From an uncultured Clostridia bacterium (lineage in GTDB: Bacteria; Bacillota; Clostridia; Oscillospirales; CAG-272), in NCBI GenBank assembly GCA_944381115.1, contig CALWJV010000001.1, positions 1-64,000 of the forward strand: a stretch of 64,000 bases of DNA, read 5' to 3'. Made by a program: the position numbers and the translations under genes. This document shows positions 1 to 64,000 of the stretch, piece after piece. The notes below the pieces were generated by a model. That model saw only the letters and a program-made list of their open reading frames with translations. It searched no databases and was not told where the DNA came from. Position 1 is the first letter of the stretch. Each line of letters starts with the position of its first letter.

Positions 1-149
1 TTTTCTGTGTTCTCGCCGGGATAGAGCATCTCCTTGACTCGAGGCACCCATGCTTCTGCCTCCTTACGGTCATGAACCTGAATGATAATCTGCTTGCTAT
101 CCTCGCTTCTAAAAAATGCTCCAACTCTGTAATATTTGCTATTTGTCAT
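1..149 (-). CDS. Hypothetical protein, 5' part only (runs off the left edge)
   Basis: An open frame of 49 codons starts at an ATG at 149-147 and reads out of the window at base 1. A GGAAAAAG ribosome site lies about 7 nt upstream of this ATG. The visible protein begins MTNSKYYRVGAFFRSED and is rich in charged residues, with no signal peptide or membrane segment. I do not recognise a family. It shares strand and direction with the XRE regulator at 217-540, so the two may be cotranscribed. The true length and function cannot be judged from this fragment. Confidence 0.55.
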   Translation of the reverse strand, partial: MTNSKYYRVGAFFRSEDSKQIIIQVHDRKEAEAWVPRVKEMLYPGENTE

Positions 150-216
150 ACATCTTTTTCCTTTCTCATAATACATTTTGTCAAAGGAATCCGTCGATTC
201 CACGCTCCTCCTTCGA

Positions 217-540
217 CTATTCTATTTTCAATGAACGCCTTTGAGGAATAACATTATAGCAGATATTATGAGAAAGTGTTAGGACACGTTTTGTCCTATA
301 AAAAGGAGAAACCTCCTCTCGTTCTGAGAGGAGGTTCATGCGGTCTATCTTAAAGAAGTGCGCGATTTCGTCGATGATGTAGACCTTTTCGATCCCACTG
401 CTCACCCATCTTCTGACGGTTCGCTCGTCGACGCCGAATGCATAGGCAAATTCCGCTTGCGTACGGTACGCTGACCCTTTAATCAGACGCCTTAAATTTG
501 CCCCTACAACTTTTCCTAAATCGGTGCGGTTTTGTGTCAT
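217..540 (-). CDS. Small XRE-family helix-turn-helix regulator
   Basis: About 107 residues from the ATG at 540, chosen because a GAGG lies 6 nt upstream; the frame also has ATGs 9 and 24 nt further upstream without such a site. The N-terminal half holds a Cro/CI-type HTH: the segment TQAEFAYAFGVDERTVRRW reads as helix 2, turn and recognition helix. The C-terminal third is basic and unrecognised. A consensus promoter at 761-789 on the same strand serves it after a leader of about 210 nt that contains an ACCGCT/AGCGGT hairpin at 634-648. It is divergent from the XRE-HEPN operon and may regulate it; that role is inferred from position only. Confidence 0.75.
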   Translation of the reverse strand: MTQNRTDLGKVVGANLRRLIKGSAYRTQAEFAYAFGVDERTVRRWVSSGIEKVYIIDEIAHFFKIDRMNLLSEREEVSPFYRTKRVLTLSHNICYNVIPQRRSLKIE

Positions 541-760
541 AATGTACCTCATTTCTTTCTTCATACATTTTACAAAAACCTCTGTTTAAGAGACATACAG
601 TTTCGGTCAAAGATCCCCGCATTGACCTACTTTACCGCTTTTAGCGGTCATCTGATTTTATGAAAATATTCAATTTCACCATCCGAATGGCTCGATGCGC
701 TGCGTTAAAACGCACCGTGCTATCCCTGTTGCCAAGGATGCTTCAAATGGCTCGCCAATT

Positions 761-789
761 ATTATAGCACCTTTTGCGAAATTTGTCAA
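761..789 (-). promoter_or_regulatory. Consensus promoter for the small XRE gene
   Basis: Reading on the minus strand, TTGACA (789-784) is followed after exactly 17 nt by TATAAT (766-761). It points at the regulator starting at 540. The 60 nt between this -35 and the plus-strand -35 at 849 form the core of a divergent control region. The leader 541-760 also holds two near copies of CGAGCCATT (minus strand) of unknown meaning. Confidence 0.8.
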
Positions 790-848
790 GTAGGTGAATG
801 CCTTTATAAGTTTTAGAGTTTTTGTTTTTTTATTGTCGCACGGTTTTA

Positions 849-877
849 TTGACATTTTTCGCAATATATGATATAAT
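849..877 (+). promoter_or_regulatory. Consensus promoter for the XRE-HEPN operon
   Basis: TTGACA at 849-854 and TATAAT at 872-877 are separated by 17 nt. The -10 box lies inside the left arm of the inverted repeat at 869-981, so a protein bound there would compete with RNA polymerase. The first gene starts at 1002 after a leader of about 115 nt. Confidence 0.82.
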
Positions 878-981
878 TCTACTAGAAGCAGAATTTCACG
901 GCGCTCGTTCCAAAATCCAAAACCCCCGCATCAACGAGATGTAGGTTTACATTTTTTCGAACTTGTGATAGAATTATATCA
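869..981. repeat. 13-bp inverted repeat overlapping the operon promoter
   Basis: The arms TGATATAATTCTA (869-881) and TAGAATTATATCA (969-981) are exact reverse complements, 87 nt apart. The left arm contains the -10 box of the operon promoter and the right arm ends about 20 nt before the start codon at 1002. A dimeric operator pair bound by the XRE protein with DNA looping is one reading; an RNA hairpin closing the leader, or the ends of an invertible segment, are others. Confidence 0.7.
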
Positions 982-1001
982 ACAAAACACAGGAGGTTTC
1001 T

Positions 1002-2954
1002 ATGGGACTATTTGATAAAAAACATAGCGTGGGCAAAACCATCGCTACACTCAGAAAAGAAAAAGGATGGACTCAGGTCGAGCTTGCAGAAAAATTACAA
1101 GTCAGCGACAAGGCGGTTAGTAAGTGGGAGAAAGATGATGCATTCCCAAGCATAGAATTCTTTCCGGTACTTGCCGAATTGTTTGGTGTAAGCATTGATT
1201 ATTTGATGACGGGTAAAGCACCCGAAAAAGAAATTGTCGTTATGTCTAAAGCCGAACTTTGTGCGAAGACTGACGATCCCTCGCTCCTAAGCGATATCAA
1301 TGTAACTACCAAGGACGAAAACGGAAAAACGGTGTTGGATTATGCTAAACAATATCAAAGCAAAAAAGTGATTGGAACTATTATTCAAAAATATGGCTTT
1401 GATGTAGTTTTGAAAAGAAGATACAGTCCTACATGGGAAAGCACCGCATTTGCCGACGCATTGTATTATGCTTTGTGGACGGATAACCTTTCCAAACTCA
1501 TAAGCGTTATAGGTGAACGCAGCAGAAACAAGGATGAAGAATTTTATAAAATGCTCTCATCTATTACAGAAAAAGAACTGTCCTCTACACAATTTCAAAA
1601 GGTTTTCGATTTGTTGATCAGTGATACTACAATTGACGATAGTATATATCACACATTGTTTGGAAAACGCACAGCAGATATCCTTTTAAATAACTACCCT
1701 GTTCGCTTTTGTAAACCCGTTTGGGATGTGGGATTGCTCCATTTGATGGAGGTAATGCTTCGACATAAAAAGATTGACTTTTTCGATGAATGCTTTCAAT
1801 ATGTTGAAAGGATGAACGAAGAATCCCTTCCTTTTATCCAAGATGCCGAGAAAAATTTCCGCCACTATGGAGATACAAAAAGACAAGCTTTGGAAATTGC
1901 AAAGCAAAAGCATCCTTTAATAGGTGTTTCAAAAAAAATTATTGAGATTTTGTTGGAAAGCGGCGACATCAAGCGAGCAGAACGCATGCATTTGTTTAAC
2001 AAGCACTACAATATGCCATCCATTGAAGATGATACATTACGATTGGCAAAGCTGAAAGCAGACAAAAAGATAGACGCGGATGAACTTGCAGTACAAGCCA
2101 CAATTCATAATGGCATCATTTGCATCAAAGAACTCACAGTATTAAAGAATTTCAAGGCTATTAAGAATGCTATTTTGGAATATCCTATTCACGAATTAGA
2201 ATTAATTTGTGCATGGATAGAAAAGAAGGATTTACGCACTCTATTCCGTTATGCCGTTGATAACAATCTTTCTTGGATGAAAGATTGGGCAATAAAAGGA
2301 AAAATTGATGCTAAAATTTTGAAAACTCCTTGTAATGATGATAGAATGCTAACCGGAGGATCCGACGATATTGCGATTTTAAATGGAGCTGTTGATATCA
2401 TTGATAACTCTTTTGTAGCATCTCTTATGCAAGCTTATTGGAAGCCGAGTGGAATTAATCAAACACATTTTTATTATGTTGAATCGGGAAGGAGAAAAGA
2501 AATATTTTCACTTCGCTTTGAAGGACATAAATATCCCAAAACGTTAGAAGAAGCGTTGTTATTATTTAAGCTTTGTAAGCAACGTGTTATTGATGAACTT
2601 GCTCTCAAAATGGATAAAGAAAAAACTACTGGAGAGTTAACTCGCGAGTATTTTGAAAAATTACTAGCCAAGGGCGATATTGATATGTTAATAATCAAGC
2701 TTTGTGTTCGCCTTGAAGCAATTTTGCGGTGTGATTATCACTATGAGGGTGATTTTTCAAAAATGATTGATAGGTATTGTTCAACATTTAATACATATGA
2801 CGACGAAGACAATAATTACGATCCGCACACGCCTCGTTTGTTACACAAATTGAGGATGAGGCGAAACAGCATTGTCCACTCCGAAAAAAACGGCGAGGAT
2901 TTGACCGTCAGCGAGCTTCGCGAATGCATTGAACATATTTGCAGAATAGGATGA
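1002..2954 (+). CDS. XRE HTH - ankyrin-like - HEPN-like fusion protein (candidate defence effector/regulator)
   Basis: A 650-residue cytoplasmic protein starting 6 nt after an AGGAGG. Residues about 8-65 are a Cro/CI-type HTH (GWTQVELAEKLQVSDKAVSKW). Residues about 105-125 contain an ankyrin-like segment (DENGKTVLDYA). A long helical middle follows with no family I recognise. Residues about 560-650 look HEPN-like: a helix around RLEAIL, then LHKLRMRRNSIVHSE carrying R-x4-H, the metal-independent RNase signature of HEPN domains, then a closing helix. Twelve nt separate it from the next gene, and three genes share one promoter and one terminator. Known HEPN proteins are often toxins or abortive-infection nucleases; that this one is a self-regulated RNase is inference. 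Confidence 0.72.
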   Translation: MGLFDKKHSVGKTIATLRKEKGWTQVELAEKLQVSDKAVSKWEKDDAFPSIEFFPVLAELFGVSIDYLMTGKAPEKEIVVMSKAELCAKTDDPSLLSDINVTTKDENGKTVLDYAKQYQSKKVIGTIIQKYGFDVVLKRRYSPTWESTAFADALYYALWTDNLSKLISVIGERSRNKDEEFYKMLSSITEKELSSTQFQKVFDLLISDTTIDDSIYHTLFGKRTADILLNNYPVRFCKPVWDVGLLHLMEVMLRHKKIDFFDECFQYVERMNEESLPFIQDAEKNFRHYGDTKRQALEIAKQKHPLIGVSKKIIEILLESGDIKRAERMHLFNKHYNMPSIEDDTLRLAKLKADKKIDADELAVQATIHNGIICIKELTVLKNFKAIKNAILEYPIHELELICAWIEKKDLRTLFRYAVDNNLSWMKDWAIKGKIDAKILKTPCNDDRMLTGGSDDIAILNGAVDIIDNSFVASLMQAYWKPSGINQTHFYYVESGRRKEIFSLRFEGHKYPKTLEEALLLFKLCKQRVIDELALKMDKEKTTGELTREYFEKLLAKGDIDMLIIKLCVRLEAILRCDYHYEGDFSKMIDRYCSTFNTYDDEDNNYDPHTPRLLHKLRMRRNSIVHSEKNGEDLTVSELRECIEHICRIG

Positions 2955-2966
2955 AAGGGTAAAGTT

Positions 2967-3683
2967 ATGGATGTATATCAGAGTGCTTTATTTAAATCAA
3001 GTAACATTCGCTTTTTTGCGAGCAAGCGAATGACAACCGGCAAATATTCTTTTGAAAACGACACGATTGTTTTAACCCAAGACGAGGATATTACAATTGA
3101 TGGGTATACCCTGCGAATTTCAAATAATTCCATCCAGTCAATATTTGTTGTAAAGGAAAAACAGGAAACTCTTATCGAGCCTTCACCGGAGGTTGACATC
3201 TCCATTGATTTTAATAATCCGATTGCTGCTATTCGCATCACCTTTAAAAACAACTTTGCAGATGATCTTACATTAACTGTCGTATGCCACAAAGCGAGCG
3301 CAGAAGCTTACTATGCCAAGCAAGAGCAACAACGACAAAATCAGCTGCTTGTTAACGCTTCCGTAAAATATTCAACAGGAACCGACTTAGTTAATATCTA
3401 TTTTCAACCGTGTAGCGATGACTATGCAAGAGCTGAAATTGTTCTTTATCGTGAAAAACAAATGCTTGCAAAATACAAAGTAGACGAAGATTGCTTCTTC
3501 AAAGCAATAACGGGCTTAGCTTTTGGAACATACGGTTTTATTCTCAAGCAATTCGATAAAAATAATGCTTTGGTTTTGGAAACTCCTTACACTGCATTCA
3601 AACTCGTATCCACAAGGCACAGTTCCGGTGAAGTTATTATGCCGTATGGCGGTGCGCCGTCCGATTGGTTTTTCAAAAAATGA
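2967..3683 (+). CDS. Unknown beta-rich protein of the XRE-HEPN operon
   Basis: A 238-residue protein with an AAAGGG site 7 nt before its ATG. It has no signal peptide and no membrane segment. The pattern of short alternating hydrophobic stretches suggests two beta-rich halves joined by a charged linker near residues 112-125 (KQEQQRQNQ). The second half resembles an Ig/Fn3-like sandwich by pattern only. I recognise no family or catalytic motif. It lies 12 nt after the XRE-HEPN gene and overlaps the exonuclease gene by 4 nt, so it is probably made together with both and could be the sensor or adaptor of the set. That role is a guess from context. Confidence 0.65.
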   Translation: MDVYQSALFKSSNIRFFASKRMTTGKYSFENDTIVLTQDEDITIDGYTLRISNNSIQSIFVVKEKQETLIEPSPEVDISIDFNNPIAAIRITFKNNFADDLTLTVVCHKASAEAYYAKQEQQRQNQLLVNASVKYSTGTDLVNIYFQPCSDDYARAEIVLYREKQMLAKYKVDEDCFFKAITGLAFGTYGFILKQFDKNNALVLETPYTAFKLVSTRHSSGEVIMPYGGAPSDWFFKK

Positions 3684-4258
3684 TAAAACATTATTTGTTT
3701 TGGGATACAGAGCGCATTAGAAACACAAAGATTTATATGCTTGCTTACATCTTAACGGATTGCGATTTTAATGTGCTGCGGTCGGAAATTCTTATAGATT
3801 CCAGTATTGATGTATCTAAGCGACATAGTCCTCGAAGGAAAGTCGAAGCATTAAAAGCGCAAGCGAATATTCTGACTTCCTTTAATTCTTTTGCTAAGTA
3901 TTTTCTGAATATTTTGTGTGATGAAGATACGATCGGCGTGTGCTTTGGCACAGAAGACTATATTGCTTTAAACGATCAGCTTAAAATACACAATTGTCCT
4001 ATAGTTGAAGGACAGTTCTTTGACGTAGAAGACATCGTGAAAAAGCATTCGTTAGCGCTTCCGTCAAATCTAACAAATATTGCAAAATATCTTGGTGTAC
4101 AACACGATCCTCATAATCCATTAAGCGACTCATCAGTAACTATGACAGCGTTTAGACATGTAGCAATGGAAAAAGGTATTTCGATTGAAGATATATCTAA
4201 AATTCCTAACAAAACCAAGATTTTAGATATAACGGTTAATCCAAGCAACACGCAGTAA
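3680..4258 (+). CDS. DEDDh (DnaQ-fold) 3'-5' exonuclease-like protein
   Basis: 192 residues from the ATG at 3680, which overlaps the previous stop as ATGA, the usual arrangement for translational coupling; an in-frame start 15 nt upstream is less likely. Exo I is visible as WDTE (D9, E11), Exo II as EDYIAL (D93), and Exo III as H145-x4-D150 (HNPLSD), which together give the DEDDh set. D115 in FFDVED matches the position after Exo II in this fold. The length is that of a stand-alone exonuclease domain. It is the last gene of the operon and is followed by a strong terminator. The substrate (RNA or DNA) cannot be told; pairing with a HEPN protein suggests nucleic-acid targeting. Confidence 0.7.
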   Translation: MIKHYLFWDTERIRNTKIYMLAYILTDCDFNVLRSEILIDSSIDVSKRHSPRRKVEALKAQANILTSFNSFAKYFLNILCDEDTIGVCFGTEDYIALNDQLKIHNCPIVEGQFFDVEDIVKKHSLALPSNLTNIAKYLGVQHDPHNPLSDSSVTMTAFRHVAMEKGISIEDISKIPNKTKILDITVNPSNTQ

Positions 4259-4268
4259 AAATACACGT

Positions 4269-4308
4269 AAATAATCCATCATTGCCTAAAACCAATGATG
4301 GATTATTT
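4269..4308. terminator. Bidirectional 16-bp terminator hairpin
   Basis: Arms 4269-4284 and 4293-4308 are perfectly complementary over 16 bp with an 8-nt loop; A and T runs lie at both ends. It ends the three-gene operon and, from the other side, the DUF6809 gene. Confidence 0.85.
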
Positions 4309-4312
4309 GTTC

Positions 4313-4578
4313 TTATTTGGTTAATACAGCTATAGCCATCTGCATACCAAGCTTAAACGCATATTTGAAAATGGTTGCTTCGGCGAGGCTCATGTATTCG
4401 CTCCAACAATCGTGGAACTTTTCGAATGTTTCTTTCTGCTCGTCGGTGAAGCTCTTTTCGAGTTCTTCGTGATGACTTGCCATATATCCGAGGAGTTCCT
4501 TCATCTCCTTGGAGTTGGTTCGGCTGTCTCTTGCGGAATGATGTTTCCATGCCACAATTCGTTTATTATATTTTTCAT
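4313..4578 (-). pseudogene. DUF6809-type small protein, frameshifted
   Basis: The natural start is the ATG at 4578, 8 nt after AGGAGG (4592-4587). It reads MKNIINELWHGNIIPQE, the usual N-terminus of DUF6809 proteins found near conjugative elements, then meets a stop about 25 codons in. The family's C-terminal part (SKEMKELLGYMA to the end at 4313, about 70 codons) is intact in another frame. Restoring one G (a C on the plus strand) near 4526-4532 joins the frames as IPQEDSRTNSKE. So one base is missing, by mutation or by sequencing error. A long open frame beginning at GTG 4600 misses the family N-terminus and is not the real start. Confidence 0.75.
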
Positions 4579-4857
4579 AGGTTGCACCTCCTGTTAGCAC
4601 AACACACTACCACAGAAGGTTGCGGAAGTCCAGCACTTTTTCGAAAATAAATCCAACTTTTTTGCCAGAGCTATTCTTTGTTTATAGCTCCCCAACAGGT
4701 TGGTGGCGAAAATTACCTTTTATTTGATTTCTGCGTATCAATTTTTGAGTGGTGAGGGGATAAAGAAAAACGCAACACAGACTTTTCGTCCATGTTGCAT
4801 TTTTCTTGGTTCAGCCACTCTCAATCGGCATTTTCTCTTGGATTTAACTTAATATCC
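4579..4857. other. Gene-poor stretch with an imperfect hairpin
   Basis: No convincing gene is seen. A hairpin with imperfect arms (4766-4782 and 4789-4805, AAAA/TTTT flanks) resembles a bidirectional terminator with three mismatches. It may end the HTH remnant that lies to its right on the minus strand. Confidence 0.4.
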
Positions 4858-5019
4858 TTATGAGAACCTGCCTTTCGCAACCTTTTTTATTTTATCTGTA
4901 ATTTTTGACTTCGTAGAAGTAGGTCGTCCAGACATGCTCGCTGTTATAAGCCGACGTTTTACGGTTCCAATACTCAGACCAGCGGCTTGTGTTGCAGCCG
5001 TTTTGTATGTAGATCGTCG
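4858..5019 (-). pseudogene. Remnant of an HTH protein, C-terminal fragment
   Basis: Fifty-three open codons on the minus strand run from a TAA at 5022-5020 to a TAA at 4860-4858. The peptide contains AATQAAGLSIGTVKRRLI, a plausible helix-turn-helix, followed by a basic tail (SGRPTSTKSK). There is no start codon or ribosome site, so it is probably the surviving 3' end of a mobile-element or regulatory gene. It sits exactly where accessory DNA gives way to the surface-protein gene. Confidence 0.4.
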
Positions 5020-5032
5020 TTAGTTCGTCACA

Positions 5033-7396
5033 TTAGGAAAAAGCGTTCTGCTCTATTTGTTTTACCGTATTCGGTATTCTGATATTGTTAAGTTTTTTGT
5101 CTTTTGAAAACGCCTCGTATCCAATTTCTTCAAGTCCGGCAGGAAAATTTATGCTTGTAAGTTCTTCACAGCTCTTAAAGGCACCATTGTCTATTTTTTT
5201 GATACTGTCGGGAAGTGTTATACTTGTAAGTTTACCGCATTGCTCGAAAGCATAAGCTTCAATTAATTTCAGCGTGTCGGGCAATGTTACGATTGTAAGC
5301 TCTTTACAGGAATAAAACGCGGATCCTCCTATCGTCTCGACTCCTTCGGGAATGACGATCTGCGTAATGTCGGTTTCTCTAAAAGCATTTGCCATTATTT
5401 CGGTTATACCGTATTCCGCCGGAATAATACTTGTCTTACATCCCATTACAAGTTTTTTTGTCGCCTTTTCTATCAAACAGTTATTTACTACCTCATAGTA
5501 CTGATTGTTAGGGTCAACTTCAATGGAAACCAGTTCTTTGCATCTCAAAAATGCGGTTGAGCACACATATTCAATGTTTGCAGGAATAAATATCGAAGTT
5601 ATATTGGGGTTTCCGGTAATAAAGCCGGCTTCGATACCTTTTACATCGGAAGATGTGGGAATTACACTTTCCTTACATCCGAGAACCACTCTTTCCGTCG
5701 TTTTGTTTATAATGCAGTTGCCCTCTGCCCTAAATGCCATATTGTTCGGGCTTACGGTGATCGTCTCGACATTGTTCGTACCTTCCAGTAAATATGTACT
5801 GATTTCATCTACACATCTAGGCAACTGAAAATGTTTAAGACCGCTACAATTATGGAAGGTACTGTCTATATTCGAAACAGCGCTGTTATCGTCTATCACG
5901 ACGGTTTCAAGGGAATCACATCCGGAGAATAAATTGCTTCCGAGTGCCGTTATTTTAGCTGGAATGTACACAGATTTTATATATTTGTTATTGGCAAACA
6001 CATAAGAGGAGAGTTCTACCGTTTCATTAGGTACCGTAACATTTACCCTCTCTCCGACGTATGCTACTATTTTTCTGTCTGTCGTCGTTTGTAAATATAC
6101 GAACTCGCCTTTTCTTGAAAGTACGTGCCCGATCGGGTTTACATAATAAAAACTGTACCCTTCTATTTTGGCAGGCCCATAATATTTGATGACACAAAGT
6201 CTTCCGCAATCTTTAAACGCGTCCAGTCCTATTTCTGTTATACCGTCATATATATTTGCCTGAAGTAAGGTCGAAAAACCTTCAAATTCCTTTTCGGCTA
6301 TAGAAGTTCCGGCGTTTACATTTACAAACATTACCGTAGTCTTCGGAAGATATTCGATAAAATTTGCATGGATTGTTGCGGTTATTATGTTAAGTCCGTC
6401 AAACGCGTCGGTGTCAGCGGTAAGATTTTGATCAAGTGCCGTAATTGTTCTGAGTTTTTTGCATCCGGCAAATGTCTCTGCCGTTATATTTCCTCCGCCT
6501 GTTACAAAAATACTTTTCAGTGATTCTTTCGGAATATATGCAATCTGTGCCAAAGCTGCCGAGGCACTGGACGGACTTGCACCTTCAAATGCAGTGGGAT
6601 CCACATCGGTAAGCGTAGTCGGCAGCGATATATCAAAAAGATTGTTGCATCCCGCAATAGCCTGTGCGCCTATTTTTACTATTCCTTCGGATATAGTAAG
6701 TTTTCTTAGTGCATTATAACCATAAAACGCTCCGTCTCCTATTTCCTTTACGGGAAGTCCTTCATACATTGTCGGAACATATATAAGTGTGTTTCTGCTC
6801 TGACCGAGCCCCACGACCGTATAATATTGTCCGCCGTATTCAGGACCGTATTTTCCATCGTTAAAAAGACGGTATTCAAGAGACGAGGCAGAACTTACAT
6901 CTCCAATTACACTTACATTAGACTTTACATTCACTTTATCGCCGTAAAAGTATGTTTCCTCACCTGAAACGCTTACATCTACGGTTGCCTGACCTTGATT
7001 CAGAGGCATAAGTTCTACGATAAATGTATAGTTTTTCTCCTGATTGATCTGTTCCGGAAGTTTAATGGTCGCCGTAATGCTCTTTGTATCATTCAGTTCC
7101 GTTTCAAGACAATCACCGGCAGTCGCTTCCTCCAAAGTCGCATAAAGGATACCGGTTGCTCCTATATCTATATTCATCGTAGCCTCTCCGATTTCATCTC
7201 CCGCCTTTTTAAGAGAGAAACTTGTCGTAATGACCGCGTAATAAATATTGCCCACCGACATATCAATGTATTCTTTTTGCGCTGTGTTTACATTTCCGTT
7301 TTTGTAATCTGCTTCCTCTACGAATCTTATCGTGTTGGTAATAAAGCCCTTCTTCTCCGTTTGTAAGTACCGATATTGGTTTGGTTGAAGCAGCAT
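5033..7396 (-). CDS. Leucine-rich-repeat (BspA-like) surface protein, C-terminal part of a frameshifted gene
   Basis: About 770 residues dominated by BspA-type leucine-rich repeats (LRR_5), with units such as IGDGAFYGYNALRKLTI and IGGSAFYSCKELTIVTLP repeated to the C-terminus. The first 160 residues form a beta-rich linker. The N-terminus from the ATG at 7396 is not natural: the preceding open frame (7263-9353) overlaps it, and the two join around 7341-7358 if a 1-nt shift is corrected, giving a single protein of about 1440 residues. BspA-like repeats usually mediate adhesion to host or other bacteria. It ends directly at the boundary with accessory DNA. Confidence 0.75.
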   Translation of the reverse strand: MLLQPNQYRYLQTEKKGFITNTIRFVEEADYKNGNVNTAQKEYIDMSVGNIYYAVITTSFSLKKAGDEIGEATMNIDIGATGILYATLEEATAGDCLETELNDTKSITATIKLPEQINQEKNYTFIVELMPLNQGQATVDVSVSGEETYFYGDKVNVKSNVSVIGDVSSASSLEYRLFNDGKYGPEYGGQYYTVVGLGQSRNTLIYVPTMYEGLPVKEIGDGAFYGYNALRKLTISEGIVKIGAQAIAGCNNLFDISLPTTLTDVDPTAFEGASPSSASAALAQIAYIPKESLKSIFVTGGGNITAETFAGCKKLRTITALDQNLTADTDAFDGLNIITATIHANFIEYLPKTTVMFVNVNAGTSIAEKEFEGFSTLLQANIYDGITEIGLDAFKDCGRLCVIKYYGPAKIEGYSFYYVNPIGHVLSRKGEFVYLQTTTDRKIVAYVGERVNVTVPNETVELSSYVFANNKYIKSVYIPAKITALGSNLFSGCDSLETVVIDDNSAVSNIDSTFHNCSGLKHFQLPRCVDEISTYLLEGTNNVETITVSPNNMAFRAEGNCIINKTTERVVLGCKESVIPTSSDVKGIEAGFITGNPNITSIFIPANIEYVCSTAFLRCKELVSIEVDPNNQYYEVVNNCLIEKATKKLVMGCKTSIIPAEYGITEIMANAFRETDITQIVIPEGVETIGGSAFYSCKELTIVTLPDTLKLIEAYAFEQCGKLTSITLPDSIKKIDNGAFKSCEELTSINFPAGLEEIGYEAFSKDKKLNNIRIPNTVKQIEQNAFS

Positions 7397-9353
7397 TTTT
7401 TATTTCAAGATTTACACCGGTTGTCATAATCGTGACAATGTTTGATTCTTCGGAATTCAAAACATTACCTCCGCTCGAAACAAATCTTGCAACTATTCTG
7501 TTTATACCGGAAAGTTTGTCTATATTGTCTATTGACCATTCTTCTCTTTCTCCTGAGGCAAAAACTTTATAGTATTTTAAAGTTCCCCCTTCAACCGTTT
7601 CCGGGGTACAGGTTATAGTTCTTTTCGGTGTACTCGAATAATTAAGTTCGGGGGAACGAAGTTTTATTACGGTAATTGCATTTGATCCGCTTGTCAAAGA
7701 GACAAGTTCACCTTCGGAATTTGCTCTTGCAACTGCATAAATCCTATGCTCTCCTGCAGGCATTGCGGAAAGAGTTTCAGTTAATGCTCCGTCCACATAC
7801 CAAGAAAGTTTCGGTGCCTCGCTTAAAGGATTTCCGTTTACGAAAAATTCTCCGTCATTCACCGTAATTACGGGATCCGCAAGTCTTGTAACAGTTATAC
7901 TGAACGGGTCTGAATTTACCTCATTAAGCGTATTTGCCGCAACTTCTATCCTTATTGTATAAACACCTGTGTCAAGTGACGGAAGGTTAAATATTCTCCC
8001 ACTCTGTGCAGATGCAACCTTCGTAAAGTTCCCACCCGCTCCGTCATCAATATACACATTATAATAATTTGATCCACTTGAAGCGGTCCATGTTATACTG
8101 TTACCTATATAAGCAATACTTCCCGCATCTATGGGTTTAAGTTTATGTACTGTTTTTGAAGTTACGCTCATTATAACGCCAGGTTCTGCGGGAATTGCTG
8201 AAACAGTAATATTGTTATCTCCTTCATCAAGTTTGAATACCAGTTCTGTTAAAGCTATATCAGAATTTATTGTCTTACCGTTTTTAGTCACAGAATAACA
8301 AACCGCACCTGCAACCGGATCCCATGTAAGTTTTCCGTCGGAATATTTTACATTGTCCGGTGCTGAAAGTTTTGTAACAGCAATTTCGGTTGCCCTATCG
8401 GAATCTTCATATATCTTAACACCGTTTTTATCTTTGGTATTACTGAATGCAACAACTGTTGCATAAAAGGTCGTTGATCCTTTATCAACAGTGGTAAGAT
8501 CGTAAACAAGAGTCGCATTTCCGTCAATATCATCAACAGTTGCATATTCTGCTTCGCCAAGGGCACCGGAGGTATTTAAAAAATATATATAATATCCCTG
8601 TGCATTTGCAACTCTGTTCCAAGTAAGGGTATATCCCGAAACAGACACTTCCGTTTTTTTCAATTTTGAAGGATGTATCTCAACTGTTACTTCAAATGTT
8701 TTTCCCATGTATGTAATATTTGCCTGTTGGATTCCCATTGTATCTTTATCATACCCGGAAAGCATATCCGGAGTAACCGCGACTCTCTCCACAGTTCCGT
8801 CTTTTTTGGTAAATACGATGGTATATCCGGTCAGATCGGGATCTTGGTCATGCACAATATCTATTATCGATTCACCTTTTTCAAGGTCTATGCTGTCTTT
8901 ATCCGCTGAATTAAGGTAAATAAGAATAGACGATACCGCTATTGCAATCGCTGCCGCCACAGAAGAAATAATTATTATCATCTTATTTTTTCTTTGCTTA
9001 CGTACTTTTTCGGCATTATTCCATACAAGAGTATCACGCAGTATGACCTCTGCATCCTTAAAAGTTGCTCCGACATATACCTTTAATCTTTTTGCAAAAT
9101 TTCTTCCTTTTGCTTTTTTGAAAAATTGAACATTGAGTATTTTTGCTATTTCCTCGTCGTCGAGAATACTGTTAAGAAATTCTTCTCCTATATCCTTGAA
9201 ATCAGAAGAATATTTTGCAAGCACGTTTACAACATTTACGATAAGTCTCGGTTCATTTTTTTCTTTAACGCATTTTATTATGTTATTTTGCAGAAGCGTA
9301 AGATCCGATTTATTTTCTCTTGCTTTTTCAAATTCGACCTTCCATATTGTCAA
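7263..9353 (-). CDS. N-terminal part of the same surface protein: membrane anchor plus Ig/Fn3-like domains
   Basis: Residues 1-125 are cytoplasmic, charged and helical, of unknown family. Residues about 126-147 (MIIIISSVAAAIAIAVSSIL) form one membrane segment. Then come a bacterial Ig-like domain (about 165-225) and four Fn3-like beta sandwiches recognisable by repeated LTW-x-V/A motifs (TLTWNRV, KLTWDPV, SITWTAS). The last 30 residues are out of frame; the true continuation is the LRR part. The start is a TTG at 9353 with an in-frame TAA just upstream and no ribosome site, which is weak, so the 5' end may also be damaged. A single-pass protein with a cytoplasmic N-domain and an outward adhesin is unusual. 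Confidence 0.7.
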   Translation of the reverse strand: MTIWKVEFEKARENKSDLTLLQNNIIKCVKEKNEPRLIVNVVNVLAKYSSDFKDIGEEFLNSILDDEEIAKILNVQFFKKAKGRNFAKRLKVYVGATFKDAEVILRDTLVWNNAEKVRKQRKNKMIIIISSVAAAIAIAVSSILIYLNSADKDSIDLEKGESIIDIVHDQDPDLTGYTIVFTKKDGTVERVAVTPDMLSGYDKDTMGIQQANITYMGKTFEVTVEIHPSKLKKTEVSVSGYTLTWNRVANAQGYYIYFLNTSGALGEAEYATVDDIDGNATLVYDLTTVDKGSTTFYATVVAFSNTKDKNGVKIYEDSDRATEIAVTKLSAPDNVKYSDGKLTWDPVAGAVCYSVTKNGKTINSDIALTELVFKLDEGDNNITVSAIPAEPGVIMSVTSKTVHKLKPIDAGSIAYIGNSITWTASSGSNYYNVYIDDGAGGNFTKVASAQSGRIFNLPSLDTGVYTIRIEVAANTLNEVNSDPFSITVTRLADPVITVNDGEFFVNGNPLSEAPKLSWYVDGALTETLSAMPAGEHRIYAVARANSEGELVSLTSGSNAITVIKLRSPELNYSSTPKRTITCTPETVEGGTLKYYKVFASGEREEWSIDNIDKLSGINRIVARFVSSGGNVLNSEESNIVTIMTTGVNLEIKNAASTKPISVLTNGEEGLYYQHDKIRRGSRLQKRKCKHSAKRIH

Positions 9354-9404
9354 TATTTAAATAGTAAATATTATTTTAATTATGGTATTATATAATATTA
9401 AAAT

Positions 9405-9461
9405 AAAACACCCTCTTTCACAAAGAAAAAAAGTTACCTTTTCTTTCGAAAGTGGGTGTTT
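9405..9461 (-). terminator. Terminator of the glycosidase operon
   Basis: Arms 9405-9419 and 9448-9461 (ACACCC...GGGTGT with CTTTC/GAAAG) pair around a long loop and are followed on the minus strand by TATTTT. It lies between the GH38 stop and the surface-protein gene. Confidence 0.6.
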
Positions 9462-9530
9462 CTCATCTTTTACTCACGAATTAAAAATTTATATTTCTAA
9501 TCTGTCCTGTAAAAGTTTAAAGACCGTTGT

Positions 9531-12341
9531 TTATTTAAATCTTACAGTAACTGTTACAACCGAAAAGGGCTCGACATTTACAATAACTTTGCCGTCTGTT
9601 ATCTCTGCTTTTTCTATAATGTTTTCAAGTAAATCGGTTACAAATGCTTCTTTAGGTGTTACTGAAAATGTAAACTGGACTTTTTGCGCCTTGCCTGTCG
9701 TATCGTAGACTCTTACTGTTTCACCGTTCCCGTCCTCAGAATTTTTAAAACAGGAAACCTTTACATCACCTTTAACTGTCATAGCAGTATTTTCAAGCGG
9801 GAGAATACCTTTATTATTCTCTGAAGATATGTAAGCGATCGGATGGGTAAAGCATGCGGACAGTTCCGGCAGTTTTTCGTGTGTGCACACTGCAACACCG
9901 ATCTTTATATCGTGAATTCCTCGTTCCGGGTACGGATCCGGATCATATGCGCTTCTTATAAGCGTTACGGAACCCGTATTGTTATAATAACGATAACCGT
10001 ATTTTGTATCGGTAATGATTCCAAGTCCGCTCTTTATCTCTCCCCCTATTCCGAGAAAACTTAATGCGGGAATATCGTGCGCTATTTCCGCTCTTTCAAT
10101 TATACCGAACGGTATATCACAGTAACATTTTCCGTTTGTTTTGTATGAGACCGGGAGCGCAAAACTGATTTGAGGTATTTTTTGTCCTTTTACTGCCGGT
10201 TCATTCCAGTCTATATTTATTTTATATTCCAGGACCCGGCTGTTCTTTTTAAGTGTTATATATGCTTTTAAAACAGAAGAACCGAACGGCATTTCGTAAT
10301 GAATCCTGTCAAAAATATGATTTGTACCGTTGAACGTAACTTTAACATTCTGTGTTTTATTCAGATTTATAACATTCATATACGGTCCTATTCTCCAGGA
10401 AGTCATTCCGTATCTAACATTTTCGTCAATAAGAGTAAAATACCCGGACGGCTCTGAAATAAGCAATTCGCCTGTTTTTTTATCGGTAAGTTCTTTAATC
10501 ATTACCGTTTCCGGATCAAATACCGCCTTAATATACTCGTTTTCAAGAACGATTGGTGCATCGTTTATATGCTCATCTGTTAATTCATAATTACGGATTT
10601 TTATATCAAGATTTTTTTCAGTATCCTCTTTTTGTGATATTATAACAGTCGTATAAGAAAACGCCGGTACACTTACTTTTACGGCAATTTTCATAAAGCG
10701 GTGTTCCCAGTATCCAGTGCCGTTTTCAACTACAATATAAGGCAGTTCGTTACCTTTCACATCCTTTATCACCATCTGAGCTGCATCGTAAAAATAATCC
10801 CAGACTAAAATTTCGGTAATTTCTTCTCTGTCATAAGCGGTTGTATTAAACAAATGAAATGCTCTTACTTTACCGCGCCCTCTTTCGGCAGACGGAAAAC
10901 CGTATCCCGTGCTTTGTCCTTGAAAATAGCCGACACCAGCCCCTTCTGAAACTGTTTCCTCTGCATTGTCAAAAGCAATTTGTGATGTATCGATTTTTGA
11001 AGCTATTGCACGCATAGATGCAGCGGCGTAATTATTTACAGCGGCAAGAGTATCCTGAAATCTTCCCATGGCATACTCTCTTGTTTCTATCGTACCTGAA
11101 CCCGGAAGAATATCATGAAAGTGATTAAAAAGAATATTTTTCCACGGAGCATCGAATTTTCTTACATTTGCCGGAACATCTGCAAAAATTTCCGCTTCGG
11201 CAGAAAGCACCTCCGCTTCGTTTATACGTGCTTCGGAAATACGGTTTGCCATTTTGATTCTGGATTGCGTAGTATAACAACCGGTAAAAATACAGTTAAG
11301 TTCTCTTCTGACGTCAGGATATACATTTCCGCTTTTTTCTATAATTTCAAAAAATTGATTCATAGTACCGAATTTAATGTCAGGAGTAAGAGGCCATGAG
11401 CGGTATTCCATTATATGCTCTATATCTCTTCTGGACGGTCCTCCTCCGTGATCGCCGACACCGTAAACGCAAAGAAATGTATCTAAATTATTTTTCTGAC
11501 AGAATTCCGGGACTATTTCAAATTTATCGGGCTGCACTTCTCCGCTGTACCAGCATAACTCCCGGTAATTAAGTGTTTTTTTGCCGGACGGTGCAATAAA
11601 GTTATATATGTTAGGTCCATCTGATCCGCGGCAGTGGTACATGTATTTTATTCCGGCATCTGCAAGTATTTCCGGAACATTTGCATTGTGTCCGAATGTG
11701 TCGGGAACAAAATCTATGCAAAGCGAATCTGCAGAGATACCGAGAAGTTTTGTAATATACTTTTTGGCTCTGAGTATCTGCCTTGCGAGCGATTCTCCGT
11801 TTGGCATATTTTTATCAGGTTCGACCCACTCGGCGGCAGTAACTTCCCAGCGACCTTCACTAACCCTCTTTTTTATCTCTTCGAGCATTTCAGGGGCAAA
11901 TTTTTCTATTATCTCATAAGTAGACGCCTGAGACTGCATAAAAGTAAATTCAGGATACTCCTCCATAAGTTTAAGAACGGTCCGGAAAGTATCTATCGTT
12001 ACACTTGCCGTTTCATTATAACCCCACATCCAGTTCATATCGATATGAGCGTGAGATATAAATAATTCCTTATAACTTTTTGCAATCGGTTTAAACTCGG
12101 AAAGAATTTCTTCGGTATCTGCAACGGTTGTATTTGTGATAACACCGTCTTTACTTATTTTACTCAATACAAAATCAAGCGCTTTTTCAAGTTTACCGTT
12201 ATATTCCCCTCCTTTTATCTTTGAAATTCCGTCAAGGTAAACAAGTTCGGAAGCAATGCGGAGGGCGTTCTTACTTTCAGTTCGTTTTGCACTTACCGCT
12301 TTCAGTTTTTCAATATATTTCATAAACATATTGCCTTTCAT
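9531..12341 (-). CDS. Alpha-mannosidase, glycoside hydrolase family 38
   Basis: 936 residues from the first ATG. The GH38 catalytic domain is clear: the metal-binding HAHIDMNW (H97, D101) and FVPDTFGHNANV, in which D214 is the expected nucleophile and H217 a metal ligand. GH38 middle and beta-rich C-terminal domains follow to the end; length is normal for bacterial members. It has no signal peptide, so it should act on imported mannosides in the cytoplasm. Starts at 12329 or 12323 are possible because an AAAGG precedes them. It is the second gene of an operon with the DUF6259 protein 42 nt upstream. Confidence 0.93.
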   Translation of the reverse strand: MKGNMFMKYIEKLKAVSAKRTESKNALRIASELVYLDGISKIKGGEYNGKLEKALDFVLSKISKDGVITNTTVADTEEILSEFKPIAKSYKELFISHAHIDMNWMWGYNETASVTIDTFRTVLKLMEEYPEFTFMQSQASTYEIIEKFAPEMLEEIKKRVSEGRWEVTAAEWVEPDKNMPNGESLARQILRAKKYITKLLGISADSLCIDFVPDTFGHNANVPEILADAGIKYMYHCRGSDGPNIYNFIAPSGKKTLNYRELCWYSGEVQPDKFEIVPEFCQKNNLDTFLCVYGVGDHGGGPSRRDIEHIMEYRSWPLTPDIKFGTMNQFFEIIEKSGNVYPDVRRELNCIFTGCYTTQSRIKMANRISEARINEAEVLSAEAEIFADVPANVRKFDAPWKNILFNHFHDILPGSGTIETREYAMGRFQDTLAAVNNYAAASMRAIASKIDTSQIAFDNAEETVSEGAGVGYFQGQSTGYGFPSAERGRGKVRAFHLFNTTAYDREEITEILVWDYFYDAAQMVIKDVKGNELPYIVVENGTGYWEHRFMKIAVKVSVPAFSYTTVIISQKEDTEKNLDIKIRNYELTDEHINDAPIVLENEYIKAVFDPETVMIKELTDKKTGELLISEPSGYFTLIDENVRYGMTSWRIGPYMNVINLNKTQNVKVTFNGTNHIFDRIHYEMPFGSSVLKAYITLKKNSRVLEYKINIDWNEPAVKGQKIPQISFALPVSYKTNGKCYCDIPFGIIERAEIAHDIPALSFLGIGGEIKSGLGIITDTKYGYRYYNNTGSVTLIRSAYDPDPYPERGIHDIKIGVAVCTHEKLPELSACFTHPIAYISSENNKGILPLENTAMTVKGDVKVSCFKNSEDGNGETVRVYDTTGKAQKVQFTFSVTPKEAFVTDLLENIIEKAEITDGKVIVNVEPFSVVTVTVRFK

Positions 12342-12383
12342 GTTAAAGTATTTTTATTTTTTAAAAAACAAACAAGTTGCCTA

Positions 12384-14432
12384 TTACCTATTTTTTAAAA
12401 CTCCGCTAAGTGCCGGAATTTCAAATTTTTTGCCTTCAAAAAATACAGTTACCGCACTGTTTGTATGATTTACAAATATCTGTACACTTTTTCCGTTTTT
12501 CTCCCATGCGGTTGAAAGAACTTTCGGAACCTCAATTTTTCCGCCTCTCGCTCTTGTTACATAGGTTTTTTCGCATTCATATGCAAGAGGTTTTATCATT
12601 TTTCCGTCAATAAGATAAGTTTTTGCATATTCATTGTATAATTTTGTCATATTGGATATAAATTCAAGCGCTTTGTCTTTATCAGGTATGTAACTGAAAT
12701 CGTGACAGCCCCAATTCGGAAAAATATTTCCGTCAGGCATCAGAACAACAGTTATACAGTCACCTGCCGTAAATGAATATGCCATACGGTAACAAAGATT
12801 TTCTTCTTTGTTGGAAAGTCCGCATGCACACTGATTACCCATAAAATTATGAAGGTATTCGTGATACAAGTATGCATAAAGCGGGACCGGCTTACCTATA
12901 TACCAGTTTAATTCAAACCGATTATCACTGAAAAGAAGATTGGGGATAAATGCCTCAGATGCCGCCGATTCACAACCGAAGATCGTCTTACCTGCCTTTT
13001 TATTCCAGTTCTCGAGAAATTTCTGCATATTTTCAGTCATCCATGTCCCCGGCGCCGGAGGATGTTTATGATCACGGCTGTAACAAAAATACTGTCCTCC
13101 TCCGTGGTTTTGGTCAAGTATCTGAACATAGTCGATATTGTTTTCAAAAAGTGGTTCATACGCTTTATTCAATATTTCTTTTGCTTTTTCAGAGGCAACA
13201 CAAATATCGTATCCGGATCGCTGTGCCCGACATATGTTACTTAATTCGACTTTACCTGCCGGAGATGCACACATTGCCGATTCATATCCTTTTTCGGCAT
13301 ACTCTTTTTCGTTATCATAGTCAACAAGGTTACTCTTTTTCGTATATCCGAATCCGGAACAGTAAACCCCTAACAGATGATTTCTTTCATGTAATTTTTT
13401 TTGAAAGGCAAAGAACATTTCTTCTCCCCCGAACGGCGGCCATACGTACGGAGGTGCCCATGGAGCAGTTCCCTCCCAATGCATAAGGAGCACAAGTATC
13501 TTTGATTTTGTTCTTTCTGCGATTTCATCGATAATGGACAGTGCATTTTCATATGGAAAGAGCGCGTTCGGTGTCATTATATCTGTATCGTGAACTCCTC
13601 TGACCGGGTAACTTACGACAAGCGGAGATTCTTTATACCATTCGGGGAGCACTGTATTTTCCTTAACTTTTTTTGTTCCTTCAGGAAGATGGGTTTCAAA
13701 CCACTTTTTATATAAATCCGCTCCGTCCTGCCACTCTCCGTCGAACATCTGCCATACTATCGGATATTCGGCAGTATAATCCTGACCAAAGTCAAGACCT
13801 CTGTATATTCGGATCTGCATTGCAACTCCGTTTGCGGTTTTGTAAAAATCTATCTGTTTAAGTCCGCGCTTTTCGTCATGTGCACCAATGTAAAGCCCTT
13901 TTCCTTCAAACAGATAGCAAAGAAACTGGGAGCATATCATGTTCGGAAATACAGAATAACTACCATGAGAAGGATAAGACGGCTCGCGGTGGCTAAACCA
14001 ACCGCTGCTTTCACGGTATTCCATATCGTCTATAATTGCGCCTTCATTGTACGGATAAAGAATTTTTCCTATTCCTCCGTTTGCAACAAGCGGTTTTAAA
14101 GAAATATTAGAATATTCCACCCATTCGATAAGTTTATCTGTATTATTTTTTACATTTAAATACCACTTTATTTTTTTATCACATTCAACTCTGATTGTAA
14201 TCTCAATGTTTTCTGAAAATCCGCCGTATGTTGCCCCGTTTCCGTTTTCTATAAAAGAAGTTGCCTCATCGGAGGTTAAAACTTTGTGATTTCCCGATTT
14301 ATCCATAAGACAAATTTTGAATATCGGTATTTCATCCGCGAGAATGTCAATTTTTTTGTAAATTAATGATTTTAATGTTCCTTTTCCAAAATCCACACTA
14401 AAACTTGTATCGTTTTGACAATATGTAAACAT
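12384..14432 (-). CDS. DUF6259-type putative glycoside hydrolase
   Basis: 682 residues, starting after GGAAAGGAAAAAT. The N-terminal 240 residues are a beta-sandwich as in galactose-mutarotase-like domains of glycosidases; the middle looks like a TIM barrel, with ILVLLMHWEGTAPW and VQILDQNHGGG carrying acidic residues at strand ends; the C-terminus is a small beta domain. The architecture fits DUF6259 proteins, which are distantly related to alpha-glycosidase clans; the substrate is unknown. No signal peptide is seen. It is cotranscribed with GH38 from the promoter at 14493-14521, which suggests breakdown of mannose-containing glycans. Confidence 0.75.
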   Translation of the reverse strand: MFTYCQNDTSFSVDFGKGTLKSLIYKKIDILADEIPIFKICLMDKSGNHKVLTSDEATSFIENGNGATYGGFSENIEITIRVECDKKIKWYLNVKNNTDKLIEWVEYSNISLKPLVANGGIGKILYPYNEGAIIDDMEYRESSGWFSHREPSYPSHGSYSVFPNMICSQFLCYLFEGKGLYIGAHDEKRGLKQIDFYKTANGVAMQIRIYRGLDFGQDYTAEYPIVWQMFDGEWQDGADLYKKWFETHLPEGTKKVKENTVLPEWYKESPLVVSYPVRGVHDTDIMTPNALFPYENALSIIDEIAERTKSKILVLLMHWEGTAPWAPPYVWPPFGGEEMFFAFQKKLHERNHLLGVYCSGFGYTKKSNLVDYDNEKEYAEKGYESAMCASPAGKVELSNICRAQRSGYDICVASEKAKEILNKAYEPLFENNIDYVQILDQNHGGGQYFCYSRDHKHPPAPGTWMTENMQKFLENWNKKAGKTIFGCESAASEAFIPNLLFSDNRFELNWYIGKPVPLYAYLYHEYLHNFMGNQCACGLSNKEENLCYRMAYSFTAGDCITVVLMPDGNIFPNWGCHDFSYIPDKDKALEFISNMTKLYNEYAKTYLIDGKMIKPLAYECEKTYVTRARGGKIEVPKVLSTAWEKNGKSVQIFVNHTNSAVTVFFEGKKFEIPALSGVLKNR

Positions 14433-14492
14433 ATTTTTCCTTTCCGTGCATTTTATTATTTATTATTTTAGAAACTAATTATGCCATCTAAT

Positions 14493-14521
14493 ATTATATC
14501 TTACTATTTATAAAAATTCAA
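14493..14521 (-). promoter_or_regulatory. Promoter of the DUF6259-GH38 operon
   Basis: On the minus strand TTGAAT (14521-14516) is followed after 17 nt by TATAAT (14498-14493), about 60 nt before the start codon. Confidence 0.75.
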
Positions 14522-14522
14522 T

Positions 14523-14602
14523 TTGCATAAAGGAGAATTACAAATAATTAATATATGCAAAATGCATAAAATACGGGTTTTAAAATATATGCATGTTTTG
14601 CG
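14523..14602. promoter_or_regulatory. Cluster of TGCAT/ATGCA repeats upstream of the glycosidase promoter
   Basis: TGCAT occurs at 14524, 14563 and 14590 and ATGCA at 14555, with TATATGCA at two places and a GCAAAATGCAT/ATGCATGTTTTGC inverted pair. Immediately upstream of a -35 box, this looks like a multi-site operator for a sugar-responsive regulator not encoded in this window. Function is inferred. Confidence 0.4.
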
Positions 14603-14603
14603 A

Positions 14604-14632
14604 TTGACATCCTTTATTTGATATGTTATAAT
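14604..14632 (+). promoter_or_regulatory. Consensus promoter pointing right, antisense to tRNA-Thr
   Basis: TTGACA (14604-14609), 17 nt, TATAAT (14627-14632). The next plus-strand gene is rsmA 370 nt away, and the tRNA-Thr gene between is on the minus strand. It may drive rsmA with a long leader or a short unannotated RNA. Confidence 0.6.
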
Positions 14633-14678
14633 TACAGTATATTTTTAATGAAAAGCCTTTCATATCAGTAAATAACAT

Positions 14679-14710
14679 AAAAAATCCCGAATACATTAAG
14701 TATCCGGGAT
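14679..14710 (-). terminator. Terminator of tRNA-Thr
   Basis: GATCCCGGATAC and GTATTCGGGATTTTTT (minus strand) pair with one mismatch and end in a T run just after the tRNA. Confidence 0.8.
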
Positions 14711-14713
14711 CTT

Positions 14714-14789
14714 TGGAGCTGGTGATGTGACTTGAACACACGACCTGCTGATTACGAATCAGCTGCACTGCCAACTGTGCTACACCAGC
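14714..14789 (-). tRNA. tRNA-Thr (anticodon CGT)
   Basis: The cloverleaf folds completely: acceptor GCTGGTG/CACCAGC (7 bp), D arm GCAC/GTGC, anticodon arm GCTGA-TTCGTAA-TCAGC giving anticodon CGT (codon ACG), and T arm GTGTG-TTCAAGT-CACAT with a final wobble. The CCA end is encoded (14716-14714). It has its own promoter and terminator and forms a single-gene unit. Confidence 0.96.
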
Positions 14790-14807
14790 ATTTTTATGGT
14801 CTTATAA

Positions 14808-14836
14808 ATTATATCATACCAAAATTATTTTGTCAA
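14808..14836 (-). promoter_or_regulatory. Promoter of tRNA-Thr
   Basis: TTGACA (14836-14831) and TATAAT (14813-14808) on the minus strand, 17 nt apart, about 20 nt before the tRNA. Confidence 0.85.
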
Positions 14837-14999
14837 GTGATTTTTTCAAAAGTTATTTCGCACTTTTTTAAAAGTCATTTTTGAATTCTGATGTTTAATA
14901 ATATTTCATAACGATCAAATATATTGCTTACGATTAAAGACGCATTTAAACTGATACATAAAAAGATTTTTAAGATTTTTAAAAATTACGGAGATAACT

Positions 15000-15839
15000 A
15001 TGAAACTTACCGAAATATCTACAATTAAGGCACTTTGTTCACAGTTTGGATTTGATTTTAAAAAGAAATTCGGACAAAATTTTATAATATCTGCAGATAT
15101 TCCCGAAAAAATAGCGAAAAATGCCTCTGGTATCTGTGTAATTGAAATAGGTCCAGGATTCGGCACTCTTACAGACGAACTTTGCAGGGTAGCGGAAAAG
15201 GTCGTATCTCTTGAAATAGATACCTCACTTATCCCGGTCCTTGAAGCAACGGTAGGAAAATATGAAAACTTGAAAATTTTGTTCAAAGACGTAATGAAAA
15301 TCAACATTTCAGAACTATGCCGTGAGGAATTTGGAGATAAAGAAATTGCTGTTTGTGCAAACCTTCCGTATTACATTACGACACCCGTACTTTTTCATTT
15401 ACTCGAATCCGAAGTAAAATTTAAAAATATTACTGTTATGGTACAAAAAGAAGTCGCTGAAAGACTATGCGCCGATGCGGGGACATCGGAATATGGCGCC
15501 ATAACTCTTACATGCCAAAGATACGGCAAAGTCAAAAAACTTTTTGATGTTCCAAAGTACTGTTTTTACCCAAGTCCCAAGGTTGATTCTTCCGTCATAA
15601 CAATAATTCCGGAGGAAAAAGAGGATATTTATGTTAAAAATGAAGAATTGCTTAAAAAAATAATTCGTGCAGCATTTAATCATCGAAGAAAAACACTCGT
15701 CAATGCGCTGTCTGCCGAATTTGGACAAAAAACAAAAAAAGAACTTGAAAAAATTATCGTGCTCAACGGATTTCGTGAAGATATCAGGGGAGAAAAACTG
15801 TCTCTTGCTGATTTTGCCAAAATAGCAAACAGTTTATGA
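15000..15839 (+). CDS. rsmA: 16S rRNA dimethyladenosine transferase RsmA/KsgA
   Basis: 279 residues, starting 6 nt after GGAG. It dimethylates two adjacent adenines near the 3' end of 16S rRNA during 30S assembly. The AdoMet-binding motif is EIGPGFGTL (residues 49-57), the FGQNF motif precedes it, and the catalytic motif IV is NLPYYIT (about 121-127). The C-terminal helical rRNA-binding part includes FNHRRKTLVNAL. Length matches the family. It stands alone between tRNA-Thr and pckG; its promoter is not obvious unless the one at 14604 serves it. Confidence 0.96.
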   Translation: MKLTEISTIKALCSQFGFDFKKKFGQNFIISADIPEKIAKNASGICVIEIGPGFGTLTDELCRVAEKVVSLEIDTSLIPVLEATVGKYENLKILFKDVMKINISELCREEFGDKEIAVCANLPYYITTPVLFHLLESEVKFKNITVMVQKEVAERLCADAGTSEYGAITLTCQRYGKVKKLFDVPKYCFYPSPKVDSSVITIIPEEKEDIYVKNEELLKKIIRAAFNHRRKTLVNALSAEFGQKTKKELEKIIVLNGFREDIRGEKLSLADFAKIANSL

Positions 15840-15921
15840 TTCTTATCTTTAATAAAACAGTTTGTATTTTAAGAAAATTAGTGAATAATATGTAAAAAAC
15901 TGTTTTTATATGAAATATCTC

Positions 15922-15950
15922 TTGAATTTTCCGGTGAATCATGATATAAT
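15922..15950 (+). promoter_or_regulatory. Promoter of pckG
   Basis: TTGAAT (15922-15927), 17 nt, TATAAT (15945-15950), 70 nt before the start codon. A second TATAAT-like box follows directly. Confidence 0.8.
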
Positions 15951-16019
15951 GTATAATGGGTAGAGATTTGATTTACCAACAGTGAAAATAATAATATAAT
16001 GTAAAGGAGAGGAACCGAT

Positions 16020-17801
16020 ATGACGACAAACAATAAAAAAGTTCTGGCTTGGATCGACGAAATGTCTAAAATGACCAAGCCTTCAAAGATCGTATGGATC
16101 GACGGAAGCGAGGAACAGGCTGAAAAACTCAGAGCCGAGGCTTGCTCCACCGGAGAACTTATAAAACTTAACCAAAAACTCCTTCCGAACTGTTATCTCC
16201 ACCGCACCGCTGTAAATGACGTTGCAAGAGTTGAGGACAGAACATTTATCTGTACAAGAAAAAAAGAAGATGCAGGAAATATCAATAACTGGATGGATCC
16301 CAAAGAGTGCTATGAAAAACTTTCTAAACTTTATGACGGCTCAATGGCAGGAAAGACAATGTACATTATTCCCTATTCAATGGGTATTGTCGGATCTGAT
16401 TTTGCTAAAATAGGTATTGAACTTACCGATTCTGTTTATGTTGTACTTAATATGCTCATAATGACAAGGGTCGGCAAAAATGTTTTGGATGCTCTCGGTG
16501 ATAACGGCGATTTCGTAAAGGGACTTCATGCCCGCGCTCAACTTGATGAAAAGAACCGTTACATCGTTCATTTTCCAGAAGACAATACTATTTGGTCAAT
16601 AAACTCCGGTTACGGCGGAAACGTGCTCCTCGGAAAAAAATGCTTTGCGCTCCGTATCGCATCTTACCTCGGACGTAAAGAAGGCTGGATGGCAGAACAT
16701 ATGCTCATTCTAGGACTTGAATCACCGGACGGAAATATAAAATACATTTGTGCTGCTTTCCCTTCTGCCTGCGGAAAAACAAACCTTGCAATGCTTATTC
16801 CTCCGGAAATTTATGCCAAAAAAGGCTACAAAGTATGGTGCGTAGGTGACGATATTGCTTGGCTCCGCGTCGGTTCTGACGGACGCCTTTGGGCGGTTAA
16901 CCCCGAAAATGGATTCTTTGGTGTCGCACCCGGCACAAATGAAAAATCCAACCCCAACGCTCTTCATACAACTAAAAAGAATACCATTTTCACAAACGTT
17001 GTACACAACCTTGACAATAACACGGTTTGGTGGGAAGGTCTTGATAAAAATCCCCCGGCAAACGCAATTGATTGGAAAGGTAATAAATGGGATTATACAA
17101 AATACAACAAAAATGACAAATCCACGTGTGGGGCTCATCCCAATTCACGCTTCACCGCTATGGCAACCAACTGTCCCTGCATTTCCAGTGAATTCAACAA
17201 TCCTGCCGGAGTTCCTATCACTGCTATCGTATTTGGCGGACGCCGTGCAAAAACTGCTCCATTGGTATATCAGTCAACAAGTTGGCAGAACGGTGCATTT
17301 GTCGGTTCCATTATGGCTTCAGAAACAACTGCGGCGGCGGCAGGAGCGGTCGGCGTAGTACGCCGTGACCCTATGGCAATGCGTCCATTCGTCGGATACG
17401 ATATGGGTGACTATTTCGCACATTGGCTTTCTATGGGTACAAGAATTCCTCATCCACCGAAAATTTTCCATGTCAACTGGTTCCGTACCGATGATGAGGG
17501 TAATTTCATATGGCCCGGATTTGGCGATAATATGCGTGTTCTTCTTTGGATTCTCGACCGTTGTGCAGGCAACGTAGACGCAGATATCACTCCTATAGGA
17601 TATATCCCGAAACCTGAAGATATTAACATTGAAGGTCTTGATATCGCGCTTGACACAGTAAAAGAACTTCTCAAAGTTGATAAAGCATCCTGGCTTGAAG
17701 ATATTGAAAACATTAAAGCATTCTATAAGCAAATAGGAGACAGAGTTCCGGTTACTATGTACGATGAACTTGCTGCTCTAGAAGCAAGACTCAAGGCTTG
17801 A
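16020..17801 (+). CDS. pckG: Phosphoenolpyruvate carboxykinase (GTP)
   Basis: 593 residues, the normal length for the GTP-dependent enzyme, starting after AAAGGAGAGGAACCGAT. It interconverts oxaloacetate and phosphoenolpyruvate with GTP/GDP, either for gluconeogenesis or, in fermenters, for CO2 fixation toward succinate or propionate. The P-loop-like kinase motif is FPSACGKTN (about 247-255), followed by the metal-binding GDDIAW. The guanine-binding aromatic segment is also in place (FGDNMRVLLWI). It is a single-gene unit with its own promoter and terminator. Codon choice is smoother than in neighbours, as expected for a highly expressed enzyme. Confidence 0.97.
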   Translation: MTTNNKKVLAWIDEMSKMTKPSKIVWIDGSEEQAEKLRAEACSTGELIKLNQKLLPNCYLHRTAVNDVARVEDRTFICTRKKEDAGNINNWMDPKECYEKLSKLYDGSMAGKTMYIIPYSMGIVGSDFAKIGIELTDSVYVVLNMLIMTRVGKNVLDALGDNGDFVKGLHARAQLDEKNRYIVHFPEDNTIWSINSGYGGNVLLGKKCFALRIASYLGRKEGWMAEHMLILGLESPDGNIKYICAAFPSACGKTNLAMLIPPEIYAKKGYKVWCVGDDIAWLRVGSDGRLWAVNPENGFFGVAPGTNEKSNPNALHTTKKNTIFTNVVHNLDNNTVWWEGLDKNPPANAIDWKGNKWDYTKYNKNDKSTCGAHPNSRFTAMATNCPCISSEFNNPAGVPITAIVFGGRRAKTAPLVYQSTSWQNGAFVGSIMASETTAAAAGAVGVVRRDPMAMRPFVGYDMGDYFAHWLSMGTRIPHPPKIFHVNWFRTDDEGNFIWPGFGDNMRVLLWILDRCAGNVDADITPIGYIPKPEDINIEGLDIALDTVKELLKVDKASWLEDIENIKAFYKQIGDRVPVTMYDELAALEARLKA

Positions 17802-17826
17802 TCGGGTCATAAAAGTCATAAAAACA

Positions 17827-17868
17827 AAATTGCCTCAAATGCTGATTTCCGTGCATTTGAGGCAATTT
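17827..17868 (+). terminator. Terminator of pckG
   Basis: Arms 17827-17842 and 17853-17868 pair perfectly over 16 bp and are followed by TCTTGTTTT. It also serves the Na/Pi symporter gene from the other side. Confidence 0.9.
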
Positions 17869-17946
17869 CTTGTTTTAATTTTAGATTTATTTAAATGTTT
17901 TTGTTTCCGCTTCGTATCAATCCAAAATTTATAATTAATATTTTTT

Positions 17947-19719
17947 CTACTGCATTTCTATTATGTATTTCTCGGAATATTCTTTGACTTTTTTATCGTA
18001 ATTTTTGTTATCGCTTTTCAGACTCTGAGTAAAACTATGCATTCCAAGGCTGTTGTGTGATATCTCTATAATACATCCGGCAACATTTGAACAATGGTCT
18101 GCAACTCGCTCAAGATTCGTCAGTATGTCTGTAAGTATAAATCCGAGTTCGATCGTACATTCATTATTTTTAAGGCGGTTTATATGACGAAGTCTGACCT
18201 GCGCCTGCAATCTGTCTATTATCTCTTCAAGCGGCTCTACATTATATGCCGTATCTATGCTGTTATATTTTATACAATAAACAGCCATATCTGTAATTTC
18301 GTCAATCGCTGAAACAAGTACTTTTAAATCTGAATACGCGGCTTCAGAAAAACTTAATTTTTTTGTATGCATTTCCTGTGCCGATTCCGATATATTTACC
18401 GCATGATCGGAAAGACGTTCAAGATCACTTATAAGGTGAAGCATTTTTGTAACCTCAATTCCGTCCTGAGCGCTAAGATCTTTAGAAGAAAGTTCCAAAA
18501 GGTAAGAACCAAGTTCATCTTCATACATATCAACTTCATTCTCTTCATTTTGAATATTTTTAAAAATCTTTTCATCGTAATTTTTAATCAGATCAAGTGA
18601 TTTTTTTATTGACGCAACAGATGTTTCTGCCATATTTAAGGTTACAACACGGCACTGTTGAAGCGCTGCCGCGGGAGTTGCCATAAGGCGGCGGTCAAGA
18701 AGGATATTTTTTTCTTCATTCTTTTTATCCTTGACAATGAATGTTGCAAGTTTGCCGAGTTGCTTCCCGAAAGGAAGAAGCATTGCAGTACAAAGCAAAT
18801 TGAACATAGTATGAATGATCGCTATTGAAGAAGCCGTAACCTTTTCAGGAAAAGGAAGAACAAAGATCGCATCCACAATGGTATATGCAGTCAACAGTAT
18901 CACAGTACCGATTATATTAAAAGAAAGATGAACCCAGGCAACACGTTTTGCGTTTTTATTGGCGCCTATTGAAGAAATCATAGCCGTTGCACAAGTTCCT
19001 ATATTCTGACCCATAATAATCGGAATGGCAACTACAAAAGGAATACTTATATTCGTTGCAAGTGTTTGAAGGATTCCAACAGACGCAGATGAAGACTGAA
19101 TGATCGCAGTTATGATTGCGCCGGCAAAAACACCGAGGACCGGTATCCCTTCAAAAAACAGCATAAAATTTGTTAAAGCATTTATTATCACGTCACTGTC
19201 ATTTATAGCGTCGCTCATAATATCCATTCCATAAATAAGTGTAGAAAAGCCAAGAAGTATCAGGCCAAGATCCTTACGTCTAGGATTTTTAAGAAAACAG
19301 TACATGATGACACCTGCTACTGCAAGTATAGGTGTAAATGTCGACGGTTTACAGAATGTAAGGAGTATCTCAATGAAACTTGTCCCTCCGCTCTGTATAT
19401 CCATAAGAGAAAGTATCCAAGCGGTTACTGTGGTACCGACATTTGCACCCATTATGACCGGAATTGCATAAGGAAACGCCATTATACCGGAGTTTACAAA
19501 CCCTACCAACATGACTGTTGTTGCAGATGATGACTGAATTATTGCAGTAACACCTGCACCGAGAAGAAACCCTTTTATAGGATTTGAAGTGAGTTTGCTT
19601 AAAAGTACGCTAAGTTGATTTCCGGCGCTCTTTTCAAGCCCGTCACCCATAGTCTGCATTCCGAAAAGAAAAAGAGAAACTCCTGCAAGCATTGTTAATA
19701 CGGGAAGTAAAATGTCCAT
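17947..19719 (-). CDS. Na+/phosphate symporter family protein with PhoU-like domain
   Basis: 590 residues, starting after GAAGGAAAAAA. The first 340 residues carry the duplicated Na/Pi-cotransporter (SLC34/NptA) fold, with QSSSATT at 62-68 and a second QSSSAS near residue 210; about eight to ten membrane segments. The C-terminal 220 residues are a cytoplasmic PhoU-like helical domain with two repeats (SDLERLSDHAVN and NLERVADHCSN). Members import phosphate driven by Na+. It is monocistronic. This architecture is common in Firmicutes and distinct from PstSCAB. Confidence 0.93.
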   Translation of the reverse strand: MDILLPVLTMLAGVSLFLFGMQTMGDGLEKSAGNQLSVLLSKLTSNPIKGFLLGAGVTAIIQSSSATTVMLVGFVNSGIMAFPYAIPVIMGANVGTTVTAWILSLMDIQSGGTSFIEILLTFCKPSTFTPILAVAGVIMYCFLKNPRRKDLGLILLGFSTLIYGMDIMSDAINDSDVIINALTNFMLFFEGIPVLGVFAGAIITAIIQSSSASVGILQTLATNISIPFVVAIPIIMGQNIGTCATAMISSIGANKNAKRVAWVHLSFNIIGTVILLTAYTIVDAIFVLPFPEKVTASSIAIIHTMFNLLCTAMLLPFGKQLGKLATFIVKDKKNEEKNILLDRRLMATPAAALQQCRVVTLNMAETSVASIKKSLDLIKNYDEKIFKNIQNEENEVDMYEDELGSYLLELSSKDLSAQDGIEVTKMLHLISDLERLSDHAVNISESAQEMHTKKLSFSEAAYSDLKVLVSAIDEITDMAVYCIKYNSIDTAYNVEPLEEIIDRLQAQVRLRHINRLKNNECTIELGFILTDILTNLERVADHCSNVAGCIIEISHNSLGMHSFTQSLKSDNKNYDKKVKEYSEKYIIEMQ

Positions 19720-19992
19720 TTTTTTCCTTCTTTCTTAATAATTTGTGTCTTAATATATTATTTTTTTACACGTTATATAACTATTTTAATATGAAATTAT
19801 GAATAAATATACAATATATTCCACATAACGTTCTTTTTTCACAAAAAACGGCATTCTGCACAATAAACAATTATTTAATTTATATTTTATAAAATAACTG
19901 TACAAAATAAAATTTATACTGTTTTATGCTACATATATAGCATATGGCACTGGTTTTTAACCTTGACTGTAAAATCATTTTTCTTATTTCCA
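19720..19992. other. AT-rich intergenic region
   Basis: No gene is seen. A small perfect hairpin TATGCTA/TAGCATA lies near 19926-19945. The promoter for the minus-strand symporter gene presumably lies in the left half but no clean pair of boxes is visible. Confidence 0.4.
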
Positions 19993-20021
19993 TTGACAAA
20001 ATCTTCTCATTATAATATAAT
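19993..20021 (+). promoter_or_regulatory. Promoter of the cobalamin-controlled operon
   Basis: TTGACA (19993-19998), 17 nt, TATAAT (20016-20021). Transcription would start about 10 nt before the riboswitch. Confidence 0.85.
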
Positions 20022-20029
20022 AAATCATG

Positions 20030-20232
20030 TGAAAAAGGGAATCAGGTGAAAATCCTGAGCGAGCACGTCGCCGTAAGCGTTAAAAAAGCAGTTTTTGTTT
20101 AAAAACTGCTTTATAGGAAAAACCGTATATTTCTGCCGCAAGAAATGAAACGCCATTGGATTTTTCAATAAATTATTTTGAAAATTCTGAGAAGGTCGGT
20201 TTTTTGACGTAAGCCGAAAGACCTTGCACATA
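20030..20232 (+). ncRNA. Cobalamin riboswitch
   Basis: The conserved parts of the B12-element appear in order: AAAGGGAATCAGGTGAAAAT then CCTGAGC, GCCGTAAGC, GCCATTGG, CTGAGAAGGTCGG and AAGCCGAAAGACCTTGC. A variable AGCAGTTTTT/AAAAACTGCT stem is inserted near 20085-20113. The downstream TTAATTT/AAAATTAA hairpin just before the AAGGAG of the first gene suggests translational control. It should switch off the two B12-related genes when adenosylcobalamin is plentiful. Confidence 0.93.
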
Positions 20233-20299
20233 AACAAAAATTTCTGCGAGCGCCTAATTTAATTTCTGTAAAATTAATTTAATAAGGAGAAAAAAGAAA

Positions 20300-20701
20300 A
20301 TGAAAAAAACAAAAATTTTAAAAAAATTCTTATTCATTTGTCTTTGCCTGATACTGACTGCGGCTACGGTATTTGCAATGGCAGCATGCACGGGTGAAGA
20401 AGGTAATTCCCAAGAAGTATCATTTACTTTAAAGGTGGTCACACTTGACGGAGCAGAAACTTCCACAGTCATAACAACGACTAAAAAAACTGTCGGAGAA
20501 GCACTTCTTGATAAAGGTATCATTTCCGGAGAGGACGGACAATACGGTCTGTATATTAAATCGGTAAACGGAATAACTGCCGATTACGATACAGATAAAA
20601 CTTACTGGGCATTTTATATTAACGGTGAATACGCCATGACCGGAGTCGATAAAACCGATATAACAGACGGTGCTACATATATGCTTAAAGTAGAAAAATG
20701 A
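20300..20701 (+). CDS. DUF4430 lipoprotein, probable cobalamin/corrinoid-binding
   Basis: 133 residues. The N-terminus is a lipoprotein signal with lipobox MAAC, cleaved before C30 or so. The mature part is one DUF4430 domain, the beta-grasp-like fold shared with the C-terminal domain of transcobalamin and intrinsic factor; the motifs GEALLDKGII, YGLYIKSVNG and YWAFYINGEYA are typical. It sits on the cell surface. Being directly under a B12 riboswitch and overlapping an ECF S-component gene by 4 nt makes a corrinoid-capture role likely; the binding itself is inferred from fold and context. Confidence 0.85.
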   Translation: MKKTKILKKFLFICLCLILTAATVFAMAACTGEEGNSQEVSFTLKVVTLDGAETSTVITTTKKTVGEALLDKGIISGEDGQYGLYIKSVNGITADYDTDKTYWAFYINGEYAMTGVDKTDITDGATYMLKVEK

Positions 20702-21210
20702 TAAAAAACAAAACACGGGAACTGATTCTGTTTTCTTTACTCGGTACAACAATGTTCGTTTCAAAAATAATAACAGAAGCATTGCCTAACATACACCTTA
20801 TAGGACTTTTTATAGTTGCCTTTACAGTAGTATTCAGGGTAAAAGCCCTCATACCGATATATGTTTTTGTATTTTTGACCGGTCTTTACGGAGGTTTTTC
20901 TTTTTGGTGGCTACCTTATCTTTACATTTGGGATATTCTCTGGCTTATGGTAATGATAATGCCAAAAAACTTGCCGGCAAAATTAGCAGCACCGTTATAT
21001 ATGGCAGTATCAGGAATATTCGGGCTTTTATTCGGAACACTTTACTCGCCTGCACAGGCCCTGCTATTTGGATATAATTTTGAAAAAACGATTGCATGGA
21101 TCATTGCAGGACTTCCCTATGATATGATTCATGCGATAAGTAACTTTTTAATAGCAACATTGACTCTCCCGCTTATCAAAGTGCTTAAAAGAGGAATAAA
21201 AAGCATGTGA
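20698..21210 (+). CDS. ECF transporter S component, probable corrinoid specificity
   Basis: 170 residues with about six membrane segments, the size of ECF S components. Motifs such as LFSLLGTTMF at the N-terminus and WIIAGLPYDMIHAISNF near the C-terminus fit this family, with the Ala/Gly-rich first helix that docks on EcfT. The ATG overlaps the DUF4430 stop (ATGA). No EcfA/EcfT genes are nearby, so it presumably uses a shared energising module, as group II S components do. The riboswitch indicates cobalamin or a precursor as substrate; sequence alone does not say which. Confidence 0.82.
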   Translation: MIKNKTRELILFSLLGTTMFVSKIITEALPNIHLIGLFIVAFTVVFRVKALIPIYVFVFLTGLYGGFSFWWLPYLYIWDILWLMVMIMPKNLPAKLAAPLYMAVSGIFGLLFGTLYSPAQALLFGYNFEKTIAWIIAGLPYDMIHAISNFLIATLTLPLIKVLKRGIKSM

Positions 21211-21289
21211 GATAAACTCATATCACAGTATAAAATCACAGTATAAAAATATTTTTGCACCGATATGTGCATGTGAAACGGAGGAATTT

Positions 21290-23464
21290 ATGAAATTAAG
21301 CGATATCTTCGGAAATGCTAAATGGATAGGAACAAAAGACAAGGACATTTCCCCGATAATAAGGGACTCTTTCATTCTTTCAAAAGTATATGAAAACATT
21401 AAAATTAATATCATAGGACTTGGCGGATACATTCTTTACATAAACGGGAAAAAAGCAACGGATAAATATTATCTACCGCTCAATTCCGATTTTGAACCGC
21501 GAAAAAATTATCCCGCAGGCGAGGTGCTGTCCCACAGAATTTACTCCGACAGTTTTGAAATTTCTCACCTTCTCAAAAAAGGAAAGAATACTGTTACCGT
21601 TATTTTAGGTGACGGTTGGTACTCCAGAAAAAACTCTTCGTGGGAAGATACATGCATAACTTACGGAAACAAAAAATTGATATACCGTATATTTGATGAA
21701 AAAAATGATATTCTGCTTTCGGGTATAAAGGCAAAGTATAATATCTCTTACGTAAAGGAATGTAATTTTTTAACCCACGAAATACAGGACTATACAGGTT
21801 TTTCCGAAGATTTTTTTATGACTGAGTACGATGATAGCAAGTGGAAAAACGCCGTTGAAGAAGAAGCCCCGAATACCGAATATTATTTTTCAGACTGTCC
21901 CCGTGACAGCGTTTCTGAAAAAATCACTCCTGTAAAAATTAAAAATATGGACGGTTCGGTAATATACGATGCCGGAAAAAATCTTTCCGGCATCCCGCTA
22001 TTACGGTCCGGAAAAGCGGGACAATCTGTAACAGTTCTTTTTTCTGAAGAACTTGATAAAAACGGCGCGCTTGATATGAAATACAATCACGGGCAACGCT
22101 TCGTTTTTACCGCAGACAAAGAAGGCAGAATAATTGCACCTTCTTTCGTTTGGTTCGGTTTCAGATACTTTTCTGTATCAGGTAATGCAGAAGCAATATC
22201 GGTTTATAAGATTCACTCTGACGTAAAAATATCATCGTCATTTAATTCAAACAGTGAAATATTAAACTGGATATACGGTACTTATCTAAATACTCAACTT
22301 TGTAATATGCATGAAGGAATTCCTTCCGACTGTCCGCACATTGAACGTAAAGGCTACACCGGTGACGGTCAACTTTGTGCAAAATCCGCAATGCTTACCC
22401 TTGATGCAAAAGAATTTTATAAAAAGTGGATCTCAGATATTTCCGACTGCCAGGACAGAGTAAGCGGTCACGTTCAGTATACCGCCCCATATACAAAAAA
22501 CGGAGGAGGTCCCGGAGGATGGGGAATAGCCATCGTTAATGTTCCTATAGATTATTACATCCGATACGGTGACATAAATGAGGCTAAAAAACTTTACCCT
22601 CAGATGCTACGATTCTTTGATTACCTTGAGGCACACAGTCAAGAGCACTTGGTAACAAGCGATATTCCGGGTGCATGGTGCCTTGGCGAATGGTGTACTC
22701 CCGGTCCGGTAATTTTGCCTGCGCCGTTCGTGAATAATTATTTTTATATAAAAGGTCTTACAAAAGTCATCCGTCTTGCTGAACTTATCGGAAAAGATCA
22801 AGATATACCGTATCTTGAAAAAAAACTTGCTGAACGTAAATCTGCAACAACCGCTGCTTACTTCAACACTTTTGACAGTAATTTCATAGGGAATGTTCAA
22901 GGTGCAAACGCCTTTGCTCTTGACATAGGACTTGGAAACGAAAAAACAAAGAAAAATTTTATTGATTATTACAAAAAAAATACTTTTTATGATACCGGTA
23001 TCTTCGGTACCGAGATAGTTACGCGGCTTCTATTTGAATATGGAGAAGCGGAAACTTCATTCAAACTATTAACATCTGAAGTACCGGAACGAAGTTTTGG
23101 GTACTGGAAAAATACTTCTGCCACCACATTTAGAGAAGAGTGGGGTGTTGCACGATCCAATAATCACCCGATGTTTGGCGCAATAATCGCTCTTTTTTAC
23201 GAATATATTCTCGGAATTAATCAGGAAAAAGGGTCAGTGGGATACAAATCACCTGTAATAAAGCCATTATTAATAAAAGGTCTTACAAATGTCTCCGGAT
23301 CTATTGAAACCAAGTATGGAAAAATTGAGGTTGAATATAATAACCTAAACGGAAAATTTACCCTTAACGTAAACATTCCTGATAAACTCACTGCTACGGT
23401 AATTTTACCAGACAAAAGTAAAAGCAATGTAAATGGAAAAGCAGTACTCACCTGTGATGTTTAA
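21290..23464 (+). CDS. Alpha-L-rhamnosidase-type glycoside hydrolase, family GH78
   Basis: 724 residues after an AACGGAGGAATTT site. An N-terminal beta-sandwich (about 1-300, YILYINGK) is followed by the (alpha/alpha)6 barrel. The GH78 signature appears as DCPHIERKGYTGDGQ (about 347-361; usual form DCPQRDERLGWTGD) and the C-terminal catalytic segment as TTFREEWG (about 612-619). A C-terminal beta domain ends the protein. It lacks a signal peptide, so it is cytoplasmic and acts on imported rhamnosides. It is monocistronic, 80 nt after the ECF gene, with its own terminator. Confidence 0.9.
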   Translation: MKLSDIFGNAKWIGTKDKDISPIIRDSFILSKVYENIKINIIGLGGYILYINGKKATDKYYLPLNSDFEPRKNYPAGEVLSHRIYSDSFEISHLLKKGKNTVTVILGDGWYSRKNSSWEDTCITYGNKKLIYRIFDEKNDILLSGIKAKYNISYVKECNFLTHEIQDYTGFSEDFFMTEYDDSKWKNAVEEEAPNTEYYFSDCPRDSVSEKITPVKIKNMDGSVIYDAGKNLSGIPLLRSGKAGQSVTVLFSEELDKNGALDMKYNHGQRFVFTADKEGRIIAPSFVWFGFRYFSVSGNAEAISVYKIHSDVKISSSFNSNSEILNWIYGTYLNTQLCNMHEGIPSDCPHIERKGYTGDGQLCAKSAMLTLDAKEFYKKWISDISDCQDRVSGHVQYTAPYTKNGGGPGGWGIAIVNVPIDYYIRYGDINEAKKLYPQMLRFFDYLEAHSQEHLVTSDIPGAWCLGEWCTPGPVILPAPFVNNYFYIKGLTKVIRLAELIGKDQDIPYLEKKLAERKSATTAAYFNTFDSNFIGNVQGANAFALDIGLGNEKTKKNFIDYYKKNTFYDTGIFGTEIVTRLLFEYGEAETSFKLLTSEVPERSFGYWKNTSATTFREEWGVARSNNHPMFGAIIALFYEYILGINQEKGSVGYKSPVIKPLLIKGLTNVSGSIETKYGKIEVEYNNLNGKFTLNVNIPDKLTATVILPDKSKSNVNGKAVLTCDV

Positions 23465-23478
23465 AATCACCATGGCAT

Positions 23479-23539
23479 AAACCCACTTTTTATTTGATCG
23501 TTTTAAAAGAGATTTTAAAAAGGTGGGTTCATTTTTTTA
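23479..23539 (+). terminator. Terminator of the GH78 gene
   Basis: AAACCCAC and GGTGGGTT arms with extra AAAA/TTTT pairing enclose a loop rich in TTTTAAAA; a T run follows at 23531-23539. Confidence 0.75.
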
Positions 23540-23545
23540 TTTCTA

Positions 23546-23574
23546 TTGACAAAAATAATATCGAATGATATAAT
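23546..23574 (+). promoter_or_regulatory. Promoter of the MFS gene
   Basis: TTGACA (23546-23551), 17 nt, TATAAT (23569-23574). The leader of about 150 nt contains a GTCCGCC/GGCGAC hairpin at 23702-23717 just before the ribosome site, which may regulate translation. Confidence 0.8.
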
Positions 23575-23733
23575 GGTTAAAATTCTATAAAAAATGTTTT
23601 TTACATCAAAAATCTTAATAATATCGGTATTGCAAACAGTTTTTGTCAAAACACCTTACCCCGGAAGTAAATTTTTTATACTCGGAAATTAAAAATCAAC
23701 AGTCCGCCTTTGGCGACAGATCGGAGAACGTTC

Positions 23734-25032
23734 ATGGATACCACCGATATTTTCAATTCAAAGGATTATCGACGCTCACGAAACGGATACAATGCTTTTT
23801 GCGCATTTGAGTATATGATCAGCCTACTCGTAACCGATGCTTTTTTGGCAAAATTGCTTTTAAACCTTGGAATAAGCGATTCACTGATAGGGATAATTTC
23901 TTCAATAGTATCGCTTGCCTGCGTTTTCCAATTTTTTTCAATTATTATCTGCAGAAGACGCCTGAACACAAAAAAAACAATAATTACTTTTTATATGTTG
24001 TGGGAATTTATATTCATGGCGCTCTATCTTATTCCGTTTTTACCAATCAAAAACGGAATAAAAATTATCATAATGATATTGATCATTCTTGGATACTTTA
24101 TTAAGAATGTTTTTTCAAATATACTTTTCCGTTGGGCAAACGCCTATGTATCACCAAATGAAAGAGCGGTATTTTCAGCAAAAAAAGAAATAATTTCACT
24201 TATCTCCGGTACGATTTTTACCATTGCTGTCGGATTTATATTCGACAAATTTGAAAAGACAGGCAATATTGACGGAGGGTTTATTTTCATTGCCATTCTT
24301 ATATTGATTTTAACATCTCTGTGCTTTATCACTCTTTATATGATAAAAAACGAAGATATTTCCGAAAAAAAGATAATAAAAAAATCTGTTTCAGATATAT
24401 TAAAAAATACTCTATGCAACAAAAAACTTATTCCTGTTATCTTTTACACCGTCTTATGGTATATGACAACGTATTTTACAACAGGTTTTATCGGCACTTT
24501 TAAAACAAGCGATCTTCTTATTTCTCTTTTTCTTATTCAGGTAATCAACATGATAGCCAATGCTGTAAGGATCTTTGTATCGGTACCTTTCGGACGCTTT
24601 TCAGATAAAACTTCTTTTGCAAACGGAATAGAACTTTCACTGGTCATAGCCGCGGTAAGTTTCATTTTTTTGTTTTTTACAACAAAAACCACATGGTATT
24701 TTATTATAATTTATACTGTACTTTTCGCCATTACACAGGCGGGGATAAATCAAAACTCATTTAACATCGTATATTGCTATGTGAACAAAGAATACATAAC
24801 AGAAGCACTTTCCGTTGTACACGGTATAGGCGGTCTTTGCGGATTTGGGGCGTCAATAATTGCAAGTTTTATTCTAAGTTATATTCAGGAAAACGGAAAT
24901 CGCTTATTCGGAATTAATGTATATGGTCAGCAGATCCTTGCATTAATTTCTTTTGTCCTTTGTATCGCCGCGACGTTGTTAGTACGACTTGCAATTATAA
25001 AACGCGACCCAAAACAAAGACATGAAATTTAA
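23734..25032 (+). CDS. MFS transporter
   Basis: About 432 residues with roughly twelve hydrophobic segments. The ATG at 23734 has GGAG 7 nt upstream; an in-frame TTG at 23710 would lengthen it by eight residues without a site. The loop motif VPFGRFSDKTS between segments 8 and 9 and the RRRLNTKK loop between segments 2 and 3 match the MFS A-type motifs in degenerate form. Substrate is unknown; the neighbouring GH78 gene hints at a rhamnoside or oligosaccharide, but they have separate promoters. Confidence 0.8.
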   Translation: MDTTDIFNSKDYRRSRNGYNAFCAFEYMISLLVTDAFLAKLLLNLGISDSLIGIISSIVSLACVFQFFSIIICRRRLNTKKTIITFYMLWEFIFMALYLIPFLPIKNGIKIIIMILIILGYFIKNVFSNILFRWANAYVSPNERAVFSAKKEIISLISGTIFTIAVGFIFDKFEKTGNIDGGFIFIAILILILTSLCFITLYMIKNEDISEKKIIKKSVSDILKNTLCNKKLIPVIFYTVLWYMTTYFTTGFIGTFKTSDLLISLFLIQVINMIANAVRIFVSVPFGRFSDKTSFANGIELSLVIAAVSFIFLFFTTKTTWYFIIIYTVLFAITQAGINQNSFNIVYCYVNKEYITEALSVVHGIGGLCGFGASIIASFILSYIQENGNRLFGINVYGQQILALISFVLCIAATLLVRLAIIKRDPKQRHEI

Positions 25033-25041
25033 AATTTAACA

Positions 25042-25097
25042 AAAAAGAGTTGATTTTTATGCATACCGTGACTATGCATATAAAAATTCAACTCTTT
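25042..25097. terminator. Bidirectional terminator
   Basis: AAAAAGAGTTGATTTTTATGCATA and its partner ending in AACTCTTT pair with one bulge; A and T runs flank both sides. It separates the converging MFS and GDPD genes. Confidence 0.85.
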
Positions 25098-25161
25098 ATT
25101 TTTAATTATACGATTTTATTACACTAATTATTTTAAAAGATCCGCTTTCATAATTTTGTTT

Positions 25162-26193
25162 TTATTTTTTACCGTAACTGTCATATACCTCTTTGAGTCG
25201 ATGCGGATAATCCGTCATTATACCGTCTGCACCGATATCAATAAGTTTCTTCATGTCCTCAGGTTCATTAATTGTCCAGTAATGAACTGCAAAATTATGA
25301 CGGTGAGCGGTTCTTACAAAATGCTTTGTTGCAAAATTAATACCCATCTCCTTCATTGGAATCTGAAAAACGCAAAGTTTATCCGTAAAAAATAAATCAA
25401 GACCTAAAAGAGTCTCAACGGTAAATACCGTAGCAGCATCGTATGCAGGAGAATACATGAATGTATCCGGTACTTCTTTTAATTTTTGAAGTCTTTGAAA
25501 TTCATCGTATATCTCTTCATGAAAACTTGCAACAACAACGCGGTCAAATGCGTCATGCTTTCTAAGGATATCAATGACGCTTTCAAGTGCTTTCATTCCA
25601 AGTTCTCCCGACTGCTTTATTTCAACATTGATACGATTGTCTGGAAAAGAGGTTATAAGTTCTTCAAGTGTGGTGGCAAAAAATATTTTGTCATCTCTTG
25701 GACTTACTCCTTCTGGATAAGATACATCTGTCGGATAACGTTCCTTTCCGTCATCTGTTTTAAAATGTTCACGTTCACCATTTAAACGGTCATTTTCATC
25801 TGTCGGATTTGTGTACCCGAAATCAACTCTCTGTGATATAAGATCGCTGTAATTCCAATCCGAAATGTTACCGGTAACATTGGTTTTACGGTCAAGCGTA
25901 GTATCGTGTGAAAGTATGACGACACCATCTTTGGTTATGCTGACATCAGTTTCCATCATAACGTTTTTGACTATACTGTATGCATTATAAAAAGCCTCAA
26001 GCGTATTGTCGGGAAACTCTCTGTTTCCTCCTCCGTGAGCAATAAAAATCGGCATATCTCTGTCTTTTCTCATAGGATTGTCAAGTTTAAAATTATTTGG
26101 CCTTGGAAACGCAAATATCGCTCCGTAAATAATTAAAACAGATGCAATTACAATCAAGGTTATTTTTTTCTTTCCGTACTTTGTTTTTAACAT
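25162..26193 (-). CDS. Glycerophosphodiester phosphodiesterase (GDPD) family, membrane-anchored
   Basis: 343 residues from the ATG at 26193, chosen for the GGAG 6 nt upstream; the upstream in-frame TTG overlaps that site. Residues about 10-28 form an uncleaved signal anchor. The GDPD barrel begins at IFIAHGGGNREFPDNTLEAF with the catalytic H and R-x-x-P-x-N pattern, ETDVSITKDGVVILSHD holds the metal-binding E, D and second H, and the barrel ends with HYWTINEPEDM and GADGIMTDYP. It hydrolyses glycerophosphodiesters outside the membrane to glycerol-3-phosphate. An insert at residues about 120-175 lengthens the loop after strand 2. Confidence 0.93.
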   Translation of the reverse strand: MLKTKYGKKKITLIVIASVLIIYGAIFAFPRPNNFKLDNPMRKDRDMPIFIAHGGGNREFPDNTLEAFYNAYSIVKNVMMETDVSITKDGVVILSHDTTLDRKTNVTGNISDWNYSDLISQRVDFGYTNPTDENDRLNGEREHFKTDDGKERYPTDVSYPEGVSPRDDKIFFATTLEELITSFPDNRINVEIKQSGELGMKALESVIDILRKHDAFDRVVVASFHEEIYDEFQRLQKLKEVPDTFMYSPAYDAATVFTVETLLGLDLFFTDKLCVFQIPMKEMGINFATKHFVRTAHRHNFAVHYWTINEPEDMKKLIDIGADGIMTDYPHRLKEVYDSYGKK

Positions 26194-26278
26194 GATCTTC
26201 TCCAATTTTAATCCGTTAATAAAAAATAAAATTAAAATCGTATTTTTTCAATTTATCTATCATATAACACATATAACA

Positions 26279-26308
26279 AAAAGGAACGCATCTCCGCTGC
26301 GTTCTTTT
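26279..26308 (-). terminator. Terminator of the 26322 small gene
   Basis: AAGGAACGCA and TGCGTTCTTTT pair with one bulged G around a 7-nt loop, immediately after the stop of the small minus-strand gene. Confidence 0.7.
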
Positions 26309-26321
26309 CCGTTTGATTTTA

Positions 26322-26555
26322 TTACGCATTGGCATCAAGCCATATTTTTGCTTTTTCTGCACTCATACGGGTAATATCTTCTTTTTTATACTTAGATTTT
26401 TCTCCGCCGTTTGTGTAGAGAAAAAAGTTTCCGCTTTCCGTCTTATAAAGGCTTTCTTCATAACCTTCCGGACAACCGAATGTTCCGCATGTTACTTTTT
26501 TAATCAGAACAGATTTTTCGGTATCGTAAACTTTTTTGCAAATTATCTTTTGCAT
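26322..26555 (-). CDS. Small conserved hypothetical protein (77 aa)
   Basis: A 77-residue protein with an excellent AAGGAGGGGAAAAT site before its ATG and a terminator right after its stop, so it is a real single-gene unit. The core ESGNFFLYTNGGEKSKY looks conserved and beta-rich, followed by a helix (MSAEKAKIWLDANA). Two cysteines (TCGTFGCPEG) could bind metal, but there is no second pair. No signal peptide or membrane segment. I know similar small proteins from gut Clostridia but no assigned function. Confidence 0.75.
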   Translation of the reverse strand: MQKIICKKVYDTEKSVLIKKVTCGTFGCPEGYEESLYKTESGNFFLYTNGGEKSKYKKEDITRMSAEKAKIWLDANA

Positions 26556-26917
26556 ATTTTCCCCTCCTTTTGTTTATTTTCACAAATTATTATACAATAA
26601 ATTATGCAAATTGTCAAGTACTGTAATAAAGTTTTTACGCTTTACAATAATATTTCAAATATTTTTTTATTTTGTATTGACAGAAAGTTAAATTCATGTT
26701 AAACTTTATACTGTAATTTAATATTAAAAATTACTTCTTGATGTCTGCGAAATTTATTTTTAACGGTCCGTTTTTTCAAAACCTATGGCCCTTTTCTTAA
26801 TTGAATTTTTATAGGAATTCAATAGATTTTGAAACACGTATCTCTTTACCAAAATCAATTTTTATATTTATTAAAAACAGATAATGATTTTATAAATTTT
26901 TTAACGGAGTAGGTTTT
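26556..26917. promoter_or_regulatory. Intergenic region with a promoter for the FAD oxidoreductase
   Basis: TTGACA at 26677-26682 is followed after 17 nt by TAAACT (26700-26705), a weaker -10. The leader to 26918 is about 200 nt, AT-rich, without a recognisable riboswitch. Confidence 0.5.
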
Positions 26918-28177
26918 ATGATAAATAAATATGAATTAATAGTGGTCGGAGGCGGTTTTGCGGGAGTGGCAGCATCTATTGCTGCGGCAAAAAATGGTAT
27001 AAACGTACTTCTGGTAGAAAAATACAACTGTCTTGGAGGGGCTGCTATAAATGGACTGATAATGCCATTCATGCCATTCCATACAATTATGCCCGATACA
27101 AAAGAAAAAAAATACCTGACAGGAAATATTTTTTTGGAAATCATTGAAGAAATGAACAAAATATCCGGTACAAAAAATATTGATGAAAAATTTGACGAGG
27201 AGATTTTAAAACTCGTACTTAACAGAATGACTTTAAAATACGGCGTCCATCTTCTTTTTGACACAACAGTTACTGAGGTTTTTGTTTCAAACGGTAAAAT
27301 AACTTCTGTTAAGGCTCTGGGCAAGTCTGCCTTGCTCGAGTTATATGCTGATAATTTCATTGATGCCACAGGCGATGCTGAACTTTCCATGCTTGCAGGA
27401 TGCGGATATAAACTCGGGAGAGAAAAAGACAGTCTTTGCCAGCCTATGACGCTTTGTTTCAGAATGAGCGGAGTTGACAAAGAAAAATACCGTAAAAATC
27501 ATGCTAAAATAAACCCACTTTATAAAGAATTTAAAGAAAAAGGATTGATAAAAAATCCTCGTGAAGATGTACTTATTTTCAATAATTTTAATGAAGGAGT
27601 TTTACATTTCAACAGTACAAGAATCGTACAGAAAGATCCTACTGATCCGTTTGAAGTAACGATGGCCGAAATCGAAGCAAGAGAACAGGTATTTGAATTA
27701 CATAATTTCCTTAAAGAAAACATTGAAGGTTTTGAAAATTCAAAAATTCTTTCTACCGCGCTTCAAATAGGAATAAGAGAGAGCCGTAAAATAGAAGGAG
27801 AATATACTCTTACAGAAGAAGATCTGAAATCTCTTGCCAGATTTGATGACGCCATTGCGGTCGCAAATTATGATATAGACATACATAATCCGGAAGGTAC
27901 CGGTACAAGCCACTATTTCTTTAAAAACGGAGAATGGTACGAAATTCCTTACAGATGTCTTATCCCGAAAAATATGAATAATTTACTTGTGGCAGGACGC
28001 TGTATATCCTCAACACATGAAGCCCAGGCCTCCTACAGGATCATGCCATTTTGTGCAGAACTCGGTCATGCTGCAGGAACAGCAGTTGCCGTCGCAATAA
28101 AAAACAATACAAATGTAAGAGATGTTGACATAAAACAATTACAGAATATACTCCGTAGCGAAGGATTTCAAATATAA
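26918..28177 (+). CDS. FAD-dependent oxidoreductase
   Basis: 419 residues after GGAGTAGGTTTT. The dinucleotide-binding motif GGGFAG (11-16) ends with the acidic ribose-binding E34 (LLVEK). The family motif DATGDAELSMLAGC and the C-terminal FAD motif LLVAGRCISSTHEAQAS-x-R match FAD-dependent oxidoreductases often linked to carbohydrate or sugar-acid metabolism. There is no Fe-S motif. The substrate is unknown. It is monocistronic between a weak promoter and the terminator at 28322. Confidence 0.85.
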   Translation: MINKYELIVVGGGFAGVAASIAAAKNGINVLLVEKYNCLGGAAINGLIMPFMPFHTIMPDTKEKKYLTGNIFLEIIEEMNKISGTKNIDEKFDEEILKLVLNRMTLKYGVHLLFDTTVTEVFVSNGKITSVKALGKSALLELYADNFIDATGDAELSMLAGCGYKLGREKDSLCQPMTLCFRMSGVDKEKYRKNHAKINPLYKEFKEKGLIKNPREDVLIFNNFNEGVLHFNSTRIVQKDPTDPFEVTMAEIEAREQVFELHNFLKENIEGFENSKILSTALQIGIRESRKIEGEYTLTEEDLKSLARFDDAIAVANYDIDIHNPEGTGTSHYFFKNGEWYEIPYRCLIPKNMNNLLVAGRCISSTHEAQASYRIMPFCAELGHAAGTAVAVAIKNNTNVRDVDIKQLQNILRSEGFQI

Positions 28178-28321
28178 AATTTTATAAGATCATATTATTT
28201 TCAGATTACTTAAATTTTTAATTTGATTTATAAAAATGAAGGTAAATTGCGAAAAATTTCAGTGTTATAATGTTTTTATAAAATAAGTTTTTTACTTTAT
28301 TGAAATAATTAAGAACTTCGG

Positions 28322-28353
28322 ACCCGGTGCTTATTAGTGCCGGGTTATTTTTA
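28322..28353 (+). terminator. Terminator-like hairpin after the FAD gene
   Basis: ACCCGG (28322-28327) and CCGGGT (28340-28345) pair around a 12-nt loop and are followed by TATTTTTAT. Confidence 0.6.
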
Positions 28354-28653
28354 TGTATTTAAATAATTTCTCAAAAATTTATACAATCAAAGGTATATCA
28401 AATATTAATTTTTCAAAAATCACTCTTATAGCATGATATAATGTGAAAAATTAAATATTTATTACTCAATCAGGTTTCGATTATTGTAATGATTTTTATT
28501 TACATATATAAAAAATTAAAAATTACAAGTATCTTTAATTAAAAAATCTGTGATATAATTTTAAACACAGTTTTGGTAGTGTGTCGATGCATTGCTTACT
28601 ATTATAAATTATTATTATATTCTACATAATAATTATAAGAAATTATAAGAAAC
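28354..28653. other. Very AT-rich gene-free stretch
   Basis: No gene is seen. It holds several isolated TATAAT boxes (near 28436 and 28554) and a short tandem repeat of AATTATAAGA at 28631-28650. It is the control region before the decayed transporter and the ATP synthase operon. Confidence 0.4.
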
Positions 28654-28682
28654 TTGACAAAATTGAAATTAAATGATAAAAT
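28654..28682 (+). promoter_or_regulatory. Promoter upstream of the chr pseudogene and atp operon
   Basis: TTGACA (28654-28659), 17 nt, TAAAAT (28677-28682). No other clear promoter occurs before atpI-like at 29434, so ATP synthase transcription probably starts here and passes through the decayed chr genes. Confidence 0.7.
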
Positions 28683-28723
28683 AAAAGTAGTTTGAAAAAA
28701 TAAAAATTATTATAAAGGAAAAA

Positions 28724-29416
28724 AATGAAATTTCCCGTAAAACAAAATTTCTGTAAATTGTTTTCACTGTTTTTATCAATGCTGAAAGTCGGATTATTCA
28801 CTTTTGGCGGAGGGTATGCAATGATCGCACTACTCGAAAATGAATTATTTAAAACTTTTTCTTACTTTTCTTGAAATAGGTGCTTTTTCCTTTGGCGGCG
28901 GATACGGAATGATATCGCTTATCCGCCAAAAAGTCCTTGAACAAGGATGGCTCAGTGAAGGAGAATTTCTTAATCTTATTGCAGTATCTGAATCTACACC
29001 CGGACCGATTGCGGTTAATATGGCTACTTTTATAGGTTCGACACAGGAGGTGTATTGGGATCTTTATGTGCAACGCTTGGTGCGATACTTCCGTCGTTCG
29101 TTATCGTTCTGATCATAACCGCGCTGGTCAGTAACTTTCTTGAATACAACGGAGTAAAGGCCTTCCTCGGAGGTGTACGTCCTGCTATCATCGCACTTAT
29201 AATCGGTACCTCTATAACAATGTTTTTATCTACAGTCTTTAGTTACAAAATTTTCGGCGATCCTGTTAACCTAGATTTCAAAGCCTTGGTAATCTTTTTA
29301 ATACTTGTCGCATCTTCTCTGATATATAAAAAAATAAAAAAAGAGGAATTTCGGCAATTATAATGATTCTGTTTTCAGCTGTGCTGGGAATCGGTGCATA
29401 CGGATTTATGCCGTAA
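28724..29416 (+). pseudogene. Decayed chromate-transporter (CHR) gene pair
   Basis: Two CHR genes can still be read. The first starts at ATG 28724 (AAAGGAAAAAA site) and gives 45 codons including MLKVGLFTFGGGYAMIALLENE, then falls straight into the start of the second at 28840 in another frame, as if most of gene 1 had been deleted. The second begins MNYLKLFLTFLEIGAFSFGGGY and keeps ESTPGPIAVN, but shifts frame near 29047 (STQE versus GGVLGSLCATLG) and again near 29338, after which ISAIIMILFSAVLGIG runs to a TAA at 29414-29416. No functional transporter can be made. The pair precedes the atp operon by 17 nt. Confidence 0.85.
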
Positions 29417-29433
29417 ATATCAGGAGTGATAAA

Positions 29434-29781
29434 ATGAATTTTTTAGGTATGTCGATTGCTTTTTTCGTGGGAATATTGATAGGTACTATAAATTACCGAA
29501 TATCAATTATATTTATAAAAAAGAAACCGGATGTTTTGGCTTATGCAAATATTGTTCATCAGGCAGTTGCGATCATATTTTTATTGATAGTTTACTTTGC
29601 AGGACCCTTAACACCGTTTGACCGTTTCTATCTGCTAATAGGTGCAGTAATCGGAATAACGGTAATGATAGTTTTCACTACTGTAAAACTTTTGAAAATT
29701 ACGTCTTCGGCCAAACCCGAAAAAAAAGAGATACAAAAATCTGATAATAAGGAGGACACAAAAAATGGGGGAAAAATCTGA
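29434..29781 (+). CDS. AtpI/AtpR-like membrane protein of the ATP synthase operon
   Basis: 115 residues after AGGAGTGATAAA. Three hydrophobic segments (about 3-28, 40-60, 66-88) are followed by a charged tail ending in many Lys and Glu. Position just before subunit a, size and topology fit the AtpI (UncI) group, assembly factors for the c ring; similarity is by pattern rather than by motif. It overlaps the atpB start by 17 nt. Confidence 0.7.
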   Translation: MNFLGMSIAFFVGILIGTINYRISIIFIKKKPDVLAYANIVHQAVAIIFLLIVYFAGPLTPFDRFYLLIGAVIGITVMIVFTTVKLLKITSSAKPEKKEIQKSDNKEDTKNGGKI

Positions 29782-30499
29782 AGTTTTACTGAAAATATTC
29801 GGTATTTTCGATATAACCGGCGAAGTGATCGTAATGTTCGTGCTTATTGCAACAGTGGCTTTGATTTCTTTGATCGTTACACACAATCTTAAGGAAAGAC
29901 CCGGTAAATTTCAGAATGTTATGGAATACGTCGTCGAATACCTTGATGGTTTTTTTGCTGACATTCTCGGAAAAGAAAAAAGCCGGAAATACATTAAATA
30001 TTTATCGACATTTTTCGTATTCATTATTTTGTCAAATTATTCCGGACTTTTGCCTGTTGTCGGTGTTACACCTTATCTGAAAGCACCAACTGCTTCACTT
30101 TCGGTCGGAATTGCGCTCGGCGGCATTGCATTTGTTTTTTTACAGATCGCCGGACTTCGTGCAGGTGTAAAAAATTATTTCAAACGTTTTGTAAGCCCAG
30201 TGTTTTTTATGCTTCCACTTTTGATACTTGACGAATTTATAAAACCTGCTTCGCTTGCATTGAGACTTTTCGGAAATATATTTGGTGAAGAAACTGTTAC
30301 AGATGAACTTTATAATATTTTACCAATCGGCGCACCCATAGTCATGATGGGACTCTCAGTCCTGTTCTGTGCAATACAGGCTGTAGTATTTACAATGCTC
30401 GTCTCAATATATCTGGATGAAGCGACGGAAATCGAAGAATTACCTGAAAAATCCCGAAAAAAGAAAATTAAAGAAAATAAAAAGCAGGTCTTAAAATAA
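29765..30499 (+). CDS. atpB: F-type ATP synthase subunit a
   Basis: 244 residues after AAGGAGG. Five to six membrane segments. The essential arginine is in SLALRLFGNIFGEE near residue 171, and the final segment is AIQAVVFTMLVSIYLDEA. Together with the c ring it forms the ion path of the Fo motor. The tail after residue 225 is short and very basic. It overlaps the atpI-like gene and is 33 nt before atpE. Confidence 0.95.
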   Translation: MGEKSEVLLKIFGIFDITGEVIVMFVLIATVALISLIVTHNLKERPGKFQNVMEYVVEYLDGFFADILGKEKSRKYIKYLSTFFVFIILSNYSGLLPVVGVTPYLKAPTASLSVGIALGGIAFVFLQIAGLRAGVKNYFKRFVSPVFFMLPLLILDEFIKPASLALRLFGNIFGEETVTDELYNILPIGAPIVMMGLSVLFCAIQAVVFTMLVSIYLDEATEIEELPEKSRKKKIKENKKQVLK

Positions 30500-30532
30500 A
30501 TTACTAAATATAAATATAAAGGAGATTAAATC

Positions 30533-30760
30533 ATGACACAAGGATTAATAGCAATAGCGGCTGCACTTTCAATGGCATTCAGTACATTTTTTCCGGCAAT
30601 CGCACAGGGCCTAACGGCCAAAGCAGCAATGGAAAGCATAGCAAGACAACCTGATGCTGCAAAACAAATTAGGTCAACACTTATTATTTCGCTTGCGCTT
30701 ATGGAAGCAATGGCTATTTACGGACTTCTTATAGCATTCATGCTTGTAGCAAAGGTCTGA
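30533..30760 (+). CDS. atpE: F-type ATP synthase subunit c with Ala/Ser-rich helix 1
   Basis: 75 residues after AAAGGAG, forming a two-helix hairpin with the RQP loop (38-40). The ion-binding carboxylate is E58 (LALMEAMAIYGLL). Q25 in helix 1 and Y63 match Na+-type c subunits, but the Ser/Thr next to the carboxylate are A59 and M60, so ion choice is uncertain. The usual glycine pattern of helix 1 is replaced: A7, A9, A11, S13, A15 and S17 occupy those places and F19-F20 follow. An AxAxAxA pattern is known from the 13-mer ring of alkaliphilic Bacillus pseudofirmus. Confidence 0.92.
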   Translation: MTQGLIAIAAALSMAFSTFFPAIAQGLTAKAAMESIARQPDAAKQIRSTLIISLALMEAMAIYGLLIAFMLVAKV

Positions 30761-30794
30761 TATCGCAAATAATGAATTTTGAAAGGAAAACATA

Positions 30795-31229
30795 ATGATT
30801 GAGATACAACCTTCTTTGATTGTTTGGACCGTCATATGTTTTTTTATCCTCATGCTGACATTGGATAAATTGCTTCTCAAACCGATACTCAAGTTAATGG
30901 ACGATCGGCAGAAAAAAATCGACTTTGCTGAACTAAAAAAGAATAAACTTGAAGAATCAATAAAACTTAATGAAGAACAAAAACAAAAATTTATTTCAGA
31001 TATGACTCAAAAACTTCAAAAAGAAAAAGAAGAAGCAAAACAGAGGATGATAACGGAGTGGGAACGCAGACTTTCGGAAACTTCCGACATGAAACAGAAA
31101 AACATTGATGAATACCGCAGTAAACTTGAAAATGAAAAAAAAGTTATATCGACAGAAATAGACAGCAGGACAGATGAACTTGCTGAAAAATTTGTAACGG
31201 GATTTTTATCCCTGGCGGATAAGATATGA
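30795..31229 (+). CDS. atpF: F-type ATP synthase subunit b
   Basis: 144 residues after GAAAGGAAAACATA. One N-terminal membrane segment (about 9-27) precedes a long charged coiled coil (KKNKLEESIKLNEEQKQKF onward), as in b subunits of the peripheral stalk. The stop overlaps the start of the next gene (31226-31229). Because the next protein also begins with a b'-like anchor, the stalk would be a b/b' heterodimer. Confidence 0.92.
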   Translation: MIEIQPSLIVWTVICFFILMLTLDKLLLKPILKLMDDRQKKIDFAELKKNKLEESIKLNEEQKQKFISDMTQKLQKEKEEAKQRMITEWERRLSETSDMKQKNIDEYRSKLENEKKVISTEIDSRTDELAEKFVTGFLSLADKI

Positions 31230-33432
31230 AATATGTTATATATAGAATAATAAACTTTCTGATATTGGTGGCTCTCATTGTTATCTTCGGTCGAAAAAAA
31301 ATCTCTGAGATATTTGAAAGCAGAAGATCCAAAATAGAAAAATCGCTTGACGAAGCAGAAAAAATTGAAAAAACGCAAATACCGGTATTCGATCCCGGAT
31401 CAGTTGAAACTCCTAATGTTAATAAAGAATTTCCAACTGAAGAATCCGAATATACAGATAAAATAAACAACATTAAAAAATCCGAGGAAGATACATGCCT
31501 TGAAATGAGAAAAGAAATGCTGTCTCAAGTACGAATTGACGCAATAAATAATATAAAAGAAAAAGCCATTAAAATGTTTTCAATGCAGTCTTACAGGTCA
31601 ATGCTCGCAAAAAGAGAAAGCCAAATGGCAGTCAATATTCTGAAAAGTATTCATCTTACCCCAGGCGACATTGCATACCTTAAAACGCATGACGTGCTTT
31701 ATGTTACCCTTACATCTGCTTATCCCATGCCAGACAATGTTGTAAAACAGATAGGCGATTACACAGAACAAATGCTCGCCGAAATAGGCGGTAAAACTTC
31801 ATATTGGGTAAAACAGGATCCCTCACTTATTGATGGGTTCTGTCTTAGAATAGGTGACACAATTTATGACTGTTCAATAAAAGAAGAATTGTACCGCCTT
31901 ACGGAAATCACCCAAAAGGAATTTTTGTCCGGAGACGAGACCGTAAACGAAATCTTGAGTAACATTGACAGAGATATAGTCAATATGGGAAACAAAGTTC
32001 ATATTTACCAACTCGGACGCGTACTTACCGTTTCCGACGGAATTTGCTGGATGGATGGTCTTGCTGATATAATGTATGGTGAGGTAGTTGAATTTGAGCG
32101 CGGACAGTTAGGAATGGTCCTAGATATCAAATCCAACAGGATCGGATGCGTAATTTACGGCAACTACGACCACATCGAAAGCGGAAGCAGGGTCAGAAGA
32201 GTAGGACGCATTGCCTCCGTTCCTGTCGGAATTCAACTTCTCGGAAGAGTTGTAAATGCACTCGGTCAATCAATTGACGGAAAAGGGCAAATAAGAACTA
32301 CCGAACGCAGACCTATAGAATGCCATGCACCGACCATTCCCGAAAGAGCACCGGTCGATACCCCTTTGCATACCGGTATAAAGGCTATAGACTCACTTGT
32401 ACCGATAGGAAGAGGACAAAGAGAACTTATTATAGGCGACAGACAGACCGGTAAAACATCCATTGCGGTCGACGCAATATTGAATCAAAAAGGTAAAAAT
32501 GTAATTTGTATTTATGTTGCCATAGGACAAAAGGAAACAACTGTAGCGGAAGTACGCGAAAGACTTGAAAAATACGGAGCAATGGAATACACAACGATTG
32601 TTTGCGCAACCGCATCGGATTCCGCATCCCTTCAATACATTGCGCCTTTTGCGGGTACTGCTATGGGCGAATATTTTATGTATGCCGGAAAAGATGTACT
32701 CATCATTTATGACGATCTCTCCAAACACGCAGTAGCATACAGAGAACTTTCACTTTTGCTTCACCGTCCGTCCGGAAGAGAAGCATACCCCGGAGATATT
32801 TTTTATCTGCATTCAAGACTTCTCGAAAGATCGGCAAAACTTTCAGAAGAACTTGGCGGAGGCTCTATGACAGCACTTCCGGTCATAGAAACTCTTGCCG
32901 GGGATATATCGTCATATATTCCGACAAATGTAATCTCAATTACTGATGGACAGATATTTCTTGACACAGAGTTGTTTTACGAAGGTCAAAGACCTGCCGT
33001 TAATGTTGGACTTTCCGTTTCGCGTGTCGGCAGTGCTGCACAGACAAAGGTAATGAAACAGTTTTCTGCTTCTCTGAGAATGAAACTTGCTCAGTACAGA
33101 GAACTTGTCGGGTTCTCCCAGTTCGGAGCAGATGTTGACGAATCGACCAAAAAAACTCTTGACTCAGGAAAAAGGATGATGAATGCGTTAAAGCAAGGAA
33201 GAAATAAACCTCTACCGGACTGGAAACAGGTGTTGCTGATATTTGCAGTGTCTGAAGGGTTTGCTGATGATTTCAATACTGAGGAAATTGAAGATTACGA
33301 AGAAAAACTTTTCGGATATATAGAAAATTACAGATCTGATATTAAAGAAAGACTTGAATCCGGAAAGAAACTTTCACACGAAGAAATTGACAAACTGAAA
33401 AAAGTACTAGAAGAAATGTGTAAGGTGATATA

Positions 33433-33433
<1 letters not shown>
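31226..33433 (+). CDS. atpA: Natural fusion of ATP synthase b'-like anchor, delta C-terminal domain and alpha subunit
   Basis: 735 residues, some 230 longer than a normal alpha subunit. Residues 1-21 are a membrane segment followed by a b-like charged region (GRKKISEIFESRRSKIEKS). Residues about 85-145 are helical. Residues about 155-222 match the delta/OSCP C-terminal domain: VLYVTLTSAYPMP, then DPSLIDGFCLRIGD and YDCSI. From about 230 to 735 runs a full alpha subunit with P-loop GDRQTGKTS (404-412) and VGSAAQTKVMKQ. No stop or frameshift interrupts it and no separate atpH exists in the operon. The fusion would tether alpha, delta and the stalk anchor in one chain. Three alphas per F1 would then bring three anchors, unless some copies are processed or translated internally. 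Confidence 0.93.
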
Positions 33434-35651
<2,218 letters not shown>

Positions 35652-35742
35652 TTTCCGAAAAATTATATCAGTCACCCTGCTCTTCATTATAACCCGATCA
35701 ATCCATATAAAAAGATTAATTATTTAAGAGGTAAATTCGTTT

Positions 35743-36027
35743 ATGAACGGGCAAACCGGCGAAAATAATTTAAAACTGCTTTTTTTGACACCTGACGGCG
35801 AAAACGAAACTGTTATCTGTGACAGTATACATCTTATGCTTAAGGAAGGTACTTCAGGTAATGAAGGCGGAAGCATAGGAATAAGAAAAGGACATATAAG
35901 ATCTGTCATGGCTTTACAAAACGGAAATGTTAAGGCATATTTTGAAGGGAAAATCGTTTTCAATAAAAAGGCGGAAAAAGCCTTGGCATATGTCGAAAAC
36001 GACACTGTAACAGTACTTTCAAACTGA
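35743..36027 (+). CDS. atpC: F-type ATP synthase subunit epsilon, short form
   Basis: 94 residues, against about 130-140 in most bacteria. The N-terminal beta-sandwich that binds gamma and the c ring is present (LFLTPDGEN, IGIRKGHIRSVMAL, KAYFEGKIVFNKK), but the C-terminal two-helix domain that inhibits ATP hydrolysis is absent, and the stop is followed directly by a terminator. A GAGG lies 11 nt before the ATG, rather far. The gap of 91 nt after atpD is the widest inside the operon. Loss of the inhibitory helices would leave the enzyme free to hydrolyse ATP. Confidence 0.85.
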   Translation: MNGQTGENNLKLLFLTPDGENETVICDSIHLMLKEGTSGNEGGSIGIRKGHIRSVMALQNGNVKAYFEGKIVFNKKAEKALAYVENDTVTVLSN

Positions 36028-36084
36028 TCCATAACTAAAAACTGTATTTCGATTATTCCGTTAAAAAATTGAAATTTTAAGTAA

Positions 36085-36118
36085 AAAATCCTTAAGTTTT
36101 TGAAACCTAAGGATTTTT
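36085..36118 (+). terminator. Terminator of the atp operon
   Basis: AAAAATCCTTA and TAAGGATTTTT pair over 11 bp around a loop of about 10 nt, with a terminal T run. Confidence 0.85.
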
Positions 36119-36490
36119 CTATTATAGTTATGAAAAGTAAATCGTCAAAGATTACATTCTGGCTATGTAATTTAAAATTTAATTGCGCACAAAAAGTAAA
36201 AAGTATATATAATTACGAAAAATTGCGCGTTGAAAATATCGATTTGTTCATAATTTGTGGTAATGATAAACAAGAATTCAATTTTATTCAAATACAATAT
36301 GCTTTACAGGTGCACTTTACAAAAACTCATGTATTTAATAAACTTAATAAACAGTTAATTTCATCACTTGTGTCCGTAAAAATATAAAATTAAATGATGT
36401 TTCTTACAACTTAAACTTATCTTAACAACTTTTTATATTATACTAAAATTGTATTATCCTATCAACGTTTTCCTTATTTCAAAGTACAAA
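36119..36490. other. Gene-free AT-rich stretch
   Basis: One open frame of 95 codons crosses it but has no ribosome site, begins inside the terminator and has a composition (Lys, Asn, Ile, Phe, Cys) expected of random AT-rich DNA. I see no gene. Confidence 0.5.
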
Positions 36491-36491
36491 G

Positions 36492-36520
36492 AAAACGAGC
36501 CGACTTTGTCGACTCGTTTT
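36492..36520. terminator. Terminator hairpin after the 36521 gene
   Basis: AAAACGAG (36492-36499) and CTCGTTTT (36513-36520) pair; the inner GAC/GTC pairs extend the stem. It touches the stop codon of the minus-strand gene. Confidence 0.7.
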
Positions 36521-36763
36521 TTATTCCGCTGTCTCTGTAACACTTAAACCACCTGTTAAGAAAATAACTATTTTCTTGTCCTTCATTACCCTTATTAAAT
36601 CGGCAAGCCGGATAACCATCACATCGCCGTATTCTCGAAAACAAAGTTCTGTGTTAGATAAAGTTCCTTTAATATCTTCTATCTGCATTTTCAAATTTGG
36701 ATTAGCAGGAATTTTTTCTCTCTCAGTTTTAAGTTGTTTGTTAAGAACAGCAATTATATTCAT
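36521..36763 (-). CDS. Small hypothetical protein (80 aa)
   Basis: Eighty codons that end exactly at a terminator hairpin, which supports a real gene, but the ATG at 36763 has no clear ribosome site. The protein has a basic N-terminal helix (VLNKQLKTEREKI) and a beta/alpha-like C-terminal half (GDVMVIRLADLIRVMKDKKIVIFL). No known motif. It lies downstream of a lipoprotein on the same strand, 56 nt away, and may be its partner. Confidence 0.45.
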   Translation of the reverse strand: MNIIAVLNKQLKTEREKIPANPNLKMQIEDIKGTLSNTELCFREYGDVMVIRLADLIRVMKDKKIVIFLTGGLSVTETAE

Positions 36764-36818
36764 TTAACATTTCAACTATTAGTTCAATACACGTTAATTG
36801 ACACTGAAATTCTGATTC

Positions 36819-37283
36819 TCACTTTTCGTAAAAATATAGATTATATTCTTTTATTGAAATGATTAAAGTTGGAATTTCAGTTTTATCCTGATATGTCGTT
36901 TTACTAACAGAAGCGATACCTTTCGTGCCATTATTTTCAATATCATAAATTGTACTTTTCCCTAATGAATTGTTTTCATTATAAGAAAATTCAAATGATT
37001 CTTTGTTATTCAAATTTACAATCGTAAAAGAACCTTCTTCAATTTGAATTGACAAATCAATAATTTCTATTCCATCTGATACCCATTGACTATCTTCCGA
37101 ACAGGCAATTACAGCGCCGTCATTTGCTGTACCTTGTACATTATCAAATTTCCATTTATGGTTTTGAATTGTGTTACTTCCGTTACTGCAACCACATAAA
37201 GCAACGACACAACTCAAAACAAACAGCATCGCGAAAACTGCTGTAACATGTGCCAATACGTTTTTTCTCTTTCCTTCAAACAT
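36819..37283 (-). CDS. Lipoprotein of unknown function
   Basis: About 154 residues from the ATG at 37283, chosen for the AAAGGAG 9 nt upstream; the frame is open further upstream, where it encodes the C-terminus of the decayed neighbour. A hydrophobic signal ends in the lipobox LCGC, so the mature protein is anchored outside. The mature part is beta-rich and acidic with a domain of about 110 residues (WKFDNVQGTANDGAVI... ISIKEYNLYFYEK), possibly lipocalin-like in pattern. No family is recognised. Confidence 0.7.
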   Translation of the reverse strand: MFEGKRKNVLAHVTAVFAMLFVLSCVVALCGCSNGSNTIQNHKWKFDNVQGTANDGAVIACSEDSQWVSDGIEIIDLSIQIEEGSFTIVNLNNKESFEFSYNENNSLGKSTIYDIENNGTKGIASVSKTTYQDKTEIPTLIISIKEYNLYFYEK

Positions 37284-37821
37284 TACAAAATTCTCCTTTA
37301 TTAGTTTTAATCGTTCAATCACCTTTTTCAAATTTTTCTCGTTTTGCTCATCTAAAACCTTGGGATCTTTTTTAATCGTTCACAGAGGAGATGATCGCAT
37401 GTTCCGCAGTTTTTGTGCCTTTTCTGATTCACGCAAAACAGTCATACACTCACACCCATCCCTGCTCGTGTATTGCAGCCAATACACTTTCCCCTTTATT
37501 TTTCGGCGACCTTCGCAAGTTTTCGGAAACAACGCACATTCCGCGCATACTGCTCCACATGGAGAAGGCTCTACAAACTCATCCTTCCAAAACCACCACG
37601 AACATTTGAAAATACAGGGTTTATAGAAATTTACGAAATATTCAACACAACGGAATAAATACAACTGACAGCGATCTATTATTTCTCCGTACAACGCTCT
37701 CTCTTCTTCGTAAAGTTGCGCTGCTGTTTTTCCCTTCAACGATTAAATGTTGTATACCCCATTGCAATAAGGTTTTTTCCGTCGTTTTTCCCACATTGGA
37801 AATTTTGCTAAGTTCACTCAT
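37284..37821 (-). pseudogene. Helix-hairpin-helix plus DUF3795 protein, multiply frameshifted
   Basis: Four pieces in different frames rebuild one known type of protein. The ATG at 37821 (GGAGCAGGAT site) gives an HHH domain, MSELSKISNVGKTTEKTLLQ. A shift near 37745 leads to KGKTAAQLYEEERALYG, DRCQLYLFRC and the Cys-rich PCGAVCAECALFPKTC and KGKVYWLQYT. A shift near 37445 leads to CVNQKRHKNCGTCDHLLC, and another near 37370 to DPKVLDEQNEKNLKKVI, which runs into the lipoprotein frame. One conserved Cys of the DUF3795 centre is also Arg (EGRRKI). At least three indels make this a dead gene. Confidence 0.8.
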
Positions 37822-37853
37822 ATCCTGCTCCTATCAAAACCACTAAATTCCCG

Positions 37854-37934
37854 TTACACCTTATCTCGTTTCAGTTTTTGCCAATCCTTTGCATAATCAT
37901 AATCTATTTCATTATTAAGAGCTTTGAAATGCTC
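37854..37934 (-). pseudogene. Short C-terminal gene remnant
   Basis: About 26 codons ending at TAA 37856-37854 read EHFKALNNEIDYDYAKDW and a basic tail. It begins inside the tRNA-Leu terminator and has no start, so it is at most the tail of a lost gene. Confidence 0.3.
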
Positions 37935-37943
37935 TCTGGCGAA

Positions 37944-37980
37944 AAAAACCCCGAAAAACTCATCGTTTTTCGGGGTTTTT
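37944..37980. terminator. Terminator of tRNA-Leu
   Basis: AAAAACCCCGAAAAAC and GTTTTTCGGGGTTTTT pair perfectly over 16 bp around a 5-nt loop. Confidence 0.9.
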
Positions 37981-38010
37981 GCAGTGGAGAGCATTTTTAT
38001 CCACTAAACA

Positions 38011-38095
38011 TGGTGCGAGAAACGGGACTTGAACCCGTACGGTGTGAACCACACGCCCCTCAAACGTGCGCGTCTGCCAGTTCCGCCACTCTCGC
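38011..38095 (-). tRNA. tRNA-Leu (anticodon GAG)
   Basis: An 85-nt class II tRNA including encoded CCA. The acceptor pairs GCGAGAG with TTCTCGC (one wobble), the anticodon loop TTGAGGG sits on CACGT/GCGTG giving GAG, a long variable arm follows, and the T arm ACGGG-TTCAAGT-CCCGT is perfect. It reads codons CTC and CTT. It has a consensus promoter and a terminator of its own. Confidence 0.95.
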
Positions 38096-38110
38096 ATATC
38101 AACGATTGAA

Positions 38111-38139
38111 ATTATATCACAATTATGCTCATTTGTCAA
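38111..38139 (-). promoter_or_regulatory. Promoter of tRNA-Leu
   Basis: TTGACA (38139-38134), 17 nt, TATAAT (38116-38111) on the minus strand. Confidence 0.88.
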
Positions 38140-38208
38140 GAGTTTTTCTTTATTTTTTGAAAAAATTTCAATTTTTTTATAACATTCTGTTTTTTCATTT
38201 TTTATCTA

Positions 38209-38237
38209 TTGACAATGACTTAAACATAGAGTATAAT
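38209..38237 (+). promoter_or_regulatory. Promoter of argS-yebC
   Basis: TTGACA (38209-38214), 17 nt, TATAAT (38232-38237), about 57 nt before argS. Confidence 0.88.
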
Positions 38238-38293
38238 TAATTTATTATAATAATTTACAAATTCTTATATAATATCAAAAGGATATTCTAAAT

Positions 38294-40024
38294 ATGGATT
38301 TTATAAAAAAAGAAACTGCCAAAGCAGTTTATTCTGCCATTTCCGATATAGGTTATTCCGATTTATTTGATATAAACAACATTACAGAAATGCTTGAATA
38401 TCCTCCGAATCCGGAGAACGGAGATCTCGCTTTTCCATGTTTTCGTTTAAGCAAGATAATGCGTAAATCTCCAGCCGCTATTGCAATAGACCTTGCCTCC
38501 AAAATCAAAATTTGCGGTACTATAACACGTTTCGAAACTGTCGGCGGATATCTTAATTTCTTTTTTGACAAAAACGGATTTACAAAAATCATGCTTTCCC
38601 AAATACTCGAAAAAGGCGAAAAATACGGATCTTCTGACGAAGGAAAAGGTAAGACGGTAGTTATTGATTATTCTTCACCCAATGTTGCAAAACCTTTTCA
38701 TATCGGACATCTCGGAACAACGGTCATCGGTCATTCAATAAAAAAATTACACGAATTCTCCGGCTACAAATGCGTTGGAATTAACCACCTCGGGGACTGG
38801 GGTACACAGTTCGGAAAACTTATTGTTGCTTACAGAAAATGGGGAAGCAAAAATGTTATTTCAGAGGGCGGTATTGACGAACTCGTAAAACTTTACGTCC
38901 GTTTCCACACCGAAGCTGAAAAAGACCCTTCTCTTGACGATATGGCAAGGGCAGAATTCACAAAACTTGAGCACGGTGATGCGGAAAACCGCAATCTTTG
39001 GAAATGGTTTATTGACATTTCGCTTACCGAATATAAAAAAACTTATGCACAACTCGGAATTGAGTTTGACAGTTATTGCGGAGAGTCATTTTATTATGAC
39101 AAAGTTCCGGCAGTAATTGACAAAATGAAAAAATGCGGAATATTGACCGTTGACAACGGTGCAACATTGATAGATCTTGAAAAATACGGTATGCCTCCTT
39201 GCCTTATTCTGAAATCTGACGGTTCAACACTATATGCTGCAAGAGACATTGCAGCAGCATTATACAGAAAGAAAACGTATGATTTTTCAAAATGTATATA
39301 TGTAACTGATGCCGGCCAAAGTCTGCATTTCAAACAATGGTTTAAAGTCATTTCTCTTATGGGATACGACTTTGAAAATCAACTTTTTCACGTCCCTTAC
39401 GGAAAAGTTTCAATAGGCGGAGCAAAACTTGCAACAAGAACCGGAAACGTTATTCTTTTAAAAGACCTTTTTAAAACCGCTATTGAAAAGGTAGAAAAAA
39501 TCACTGAAGAAAAAAATCCCGGCCTTGAAAACAAAGAAGAAGTTGCGGAAGCAGTCGGAGTCGGAGCAATAGTATACAACTACTTAAGCGGAGGCCGTAT
39601 TAAAAATATTGATTTTACAATTGAGGATGCCCTGAGTTTTGAAGGTAATACAGGTCCGTATGCACAATATACCTACGCAAGAACGTGCAGTATCATCTCC
39701 AAGGCAAAAGAATCCGGAAAATATAGTTTGATACACAACAAAGAATTTACAGTCAGCGCAGATGAAGAATTTCAACTTTTAAAAACACTTGCACTTTTTC
39801 CGGAAAAGGTTAAATCTGCTCTTGACGGATATGAACCTTCTGTAATCACGCGATATATCTTTGATACTGCAACTGCGTTTAATCACTTCTACCACGGCTG
39901 TCAGGTCTTAAATAATGAAGACAACAGTGTTACCGCAACCCGGATTGCTCTTACTGAGGCAACCGGAAATGTACTGAAGTCTGCATTTGGTCTTATATGT
40001 ATGAAAGCACCGAAAAAAATATAA
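38294..40024 (+). CDS. argS: Arginyl-tRNA synthetase
   Basis: 576 residues. The Arg-tRNA synthetase N-terminal tRNA-recognition domain (about 1-110) precedes the class I catalytic core with SSPNVAKPFHIGHLG (HIGH around 136). The KMSKS loop is replaced by KLATRTGNV, common in this family, and the C-terminal DALR anticodon-binding domain runs from about 455. It charges tRNA-Arg. yebC follows 38 nt later without a terminator, so the two are probably cotranscribed. Confidence 0.97.
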   Translation: MDFIKKETAKAVYSAISDIGYSDLFDINNITEMLEYPPNPENGDLAFPCFRLSKIMRKSPAAIAIDLASKIKICGTITRFETVGGYLNFFFDKNGFTKIMLSQILEKGEKYGSSDEGKGKTVVIDYSSPNVAKPFHIGHLGTTVIGHSIKKLHEFSGYKCVGINHLGDWGTQFGKLIVAYRKWGSKNVISEGGIDELVKLYVRFHTEAEKDPSLDDMARAEFTKLEHGDAENRNLWKWFIDISLTEYKKTYAQLGIEFDSYCGESFYYDKVPAVIDKMKKCGILTVDNGATLIDLEKYGMPPCLILKSDGSTLYAARDIAAALYRKKTYDFSKCIYVTDAGQSLHFKQWFKVISLMGYDFENQLFHVPYGKVSIGGAKLATRTGNVILLKDLFKTAIEKVEKITEEKNPGLENKEEVAEAVGVGAIVYNYLSGGRIKNIDFTIEDALSFEGNTGPYAQYTYARTCSIISKAKESGKYSLIHNKEFTVSADEEFQLLKTLALFPEKVKSALDGYEPSVITRYIFDTATAFNHFYHGCQVLNNEDNSVTATRIALTEATGNVLKSAFGLICMKAPKKI

Positions 40025-40062
40025 TCATTGTTAAAAATACAACTTACGGAGGATCAAAAAAT

Positions 40063-40797
40063 ATGTCAGGACATAGCAAATGGCATAACATACAAGCAAA
40101 AAAATCAAAGACTGATGCCGCACGCGCAAAAGTTTTTACGAAAATCGGAAAAGAGATTGCGATTGCAATAAGAGAAGGCGGTCCCAACCCAAACTCCAAC
40201 AGCAAACTCCGTGACCTTATTTCAAAAGCAAAAGCAAACAATGTTCCGAATGATAACATTGACCGTATTATAAAGAAAGCAACTGAGGAAAAGAAAGATT
40301 ATAAAGAACTTACCTATGAAGGATACGGTCCTGGCGGAGTCGCTGTAATTGTTGAAACTGCAACAGATAATGCAAACAGAACAATAGGTAATATCCGCTC
40401 TTATTTCTCAAAATATCACGGTAATATCGGGACAACGGGATGTGTAAGTTTTATGTTCGAGGAAAAGGGTGTTATTACAATTGATAAAGAAGAGTGCCAA
40501 ATAGACGAGGACCAACTTATGGAAATAGCCATTGAAGCAGGTGCCGAAGACTTTTCCTCTGAAGATGATGATTTCTTTGAAATCACCACCTCATCTTCCG
40601 ATCTTATAACAGTGCAGGAGGCACTGTCCGCAAAAGGAATCAAACTTTCAAGTGCAGATCTTTCGAAAATACCCACAAACTATGTTGACCTTTCAAATGA
40701 GGATGATATAAAATATATTACACTTCTACTTGATAAACTTGAAGAAGACGATGATGTACAACAAGTTTACCATAACTGGAATGGCCCTCAGGAATAA
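40063..40797 (+). CDS. YebC/PmpR family protein
   Basis: 244 residues from the ATG at 40063 with GGAGG 10 nt upstream; an in-frame ATG at 39997 lies inside argS and lacks a site. The N-terminus MSGHSKWHNIQAKK is the hallmark of the family, and the acidic second domain (EDFSSEDDDFFEI) is in place. Family members bind DNA as regulators and, as shown for relatives, help ribosomes pass proline-rich stretches. Length is normal. A strong terminator follows. Confidence 0.95.
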   Translation: MSGHSKWHNIQAKKSKTDAARAKVFTKIGKEIAIAIREGGPNPNSNSKLRDLISKAKANNVPNDNIDRIIKKATEEKKDYKELTYEGYGPGGVAVIVETATDNANRTIGNIRSYFSKYHGNIGTTGCVSFMFEEKGVITIDKEECQIDEDQLMEIAIEAGAEDFSSEDDDFFEITTSSSDLITVQEALSAKGIKLSSADLSKIPTNYVDLSNEDDIKYITLLLDKLEEDDDVQQVYHNWNGPQE

Positions 40798-40861
40798 TAC
40801 GTATATTTCTTTTACGGTTTGTTATTACCCAAAAATATTTCAGTATATAAACATAATATTG

Positions 40862-40907
40862 AAAATAAAGCATATTTTTACATAACAGGCAAAATATGCT
40901 TTATTTT
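40862..40907 (+). terminator. Terminator of argS-yebC
   Basis: AAAATAAAGCATATTTT (40862-40878) and AAAATATGCTTTATTTT (40891-40907) pair perfectly over 17 bp, followed by more T. Confidence 0.9.
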
Positions 40908-40922
40908 TTTATACTTATTTTC

Positions 40923-40951
40923 TTGAATTTTCTTTTAAAAAATGGTATAAT
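40923..40951 (+). promoter_or_regulatory. Promoter of the HD-cls operon
   Basis: TTGAAT (40923-40928), 17 nt, TATAAT (40946-40951). The leader to 41169 is about 210 nt, very AT-rich, with a GAGAACGTCTCTTTCG hairpin at about 41133-41150 just before the gene. Confidence 0.75.
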
Positions 40952-41168
40952 TTAATTATATAATAATCGGGTTTACAGTAAATGGAACAGCTATTTAAGA
41001 CACCTGGGCATTAAAAACATATTTTTAAATAAATTTTTTTATAACTTTATGGATGATATTTAAAAACAGTGAAAATATATTTATAAAAAGTATAAATTTT
41101 TAACTAAAACTGATAAAAAGGAGTGTTGCAAAAGAGAACGTCTCTTTCGTCAACAAAATATTTACACA

Positions 41169-41813
41169 GTGAAAAAAATACTTGACTGCAAAACGTGGAA
41201 AAGTGAATTTGACGCTATTATTTGTGATATAATAAAAACCGATGAGTTTCAAAAACTCAAAAACTACCGTCAGCACAAAAAAAGCACAACATACGAGCAT
41301 TCAGTTAAACTTTCAAAGCGTTGCTTTATTTTCAGCAAGACACACCCTTCTTTGAAACTTGACACAAAAGCATTGGTTCGCGGAGCATTGCTTCATGATT
41401 ATTTTTTATATAACAGACATTTTAAAGATAAGCCGGATTATAAGAAAATATGCGGTATACGCCATCTTTTCTCACACTCCGGAAAAGCGTTTGAAAACGC
41501 TAAAAAAAGTTACCCCTTTCTTTCCAAAACGGAAAGTGATATAATAAAGCGTCACATGTTTCCGCTTACTCTCATTCCACCGCGTACAAAAGAAGGATGG
41601 GTGGTATGCATTTTTGACAAGTTAGTCGCAAGTAACGATTACATAAAACCCAAAAACAAAACTCCGGTCAATGTAAATAAGGCGGCTTACAGTGGGAATT
41701 ATAAAAAAAACAAAAAAAAATTTTTCTTCAGAGACAAAACCAGGTCTAAATCCCCAAAAAAAGGGCAAAAGATCAGTTTTTTCGGATTCAGACACAAAGT
41801 CAAAGAATTTTAA
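41169..41813 (+). CDS. HD-domain phosphohydrolase
   Basis: About 214 residues from a GTG at 41169, which has no strong ribosome site; the open frame continues a little upstream without ATG. The HD metal site is visible: H near residue 44 (TTYEHSVKLS), the HD pair LLHD near 76, H near 99-102 (IRHLFSH) and the later RHMFPLT. Such proteins hydrolyse nucleotides or cyclic dinucleotides. The last 40 residues are extremely basic (NYKKNKKKFFF... KSPKKGQK) because this stretch also encodes the start of cls in another frame (122-nt overlap), so the true end of the ancestral protein may be near residue 175. Confidence 0.8.
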   Translation: MKKILDCKTWKSEFDAIICDIIKTDEFQKLKNYRQHKKSTTYEHSVKLSKRCFIFSKTHPSLKLDTKALVRGALLHDYFLYNRHFKDKPDYKKICGIRHLFSHSGKAFENAKKSYPFLSKTESDIIKRHMFPLTLIPPRTKEGWVVCIFDKLVASNDYIKPKNKTPVNVNKAAYSGNYKKNKKKFFFRDKTRSKSPKKGQKISFFGFRHKVKEF

Positions 41814-43365
41814 TAATGAAACCAATATAAGTTTCAAAAAAAAAAATCCTGATCATTCCTATTTTTCGGCAAGATATATTTTTGCCATATTGCTTTCGGT
41901 TTTTGAAGTTCTTACAGTAATAAGCATAGTTGTTGCGCTTTGCTATTTTGTACCCTTTTTTTACATCTCCGCGCTAATCATTTCCGTAGGATGTATACTA
42001 AAAATAATTGCTTCTGACGATAACCCGGAATACAAAATTCCTTGGGTCCTTTTGGTTTTGGTCATTCCGATTGCTGGTTTTATGCTTTATATAATGTTTT
42101 ATTCGCGTAAACTGCAACCGAAATTCATAAAAAGACTCAGACTCCTAAATGAAATGGGATACAAAAGATGTGACATTGTTGAATTTGAAAGTCTCAAAAA
42201 AGATGACCGTATCGCTGCCTCTCAGGCAAAAATGCTTTGCAGAATTGCAGACACACATCTTTTTACAAATACTTCACAAATGTACTTTCCTCTCGGTCAG
42301 GATATGCAAAAAAAATTGATCGAAGACCTGCAGAAAGCAGAAAATTTTATATACATGGAATATTTTATAATTAAGGAAGGAAAATTTTGGAATTCAATCC
42401 TTGAAATTTTAAAGCAAAAGGCAAAAAAAGGTGTTGATGTCAAGGTACTTTATGATGATATCGGCTGCATGTCAACTTTACCAGGTAATTATCATAAACA
42501 ACTTGGTAAATACGGTATTCATGCGCGGCCTTTTTCCCGATTACGCGGAAATGCCGACAGTGAGGTCAATAACCGCTCACACAGAAAGATCACTGTTATT
42601 GACGGTAAAATAGGCTATACTGGAGGTATAAATTTAGCAGACGAATATATTAACGAAATTATACGGGCCGGGCACTGGAAGGATACCGGTATACGTTTGG
42701 AAGGAGAGGCTGTTTGGGAATTCACAAAACTCTTTCTTACCGATTTTGGTATAAGTTCAAAGACAGTCCCTCAAATACGCGATGATTTTTACCCTCACTG
42801 CGATATAAAAGAAAACGGCTTTATTATTCCGTTCGGCGACGGTCCGCGACCAATATATAACCGTAACGTTGGAAAAAGCGTTATTCAGAATATACTTGGA
42901 TCCGCTTCTGAATATGTATATATGACTTCTCCATATCTTATTATTGACAACGATCTCTGCGTAAGCATAGAAAATGCTGCTCTTCGCGGAGTAGATGTTC
43001 GTATTATCATGCCGCACATTCCTGATAAAAAACTTATTTTTACAATGACAAAAAGTTTTTATCCCCGACTTATGTCAGCAGGAGTTAAAATTTATGATTA
43101 CACGCCCGGATTTATCCACGCAAAATGTTACATTGCCGACGGCAAATACGCCATGATAGGTACTATCAATCTTGATTACAGAAGTCTTGTCCATCACTTT
43201 GAAAACGGTGTCTGGCTTTATAAATGCGATTGTATTGCAGATATTAAATACGATATAGACAAAACTTTGACAGAATGTAATCAGATAACACCCGAAATGC
43301 TTAAAACAAGAGGGCTCACACGAATTGTATGTGCAGTTGTCAGAATCTTTGCACCTCTTCTGTAA
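41692..43365 (+). CDS. cls: Cardiolipin synthase
   Basis: 557 residues from a GTG at 41692 with AAGGCGG 6 nt upstream. Two membrane segments lie at about 57-77 and 100-117, then two phospholipase-D HKD motifs: HRKITVIDGKIGYTGG (about 296) and HAKCYIADGKYAMIGT (about 476). It joins two phosphatidylglycerols into cardiolipin at the membrane. The first 50 residues are Lys/Ser-rich, unusual for Cls, and overlap the preceding HD gene by 122 nt in a different frame, so the two genes are translationally linked or the N-terminus is a recent extension. Confidence 0.92.
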   Translation: MGIIKKTKKNFSSETKPGLNPQKKGKRSVFSDSDTKSKNFNNETNISFKKKNPDHSYFSARYIFAILLSVFEVLTVISIVVALCYFVPFFYISALIISVGCILKIIASDDNPEYKIPWVLLVLVIPIAGFMLYIMFYSRKLQPKFIKRLRLLNEMGYKRCDIVEFESLKKDDRIAASQAKMLCRIADTHLFTNTSQMYFPLGQDMQKKLIEDLQKAENFIYMEYFIIKEGKFWNSILEILKQKAKKGVDVKVLYDDIGCMSTLPGNYHKQLGKYGIHARPFSRLRGNADSEVNNRSHRKITVIDGKIGYTGGINLADEYINEIIRAGHWKDTGIRLEGEAVWEFTKLFLTDFGISSKTVPQIRDDFYPHCDIKENGFIIPFGDGPRPIYNRNVGKSVIQNILGSASEYVYMTSPYLIIDNDLCVSIENAALRGVDVRIIMPHIPDKKLIFTMTKSFYPRLMSAGVKIYDYTPGFIHAKCYIADGKYAMIGTINLDYRSLVHHFENGVWLYKCDCIADIKYDIDKTLTECNQITPEMLKTRGLTRIVCAVVRIFAPLL

Positions 43366-43377
43366 ATTCTGTTATAT

Positions 43378-43465
43378 AAATTACCTAATAAATTTATTTT
43401 ATTAAACCAGGTAATTTAAACAAAAACCTCACTTTCGGATATCTCCGTGGAGTGAGGTCTGTTTA
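43378..43465. terminator. Two adjacent terminator hairpins (cls and ruvX)
   Basis: AAATTACCT/AGGTAATTT (43378-43418) ends cls; ACCTCACT (43426-43433) with AGTGAGGT (43451-43458) plus flanking A/T runs ends the converging ruvX. Confidence 0.75.
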
Positions 43466-43486
43466 TTTTTTAAGATAAGAATAATA

Positions 43487-43936
43487 TTACAGCGATCTTT
43501 TGTTCTTTTCTCTGTCAAGATAATCCTGAAGTATTATTTCGGCGGATAGATTATCAATGACCGCCTTACGCCTTTTTCCTCTTGTATCGGTCATATTCAG
43601 AAAATTTGTCGCTGCCATTGTGGTACACCTTTCATCAAAAAGTGTTACCGGTATTTTTGTAATCTGCGATATTTCCCATGCAAGTTTTTTTATCCTTTCG
43701 GAACTTTCTCCGAACGTACCGTTCATATTGATCGGATGACCGATTACTATAAGCCTGACACTGTATTTTTCTGCCTTTTCCTTTATCATTTCCGCAAGTG
43801 CGCGGATTCCCGATGCTTTTAAAGTACAAAGTGCGCTTGCGAGAAATCCGCTTTCGTCGCTTATTGCCACACCGGTACGCACCGTCCCGACATCTATACC
43901 GAGAACACGGCCTTTTTCTATGTTTATTTCTGTCAT
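43487..43936 (-). CDS. ruvX: RuvX/YqgF putative Holliday-junction resolvase / pre-16S rRNA nuclease
   Basis: 149 residues after GGAGAAAACAG. RNase-H-like fold with the first catalytic Asp in GIDVGTVRTGVA (D15), the Glu-like strand LIVIGHPINMNG and the final FDERCTTMAA and DNLSAEIILQ with the last Asp. Essential in many bacteria, where it trims pre-16S rRNA ends. Normal length. Confidence 0.93.
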   Translation of the reverse strand: MTEINIEKGRVLGIDVGTVRTGVAISDESGFLASALCTLKASGIRALAEMIKEKAEKYSVRLIVIGHPINMNGTFGESSERIKKLAWEISQITKIPVTLFDERCTTMAATNFLNMTDTRGKRRKAVIDNLSAEIILQDYLDREKNKRSL

Positions 43937-44039
43937 CTGTTTTCTCCGTTTAAGAGGTTGCTTTCAACCCATGTTCCAGATCATCTTTTCTTTGACTTTA
44001 AAAACTAATATTTGAAAATATTTTATGCCTTCTTGTTTT

Positions 44040-44975
44040 TTAAAGAATAATATTTTTTTCAGCAATGAATTTTTCAAGTTCTGCTTCATCCGGTATCGCA
44101 TCCAACGCTCCCTGTCTTGAAACCGTGATCGATGCTACGGCATTTCCGTACCGGCAGGCACGATAAATATCCTTCGACCGCATGTATTCGAGTGTCATCG
44201 CAGCCGTAAAAGAATCACCGGCCGCAGTCGTATCAACAACTTTTACATCATATGTAGGTATTATATTTATCGTCTTTCCGTCATATACTGCAACGCCTCT
44301 TTTTCCGAGTTTTAGAACGTAATACTCTGCTTTTACAAGAGTTTGAAGTTTTCTTGCCGCACATAACATTTCATTTTCGTTTTTCGGCTCTGTTCCCGTG
44401 TATATTTCAAGTTCTGTTTCGTTAGGCGAAAAAACAAAAACCGGTGCAAGTTTTAAAAGGTCATAATCTTCAGACGCCGGACCAGCATCTATAAACATGG
44501 GGATCTTGTTTTCATGACAGTAATGTGAAACCGCTGAAACTGTGTCGTATGGTATTTCAAAATGGCAGAACACAGCATCTGGTTTTGATTTTTCTGCACT
44601 TTTTACAGCATGTTCTGCCGAAAGAGCAGCATTTGCTCCGGAAAAGACAACTATACGGTTGGCTCCGTCTGCTTCCACCGTAACCGTCGCAAGACCTGTA
44701 GGAGCATCTTCGAGTACAAGAATGCAACTTGTATCTATTCCTGTTTTTTCGTATATGCTTTTAAGTATTTTACCGTTTTCGTCATTACCCAGCGCAGCAC
44801 AAAAAACAGATTTTCCACCCAGTTTTGCAACAGCAGAGGCAGAATTTGCACCTTTACCTCCGGAAACATAACTGTAACTGTCTCCTATAATTGTCTGACC
44901 TTTAAGGGGGCATTCATTTACCCTCATATTTAAATCCATATTTGCAGAACTAACCGTAAGTATTTTAATTGACAT
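44040..44975 (-). CDS. rbsK: Ribokinase (PfkB family)
   Basis: 311 residues from the ATG at 44975, which has GGAG 8 nt upstream; a start 15 nt earlier overlaps that site. The PfkB signature 1 is GGKGANSASAVAKLGG and signature 2 DTTAAGDSFTAAM with the catalytic Asp. NANMD-like SSANMDLN at the N-terminus is typical of ribokinases. It phosphorylates ribose or a related sugar with ATP. No sugar transporter is adjacent, so the substrate is assigned by family only. Confidence 0.88.
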   Translation of the reverse strand: MSIKILTVSSANMDLNMRVNECPLKGQTIIGDSYSYVSGGKGANSASAVAKLGGKSVFCAALGNDENGKILKSIYEKTGIDTSCILVLEDAPTGLATVTVEADGANRIVVFSGANAALSAEHAVKSAEKSKPDAVFCHFEIPYDTVSAVSHYCHENKIPMFIDAGPASEDYDLLKLAPVFVFSPNETELEIYTGTEPKNENEMLCAARKLQTLVKAEYYVLKLGKRGVAVYDGKTINIIPTYDVKVVDTTAAGDSFTAAMTLEYMRSKDIYRACRYGNAVASITVSRQGALDAIPDEAELEKFIAEKNIIL

Positions 44976-45028
44976 AACAACTTCTCCCATGTTTTTGACG
45001 TTTAAACATATGATTTTTTAATATGAAT

Positions 45029-46114
45029 TCAATTTGTTTTAAAACGGAAATTTGCAAGCATTCCGGCAAAATCTGCAGAATAGATTTCGTAAACAGAAGG
45101 TTCGGACAAAAATGTCAAAATATAAACATATCCTCCGTATATAACCACATGCTGTGTACAAAGATATTCGACTCCGCTTTGAGTTATCTTATATGAATAG
45201 CATCTTGCTCCTTCAACCTGACCGAATACAGATCCGGTATATTTTGACTCTTCAGTGTAATTTATATTTCCAAATGTAGAAATAAGGTCTTTTTCATAAT
45301 TTGCCCAATAGTCATCAAGGCTCATATATGTTGTATTAAACGCCGTAACATTTGCGGTAACTTTTTTATTTTCGGTCGCAAACGCAGCACTCATTCCGGT
45401 ATTCACTGACGGTGTCCAGGTATTCGGGATAAAAAAGTAATAATCAACAAATTTATTAGAAATAAGAGTATACCCTTCCGGAACTTCTATGCCTTCTACG
45501 GACGGTAAATTTATCTCTGTTTTGTCTGTCATAGGTATTGGTTCGGTTACAAACTTAAAATTGTCATATACTTCATCCAGCGTTTTAAGGTAATTTTCAT
45601 ATACCTCCTCAATTGCACTGTACGTTATAATAAAAAGTGTTTTGTCATTGCTATTTTGAAAAAATGCCTGTTTAAATTTAAGACTTTTTTCGGTAACTTT
45701 TCCGGAATATACGTATATATAGGCTGCAACACCACCGATTAAACGGGTTTCGTAATCTGAATCATTTTCAGATGCTTTTATTATTTTGAAATCTTTAAAA
45801 CTTTGCTCAAAAGAAGTACGGAATGAGTTAAAATATTCGGGTATACTTGCACCTACTCTATCTCCGGGCACCGTCACCAGAGTGATACTTGTACGGTTAT
45901 TGGCGGAAACATAGGCGGTCGGAATCCCGGTCGAAGTATCAACGCTCCAGGATATCGGAACGTAAGCTATACCGCCTTCTTCCCCCTCATTTATCGGACG
46001 CATTCCGTCAGGTGCCCCAACATACGATTTGTTTACGGTACAGGAAGAAAACACGCTGACAAGAATACTTAAGCATATAAATACCAGCAGTCCTTTTTTT
46101 AGATTTCTGTTCAT
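45029..46114 (-). CDS. Lipoprotein with two tandem PsbP/DcrB-like domains
   Basis: 361 residues after GGAGATCAT. A lipoprotein signal ends at VFSSC (C25), so the protein is anchored outside. Two similar domains follow (about 40-195 and 215-360), each starting with a strand-Trp motif (YVPISWSVD and FFIPNTWTP) and sharing YFNSF/DYWANYE helices and a final LTFLSEP/IITYSA strand. This resembles PsbP-like/DUF1795 folds. Function is unknown; duplicated domains suggest internal gene duplication. Confidence 0.75.
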   Translation of the reverse strand: MNRNLKKGLLVFICLSILVSVFSSCTVNKSYVGAPDGMRPINEGEEGGIAYVPISWSVDTSTGIPTAYVSANNRTSITLVTVPGDRVGASIPEYFNSFRTSFEQSFKDFKIIKASENDSDYETRLIGGVAAYIYVYSGKVTEKSLKFKQAFFQNSNDKTLFIITYSAIEEVYENYLKTLDEVYDNFKFVTEPIPMTDKTEINLPSVEGIEVPEGYTLISNKFVDYYFFIPNTWTPSVNTGMSAAFATENKKVTANVTAFNTTYMSLDDYWANYEKDLISTFGNINYTEESKYTGSVFGQVEGARCYSYKITQSGVEYLCTQHVVIYGGYVYILTFLSEPSVYEIYSADFAGMLANFRFKTN

Positions 46115-46257
46115 ATGATCTCCAATTTTGAAATATGAAAATTTTTCTTGTTCTTAATTTACATTGATTTCTTTATATAATTATAACATTTAAATATATA
46201 GATTTAGCGAAAATTTTGTAAACAACTAAATAAATCGTAAACATTTTTTATCAGCAC

Positions 46258-46285
46258 TTGACTTTTGACTTAAATGAGATATAAT
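46258..46285 (+). promoter_or_regulatory. Promoter of the DUF1858 gene
   Basis: TTGACT (46258-46263), 16 nt, TATAAT (46280-46285), about 33 nt before the start codon. Confidence 0.7.
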
Positions 46286-46317
46286 ATTAACAGTAAAGCA
46301 AAAAGGAGAAAGTCAAA

Positions 46318-46515
46318 ATGAAAATCACCAAAGATACGATTATAGGAGATATACTTGATAATCATCCGGAAACAGAACCTCTTTTTCTTGAAATTGGCAT
46401 GCACTGTTTGACCTGCCCTTGTTCAAGAGGCGAAACAGTTGAAGAGGCCTGTGAGGTTCATGGAAACGATGCCGATGATTTTGTAGAAAAGCTTAACAAG
46501 GCTATCGCCCATTAA
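46318..46515 (+). CDS. DUF1858 redox-disulfide small protein
   Basis: 65 residues after AAGGAGAAAGTCAAA. The protein matches the hybrid-cluster-protein-associated redox disulfide domain (DUF1858): TKDTIIGDIL at the start and the vicinal cysteines in GMHCLTCPCSRGETVEEAC, with three closely spaced Cys that could form a redox disulfide. It is cytoplasmic and common in strict anaerobes. Its partner hybrid cluster protein is not in the window. Confidence 0.9.
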   Translation: MKITKDTIIGDILDNHPETEPLFLEIGMHCLTCPCSRGETVEEACEVHGNDADDFVEKLNKAIAH

Positions 46516-46535
46516 TTGATAAAATTAAAAATGAC

Positions 46536-46563
46536 GCGGATATGTTTAAATCGGCATATCCGC
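46536..46563 (+). terminator. Terminator between the DUF1858 gene and trmK
   Basis: GCGGATATG (46536-46544) and CATATCCGC (46555-46563) pair perfectly, followed by ATTATTTTATT. The in-frame ATG at 46542 of the next gene lies inside this hairpin and is therefore unlikely to be a start. Confidence 0.65.
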
Positions 46564-46595
46564 ATTATTTTATTACTTTGATCAGGAATCATATA

Positions 46596-47276
46596 ATGTT
46601 AAAAAACGAAAGAATGTCTCTTATTTACAAGTTGGTAAGGAACGGAAAAAATGTACTTGACGTCGGAACAGATCACGCAATGATACCGATTGAACTTGTA
46701 AAAAAAGAAAAATCCAAAAAAGCATTTGTAACCGATATCAGCCGTTCTTCTCTTGAAAAAGGGATAAAAAATATTGTGTCATCAGGTCTTTCAGACGAGA
46801 TCACTGCCTATTGCACCGACGGTACCCTCGGAGTTCCGTTATGCGAAGTCGACGATATTATAATAGCAGGAATGGGCGGTGAATTAATAGCAAAAATACT
46901 TTCACAGGACGAAAGACTTAAAAACCGAAAACTGCACTTTATACTTCAGCCCATGTCAAAACCTGAAGAGACCAGAAAATACCTTTACGAAAACGGGTTT
47001 TTAGTGTTATCCGAAACAAAAGTTTTTTCGGAAAACCGGGTATACCCAGTAATATCAGCAAGATTTTCCGGGGGAAAAACCGTATATTCTTCAATTGATC
47101 TTCTGCTTGGTCCCACCAGGAACAAAGAAAACCGGTCTGAAATACTGTACGCCGAAAAACTTTTATCCGCTCTAAAGATTCGTCTTCGCGGTCTTGAAAA
47201 AGCAGAATGTCCGGATAATAATCTTATAAAATCCGTTTCCGCAGATATAAAAACTATCTCAGATTTTCTAAAGTAA
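46596..47276 (+). CDS. trmK: tRNA (adenine(22)-N1)-methyltransferase TrmK
   Basis: 226 residues from the ATG at 46596 (AGGAA upstream), preferred over one at 46542 that lies in a terminator. The class I AdoMet motif reads LDVGTDHAMIPIEL, the acidic ribose-binding strand is VTDISRSSLEKG, and the catalytic-site motif IIIAGMGGELI is characteristic of TrmK (YqfN). It methylates A22 of some tRNAs in Gram-positive bacteria. The C-terminal coiled coil (residues about 165-226) is present. Confidence 0.9.
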   Translation: MLKNERMSLIYKLVRNGKNVLDVGTDHAMIPIELVKKEKSKKAFVTDISRSSLEKGIKNIVSSGLSDEITAYCTDGTLGVPLCEVDDIIIAGMGGELIAKILSQDERLKNRKLHFILQPMSKPEETRKYLYENGFLVLSETKVFSENRVYPVISARFSGGKTVYSSIDLLLGPTRNKENRSEILYAEKLLSALKIRLRGLEKAECPDNNLIKSVSADIKTISDFLK

Positions 47277-47321
47277 TTTTTACAAATTTGATTCTTAAAA
47301 TATTTAATTTTAAAAAATATA

Positions 47322-47360
47322 ATCCGCACCGTGGGAAAAACCACAGGTGCGGTATTTTTT
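47322..47360. terminator. Bidirectional terminator
   Basis: CCGCACC (47324-47330) and GGTGCGG (47346-47352) with inner TGG/CCA pairs, A and T runs on both sides, between converging trmK and the ABC importer genes. Confidence 0.85.
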
Positions 47361-48180
47361 ATTTCAGTGCTGTCCGTCCGAGAAACGCCTGCAATATCGG
47401 ACTTTTGGGGGTTTCAAAAACTTCTTTAGGCGTTCCCTCTTCCTCTATAACTCCGTTTACCATAAATATCACCTTGTCTGCTACATGCTTTGCAAACTCC
47501 ATTTCATGGGTCACTACGATCATTGTTGTATCATTTGATTTTAAGTCTTTTATTACATTAAGTACTTCGCCGGTAAGTTCCGGATCAAGTGCACTCGTCG
47601 GCTCATCAAAGCAAAGTATATCCGGAGTAAGAGAAAGCGCTCTCGCTATTGCGGCACGTTGCTGCTGTCCTCCGGAAAGTTGACAAGGATAAAAATCCGC
47701 CTTTTCGGTGAGTCCTACCTTTGCTATGAGTTTTCTTGCGTTAATTTCAAGTTCTTGGGAAAGTGCTGCTTTTTTTTCTTTATATTCATTTTTGGTAATC
47801 TGAAATGTCTTCAGTGCCGTTTTTAGTTCATACTTACGGAGAAGTCTCGGCGCAAGAATAAGATTTTGTAAAACCGTATACTGCGGAAACAGATTGAACG
47901 ACTGAAAAACAAGTCCGAAATGAAGTCTGCGCAGACGTATCTCTTTTTCGCTCAGACTCCTCTGCTCATTTGCATCAAAATACGAGATCCCGTTTACATT
48001 AATTGTTCCTCCGTCCGGAATTTCCAGATAATTCATGCAACGAAGAAGAGTCGTTTTTCCGCTTCCCGATGACCCGATTATTGCAAGTACCTCGCCTTTT
48101 TCAAGCGTAAAACTTATATCCTTTAAAACTTCGGTCTGACCAAAGTTTTTTATTATGTTGTTTACTTCAAGAATTGACAT
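47359..48180 (-). CDS. Amino-acid ABC transporter ATP-binding protein
   Basis: 273 residues after GAGGAGGCGGCAG. Walker [10 protein letters not shown] (36-44), Q-loop [14 protein letters not shown] signature [15 protein letters not shown] and Walker [14 protein letters not shown] are all intact, and the sequence is of the GlnQ/HisP polar-amino-acid type. It is about 30 residues longer than usual because of a charged helical insert between Q-loop and signature (about 115-155, [17 protein letters not shown]). It is the last gene of a substrate-binding protein, permease, ATPase operon. Confidence 0.93.
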
Positions 48181-48194
48181 CTGCCGCCTCCTCT

Positions 48195-48839
48195 TTAAAT
48201 TTTGTAGTAACCCTGCTTCTTTTCAAGATATCCGAAAAGAAGGGTTAGAGCACCCACAAACGCGAGGTAAAATACGGCAGTGTAAAAAAGCGGCCAGATT
48301 ATTGCTTTTGACATCAGTTGCTCTGCGCGCCATATTATCTCCACGACTGTTATTACACGGGCAAGAGCCGTGTCCTTTACAAGCGTTATAATCTCGTTTC
48401 CCATTGGCGGGATTATGCGTTTTATTACCTGCTGCAGAGTAACATAAGTAAATATCTGTATCCTCGTCATACCGAGTACCAGTCCTGCTTCCGTCTGTCC
48501 CTGCGGGATAGCCTCTATACCAGCTCTGAATATCTCGGAAAAATAACAGGCGTAATTAACTACAAAGGCTATTATCGTTGCGGTAAATCTTCCGTATATC
48601 GGACTTCCGAGAACAAATCCCGGAAAATAGTAAACGATAAACAGGAACAGCATAAGGGGTACACCTCTTACTATCCAGACGATAACCTTGAATGTATACC
48701 TGAGCGGCTTGAATTTAGACATCGTACAAAAAGATATAAGCAGTCCGAGCGGAAGTGCGAGGAGGAGCGTAAGCGAAAATATCGCAAGCGTCATTGAAAA
48801 ACCGCTCAGAAGTTCAAGTGTTACTTCTAAAAATGACAT
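48195..48839 (-). CDS. Amino-acid ABC transporter permease
   Basis: 214 residues with about five membrane segments, of the HisM/GlnP type. The EAA loop that contacts the ATPase reads [21 protein letters not shown]. There is no clear ribosome site; the start lies 13 nt after the stop of the binding-protein gene, so translation is probably coupled. A single permease suggests a homodimer. Confidence 0.93.
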
Positions 48840-48852
48840 CTTATATTATTTG

Positions 48853-49671
48853 TCAGGCAGTCTTTTTTGCCAAAAGAGACTCGGTTACTGTTACACCGTA
48901 CTTATTTGCAAGTTCCTCGAGTTTTCCTTCGTTAAGAAGTTCAACAAGTGCTCCGTTTATCTTTTCGGCAAAATCAGAACCTATTCTGCATCCTATGGAA
49001 TATTCTTCTTTTTCAATTGAAATGTTTGCCTTTGCAAGAGCGGCAAAATCTCCCTTTCCTACAAGTTCGTTTGCAAGGAGAACGTCAACAACAATAAAAT
49101 CGACGCTGCCTGCCTTGAGTTCGGTAAACGTATCTCTTTGAGATGTTTTTCCTACTATTTGCGCTTTTACGGAAGATGCATAAGTTTCACCGGCACTTCC
49201 GAGTTCAACGGCTGCCTTTTTACCCTCCAAAGATGCCGCTGAAGTAAATTCCGCAGCCCTTGAAGAATTTATAACAACGCACTGCGCATTATCAAGGTAT
49301 GCATATGTAAATTCAACTTTATCACTGCGTTGTATACCGTCAGCATCTGCACAGTTTGAAGTAAATCCGTTCCAGAGGCAGTCAACCGCACTTGATGAAA
49401 GTTCAACATATTTGTTTCCCCAACTTATAATCTGGAATTTTGCCTCTACCCCCAGTTTTGCACCGACGAGCTGTGCAAGTTCTGTATCGAATCCGGTAAG
49501 TTCACCGTCTTCATTCAAATAATTCATAGGTTCATAAATTGTAATTCCGCATACAAAATATCCTTTTTCTTTGATATTTTCCCAATCTGATTTGGATTTG
49601 CATGCACTGAAAGAAAATGCAACGCCGAAACACATTATTACGACGAGTACAAAAGATAAAATTCTTTTCAT
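48853..49671 (-). CDS. Amino-acid ABC transporter substrate-binding lipoprotein
   Basis: 272 residues from the ATG at 49671 with AAGGAG 6 nt upstream; an upstream in-frame start lacks a site. The lipobox FSAC (C23 or so) anchors it. The mature part is a family 3 extracellular solute-binding protein: GITIYEPMNYLNEDGELTGFDTELA, then RSDKVEFTYAY and the hinge region. Family members bind polar amino acids or cystine. It heads the operon after the promoter at 49746. Confidence 0.93.
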   Translation of the reverse strand: MKRILSFVLVVIMCFGVAFSFSACKSKSDWENIKEKGYFVCGITIYEPMNYLNEDGELTGFDTELAQLVGAKLGVEAKFQIISWGNKYVELSSSAVDCLWNGFTSNCADADGIQRSDKVEFTYAYLDNAQCVVINSSRAAEFTSAASLEGKKAAVELGSAGETYASSVKAQIVGKTSQRDTFTELKAGSVDFIVVDVLLANELVGKGDFAALAKANISIEKEEYSIGCRIGSDFAEKINGALVELLNEGKLEELANKYGVTVTESLLAKKTA

Positions 49672-49745
49672 TTTTTGCTCCTTATTATTTACAAATATTT
49701 TTGCATTCACATTCCTTTTCCGTAATTTAATTTACGGCGAATATA

Positions 49746-49774
49746 ATTATATCAGTTCTTTAATAAAAAGTCAA
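49746..49774 (-). promoter_or_regulatory. Promoter of the ABC importer operon
   Basis: TTGACT (49774-49769), 17 nt, TATAAT (49751-49746) on the minus strand, about 75 nt before the binding-protein gene. Confidence 0.8.
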
Positions 49775-49811
49775 GTAAATTTGAAAAAAAATTCAATATT
49801 TTTTCATAAAT

Positions 49812-52013
49812 TCACGCTTTTCGGTTACCGAAATCAAAGGTCACTTTTCCTTCTTCGAGTTTTAACGTTGCAGAAAATTTTTTTCCTGCTTTTGATATAA
49901 AGCCATCAATATTTTCTGCTTTTCCGGTCTCAAGGAGTAATTTGGCAATCGGTAAAGTAATAAGCCTCTTACATAGTGAAAGCGGTATCCTCAGTTTACA
50001 GCCTTCTTTATATCCGGAACATCCATAGCCGTACCGATCCCGTTTTACAGATTTTCCGCAAATAGGGCATATACCGACCTCATCTCCGTAAATACCTATA
50101 TCTTCCTGCTTTGATCTTTGTCCGTTTACGTTATTTCCGAACACAAATGCAATTTCATGTTCAGCAAGTTTAAGGCACTGCCGTATGCTTATCTGTCCTT
50201 TATATACTTTTTTAAGCGCCTGTCCCAGCATAGAAGTCTTATATTTATCCATTGATATACTGAGTAAAGAGAGCGTTTCTATTAGATACTCCCCTTTCGG
50301 CAGTATAGTGTAAACATCTTTATTTAAATTTATATATCCGCTTTGCCGCGCATTTTCTATTATTCCGGTTCTTGTTGCCTCTGTTCCGAGTTCTAATCCT
50401 TCAAATATTGCCTTATAATCTTCTTCGTCATTTTCCGAATCTTCAGTTGAGTTTGAACGTTCACTGTCAGTAAGATCTGTTTTTTTTCGGACTGCTGCCG
50501 AAATTGATGCTTTATCTTCTTTAAATGGATTTTTAAGGTAATTATTCAGCGTTTCAACAGTATAATGCTTCGGCGGCGATGTAGTCTTTTCAACAGGTTT
50601 GAAAACGTGCTCAATAAGATCGCCTTTTTTCAGGTCAGGTAAAATTTTATCCTTTTGAGCACAGTCATCATATGCCGTCCATCCCTTTTCAAGAATCGCC
50701 ATTCCTTTAAATGTAAACTCTTCGCAGTTGTCTCCGAGAGTTATTACTATATCCGTTTTATTTACAACACAGTCTTCTGCACAAAATACAGCAACAAAAC
50801 GGCGTATTACCGTCGAATAAAGCAGTGATTCCTTTTCGGTCAAAACATTTTTATCAGGTATTTTGTAAGTCGGAGTGAGCGCCGAGTGTGCCTCAATCTT
50901 ACTGTCATCAAAAATGCTCTTTCCCTCTTTGAACTTGACTTTATAACCTAATCTTGACACGCTTGCTATTATCTGCTTCATTTTGTCCTTTTCAGCAGTG
51001 GCAAGATATTCCGAATTTGTACGAGGGTATGTCAAATATCCCTTTTCGTAAAGCCTCTGAGCAATCTCAAGACTTTCGTTCATTGGCATTTTATACTTTC
51101 TTGAAAGTACATTTTGAAGTTTTGTAAGAGAATACAGTTTTCCCGGTGCAAGTGTTGTTTTCTTTTTTTTGACCGATGTCACAACTGCAGTCCTTTCATT
51201 GTAATCTTTACAAAGTTCTTCCGCATTTTTCAGGCTGTCTTTATCAAAACGGCTTTTTGAAACAAGTTCGATTTCTTCTCCGCCGGTTTTCTCCTTGCTT
51301 ATAATGGCATAGTAAGGTTCCGGAACAAAGTTTTTTATAGCCATATCACGGTCGTAAATGGCCTTTACTATAGGAACTATTACTCGTCCGACACGAAGAA
51401 ATGCCCCACTTTTCAGTGTTGCATATCTTGTAAGATTGGTACCGTATAACCAATCGACAAAAGTTCTGGCGTACCCTTCGTGAGCAAGCAGATCGTATTC
51501 TGAAGAATTTTTCATATTTTTAAGCGCTGATCTTATCGTCTCAGCGGTCTGATCCGGAAGCCAGAGCCTCTTAAGTTTCTTTCCGTCTTCTATACCGGAC
51601 TTTGAAATACAAAGACGTACTATTATCTCGCCTTCTCGGTCGGCATCCCCTGCGTTTATTACGGTATCAACATCGGAACGATTACAAAGCGTTTTTATTA
51701 TCTCGAATTGTTGTGCAACCCCTGAATCGGCTTTCCCGGTGTCATCAACGCGCAACGAAAAATTATATTTATGCGGAAAACACGGAAGGTTTTCCATTTT
51801 CCAGGAAACTTTTTTTGACGGATCGTAATTTTCTTTTTCCGTGTAATATTCTATATCCGACAGAGAAAAAAGGTGTCCAAACGCCCACGTAACGATATAT
51901 CCGCATCCTTCATAAAATCCGGCATTTTTTTTCATGTTTCCCTTTCCGAGTCCGTTTATCGCATCTACTATATTCCTTGCAAGACTCGGTTTTTCAGCAA
52001 TTATAAGTTGCAC
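49812..52013 (-). CDS. topB: DNA topoisomerase III
   Basis: 733 residues from a GTG with AAAGGA upstream. TOPRIM domain at the N-terminus (IIAEKPSLARN and NAGDADREGE with the metal-binding acidic residues), the active-site tyrosine in LTYPRTNSEYL near residue 330, and a C-terminal four-Cys zinc finger (CPICGKSVKRDRYGYGC... C). It is a type IA enzyme that decatenates DNA through single-strand passage. Full length with no break. Many Firmicutes carry such copies on mobile elements, but the surroundings here are chromosomal housekeeping genes. Confidence 0.95.
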   Translation of the reverse strand: MQLIIAEKPSLARNIVDAINGLGKGNMKKNAGFYEGCGYIVTWAFGHLFSLSDIEYYTEKENYDPSKKVSWKMENLPCFPHKYNFSLRVDDTGKADSGVAQQFEIIKTLCNRSDVDTVINAGDADREGEIIVRLCISKSGIEDGKKLKRLWLPDQTAETIRSALKNMKNSSEYDLLAHEGYARTFVDWLYGTNLTRYATLKSGAFLRVGRVIVPIVKAIYDRDMAIKNFVPEPYYAIISKEKTGGEEIELVSKSRFDKDSLKNAEELCKDYNERTAVVTSVKKKKTTLAPGKLYSLTKLQNVLSRKYKMPMNESLEIAQRLYEKGYLTYPRTNSEYLATAEKDKMKQIIASVSRLGYKVKFKEGKSIFDDSKIEAHSALTPTYKIPDKNVLTEKESLLYSTVIRRFVAVFCAEDCVVNKTDIVITLGDNCEEFTFKGMAILEKGWTAYDDCAQKDKILPDLKKGDLIEHVFKPVEKTTSPPKHYTVETLNNYLKNPFKEDKASISAAVRKKTDLTDSERSNSTEDSENDEEDYKAIFEGLELGTEATRTGIIENARQSGYINLNKDVYTILPKGEYLIETLSLLSISMDKYKTSMLGQALKKVYKGQISIRQCLKLAEHEIAFVFGNNVNGQRSKQEDIGIYGDEVGICPICGKSVKRDRYGYGCSGYKEGCKLRIPLSLCKRLITLPIAKLLLETGKAENIDGFISKAGKKFSATLKLEEGKVTFDFGNRKA

Positions 52014-52100
52014 ATTTTTTCCTTTCTCCGATCCTGAATTATCAGCGCGTTATCATTATACTTTTTTTGAAAATTATTAGTCTTTTTAAAAAATCTTGCA

Positions 52101-52616
52101 TTATATTTTCTTTACAAAATATGCGGTCTTTATCCTTTGATCCTCATAAGGTTTGTCCCGAAAATCGGTTTTTACTGTTGCAATAGCATCAACGGTCTCC
52201 ATTCCTTCAACAACCGCCCCGAACGCCGCATACTGCCCGTCAAGAAAAAGTGCATCTTCATGACAAATAAAAAATTGGCTCGACGCTGAATCCGGAATCT
52301 GAGTTCTTGCCATTGATATTACTCCTCTTTTATGTGAAATTGTATTATTTACACCGTTTCCTTTAAATTCTCCCTTTATTTTCTTTTCAGAGCCTCCCAT
52401 ACCAGTGCCTGTCGGATCTCCCCCTTGGATCATAAAACCGGAAATAACTCTGTGAAATATTATTCCGTCGTAAAAATTTTCGGATACGAGGTTTTTAAAA
52501 TTCTCAACTGTTTTCGGTGCTGCATCGGGGTAAAGTTCAAGTGTGATCTTATTTCCGTTTTCCATTTCGATTGTTACAAAATTTGTCTTTTCCTCTGTTT
52601 TTGCGTACATTTTCAT
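52101..52616 (-). CDS. Peptidyl-prolyl cis-trans isomerase, cyclophilin type
   Basis: 171 residues, starting after AAGGAAGGTA; an ATG two codons later is equally possible. The cyclophilin active site is complete: FHRVISGFMIQGGDPTGTG (catalytic Arg in FHRV), SMART (ISMARTQ), FFICHED and the closing segment AFGAVVEGMETVDAI. There is no signal peptide, so it acts in the cytoplasm on proline bonds during folding. Monocistronic, downstream of nothing obvious on its strand. Confidence 0.94.
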   Translation of the reverse strand: MKMYAKTEEKTNFVTIEMENGNKITLELYPDAAPKTVENFKNLVSENFYDGIIFHRVISGFMIQGGDPTGTGMGGSEKKIKGEFKGNGVNNTISHKRGVISMARTQIPDSASSQFFICHEDALFLDGQYAAFGAVVEGMETVDAIATVKTDFRDKPYEDQRIKTAYFVKKI

Positions 52617-52863
52617 TACCTTCCTTAATTTTTATTTTTACTATTATATCTTTATTTTGTGTACACAGTTTTCACTTTTAATTAACTCCAAGTTAACAAC
52701 ATAATTTTGTATTTCCGTTTTCTTCTGGTTATTTCATAAAATATTTTTATTTTTCGACCAACTTTTGGTAAATATTGTCAGATATTTATAATAATTATTT
52801 AAAATTTTTGGTAGTTTTATTTTACGTAAAGGTATTGCAAAAATTGGCAAAATATGGTAAAAT
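52617..52863 (+). promoter_or_regulatory. spo0A control region
   Basis: TTGCAA (52835-52840), 17 nt, TAAAAT (52858-52863) forms a sigma-A-like promoter 44 nt before spo0A. The sequence TTCGACC near 52756 resembles a 0A box (TTCGNCA) with one mismatch. The stretch 52840-52890 has several TGGCAAA/TTGGCAAA repeats of unknown role. Confidence 0.65.
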
Positions 52864-52906
52864 ATAACCAAATTAATGGCAAATAATGCCAAAAAGGAGA
52901 AGTGAA

Positions 52907-53692
52907 ATGGAAAAGATGGCAAAAATACTTATTTGTGATGAAAATGAAGATTTCAGGCGTATTACAAGCGAATATCTGAAAAATGCCGGGTTCCGTATAC
53001 CGGACGAAGCGGCAGACGGCGAAGAGGCAATTTTCAAAATCGGTAAAAATCATCCCGATATTGTAATAATTGATATCTGGATGTCAAAACTTGACACTGT
53101 TTCAATAATCAAAAGCTGTCACAAAATTGATTTTACCCCCGACAGTATACCATCATTTATTGTTACAAGTCAACTTAATAATCCCTCCATGCTGACAGAA
53201 GCATCCGAAGCAGGTGCCGAATATTGTGTATTAAAGCCGATCAACTATCCCGGCCTTGCCGAAAGGATCAGAAGGCTGCTCCGTCAAAGAGAAAGTATTT
53301 CTACTCCTGATAAAAAAGAAAATCATGATAACCTTGAACTTGAAGCACAGGTAACTAAAATAATACATCAAATAGGTGTTCCTGCTCACATAAAAGGGTA
53401 TCAGTACCTTAGAACTGCAATAATGATGACCGTAAACGATAATGATATAATCAATTCAGTAACAAAAATTCTGTATCCGTCTGTTGCCAAACGCTATCAG
53501 ACCACATCTTCAAGGGTAGAAAGAGCAATAAGACACGCAATTGAAGTGGCTTGGGACAGAGGAGATGTTGACACACTTAATTCGTATTTCGGGTATACAA
53601 TACAAACCAGCCGCGGAAAACCCACAAATTCAGAATTTATTGCTATGATCGCTGATAACCTGCGCCTTTCCAACAAACTGACAGAAGGTTAA
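52907..53692 (+). CDS. spo0A: Sporulation transcription factor Spo0A
   Basis: 261 residues from the ATG at 52907, with AAGGAG 7 nt upstream. The receiver domain (1-125) has the acidic pair D11-E12, the phosphoacceptor D56 ([11 protein letters not shown]), the conserved Thr in IVTSQ and the Lys in VLKPINY. The C-terminal Spo0A effector domain (about 150-260) is unmistakable: [38 protein letters not shown] and the DNA-reading [19 protein letters not shown]. It is the master switch of sporulation, so the organism belongs to a spore-forming Clostridia-type lineage. spoIVB, its usual neighbour, is not adjacent. Confidence 0.97.
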
Positions 53693-53709
53693 TTTAAAAC
53701 GAAAAACAA

Positions 53710-53753
53710 AAAAAGCGCGTACCGGGTCAAAATTGACTGGGTTCGCGCTTTTT
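53710..53753. terminator. Bidirectional terminator of spo0A and queH
   Basis: AAAAAGCGCG (53710-53719) and CGCGCTTTTT (53744-53753) pair, with inner ACC/GGT pairs. Confidence 0.88.
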
Positions 53754-53789
53754 AAACTCACTGTTTTTAAGATCAAAATCCTTTTGATT

Positions 53790-54467
53790 TTATATCTCCT
53801 TTTTCGAATAGATACATCCGCAGTAATTCTGACGGTAAAGCCCGTATTGCATGGAAAGTTCGCAGGAGCGCTTGTACCCGTTCTTTTTTTTGAAGTCTGA
53901 AAACAAATAAGGTATGCCATATATTTCCGATACCTCACGTCCGATACCGTTTAACACTCCGGCATCTTTGTGAGGGCTTATCGAAAGCGTTGTCGTAAAA
54001 AAATCATAACCTTTTTCTTTTGCATATTTTGCTGCGTGCTCAAGTCTGAGACGATAACATTTAAAACACCTTGCTCCTCCTTCGGGAATGTGTTCAAGAC
54101 CTTTTGAAATATCTTCAAAATCTTTTGGCGTATACGGTGTGATCAAAACATTTACATTCTTGGTCACTCGCATCTCCCGAACAAGTTTTGAAAGTTCCTC
54201 TGACCTTTTTTCATACTCTTCAGCAGGTGAAATATTCGGGTTATAGTAAAAAAGCGTTATATCAAAATATGAAGACAGATATTCTACAACATAACTTGAA
54301 CACGGTGCGCAACATGCGTGTAAAAGAAGGGATGGACGGTACCCATTGGATTTTATATTGGCTATCGTATCATCAAGTATTTTTTGATAAATAATATTTT
54401 TCATTCTTTTTTCTGCATTTTTCAAACTGTGATCCGCAATACCGTCACTTTCTTTTTTTATGCCCAT
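53790..54467 (-). CDS. queH: Epoxyqueuosine reductase QueH
   Basis: About 225 residues from the ATG at 54467, immediately after the stop of the hydrolase gene; a TTG 18 nt earlier is also in frame. QueH (DUF208) reduces epoxyqueuosine to queuosine in tRNA. Its metal and cluster cysteines are seen in HACCAPCSS (C52, C53, C56), ARCFKCYRLR, and the C-terminal SCEL and YCGC. The family motif TTTLSISPHKD is intact. The first 25 residues are extra to the family core, so a start nearer residue 22 is possible. Confidence 0.94.
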   Translation of the reverse strand: MGIKKESDGIADHSLKNAEKRMKNIIYQKILDDTIANIKSNGYRPSLLLHACCAPCSSYVVEYLSSYFDITLFYYNPNISPAEEYEKRSEELSKLVREMRVTKNVNVLITPYTPKDFEDISKGLEHIPEGGARCFKCYRLRLEHAAKYAKEKGYDFFTTTLSISPHKDAGVLNGIGREVSEIYGIPYLFSDFKKKNGYKRSCELSMQYGLYRQNYCGCIYSKKEI

Positions 54468-54468
54468 T

Positions 54469-55182
54469 TTATTTTTCTGCCTCAACCTTTTTCAAAAATT
54501 TTTCAACTGCCTCTATATACGGCTGACTGTTTGTTTTAACAATATTGTGCCCGCCGGGTATTACGGAAAGTTTTGAATCCGGAAATGATGCACAGATAAG
54601 TTTTGTGTGTTCAGGATCAATGACGTCGTGGCTACCGACAAGTACCAGAACCGGAACACTTATTTTCCTGAGTTGTTCAGGTGTGAGAGATGGTTCGTTT
54701 ATCATTAAACTGAGCAAATCGTATTCGTCCCGGATCTTTTTGTCATCAGGATGAAATTTAAGACGGAATGCTGCTTTTCTGTATGCTCTTTTCATCGCTT
54801 TGAATTCTTTTTTCATAATACCTTTCGGAAACATGTTTGCACCGTTTAAAACCATAGCAGACACCATTTCCGGATGTTCCGTCGCAAATATCATTGCTAC
54901 ATTTCCGCCGTCGCTGTACCCTATCAGGACCGCCTTTTTTATATTTTTACTGACCATAAAATTGTAAAGATCAAGTGAAAACTGTTTCAGCGTAAACGGT
55001 GCGGTACCCTTAAGGGAACGGCCGTGTCCACGGCTGTCCAATGCTATTACTCTTCTTTGCTTTGAAAAATAATCCGAAACATAAAAAAAACTTGAAGAAT
55101 TACCGCCGTTACCATGTAAAAGTATTATTGGCGGAAGTTCGTTTTCTTTACCGTTATCAGTATAAAAAAGTTCTGTATCCAT
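54469..55182 (-). CDS. Alpha/beta-fold hydrolase
   Basis: 237 residues after AAAGGAATGTCAGA. The alpha/beta-hydrolase fold is clear: the oxyanion motif LLHGNGGNS, the turn DSRGHGRS, the nucleophile elbow GYSDGG, the acid in VLVGSHDVID and the final His in PGGHNIV. The substrate is unknown; carboxylesterases of the RsbQ/BioH size look like this. It is followed at once by queH on the same strand, probably one transcript. Confidence 0.9.
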   Translation of the reverse strand: MDTELFYTDNGKENELPPIILLHGNGGNSSSFFYVSDYFSKQRRVIALDSRGHGRSLKGTAPFTLKQFSLDLYNFMVSKNIKKAVLIGYSDGGNVAMIFATEHPEMVSAMVLNGANMFPKGIMKKEFKAMKRAYRKAAFRLKFHPDDKKIRDEYDLLSLMINEPSLTPEQLRKISVPVLVLVGSHDVIDPEHTKLICASFPDSKLSVIPGGHNIVKTNSQPYIEAVEKFLKKVEAEK

Positions 55183-55536
55183 TCTGACATTCCTTTATTC
55201 AACCTTAATGTAAATCATTTTGCCGTCCTCCGTTATTTGTTATTCTTATATAGAGTTTCTAAAAATCCGATTATAAAAAAGAGTATTAAAAGTATAGGCA
55301 AGGCGTATCACCTCTTATTTCAAACCTTATTGTAAATAATAAAAACTTTATCGGTCATAAATCAAAGTTTTATGTCCTACTATATAATTTTTAAACTTTC
55401 TTTCCGATCATGGATATTATATCACAATTTTTAAAATGTGTCAACATTGGGCAGTACCTATTCTTGCGTTATTTCAGATAATTTAAAAATTAAAATATAT
55501 CATTTATGCCTTTATGGCATTAATTTTTCTGTACAT
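55183..55536. other. Gene-free AT-rich stretch
   Basis: No gene or recognisable RNA is seen between the hydrolase start and the terminator at 55537. Open frames here are short and without ribosome sites. Confidence 0.4.
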
Positions 55537-55565
55537 AAAAAACAGGCCTTTTTGCCTGTTTTTTT
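55537..55565 (-). terminator. Terminator of the TetR gene
   Basis: AAAAAACAGGC (55537-55547) and GCCTGTTTTTT (55554-55564) pair around a 6-nt loop; the TetR stop codon is inside the right arm. Confidence 0.85.
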
Positions 55566-56166
55566 ATTGTCCGGAGAGTATAAACGCCGGAGTTCTCAAA
55601 TACATATTGATCGAACTGAACAACATCCTGAAAACCTTTTCAGTGGTTTCTTCATTATCCGGATATGCTCCCTTGCCTACAAGAACTGCATATTTTACCA
55701 CATTTTCAATAAGTTGAAGCAAAACCATTATCAGATCGGTTCCGTCTTTGAAAAGAGGTATTATTTTGTCAAGGACCGCCTGCATGCAGTTCCGGCTAAT
55801 GTCACTTACATAATCTCTCGGAAATACAAAATTATAATAATACCTTAGAAAAAACTCATAAAGTTTATGATTTTTCTTTATATCGGTCCCATATTCCTAT
55901 AAAAAAATTCTTTCCTTTTCCGCAGTAAAAATACCGTCGTCATACATTTTGAGATGTTCAAGCGCCGTGTTTACAAAAACCCTGTTTACATATAAATATG
56001 CCTGAAGTTGTACATCGTATACATCATCAAAAGTACTGTAAAGGTAATACTGATTTATCTTTGATGTTTTTACCAAATTTCTGGTCGTGATTGCGAAAAG
56101 GCCTTCACTTGACCCGATCTTAATGGTTGCATCTATAAATGCCTTCTTTATTGTCTCTGCGTCCAC
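55564..56166 (-). pseudogene. TetR-family regulator broken by an internal TAG
   Basis: Starts at GTG 56166 with AGGAG 6 nt upstream. The N-terminal TetR HTH is good (GLFAITTRNLVKTSKINQYYLYSTF), but codon 90 is TAG (55899-55897). The same frame reopens and gives KLYEFFLRYYYNFVF and a full C-terminal ligand domain to 55564. The short stretch around the stop reads better in another frame (FFIGIWDRYKEKS), so two compensating indels, one in a run of seven T (minus strand) and one in a run of A, are more likely than a single nonsense change. As written, only an 89-residue fragment can be made. Confidence 0.75.
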
Positions 56167-56203
56167 TGTTTACTCCTATGTATTTTATACATTTGACAAT
56201 TTA

Positions 56204-56995
56204 TTATTTCCTTTCCGCCAAAAAGATCGTACCCACATGTTTGCCGTCAATAAGATCATAAAGATGTTCCGGTCTTTCTCCGTTAATTATAAACATCGGA
56301 ATGCCGTTCCTTGTTACGATCTCCGCTGCATGGAGTTTTGTAACGAGTCCTCCTGTTCCTCTGTTGGACCCTGTTTCCCCACCGTATGCAAGTATTTTTT
56401 CGTCAACCTTCTCTACTGTCGAAATTAGTTTTGCATTTTGGTTTTTATGAGGATCCGAGTCATAAAGACCGTCTATGTCGCTTAATATTATCAGCGCGTC
56501 CGCATGGCAAATAAGCGAAACATAGGCGGAAAGAGCGTCATTATCACCGAACTCGATCTCCTCAAATGAAACAGAGTCGTTCTCGTTTACTATTGGTATA
56601 CATCCCATACCGATAAGAGTTGAAAACGTATTTTCGGCATTCTTTTTTGCAATGGGATTTTCCATTATATCCCGCGTTACCAATATTTGTGCGACAGTAT
56701 GACCGAACATTGAGAAAAAATGCTCATAAATACTCATAAGATCACACTGCCCCACAGCCGCCAGTGCCTGCTTTTCTTCAATCTTATTCGGACGGTGATC
56801 AAGTCCCATTTTCGCAATACCCGCGCTTATTGCTCCGGAACTTACGAAAACCACTTCTTTTCCTGCATTGCAAAGTTCGGAAAGAACCTTGGCTATGCTT
56901 TCAATCCTTCGAAGGTTTATTTTAAAATTTTCGTGGGTAATTGTTGACGACCCTATCTTAACCACTATCCTTTTTGCGTCCTTTATTATGTTCAT
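56204..56995 (-). CDS. proB: Glutamate 5-kinase
   Basis: 263 residues after CGGAGTGTTTT. The amino-acid kinase fold shows VVKIGSSTIT, FVSSGAISAG and ENDSVS, with the C-terminal GTGGLVTKLHAAEI. It phosphorylates glutamate as the first step to proline. The PUA domain found in E. coli ProB is absent, as is common in Clostridia. proA is not adjacent. Confidence 0.94.
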   Translation of the reverse strand: MNIIKDAKRIVVKIGSSTITHENFKINLRRIESIAKVLSELCNAGKEVVFVSSGAISAGIAKMGLDHRPNKIEEKQALAAVGQCDLMSIYEHFFSMFGHTVAQILVTRDIMENPIAKKNAENTFSTLIGMGCIPIVNENDSVSFEEIEFGDNDALSAYVSLICHADALIILSDIDGLYDSDPHKNQNAKLISTVEKVDEKILAYGGETGSNRGTGGLVTKLHAAEIVTRNGIPMFIINGERPEHLYDLIDGKHVGTIFLAERK

Positions 56996-57362
56996 AAAAC
57001 ACTCCGTTTCACCGATTTATGATTTTCTGATAAATACATGCCCCTTTTTTCACTGCTAAAGCACTAAAATAATTTTTAAAAATATTTTTTAAATTCCACT
57101 TTATTTTTTCGACAAAGTATGATATAATAACCGTATATTAACCAAAAAACATTGTTGTCGGTACGTTAATAAAAAGAGTTTAACAGTATTATATAACATC
57201 AAATTCAAAAAATCAAGAGTTTTTCCGTTTATTTACAGATAGTTTTTAAGTTTTACAACTGCCGTTTTTAAAAATTTCTTTTCTTTGAATTTTTATCTGT
57301 AATATCTGTATCGATCGCTCTTTAGAATATTATGTTGCCAAATAAAAAGATTGGAGATTATT
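56996..57362 (+). promoter_or_regulatory. proB-zapA intergenic region with a perfect 0A box
   Basis: TTCGACA at 57108-57114, a perfect match to the Spo0A box (TTCGNCA), lies 8 nt before a TATAAT at 57123-57128 that points toward zapA, without a good -35. The remaining 230 nt are AT-rich with no visible gene. Confidence 0.45.
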
Positions 57363-57758
57363 ATGTCAAGAGAAAAAGTAACGGTAACCGTAGCCGGAAT
57401 AAAAATGACATTGAGTACAGCCGATAAGGAAACTGTTGTCCGAATGGCCAATACACTTGATGCCACTGTACAGCGAAAATTACCTTACGCATCAGGACGT
57501 CCTGACGTTGCCCTTTTGATGGTCGCTATGGAACAGTCAGACAATTTAAAAAGAAATGCCGAACTTATCCATAGACAGCAGGAACAAATTTTTGCCTTGA
57601 CAACACGTAATTCCGCTCTTTTAGGTGAGGCCGCAGAAAGTGCTCCAATAAAGGAAACAGAAAACATTATATTTGCGGAAAACCTTCGCCTGATAAGAAA
57701 AAATGAAGAACTTGCGGACGAAATAGAGCGTTTAAAATCTTTGATTGATGAAAAGTAA
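57363..57758 (+). CDS. zapA: Cell division protein ZapA
   Basis: 131 residues from the ATG at 57363 with GGAG 6 nt upstream; a TTG 12 nt earlier lies on that site. The ZapA beta-hairpin (VTVTVAGIKMTLST) is followed by the first helix (MANTLDATVQRK) and a long coiled coil (AMEQSDNLKRNAELIHRQQ and onward). It bundles FtsZ filaments at midcell. The C-terminal extension of about 40 residues is also coiled coil. Confidence 0.9.
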   Translation: MSREKVTVTVAGIKMTLSTADKETVVRMANTLDATVQRKLPYASGRPDVALLMVAMEQSDNLKRNAELIHRQQEQIFALTTRNSALLGEAAESAPIKETENIIFAENLRLIRKNEELADEIERLKSLIDEK

Positions 57759-58004
57759 ATTCTTCTGAATAAAAATCTTTATATTGCGGATCTTATCAGA
57801 CATCAAAATATTGCATTTTACTGATGTTAAGTAAATTTAACTGATCGCAAATAGACTTTTGGCAAATTGTCTGCACATCAGACTGTTCCAGTAAAAAATA
57901 AAATTCGTGCCTTTTACTCAGTACTGAAATAAGTTTTATTTTCTGAGTTTTCGTCAAAATATCCGGAATATTTCCGGGATTATTTTTTGAAATGGAAAAA
58001 AGTT
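57759..58004. other. zapA-U32 intergenic region
   Basis: No gene. A palindrome CCGGAATATTTCCGG (57963-57977) lies 28 nt before the U32 start and may be an operator or a weak hairpin. Confidence 0.4.
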
Positions 58005-59726
58005 ATGAAAAATAATAAACTTCCCGAACTTCTTGCACCTGCAGGATCTATGGAAGCTGCCAACGCTGCTGTTCTTGCAGGGGCAGACGCAATATATGTA
58101 GGCGGCAGATTTTTAAATGCAAGGATGAACGCTAAAAATTTTTCCGATGGAGAACTTATCTCTTGTATTGAAAATTGCCATAAAAAAGGCGTCAGAGTTT
58201 ATGTAACTGTAAATACCGCCGTTCTTGACAAAGAACTTTCCGAAGCAGTAAAATACACCGATTTTCTTTACAAAATAGGTACAGACGCCCTTATAATTTC
58301 AGATCTCGGCCTTGCAAGCGCAATCAAGGGACGTTATCCCGGTATGGGAATTCATGCAAGCACACAGGCATCCGGACATAATGCTGACTGTGCAAAGGCT
58401 TTTGCAGATCTCGGATTTGACAGAATGGTATGTGCAAGAGAACTTTCGTACAACGAAATAACGGCTCTTTGCAAAACTTCGCCGATAGAAATAGAGCAGT
58501 TTATTCACGGTGCAATATGCGTAAGCCAATCCGGACAGTGTCTTTTAAGCGCGGTGATGGGCGGCAGAAGCGGAAACCGAGGTGTTTGTGCACAACCCTG
58601 CCGTATGAAATACAACGGATCTTACCCTTTAAGTATGAAAGACATGTGTCTTGCGTCCCACGTTACAGAACTTATAAAAAGCGGTGTCTCTTCGCTTAAA
58701 ATAGAAGGTCGTATGAAAAGTCCGTCATATGTATATAAAGTGGTAAAAGCATACCGGACCTTTTTTGATGAACATAGAAACGCATCTATAAAAGAGATGG
58801 AGGACCTTGCTTCTGTTTTCTCCAGAAGCGGATTTACGGACGGTTATTACACAGGTAAAACCGACTCAGAAATGAATGGTATCCGTACAGAAAACGATAT
58901 AAATGCAACAAAAAACAATGTTACCGTTTTCAAAGAAGTCAAAAGAGAAATTTTTGCTATAAAAACAGAGAAAAGAACACCCCCGCCTGAAAATTTTTTA
59001 CCTCCGAAAAAATCAAGGCCAATCGGGAAAAAACAAAAAACAATTTACACTGCTCGTTTTTCAAACGCATCACAGGTAACCGAAAACGAATTTTTTTCAC
59101 ACATATACCTCCCGCTTGAAAAATATGAAACAGGAGTTGCAGATGGTATTATATTCCCGCCGTCGATTTTTCCTGATCGTCTTTATGATTTTTACAGGCA
59201 ACTTGAACGTGCGGTCAATTTTGGTGCAACCCACGCACTTATATGCCACATCGGACAAATTGAAACGGCAAAAAAGTTTGGTCTTATTCCGCACGGAGAT
59301 TTCCGATTAAATATATTCAATTCTCTTTCTGCGGAGCAATATATTGAAAGCGGTCTAAGAGACATGATCCTTTCCCCGGAACTAACTTTACCGCAAATGA
59401 GAGACATATCTGCACCCAAAGCGGCAATAGTTTACGGACGCCTTCCGCTTATGTTACTGACAAAGCCGGTCGGTGCAAATTCGCTGACAGACAAGACCGG
59501 CACCGTTTTTCCTGTAATAAAAGAGGCGGGATATGATATATTGCTTAATTCCGTACCGCTTTACATGGCGGACAAATCCAACGATCTTGATAACTGCGGA
59601 ATCAGGGGAAGACATCTTATTTTCACCACTGAAAGCAAAAAAGAAATTTCTTCAATTGTTTCCTTATACCAAAAAAAAGGTAAAGGAGTCTCTGTACCAA
59701 CCAAAATCAAACGAATTTCAAAATAA
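58005..59726 (+). CDS. Peptidase U32 family protein
   Basis: About 573 residues from the ATG at 58005; an in-frame TTG 18 nt upstream is less likely. The U32 TIM-barrel domain starts with PELLAPAGSMEAANAAVLAGADA and has the hallmark motif EIEQFIHGAICVSQSGQC and the cysteines of GNRGVCAQPCRMKY, which hold a cluster in relatives. The C-terminal 250 residues are an extra U32-associated domain. Relatives (RlhA, TrhP/YegQ) hydroxylate rRNA or tRNA in place of peptidase activity, so the name may mislead. Downstream genes maf and nth are on the same strand. Confidence 0.92.
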   Translation: MKNNKLPELLAPAGSMEAANAAVLAGADAIYVGGRFLNARMNAKNFSDGELISCIENCHKKGVRVYVTVNTAVLDKELSEAVKYTDFLYKIGTDALIISDLGLASAIKGRYPGMGIHASTQASGHNADCAKAFADLGFDRMVCARELSYNEITALCKTSPIEIEQFIHGAICVSQSGQCLLSAVMGGRSGNRGVCAQPCRMKYNGSYPLSMKDMCLASHVTELIKSGVSSLKIEGRMKSPSYVYKVVKAYRTFFDEHRNASIKEMEDLASVFSRSGFTDGYYTGKTDSEMNGIRTENDINATKNNVTVFKEVKREIFAIKTEKRTPPPENFLPPKKSRPIGKKQKTIYTARFSNASQVTENEFFSHIYLPLEKYETGVADGIIFPPSIFPDRLYDFYRQLERAVNFGATHALICHIGQIETAKKFGLIPHGDFRLNIFNSLSAEQYIESGLRDMILSPELTLPQMRDISAPKAAIVYGRLPLMLLTKPVGANSLTDKTGTVFPVIKEAGYDILLNSVPLYMADKSNDLDNCGIRGRHLIFTTESKKEISSIVSLYQKKGKGVSVPTKIKRISK

Positions 59727-59792
59727 ACAGTCCGTCATTTTATGCTAAAATTTGAATGGTATCTTCATAAACCGGAATAAGGGAGAAAGACA

Positions 59793-60410
59793 TTGAAAAC
59801 CGTACCTAATATAATACTTGCTTCAAAATCGGCAAGAAGAAAAGAAATATTTGAACATCTTGGACTCAGACCTACTGTACTTGTAAGCGGAGCCGATGAA
59901 AATATTCCTGAAACCGATCCAAGACTTTTTGTCGAGGAGGCCGCAAAAAGAAAAATTGATGCGGTAAAGCATTTGTGCAGTAAAAGCGATTTGATAATTG
60001 CATCTGACACAATAGTTTTCTATAACGGAAAAATCCTCGGCAAGCCAAACGGAAAATCTCAAGCCATTGAAATGCTTTCGCTCCTTTCCGGAACTACACA
60101 TAAAGTTATAAGCGGGATAGCCGTCACCTACAACGGTAAAACAGTGACCTCACACGAAACTACCGAAGTTACATTCCGTAAAATTGACCAAAAAGAAGTT
60201 ATTGCATATATAAATACCGGTGAGCCATTTGATAAGGCAGGGGGTTATGGTATACAGGATATTGCCGCAATTTTCACAGAAAAGATAAACGGCGATTATC
60301 TGAACGTTGTTGGACTTCCGGTATTTCGTCTTTTTTCTTTGCTCAAACTTGAATTCCAACTTGATTTTTTTGATTTTTTACCTGAAAAAAATAATACCAT
60401 TAAATATTGA
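59793..60410 (+). CDS. maf: Maf-type nucleoside triphosphate pyrophosphatase
   Basis: 205 residues from a TTG at 59793 with GGGAG 8 nt upstream; there is no ATG nearby in frame. The Maf motifs are all present: IILASKSARRKE at the start, the catalytic SDTIVFYNGKILGKP, SLLSGTTHKVISG, and GEPFDKAGGYGIQ. It removes pyrophosphate from non-canonical dTTP/UTP analogues. The last 25 residues, rich in Phe, extend beyond the family core. Confidence 0.94.
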   Translation: MKTVPNIILASKSARRKEIFEHLGLRPTVLVSGADENIPETDPRLFVEEAAKRKIDAVKHLCSKSDLIIASDTIVFYNGKILGKPNGKSQAIEMLSLLSGTTHKVISGIAVTYNGKTVTSHETTEVTFRKIDQKEVIAYINTGEPFDKAGGYGIQDIAAIFTEKINGDYLNVVGLPVFRLFSLLKLEFQLDFFDFLPEKNNTIKY

Positions 60411-60432
60411 TTTATAAAAACGGAGAATGTAT

Positions 60433-61071
60433 ATGACAAAAAAAGAACGAATGGCAGGCGTCATTCAGATATTGAAAAATACGGTCAGAAGCGACTGTGC
60501 TCTTGAATTTAACGGCGATCCGTTTAGACTTGCCGTTATGGCAAGGCTTTCAGCACAATGTACCGATGCAAGAGTAAATATCGTAAGCCATGATCTTTTT
60601 AAAAAATATCCTAATGCACATGATATGGCTGAGGCCGACATTACCGAACTTGAAAATCTGATAAAGCCATGCGGTCTTTACCGTACAAAGGCAAAAAGTT
60701 TAAAAGAAATGTCTGTTTCTTTGGAGGAAAAGCATGGCGGAAAAATCCCAAGCGATATGGAAAGCTTACTTGCACTGTCTGGAGTCGGCAGAAAAATTGC
60801 AAACCTTATACGCGGAGATCTTTACGGACTTGGCGGAGTTGTTGCCGATACACATTGTATCCGCATATGCGGACGTCTCGGGTTTTACCCCGAAACATTA
60901 AAAGATGCAGTTAAGGTTGAAAAAATACTCACTCCTCTTATACCTAAAGAAGAACAAACTGACCTATGTCACCGTCTTGTCTGGTTCGGACGTGATACTT
61001 GCACTGCAAGAAATCCCAAATGTAATGGTTGCCCTCTTGCAAAATTTTGCAAGCATAATGAGAATATTTAA
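60433..61071 (+). CDS. nth: Endonuclease III
   Basis: 212 residues from the ATG at 60433, which has GGAG 7 nt upstream; an ATG 6 nt earlier sits one base from that site. The helix-hairpin-helix LSGVGRKIANLI carries the catalytic Lys and ADTHCIRI the catalytic Asp. The C-terminal 4Fe-4S ligands are spaced C-x6-C-x2-C-x5-C (CTARNPKCNGCPLAKFC). It excises oxidised pyrimidines and cuts at abasic sites. Confidence 0.95.
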   Translation: MTKKERMAGVIQILKNTVRSDCALEFNGDPFRLAVMARLSAQCTDARVNIVSHDLFKKYPNAHDMAEADITELENLIKPCGLYRTKAKSLKEMSVSLEEKHGGKIPSDMESLLALSGVGRKIANLIRGDLYGLGGVVADTHCIRICGRLGFYPETLKDAVKVEKILTPLIPKEEQTDLCHRLVWFGRDTCTARNPKCNGCPLAKFCKHNENI

Positions 61072-61173
61072 ATTTTTATTTTATAATCTCAATTAAAATA
61101 ATGGGTAAACCATCTGTACTATACATATACAGTTCTTTAACCGAAAAAAACTTTTCTTATTTTAAGGCAAAAT

Positions 61174-61203
61174 AAAACGGAACAGAAATTTCTGTTCCGT
61201 TTT
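61174..61203. terminator. Bidirectional terminator of nth and ribF
   Basis: AAAACGGAACAGAAA and TTTCTGTTCCGTTTT form a perfect 15-bp palindromic hairpin with T runs. No gene is seen in the rest of 61072-61320. Confidence 0.92.
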
Positions 61204-61320
61204 TTATTTGAAAATTTATATAAATGAACGGCAAAATCGCTTTGAATTTAAAATTAAATAAATGCTTCAATTTATTTTATCCTTTTGTTCTTCAGTAAAA
61301 AGCGTGATGTCATTGACATT

Positions 61321-62253
61321 TCATTGGATTTTTACTGTATGTTTAAAATAATCTGCTGCTCTTTTTATATCCGTGTCAATGGTCTCTTTTAATTCGGAAA
61401 GCGTACTGAATTTAACCTCTTCACGCGCATATCGGTAAAATTCAACTGTAATCTCCTTCTTATATAGATTTATGTCTTCACCGATAATGTGAGTTTCGTA
61501 TGTTATGTCCCCGGTATCTTCATTGACCGTAGGGCGCATTCCCACATTGGTAACGGACGGATATATTTTGCCGCCTGTTACCGTAACTGTATAGTAAACA
61601 CCGTGTTTTAATTCTACACGTCCCGATTCTGTTTTCTGATTTACCGTCGGAATATTCATAGTTCTTCCTATTTGCTTTCCGTGTAAAACTTTACCCGTTA
61701 CAGAAAACGGTCTGCCAAGAAGTTCGTTTGCTTTTTCGTTATTTCCCGATCTGAGCAAGCCCCGTATAAGGGTTGAACTTATTTTCTCTCCTTCGTTCAT
61801 AACTGGCGTAACTATCTCTGTTGATGCACCGTATTTTATAGCACAGGTTTTAAGCATCTGTGCGTCCCCGATACGGTTGATTCCAAAACGAAAATCCTCC
61901 CCGCAAACCATGTGTTTTACGTTGTAAGATTCCGTCATATGCTTTAAAAACTGTTCGGGAGTAAATGATCTTATAAGTTCAAAATCTTCGCATATCGCAA
62001 ATTTTGCTCCGTGTTTTCCAAAAATAGAGAGCCTCTCCTCAACAGTGTATATAAAAGGAAGAACCAGCGGACTTGAAAATGTCCATACTGCAGGTAAAAG
62101 ATTTTTTTGCGCTGTTGCATGGTTTATAAGGGCGCAATGTCCCCTGTGTACTCCGTCAAAGCAACCGAGCGCAACCGAGAGTCCCGCTGTTTTATGAAAA
62201 TCAACTTTTGACATCAGTGAAAATTGTCCGTCTTTATTGAGTTCAAAAATCAC
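61321..62253 (-). CDS. ribF: Bifunctional riboflavin kinase / FAD synthetase
   Basis: 310 residues from a GTG with GGAGGG upstream. The N-terminal FMN-adenylyltransferase domain has GCFDGVHRGH and the KISST motif (EKISSTLIRGLL), and the C-terminal riboflavin-kinase domain has GKQIGRTMNIPTVN (the usual form ends PTAN) and YETHI. It makes FMN and FAD. The gene ends at TGA 61323-61321, after which the same frame stays open for 16 more sense codons (NVNDITLFTEEQK...), a possible lost C-terminal tail. Confidence 0.94.
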   Translation of the reverse strand: MIFELNKDGQFSLMSKVDFHKTAGLSVALGCFDGVHRGHCALINHATAQKNLLPAVWTFSSPLVLPFIYTVEERLSIFGKHGAKFAICEDFELIRSFTPEQFLKHMTESYNVKHMVCGEDFRFGINRIGDAQMLKTCAIKYGASTEIVTPVMNEGEKISSTLIRGLLRSGNNEKANELLGRPFSVTGKVLHGKQIGRTMNIPTVNQKTESGRVELKHGVYYTVTVTGGKIYPSVTNVGMRPTVNEDTGDITYETHIIGEDINLYKKEITVEFYRYAREEVKFSTLSELKETIDTDIKRAADYFKHTVKIQ

Positions 62254-62437
62254 TTTTTTCCCTCCGTTTCCTTACTTTTTTCCGAACCATCTCAACGTAT
62301 ACATCTGTTATATCCATTTTTTTTAATTATTTTAACTTTCAGAATTTCACTAAAATATGCGTTATAAAAATTTATTAAATGCAATATCCGTCAGGCTACT
62401 TTTTACATACACATACGTTTTTAAATACCGATCCGGT

Positions 62438-62944
62438 CTATATGGTTACGTGATGGATATTAAAACATTGTTTTCCGTCTTTTTCGAAAATTTCAAGAAT
62501 TCCGTAGGACGGGCTGCTTCCGCCCCTTGGATCTCCTATACTTCCCGGATTAAAAAAAACTGATTTCTTTCCGTCCGGATAAACAAATTCTCCCTTACAT
62601 GGTCTGTGTGTATGCCCGTACAAAATAAGATCGGCACTTTCTTTTTTTGCGTAATAAACCAGCGTTGATATGCCTTGCTTTACTGAAAATTTATGTCCGT
62701 GACACATAAAGATCTTTATTTTACCGAATGTTACCGTTTTTAAAACAGGTGCATCAAAAGGGAAAAAATCGCAGTTTCCTTTGACGCCTATAAATCCCAT
62801 TGCGGGATATAATAAAGACAATTTCTCCATTTCTGCAAACCCATCGCCGAGGAAAATCAGGCACTCTGAATCTGAATTTGCTTCTATCACCGCTTTTGCC
62901 ATCTCCGTATCATGATGCACATCAGAAATTATAAGTATTTTCAT
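62438..62944 (-). CDS. YfcE/MJ0936-type metallophosphoesterase
   Basis: 168 residues, starting 2 nt after the stop of the acyl-CoA synthetase gene, without a strong ribosome site, so probably coupled. The metallophosphatase ligands are complete: ISDVHHD (D8, H10), LGDG, GNCD, CHGH and YGHTHR. Relatives are Mn-dependent phosphodiesterases with activity on simple diesters. Gap 62254-62437 before ribF on its left holds no gene. Confidence 0.9.
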   Translation of the reverse strand: MKILIISDVHHDTEMAKAVIEANSDSECLIFLGDGFAEMEKLSLLYPAMGFIGVKGNCDFFPFDAPVLKTVTFGKIKIFMCHGHKFSVKQGISTLVYYAKKESADLILYGHTHRPCKGEFVYPDGKKSVFFNPGSIGDPRGGSSPSYGILEIFEKDGKQCFNIHHVTI

Positions 62945-62946
62945 TT

Positions 62947-64000
62947 TTACCGTGTAGTCTGTGCTTCAACAAGTCTTTCTCCACAGTAAATCTCACGAAG
63001 CTTGGGTTTTTCGATTTTTCCTGTAGGATTCCTCGGCACATCGGCAAATATTATTTTTCTCGGACGCTTATACCTCGGCAAATCGTTACAAAATTTTACG
63101 ATCTCCTCTTCTGTACAGTCAACACCCGGCTTAAGTTCTATTATTGCCGCGGCAATTTCGCCCAAGCGCTCATCAGGAAGTCCTATTATCGCTACATCTT
63201 TAATTTTTTCGTTTGCACGCAAAAAATCCTCTATTTGCACCGGATAAAGGTTTTCTCCTCCGGTAATTATAACATCTTTTTTACGGTCTACAAGATATAT
63301 AAAGCCATCTTTGTCTTTTTTTGCCATATCCCCGGTATACAGCCATCCATCCTTAAGTACCTCTTCTGTAGCCTTTGGGTTTTTATAGTAGCATTTCATT
63401 ACACCGGGACCTTTAACTGCAAGTTCACCGACTTCTTCCTCTCCGACTTCTTTTCCGTCATCTCCTATTATTTTCGTCTCCCAAAGGTATCCCGCAACAC
63501 CTATGGCACCTACTTTATCTATATTTTCAACTCCGAGGTGTACACATCCCGGACCTATGGACTCCGAAAGTCCATAATTTGTATCGTATTGATGATTCGG
63601 AAATACTTTGAGCCAACGGCGTATAAGACTCGGTGGAACCGGCTGTGCTCCTATATGCATAAGTCTCCACTGAGAAAGCCTGTAATCATTCAAGTTTATC
63701 TCTCCGTTATCAATTGCGTCAAGAATATCCTGTACCCACGGTACAAGCAACCAGACTATTGTTGCCTTTTCCTCCGAAACCGTACGGAGTACCCATTCCG
63801 GCTTAACACCGCGGAGAAGCACGGCGCGGCTACACGAAATAAGTGAGCCGAACCAATGCATTTTTGCGCCGGTATGATAAAGCGGTGGTATGCAAAGAAA
63901 AACATCATCTCTTGTCTGACCGTGATGTTTTTGTTCCGTTCTGCAGGAGTTTATAAGAGAGCGGTGAGCATGCAATATCGCCTTAGGAAAACCTGTCGTT
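62947..64000 (-). CDS. AMP-binding acyl-CoA synthetase, C-terminal part (cut by the window edge)
   Basis: The frame is open to the right edge, where TTGFPKAILHAHRS is the end of the adenylate-forming P-loop-like motif (TSGTTGFPKG), so the N-terminal part lies outside the window. Visible motifs are the aromatic switch YGLSES, the ribose-binding YTGDMAKKDKDGFIYLVDRKKDVI, the hinge and the C-terminal catalytic lysine in NPTGKIEKPKLR. It activates a carboxylic acid with ATP and CoA. An A at one P-loop position (PKAIL for PKGV) is a mild deviation. It forms an operon with the metallophosphoesterase. Confidence 0.92.
   Translation of the reverse strand, partial: TTGFPKAILHAHRSLINSCRTEQKHHGQTRDDVFLCIPPLYHTGAKMHWFGSLISCSRAVLLRGVKPEWVLRTVSEEKATIVWLLVPWVQDILDAIDNGEINLNDYRLSQWRLMHIGAQPVPPSLIRRWLKVFPNHQYDTNYGLSESIGPGCVHLGVENIDKVGAIGVAGYLWETKIIGDDGKEVGEEEVGELAVKGPGVMKCYYKNPKATEEVLKDGWLYTGDMAKKDKDGFIYLVDRKKDVIITGGENLYPVQIEDFLRANEKIKDVAIIGLPDERLGEIAAAIIELKPGVDCTEEEIVKFCNDLPRYKRPRKIIFADVPRNPTGKIEKPKLREIYCGERLVEAQTTR

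Follow-up and report, generated by a model that had tools for sequence, protein, structure and literature searches.

In the prevailing view, ECF S components bind their substrates unaided, without an extracytoplasmic partner, and the locus described here raises the question of what a lipoprotein encoded together with an S component, behind a cobalamin riboswitch, would contribute to corrinoid import. The locus lies in a 64,000-nucleotide stretch of DNA from an uncultured Clostridia bacterium, which was analysed as a whole and is referred to below as the window. As a preliminary description of this DNA had stated, the riboswitch, the DUF4430 lipoprotein gene, and the S component gene are all present at this place, and the two genes overlap by 4 nt, the stop codon of the first and the start codon of the second sharing ATGA at 20698-20701. 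Our sequence analysis showed the following architecture:

19993..20021, + strand: sigma-70 type promoter, TTGACA-17-TATAAT, 12 of 12 consensus positions (a consensus match only)
20002..20244, + strand: cobalamin riboswitch aptamer (RF00174), Infernal 30.1 bits, E 9.3e-6 (a value that varies with the length of the stretch searched), fold z -2.4
20251..20290, + strand: probable expression platform, with predicted pairing of 20251-20255 with 20285-20289
20300..20701, + strand: DUF4430 lipoprotein (CbrS-type), 133 aa, PF14478, lipobox MAA-C, Cys30 codon at 20387-20389
20411..20698, + strand: predicted stand-alone transcobalamin-type beta domain, residues 38-133, from the AlphaFold2 model and PDB matches
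20698..21210, + strand: ECF S component, CbrT (cobalamin) family by sequence match to 6fnp, with an S-component fold, 170 aa

A transcript from the promoter would begin at the riboswitch. The aptamer matches positions 1-189 of the RF00174 model in Infernal, and its score falls short of the 31.5-bit Rfam gathering score by 1.4 bits, that score being a listing threshold and not a biological trait; a default scan at the gathering threshold therefore misses it. A leave-one-out nhmmer model, built from 44 riboswitches that precede DUF4430-CbrT genes at related loci, the copy in the window being left out, found its sole match in the 64-kb window at 20026-20229 (E 9.4e-21; next, E 0.33), and the riboswitches at orthologous loci reach up to 111 bits against RF00174. 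Taken together, the full-length model match with its conserved core, the significant E-value, and the homology to gathering-level members confirm, by sequence comparison, that the cobalamin riboswitch at 20002-20244 is real.

In the pairing predicted directly past the aptamer, the 3' partner falls within AAGGAG (20285-20290), the ribosome-binding site, and a search of 19700-21400 gave no terminator-like site on the + strand. Together these observations make translational control the likelier mode; by this model, the riboswitch would act on translation. Further along the same strand, an alpha-L-rhamnosidase gene (window 21290-23464) begins 79 nt past the S component and, with no + strand terminator-like site between the two, read-through of the riboswitch transcript into this gene is possible.

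The S component and the transport machinery of its host

Neither Pfam nor NCBIfam assigns a family to the 170-aa S component, and its identity therefore rests on a match to the PDB entry 6fnp, which we take to be the published crystal structure of ECF-CbrT from Lactobacillus delbrueckii (its title in the PDB table reads 'membrane protein'). In a single-sequence phmmer search of the PDB, 6fnp was the sole match, and the similarity to L. delbrueckii CbrT at this level is weak (E 4.7e-5). A profile of 25 relatives, in turn, matched positions 2-165 of the 167 in 6fnp with an E-value of 1.3e-25 and nothing else up to E 1, the RibU, ThiT, BioY, FolT, and PanT structures all being present in the PDB searched. 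Judged by these searches, the S component belongs with CbrT, an experimentally proven B12 S component, and the earlier expectation of a corrinoid rather than a folate or riboflavin family is borne out by a sequence that matches CbrT and no other S component.

The predicted structure consists of five long helices (pLDDT 90.7) and resembles FolT, RibU, BioY, PanT, and ThiT at Z 11-14, whereas a Foldseek search of the PDB with the CbrT model returned weak S-component matches only (E above 3), with 6fnp outside the short list; the CbrT family call therefore comes from the sequence, and the structure gives the S fold only. An AxxxA motif in helix 1 serves EcfT docking and is typical of S components but not universal among them; at residues 17-21, the consensus of 45 relatives reads AxMYA and the window S component has TTMFV. 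L. delbrueckii CbrT binds and transports both cobalamin and cobinamide, and its ECF-CbrT complex, without the lipoprotein, supported B12-dependent growth and nanomolar uptake (PMC5997447). By homology, the window CbrT would transport cobalamin or cobinamide likewise.

The S component is of the group II ECF type and is separate from the shared EcfA1-EcfA2-EcfT module: no EcfT or EcfA gene was found near 20698-21210, and the one EcfT gene of the host lies between two EcfA genes on a different contig (C14), giving the shared module that an S component of this type requires. A family-by-family search of the host genome, which is 95% complete, found neither CbiD nor a BtuF-type binding protein (PF01497), while MetH and a methyltransferase-type corrinoid protein are present. 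With CbiD absent, the host apparently lacks B12 synthesis. CbiD was found in 3 of the 101 CbrT-bearing genomes of the order versus 55 of the 194 without CbrT (p 2e-8 by Fisher's test, with kinship ignored). On a further host contig (C8; L113:1907-2875), an ECF S component (PF12822) is fused to DUF1893 (PF08973) 47 nt downstream of metH and is possibly tied to methionine synthase cofactors; given this second S component beside metH, the DUF4430-CbrT pair may not be the sole corrinoid route.

The DUF4430 lipoprotein and its beta-domain fold

The lipoprotein matches PF14478 (DUF4430) with an E-value of 3.5e-10, its 40.6 bits exceeding the cut-off of 23.8, and all 45 relatives match this family too. 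The lipobox MAA-C30 lies in its signal peptide, with Cys30 invariant in 45/45 relatives. Its AlphaFold2 model, in which pLDDT exceeds 95 across residues 41-133, comprises strands 40-47 and 53-60, helix 65-71, a hairpin (75-80/83-89), and strands 102-107 and 126-132, that is, a beta-grasp fold with a beta-hairpin insert after the helix, as in the transcobalamin-like SLBB clade. The best structural match in the PDB is 3u7z (Z 17.7), a Ruminococcus gnavus DUF4430 protein (RUMGNA_00854) that is titled putative metal-binding; no other close relative has a solved structure. It is followed by haptocorrin, transcobalamin, and intrinsic factor at Z 13-14 over 94-104 residues, with the next unrelated family at 6.8, and the DUF4430 sequence profile reaches human transcobalamin-1 (4kki) at E 4e-4. 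According to the profile and the model, the lipoprotein is thus by homology a stand-alone transcobalamin beta domain, without the alpha domain. The preliminary description had called the protein transcobalamin-like and the arrangement analogous to transcobalamin; the likeness holds, in that the fold is that of the corrinoid-holding beta domain, and the relationship is homology of one domain, not just analogy.

Because 3u7z belongs to the same DUF4430 group by both sequence and fold, corrinoid is a better guess at the ligand than metal. A beta-grasp fold by itself is no proof of corrinoid binding, and we infer that the lipoprotein would bind corrinoid, contact CbrT, and hand the ligand over in its direction. 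The isolated beta domain of transcobalamin binds Cbl and Cbi at the same site (PMC5599065), and in animals this domain binds cobalamin first, the alpha domain then closing on the loaded beta domain in a Cbl-dependent assembly (PMC5599065; PMC11107200). Unlike the human transcobalamin group, with whose beta domain its own is homologous, the window protein lacks the alpha/alpha toroid and is membrane-anchored, and it is partnered with an S component instead of a toroid domain or an endocytic receptor.

The linker past the lipid anchor is 9 residues long in the window protein (median of 28 in the 45 relatives), and the lipid anchor and short linker hold the lipoprotein close to the membrane rather than at the outer surface of the cell, which corrects the earlier term 'surface' lipoprotein. 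Roughly one in three DUF4430 proteins linked to CbrT (L064-L104) has an uncleaved N-terminal membrane anchor instead of the lipobox.

Conservation and riboswitch control of the pair

To place the window pair among its relatives, we used 295 genomes of the same order, in which 103 CbrT-like loci (44 bits or more) were found in 101 genomes. A DUF4430 gene lies directly upstream in 100 of these 103 loci, with a gap of -90 to +20 nt in 97, the counts being taken per locus from relatives that share ancestry. Three loci have no intact pair: the frame is broken at L028, where a stop codon interrupts the CbrT gene (1501-1980), and L043 and L051 are without DUF4430. At L043 (3522-4513, reverse orientation), the CbrT gene lies behind a peptidyl-prolyl isomerase gene. 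No other recurrent neighbor was found across the 103 loci, and the DUF4430 and CbrT genes are therefore the unit. Pairing was similarly seen at 76 of 79 loci in a second collection, of named genomes, which was retrieved with a closer set of 7 CbrT sequences and overlaps the first in part (L129 is a first-set genome). No ORF in this second set was matched by both the DUF4430 and the CbrT profiles, and a candidate fusion of the two in a 403-aa frame at L103 was ruled out, DUF4430 lying in a different frame. Sequence comparison thus showed the pair to be conserved and not a chance association.

DUF4430 is commoner than CbrT, occurring in 211 of the 295 genomes, and therefore also serves elsewhere. 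In a sample of the phylum, same-group DUF4430 stood beside 0 of 15 S components of at least 210 aa versus 11 of 13 shorter ones, in a comparison whose length cut was chosen after the data were seen, whose flanks were 1.5 kb, and whose profile misses multi-domain DUF4430 proteins such as those of L106. The latter locus (L106:3601-16007; G249:C45) and the similar L109 and L111 represent a second kind of operon, under an RF00174 riboswitch, which encodes large surface proteins, two of them with DUF4430 (492 and 205 aa), and continues with EcfT (PF02361), a double EcfA ATPase, and a riboflavin-type S component (PF07155). DUF4430 seems, in addition, to serve a dedicated ECF transporter for B12 whose S component is from another family.

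An RF00174-like riboswitch precedes 45 of the 103 loci and an AdoCbl-II riboswitch (RF01689) another 32, for a total of 77; the 32 AdoCbl-II calls were made with nhmmer seeds drawn from matches in Infernal, of which several score below the Rfam cut-off. None was detected at the other 26 loci, some of which lie at contig ends, and Rfam at the gathering threshold found none over 18 loci, mostly those without a detected riboswitch. An RF00174-like or AdoCbl-II riboswitch was likewise scored at 64 of the 79 loci of the second collection, with nhmmer models that had been built from the first, partly overlapping set; reversed-sequence controls gave 0. A Subdoligranulum plasmid carries the DUF4430-CbrT pair under a third model, RF01482. 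Both collections, when tabulated, therefore uphold the expected co-occurrence of the two genes under B12 riboswitches, and riboswitch control of the group is evident at this level. No other observation speaks as strongly for a corrinoid substrate as the finding that riboswitches of more than one class, all for the same ligand class, stand ahead of this gene pair. The class is also swapped within the genus of the window, with RF00174 at window 20002-20244 and AdoCbl-II at L004:2622-2724.

Lactobacillaceae plasmids encode S components that share 59-61% identity with the proven CbrT. In Lactobacillus intestinalis the genes run nrdJ - DUF4430 - S component - cobalamin adenosyltransferase; in Lactiplantibacillus plantarum, nrdJ - adenosyltransferase - DUF4430 - S component. 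The L. intestinalis arrangement matches the published L. delbrueckii order nrdJ-cbrS-cbrT-pduO (PMC5997447), and by synteny cbrS is therefore DUF4430. Like Lactobacillus CbrS-CbrT (PMC5997447), the window pair has a DUF4430 lipoprotein gene directly upstream of a gene for a full-length homolog of CbrT, of group II and with a shared ECF module; unlike it, the pair comes from gut Clostridia and, with neither nrdJ nor pduO beside it, forms a separate unit under a riboswitch of its own. A proteome paper labels such a protein an 'additional lipoprotein component of putative cobalamin ECF transporter' (PMC9963975), and Burroughs and co-workers in 2007 predicted that bacterial transcobalamin-like surface proteins beside CbiO/CbiQ scavenge B12 (PMC1796856). 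Those SLBB proteins, predicted B12 scavengers in non-makers, are extracellular and belong to the same clade, with the beta-hairpin insert after the helix (PMC1796856), whereas their operons have their own EcfA/EcfT and often encode multi-domain proteins, in contrast to the one short domain and solitary S component of the window. The window pair falls within this already predicted kind, of which, given the published CbrS naming, database annotation, and the 2007 prediction, it is a further case. The preliminary description did not say whether the pair is characterised; cbrS-cbrT is already named in the literature (PMC5997447), while for the lipoprotein half, CbrS, no published function was found in the literature searched.

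Proposed corrinoid import and its alternatives

The locus is probably a unit for corrinoid import of the CbrS-CbrT type that is repressed by B12; in it, the lipoprotein would capture corrinoid and present it to CbrT. When corrinoid is plentiful, the leader RNA would bind it and hide the ribosome-binding site, as the riboswitch family and the predicted pairing suggest; when it is scarce, the site would be freed, and the lipoprotein and CbrT would be made together. Tethered outside the membrane by its short linker, the lipoprotein would then probably bind the scarce corrinoid weakly and quickly and most likely present it to CbrT, raising the rate or the affinity of capture, and CbrT would dock in the membrane on the single shared ECF module (EcfA1-EcfA2-EcfT, encoded elsewhere) and import the corrinoid. 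Since the published CbrT transports B12 without CbrS, the lipoprotein is probably an accessory, non-essential in L. delbrueckii (PMC5997447), and the two-part uptake system that the preliminary description had envisaged is supported in part.

A more specific arrangement, which we put forward tentatively as possible but not probable, is that the corrinoid is clamped between the lipoprotein and CbrT, with CbrT replacing the transcobalamin alpha domain. The beta domain would first take up the corrinoid and, once loaded, dock on the outer face of the S component. If true, this would be a transcobalamin split in two, with a membrane importer as its second half, and, judged by the literature searched, a substrate-binding-protein step new for ECF S components.

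Bacteroides BtuG, the fold of which is presumably unrelated to that of the window lipoprotein, sits at the Gram-negative outer membrane, unlike the window pair, and its binding is characterised. BtuG-BtuB works in a similar manner, as a lipid-anchored B12 binder (putative in the window) adjoining a B12 importer (PMC6143338, PMC10404256).

Gut cobamides are diverse, which counts in favor of the view that the pair salvages cobinamide or other cobamides and not cobalamin itself. This view, which we hold to be doubtful, also draws on the uptake of both Cbl and Cbi by L. delbrueckii CbrT (PMC5997447) and on the binding of Cbi at the Cbl site of the transcobalamin beta domain (PMC5599065), but the sequence does not separate these ligands, and the upper pathway gene CbiD is absent in the host. 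We find it unlikely, and somewhat more so, that CbrT alone binds and imports corrinoid, with DUF4430 partnering CbrT otherwise, by closing its outer face, stabilising it, or excluding competitors: although L. delbrueckii CbrT functions without the lipoprotein in E. coli and proteoliposomes (PMC5997447), a constant bicistron suits any CbrT partner, and the uncleaved anchor and short linker in about a third of the DUF4430 proteins suit a fixed neighbor, the fold specifically matches the beta domain that holds cobalamin, and this domain binds cobalamin by itself (PMC5599065). Lastly, a weaker relative of the S component in another operon matches riboflavin-type S families, as it might if the S component carried a different vitamin and the riboswitch association were incidental. 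This we regard as highly improbable, given that CbrT is the sole PDB match up to E 1 in a search that included RibU, ThiT, BioY, FolT, and PanT, that several cobalamin riboswitch models match ahead of the pair across genomes, and that the Lactobacillaceae synteny includes nrdJ and a cobalamin adenosyltransferase.

The beta-domain homolog at nearly every sampled CbrT locus makes the rule of unaided binding by S components testable for B12, and CbrS thereby gains a concrete candidate role. If true, the proposed capture and presentation of corrinoid by the lipoprotein would explain how gut Clostridia without B12 synthesis and BtuF compete for B12, and it would bear on the proposed acquisition by animals of transcobalamin-like proteins from Gram-positive bacteria (PMC1796856).
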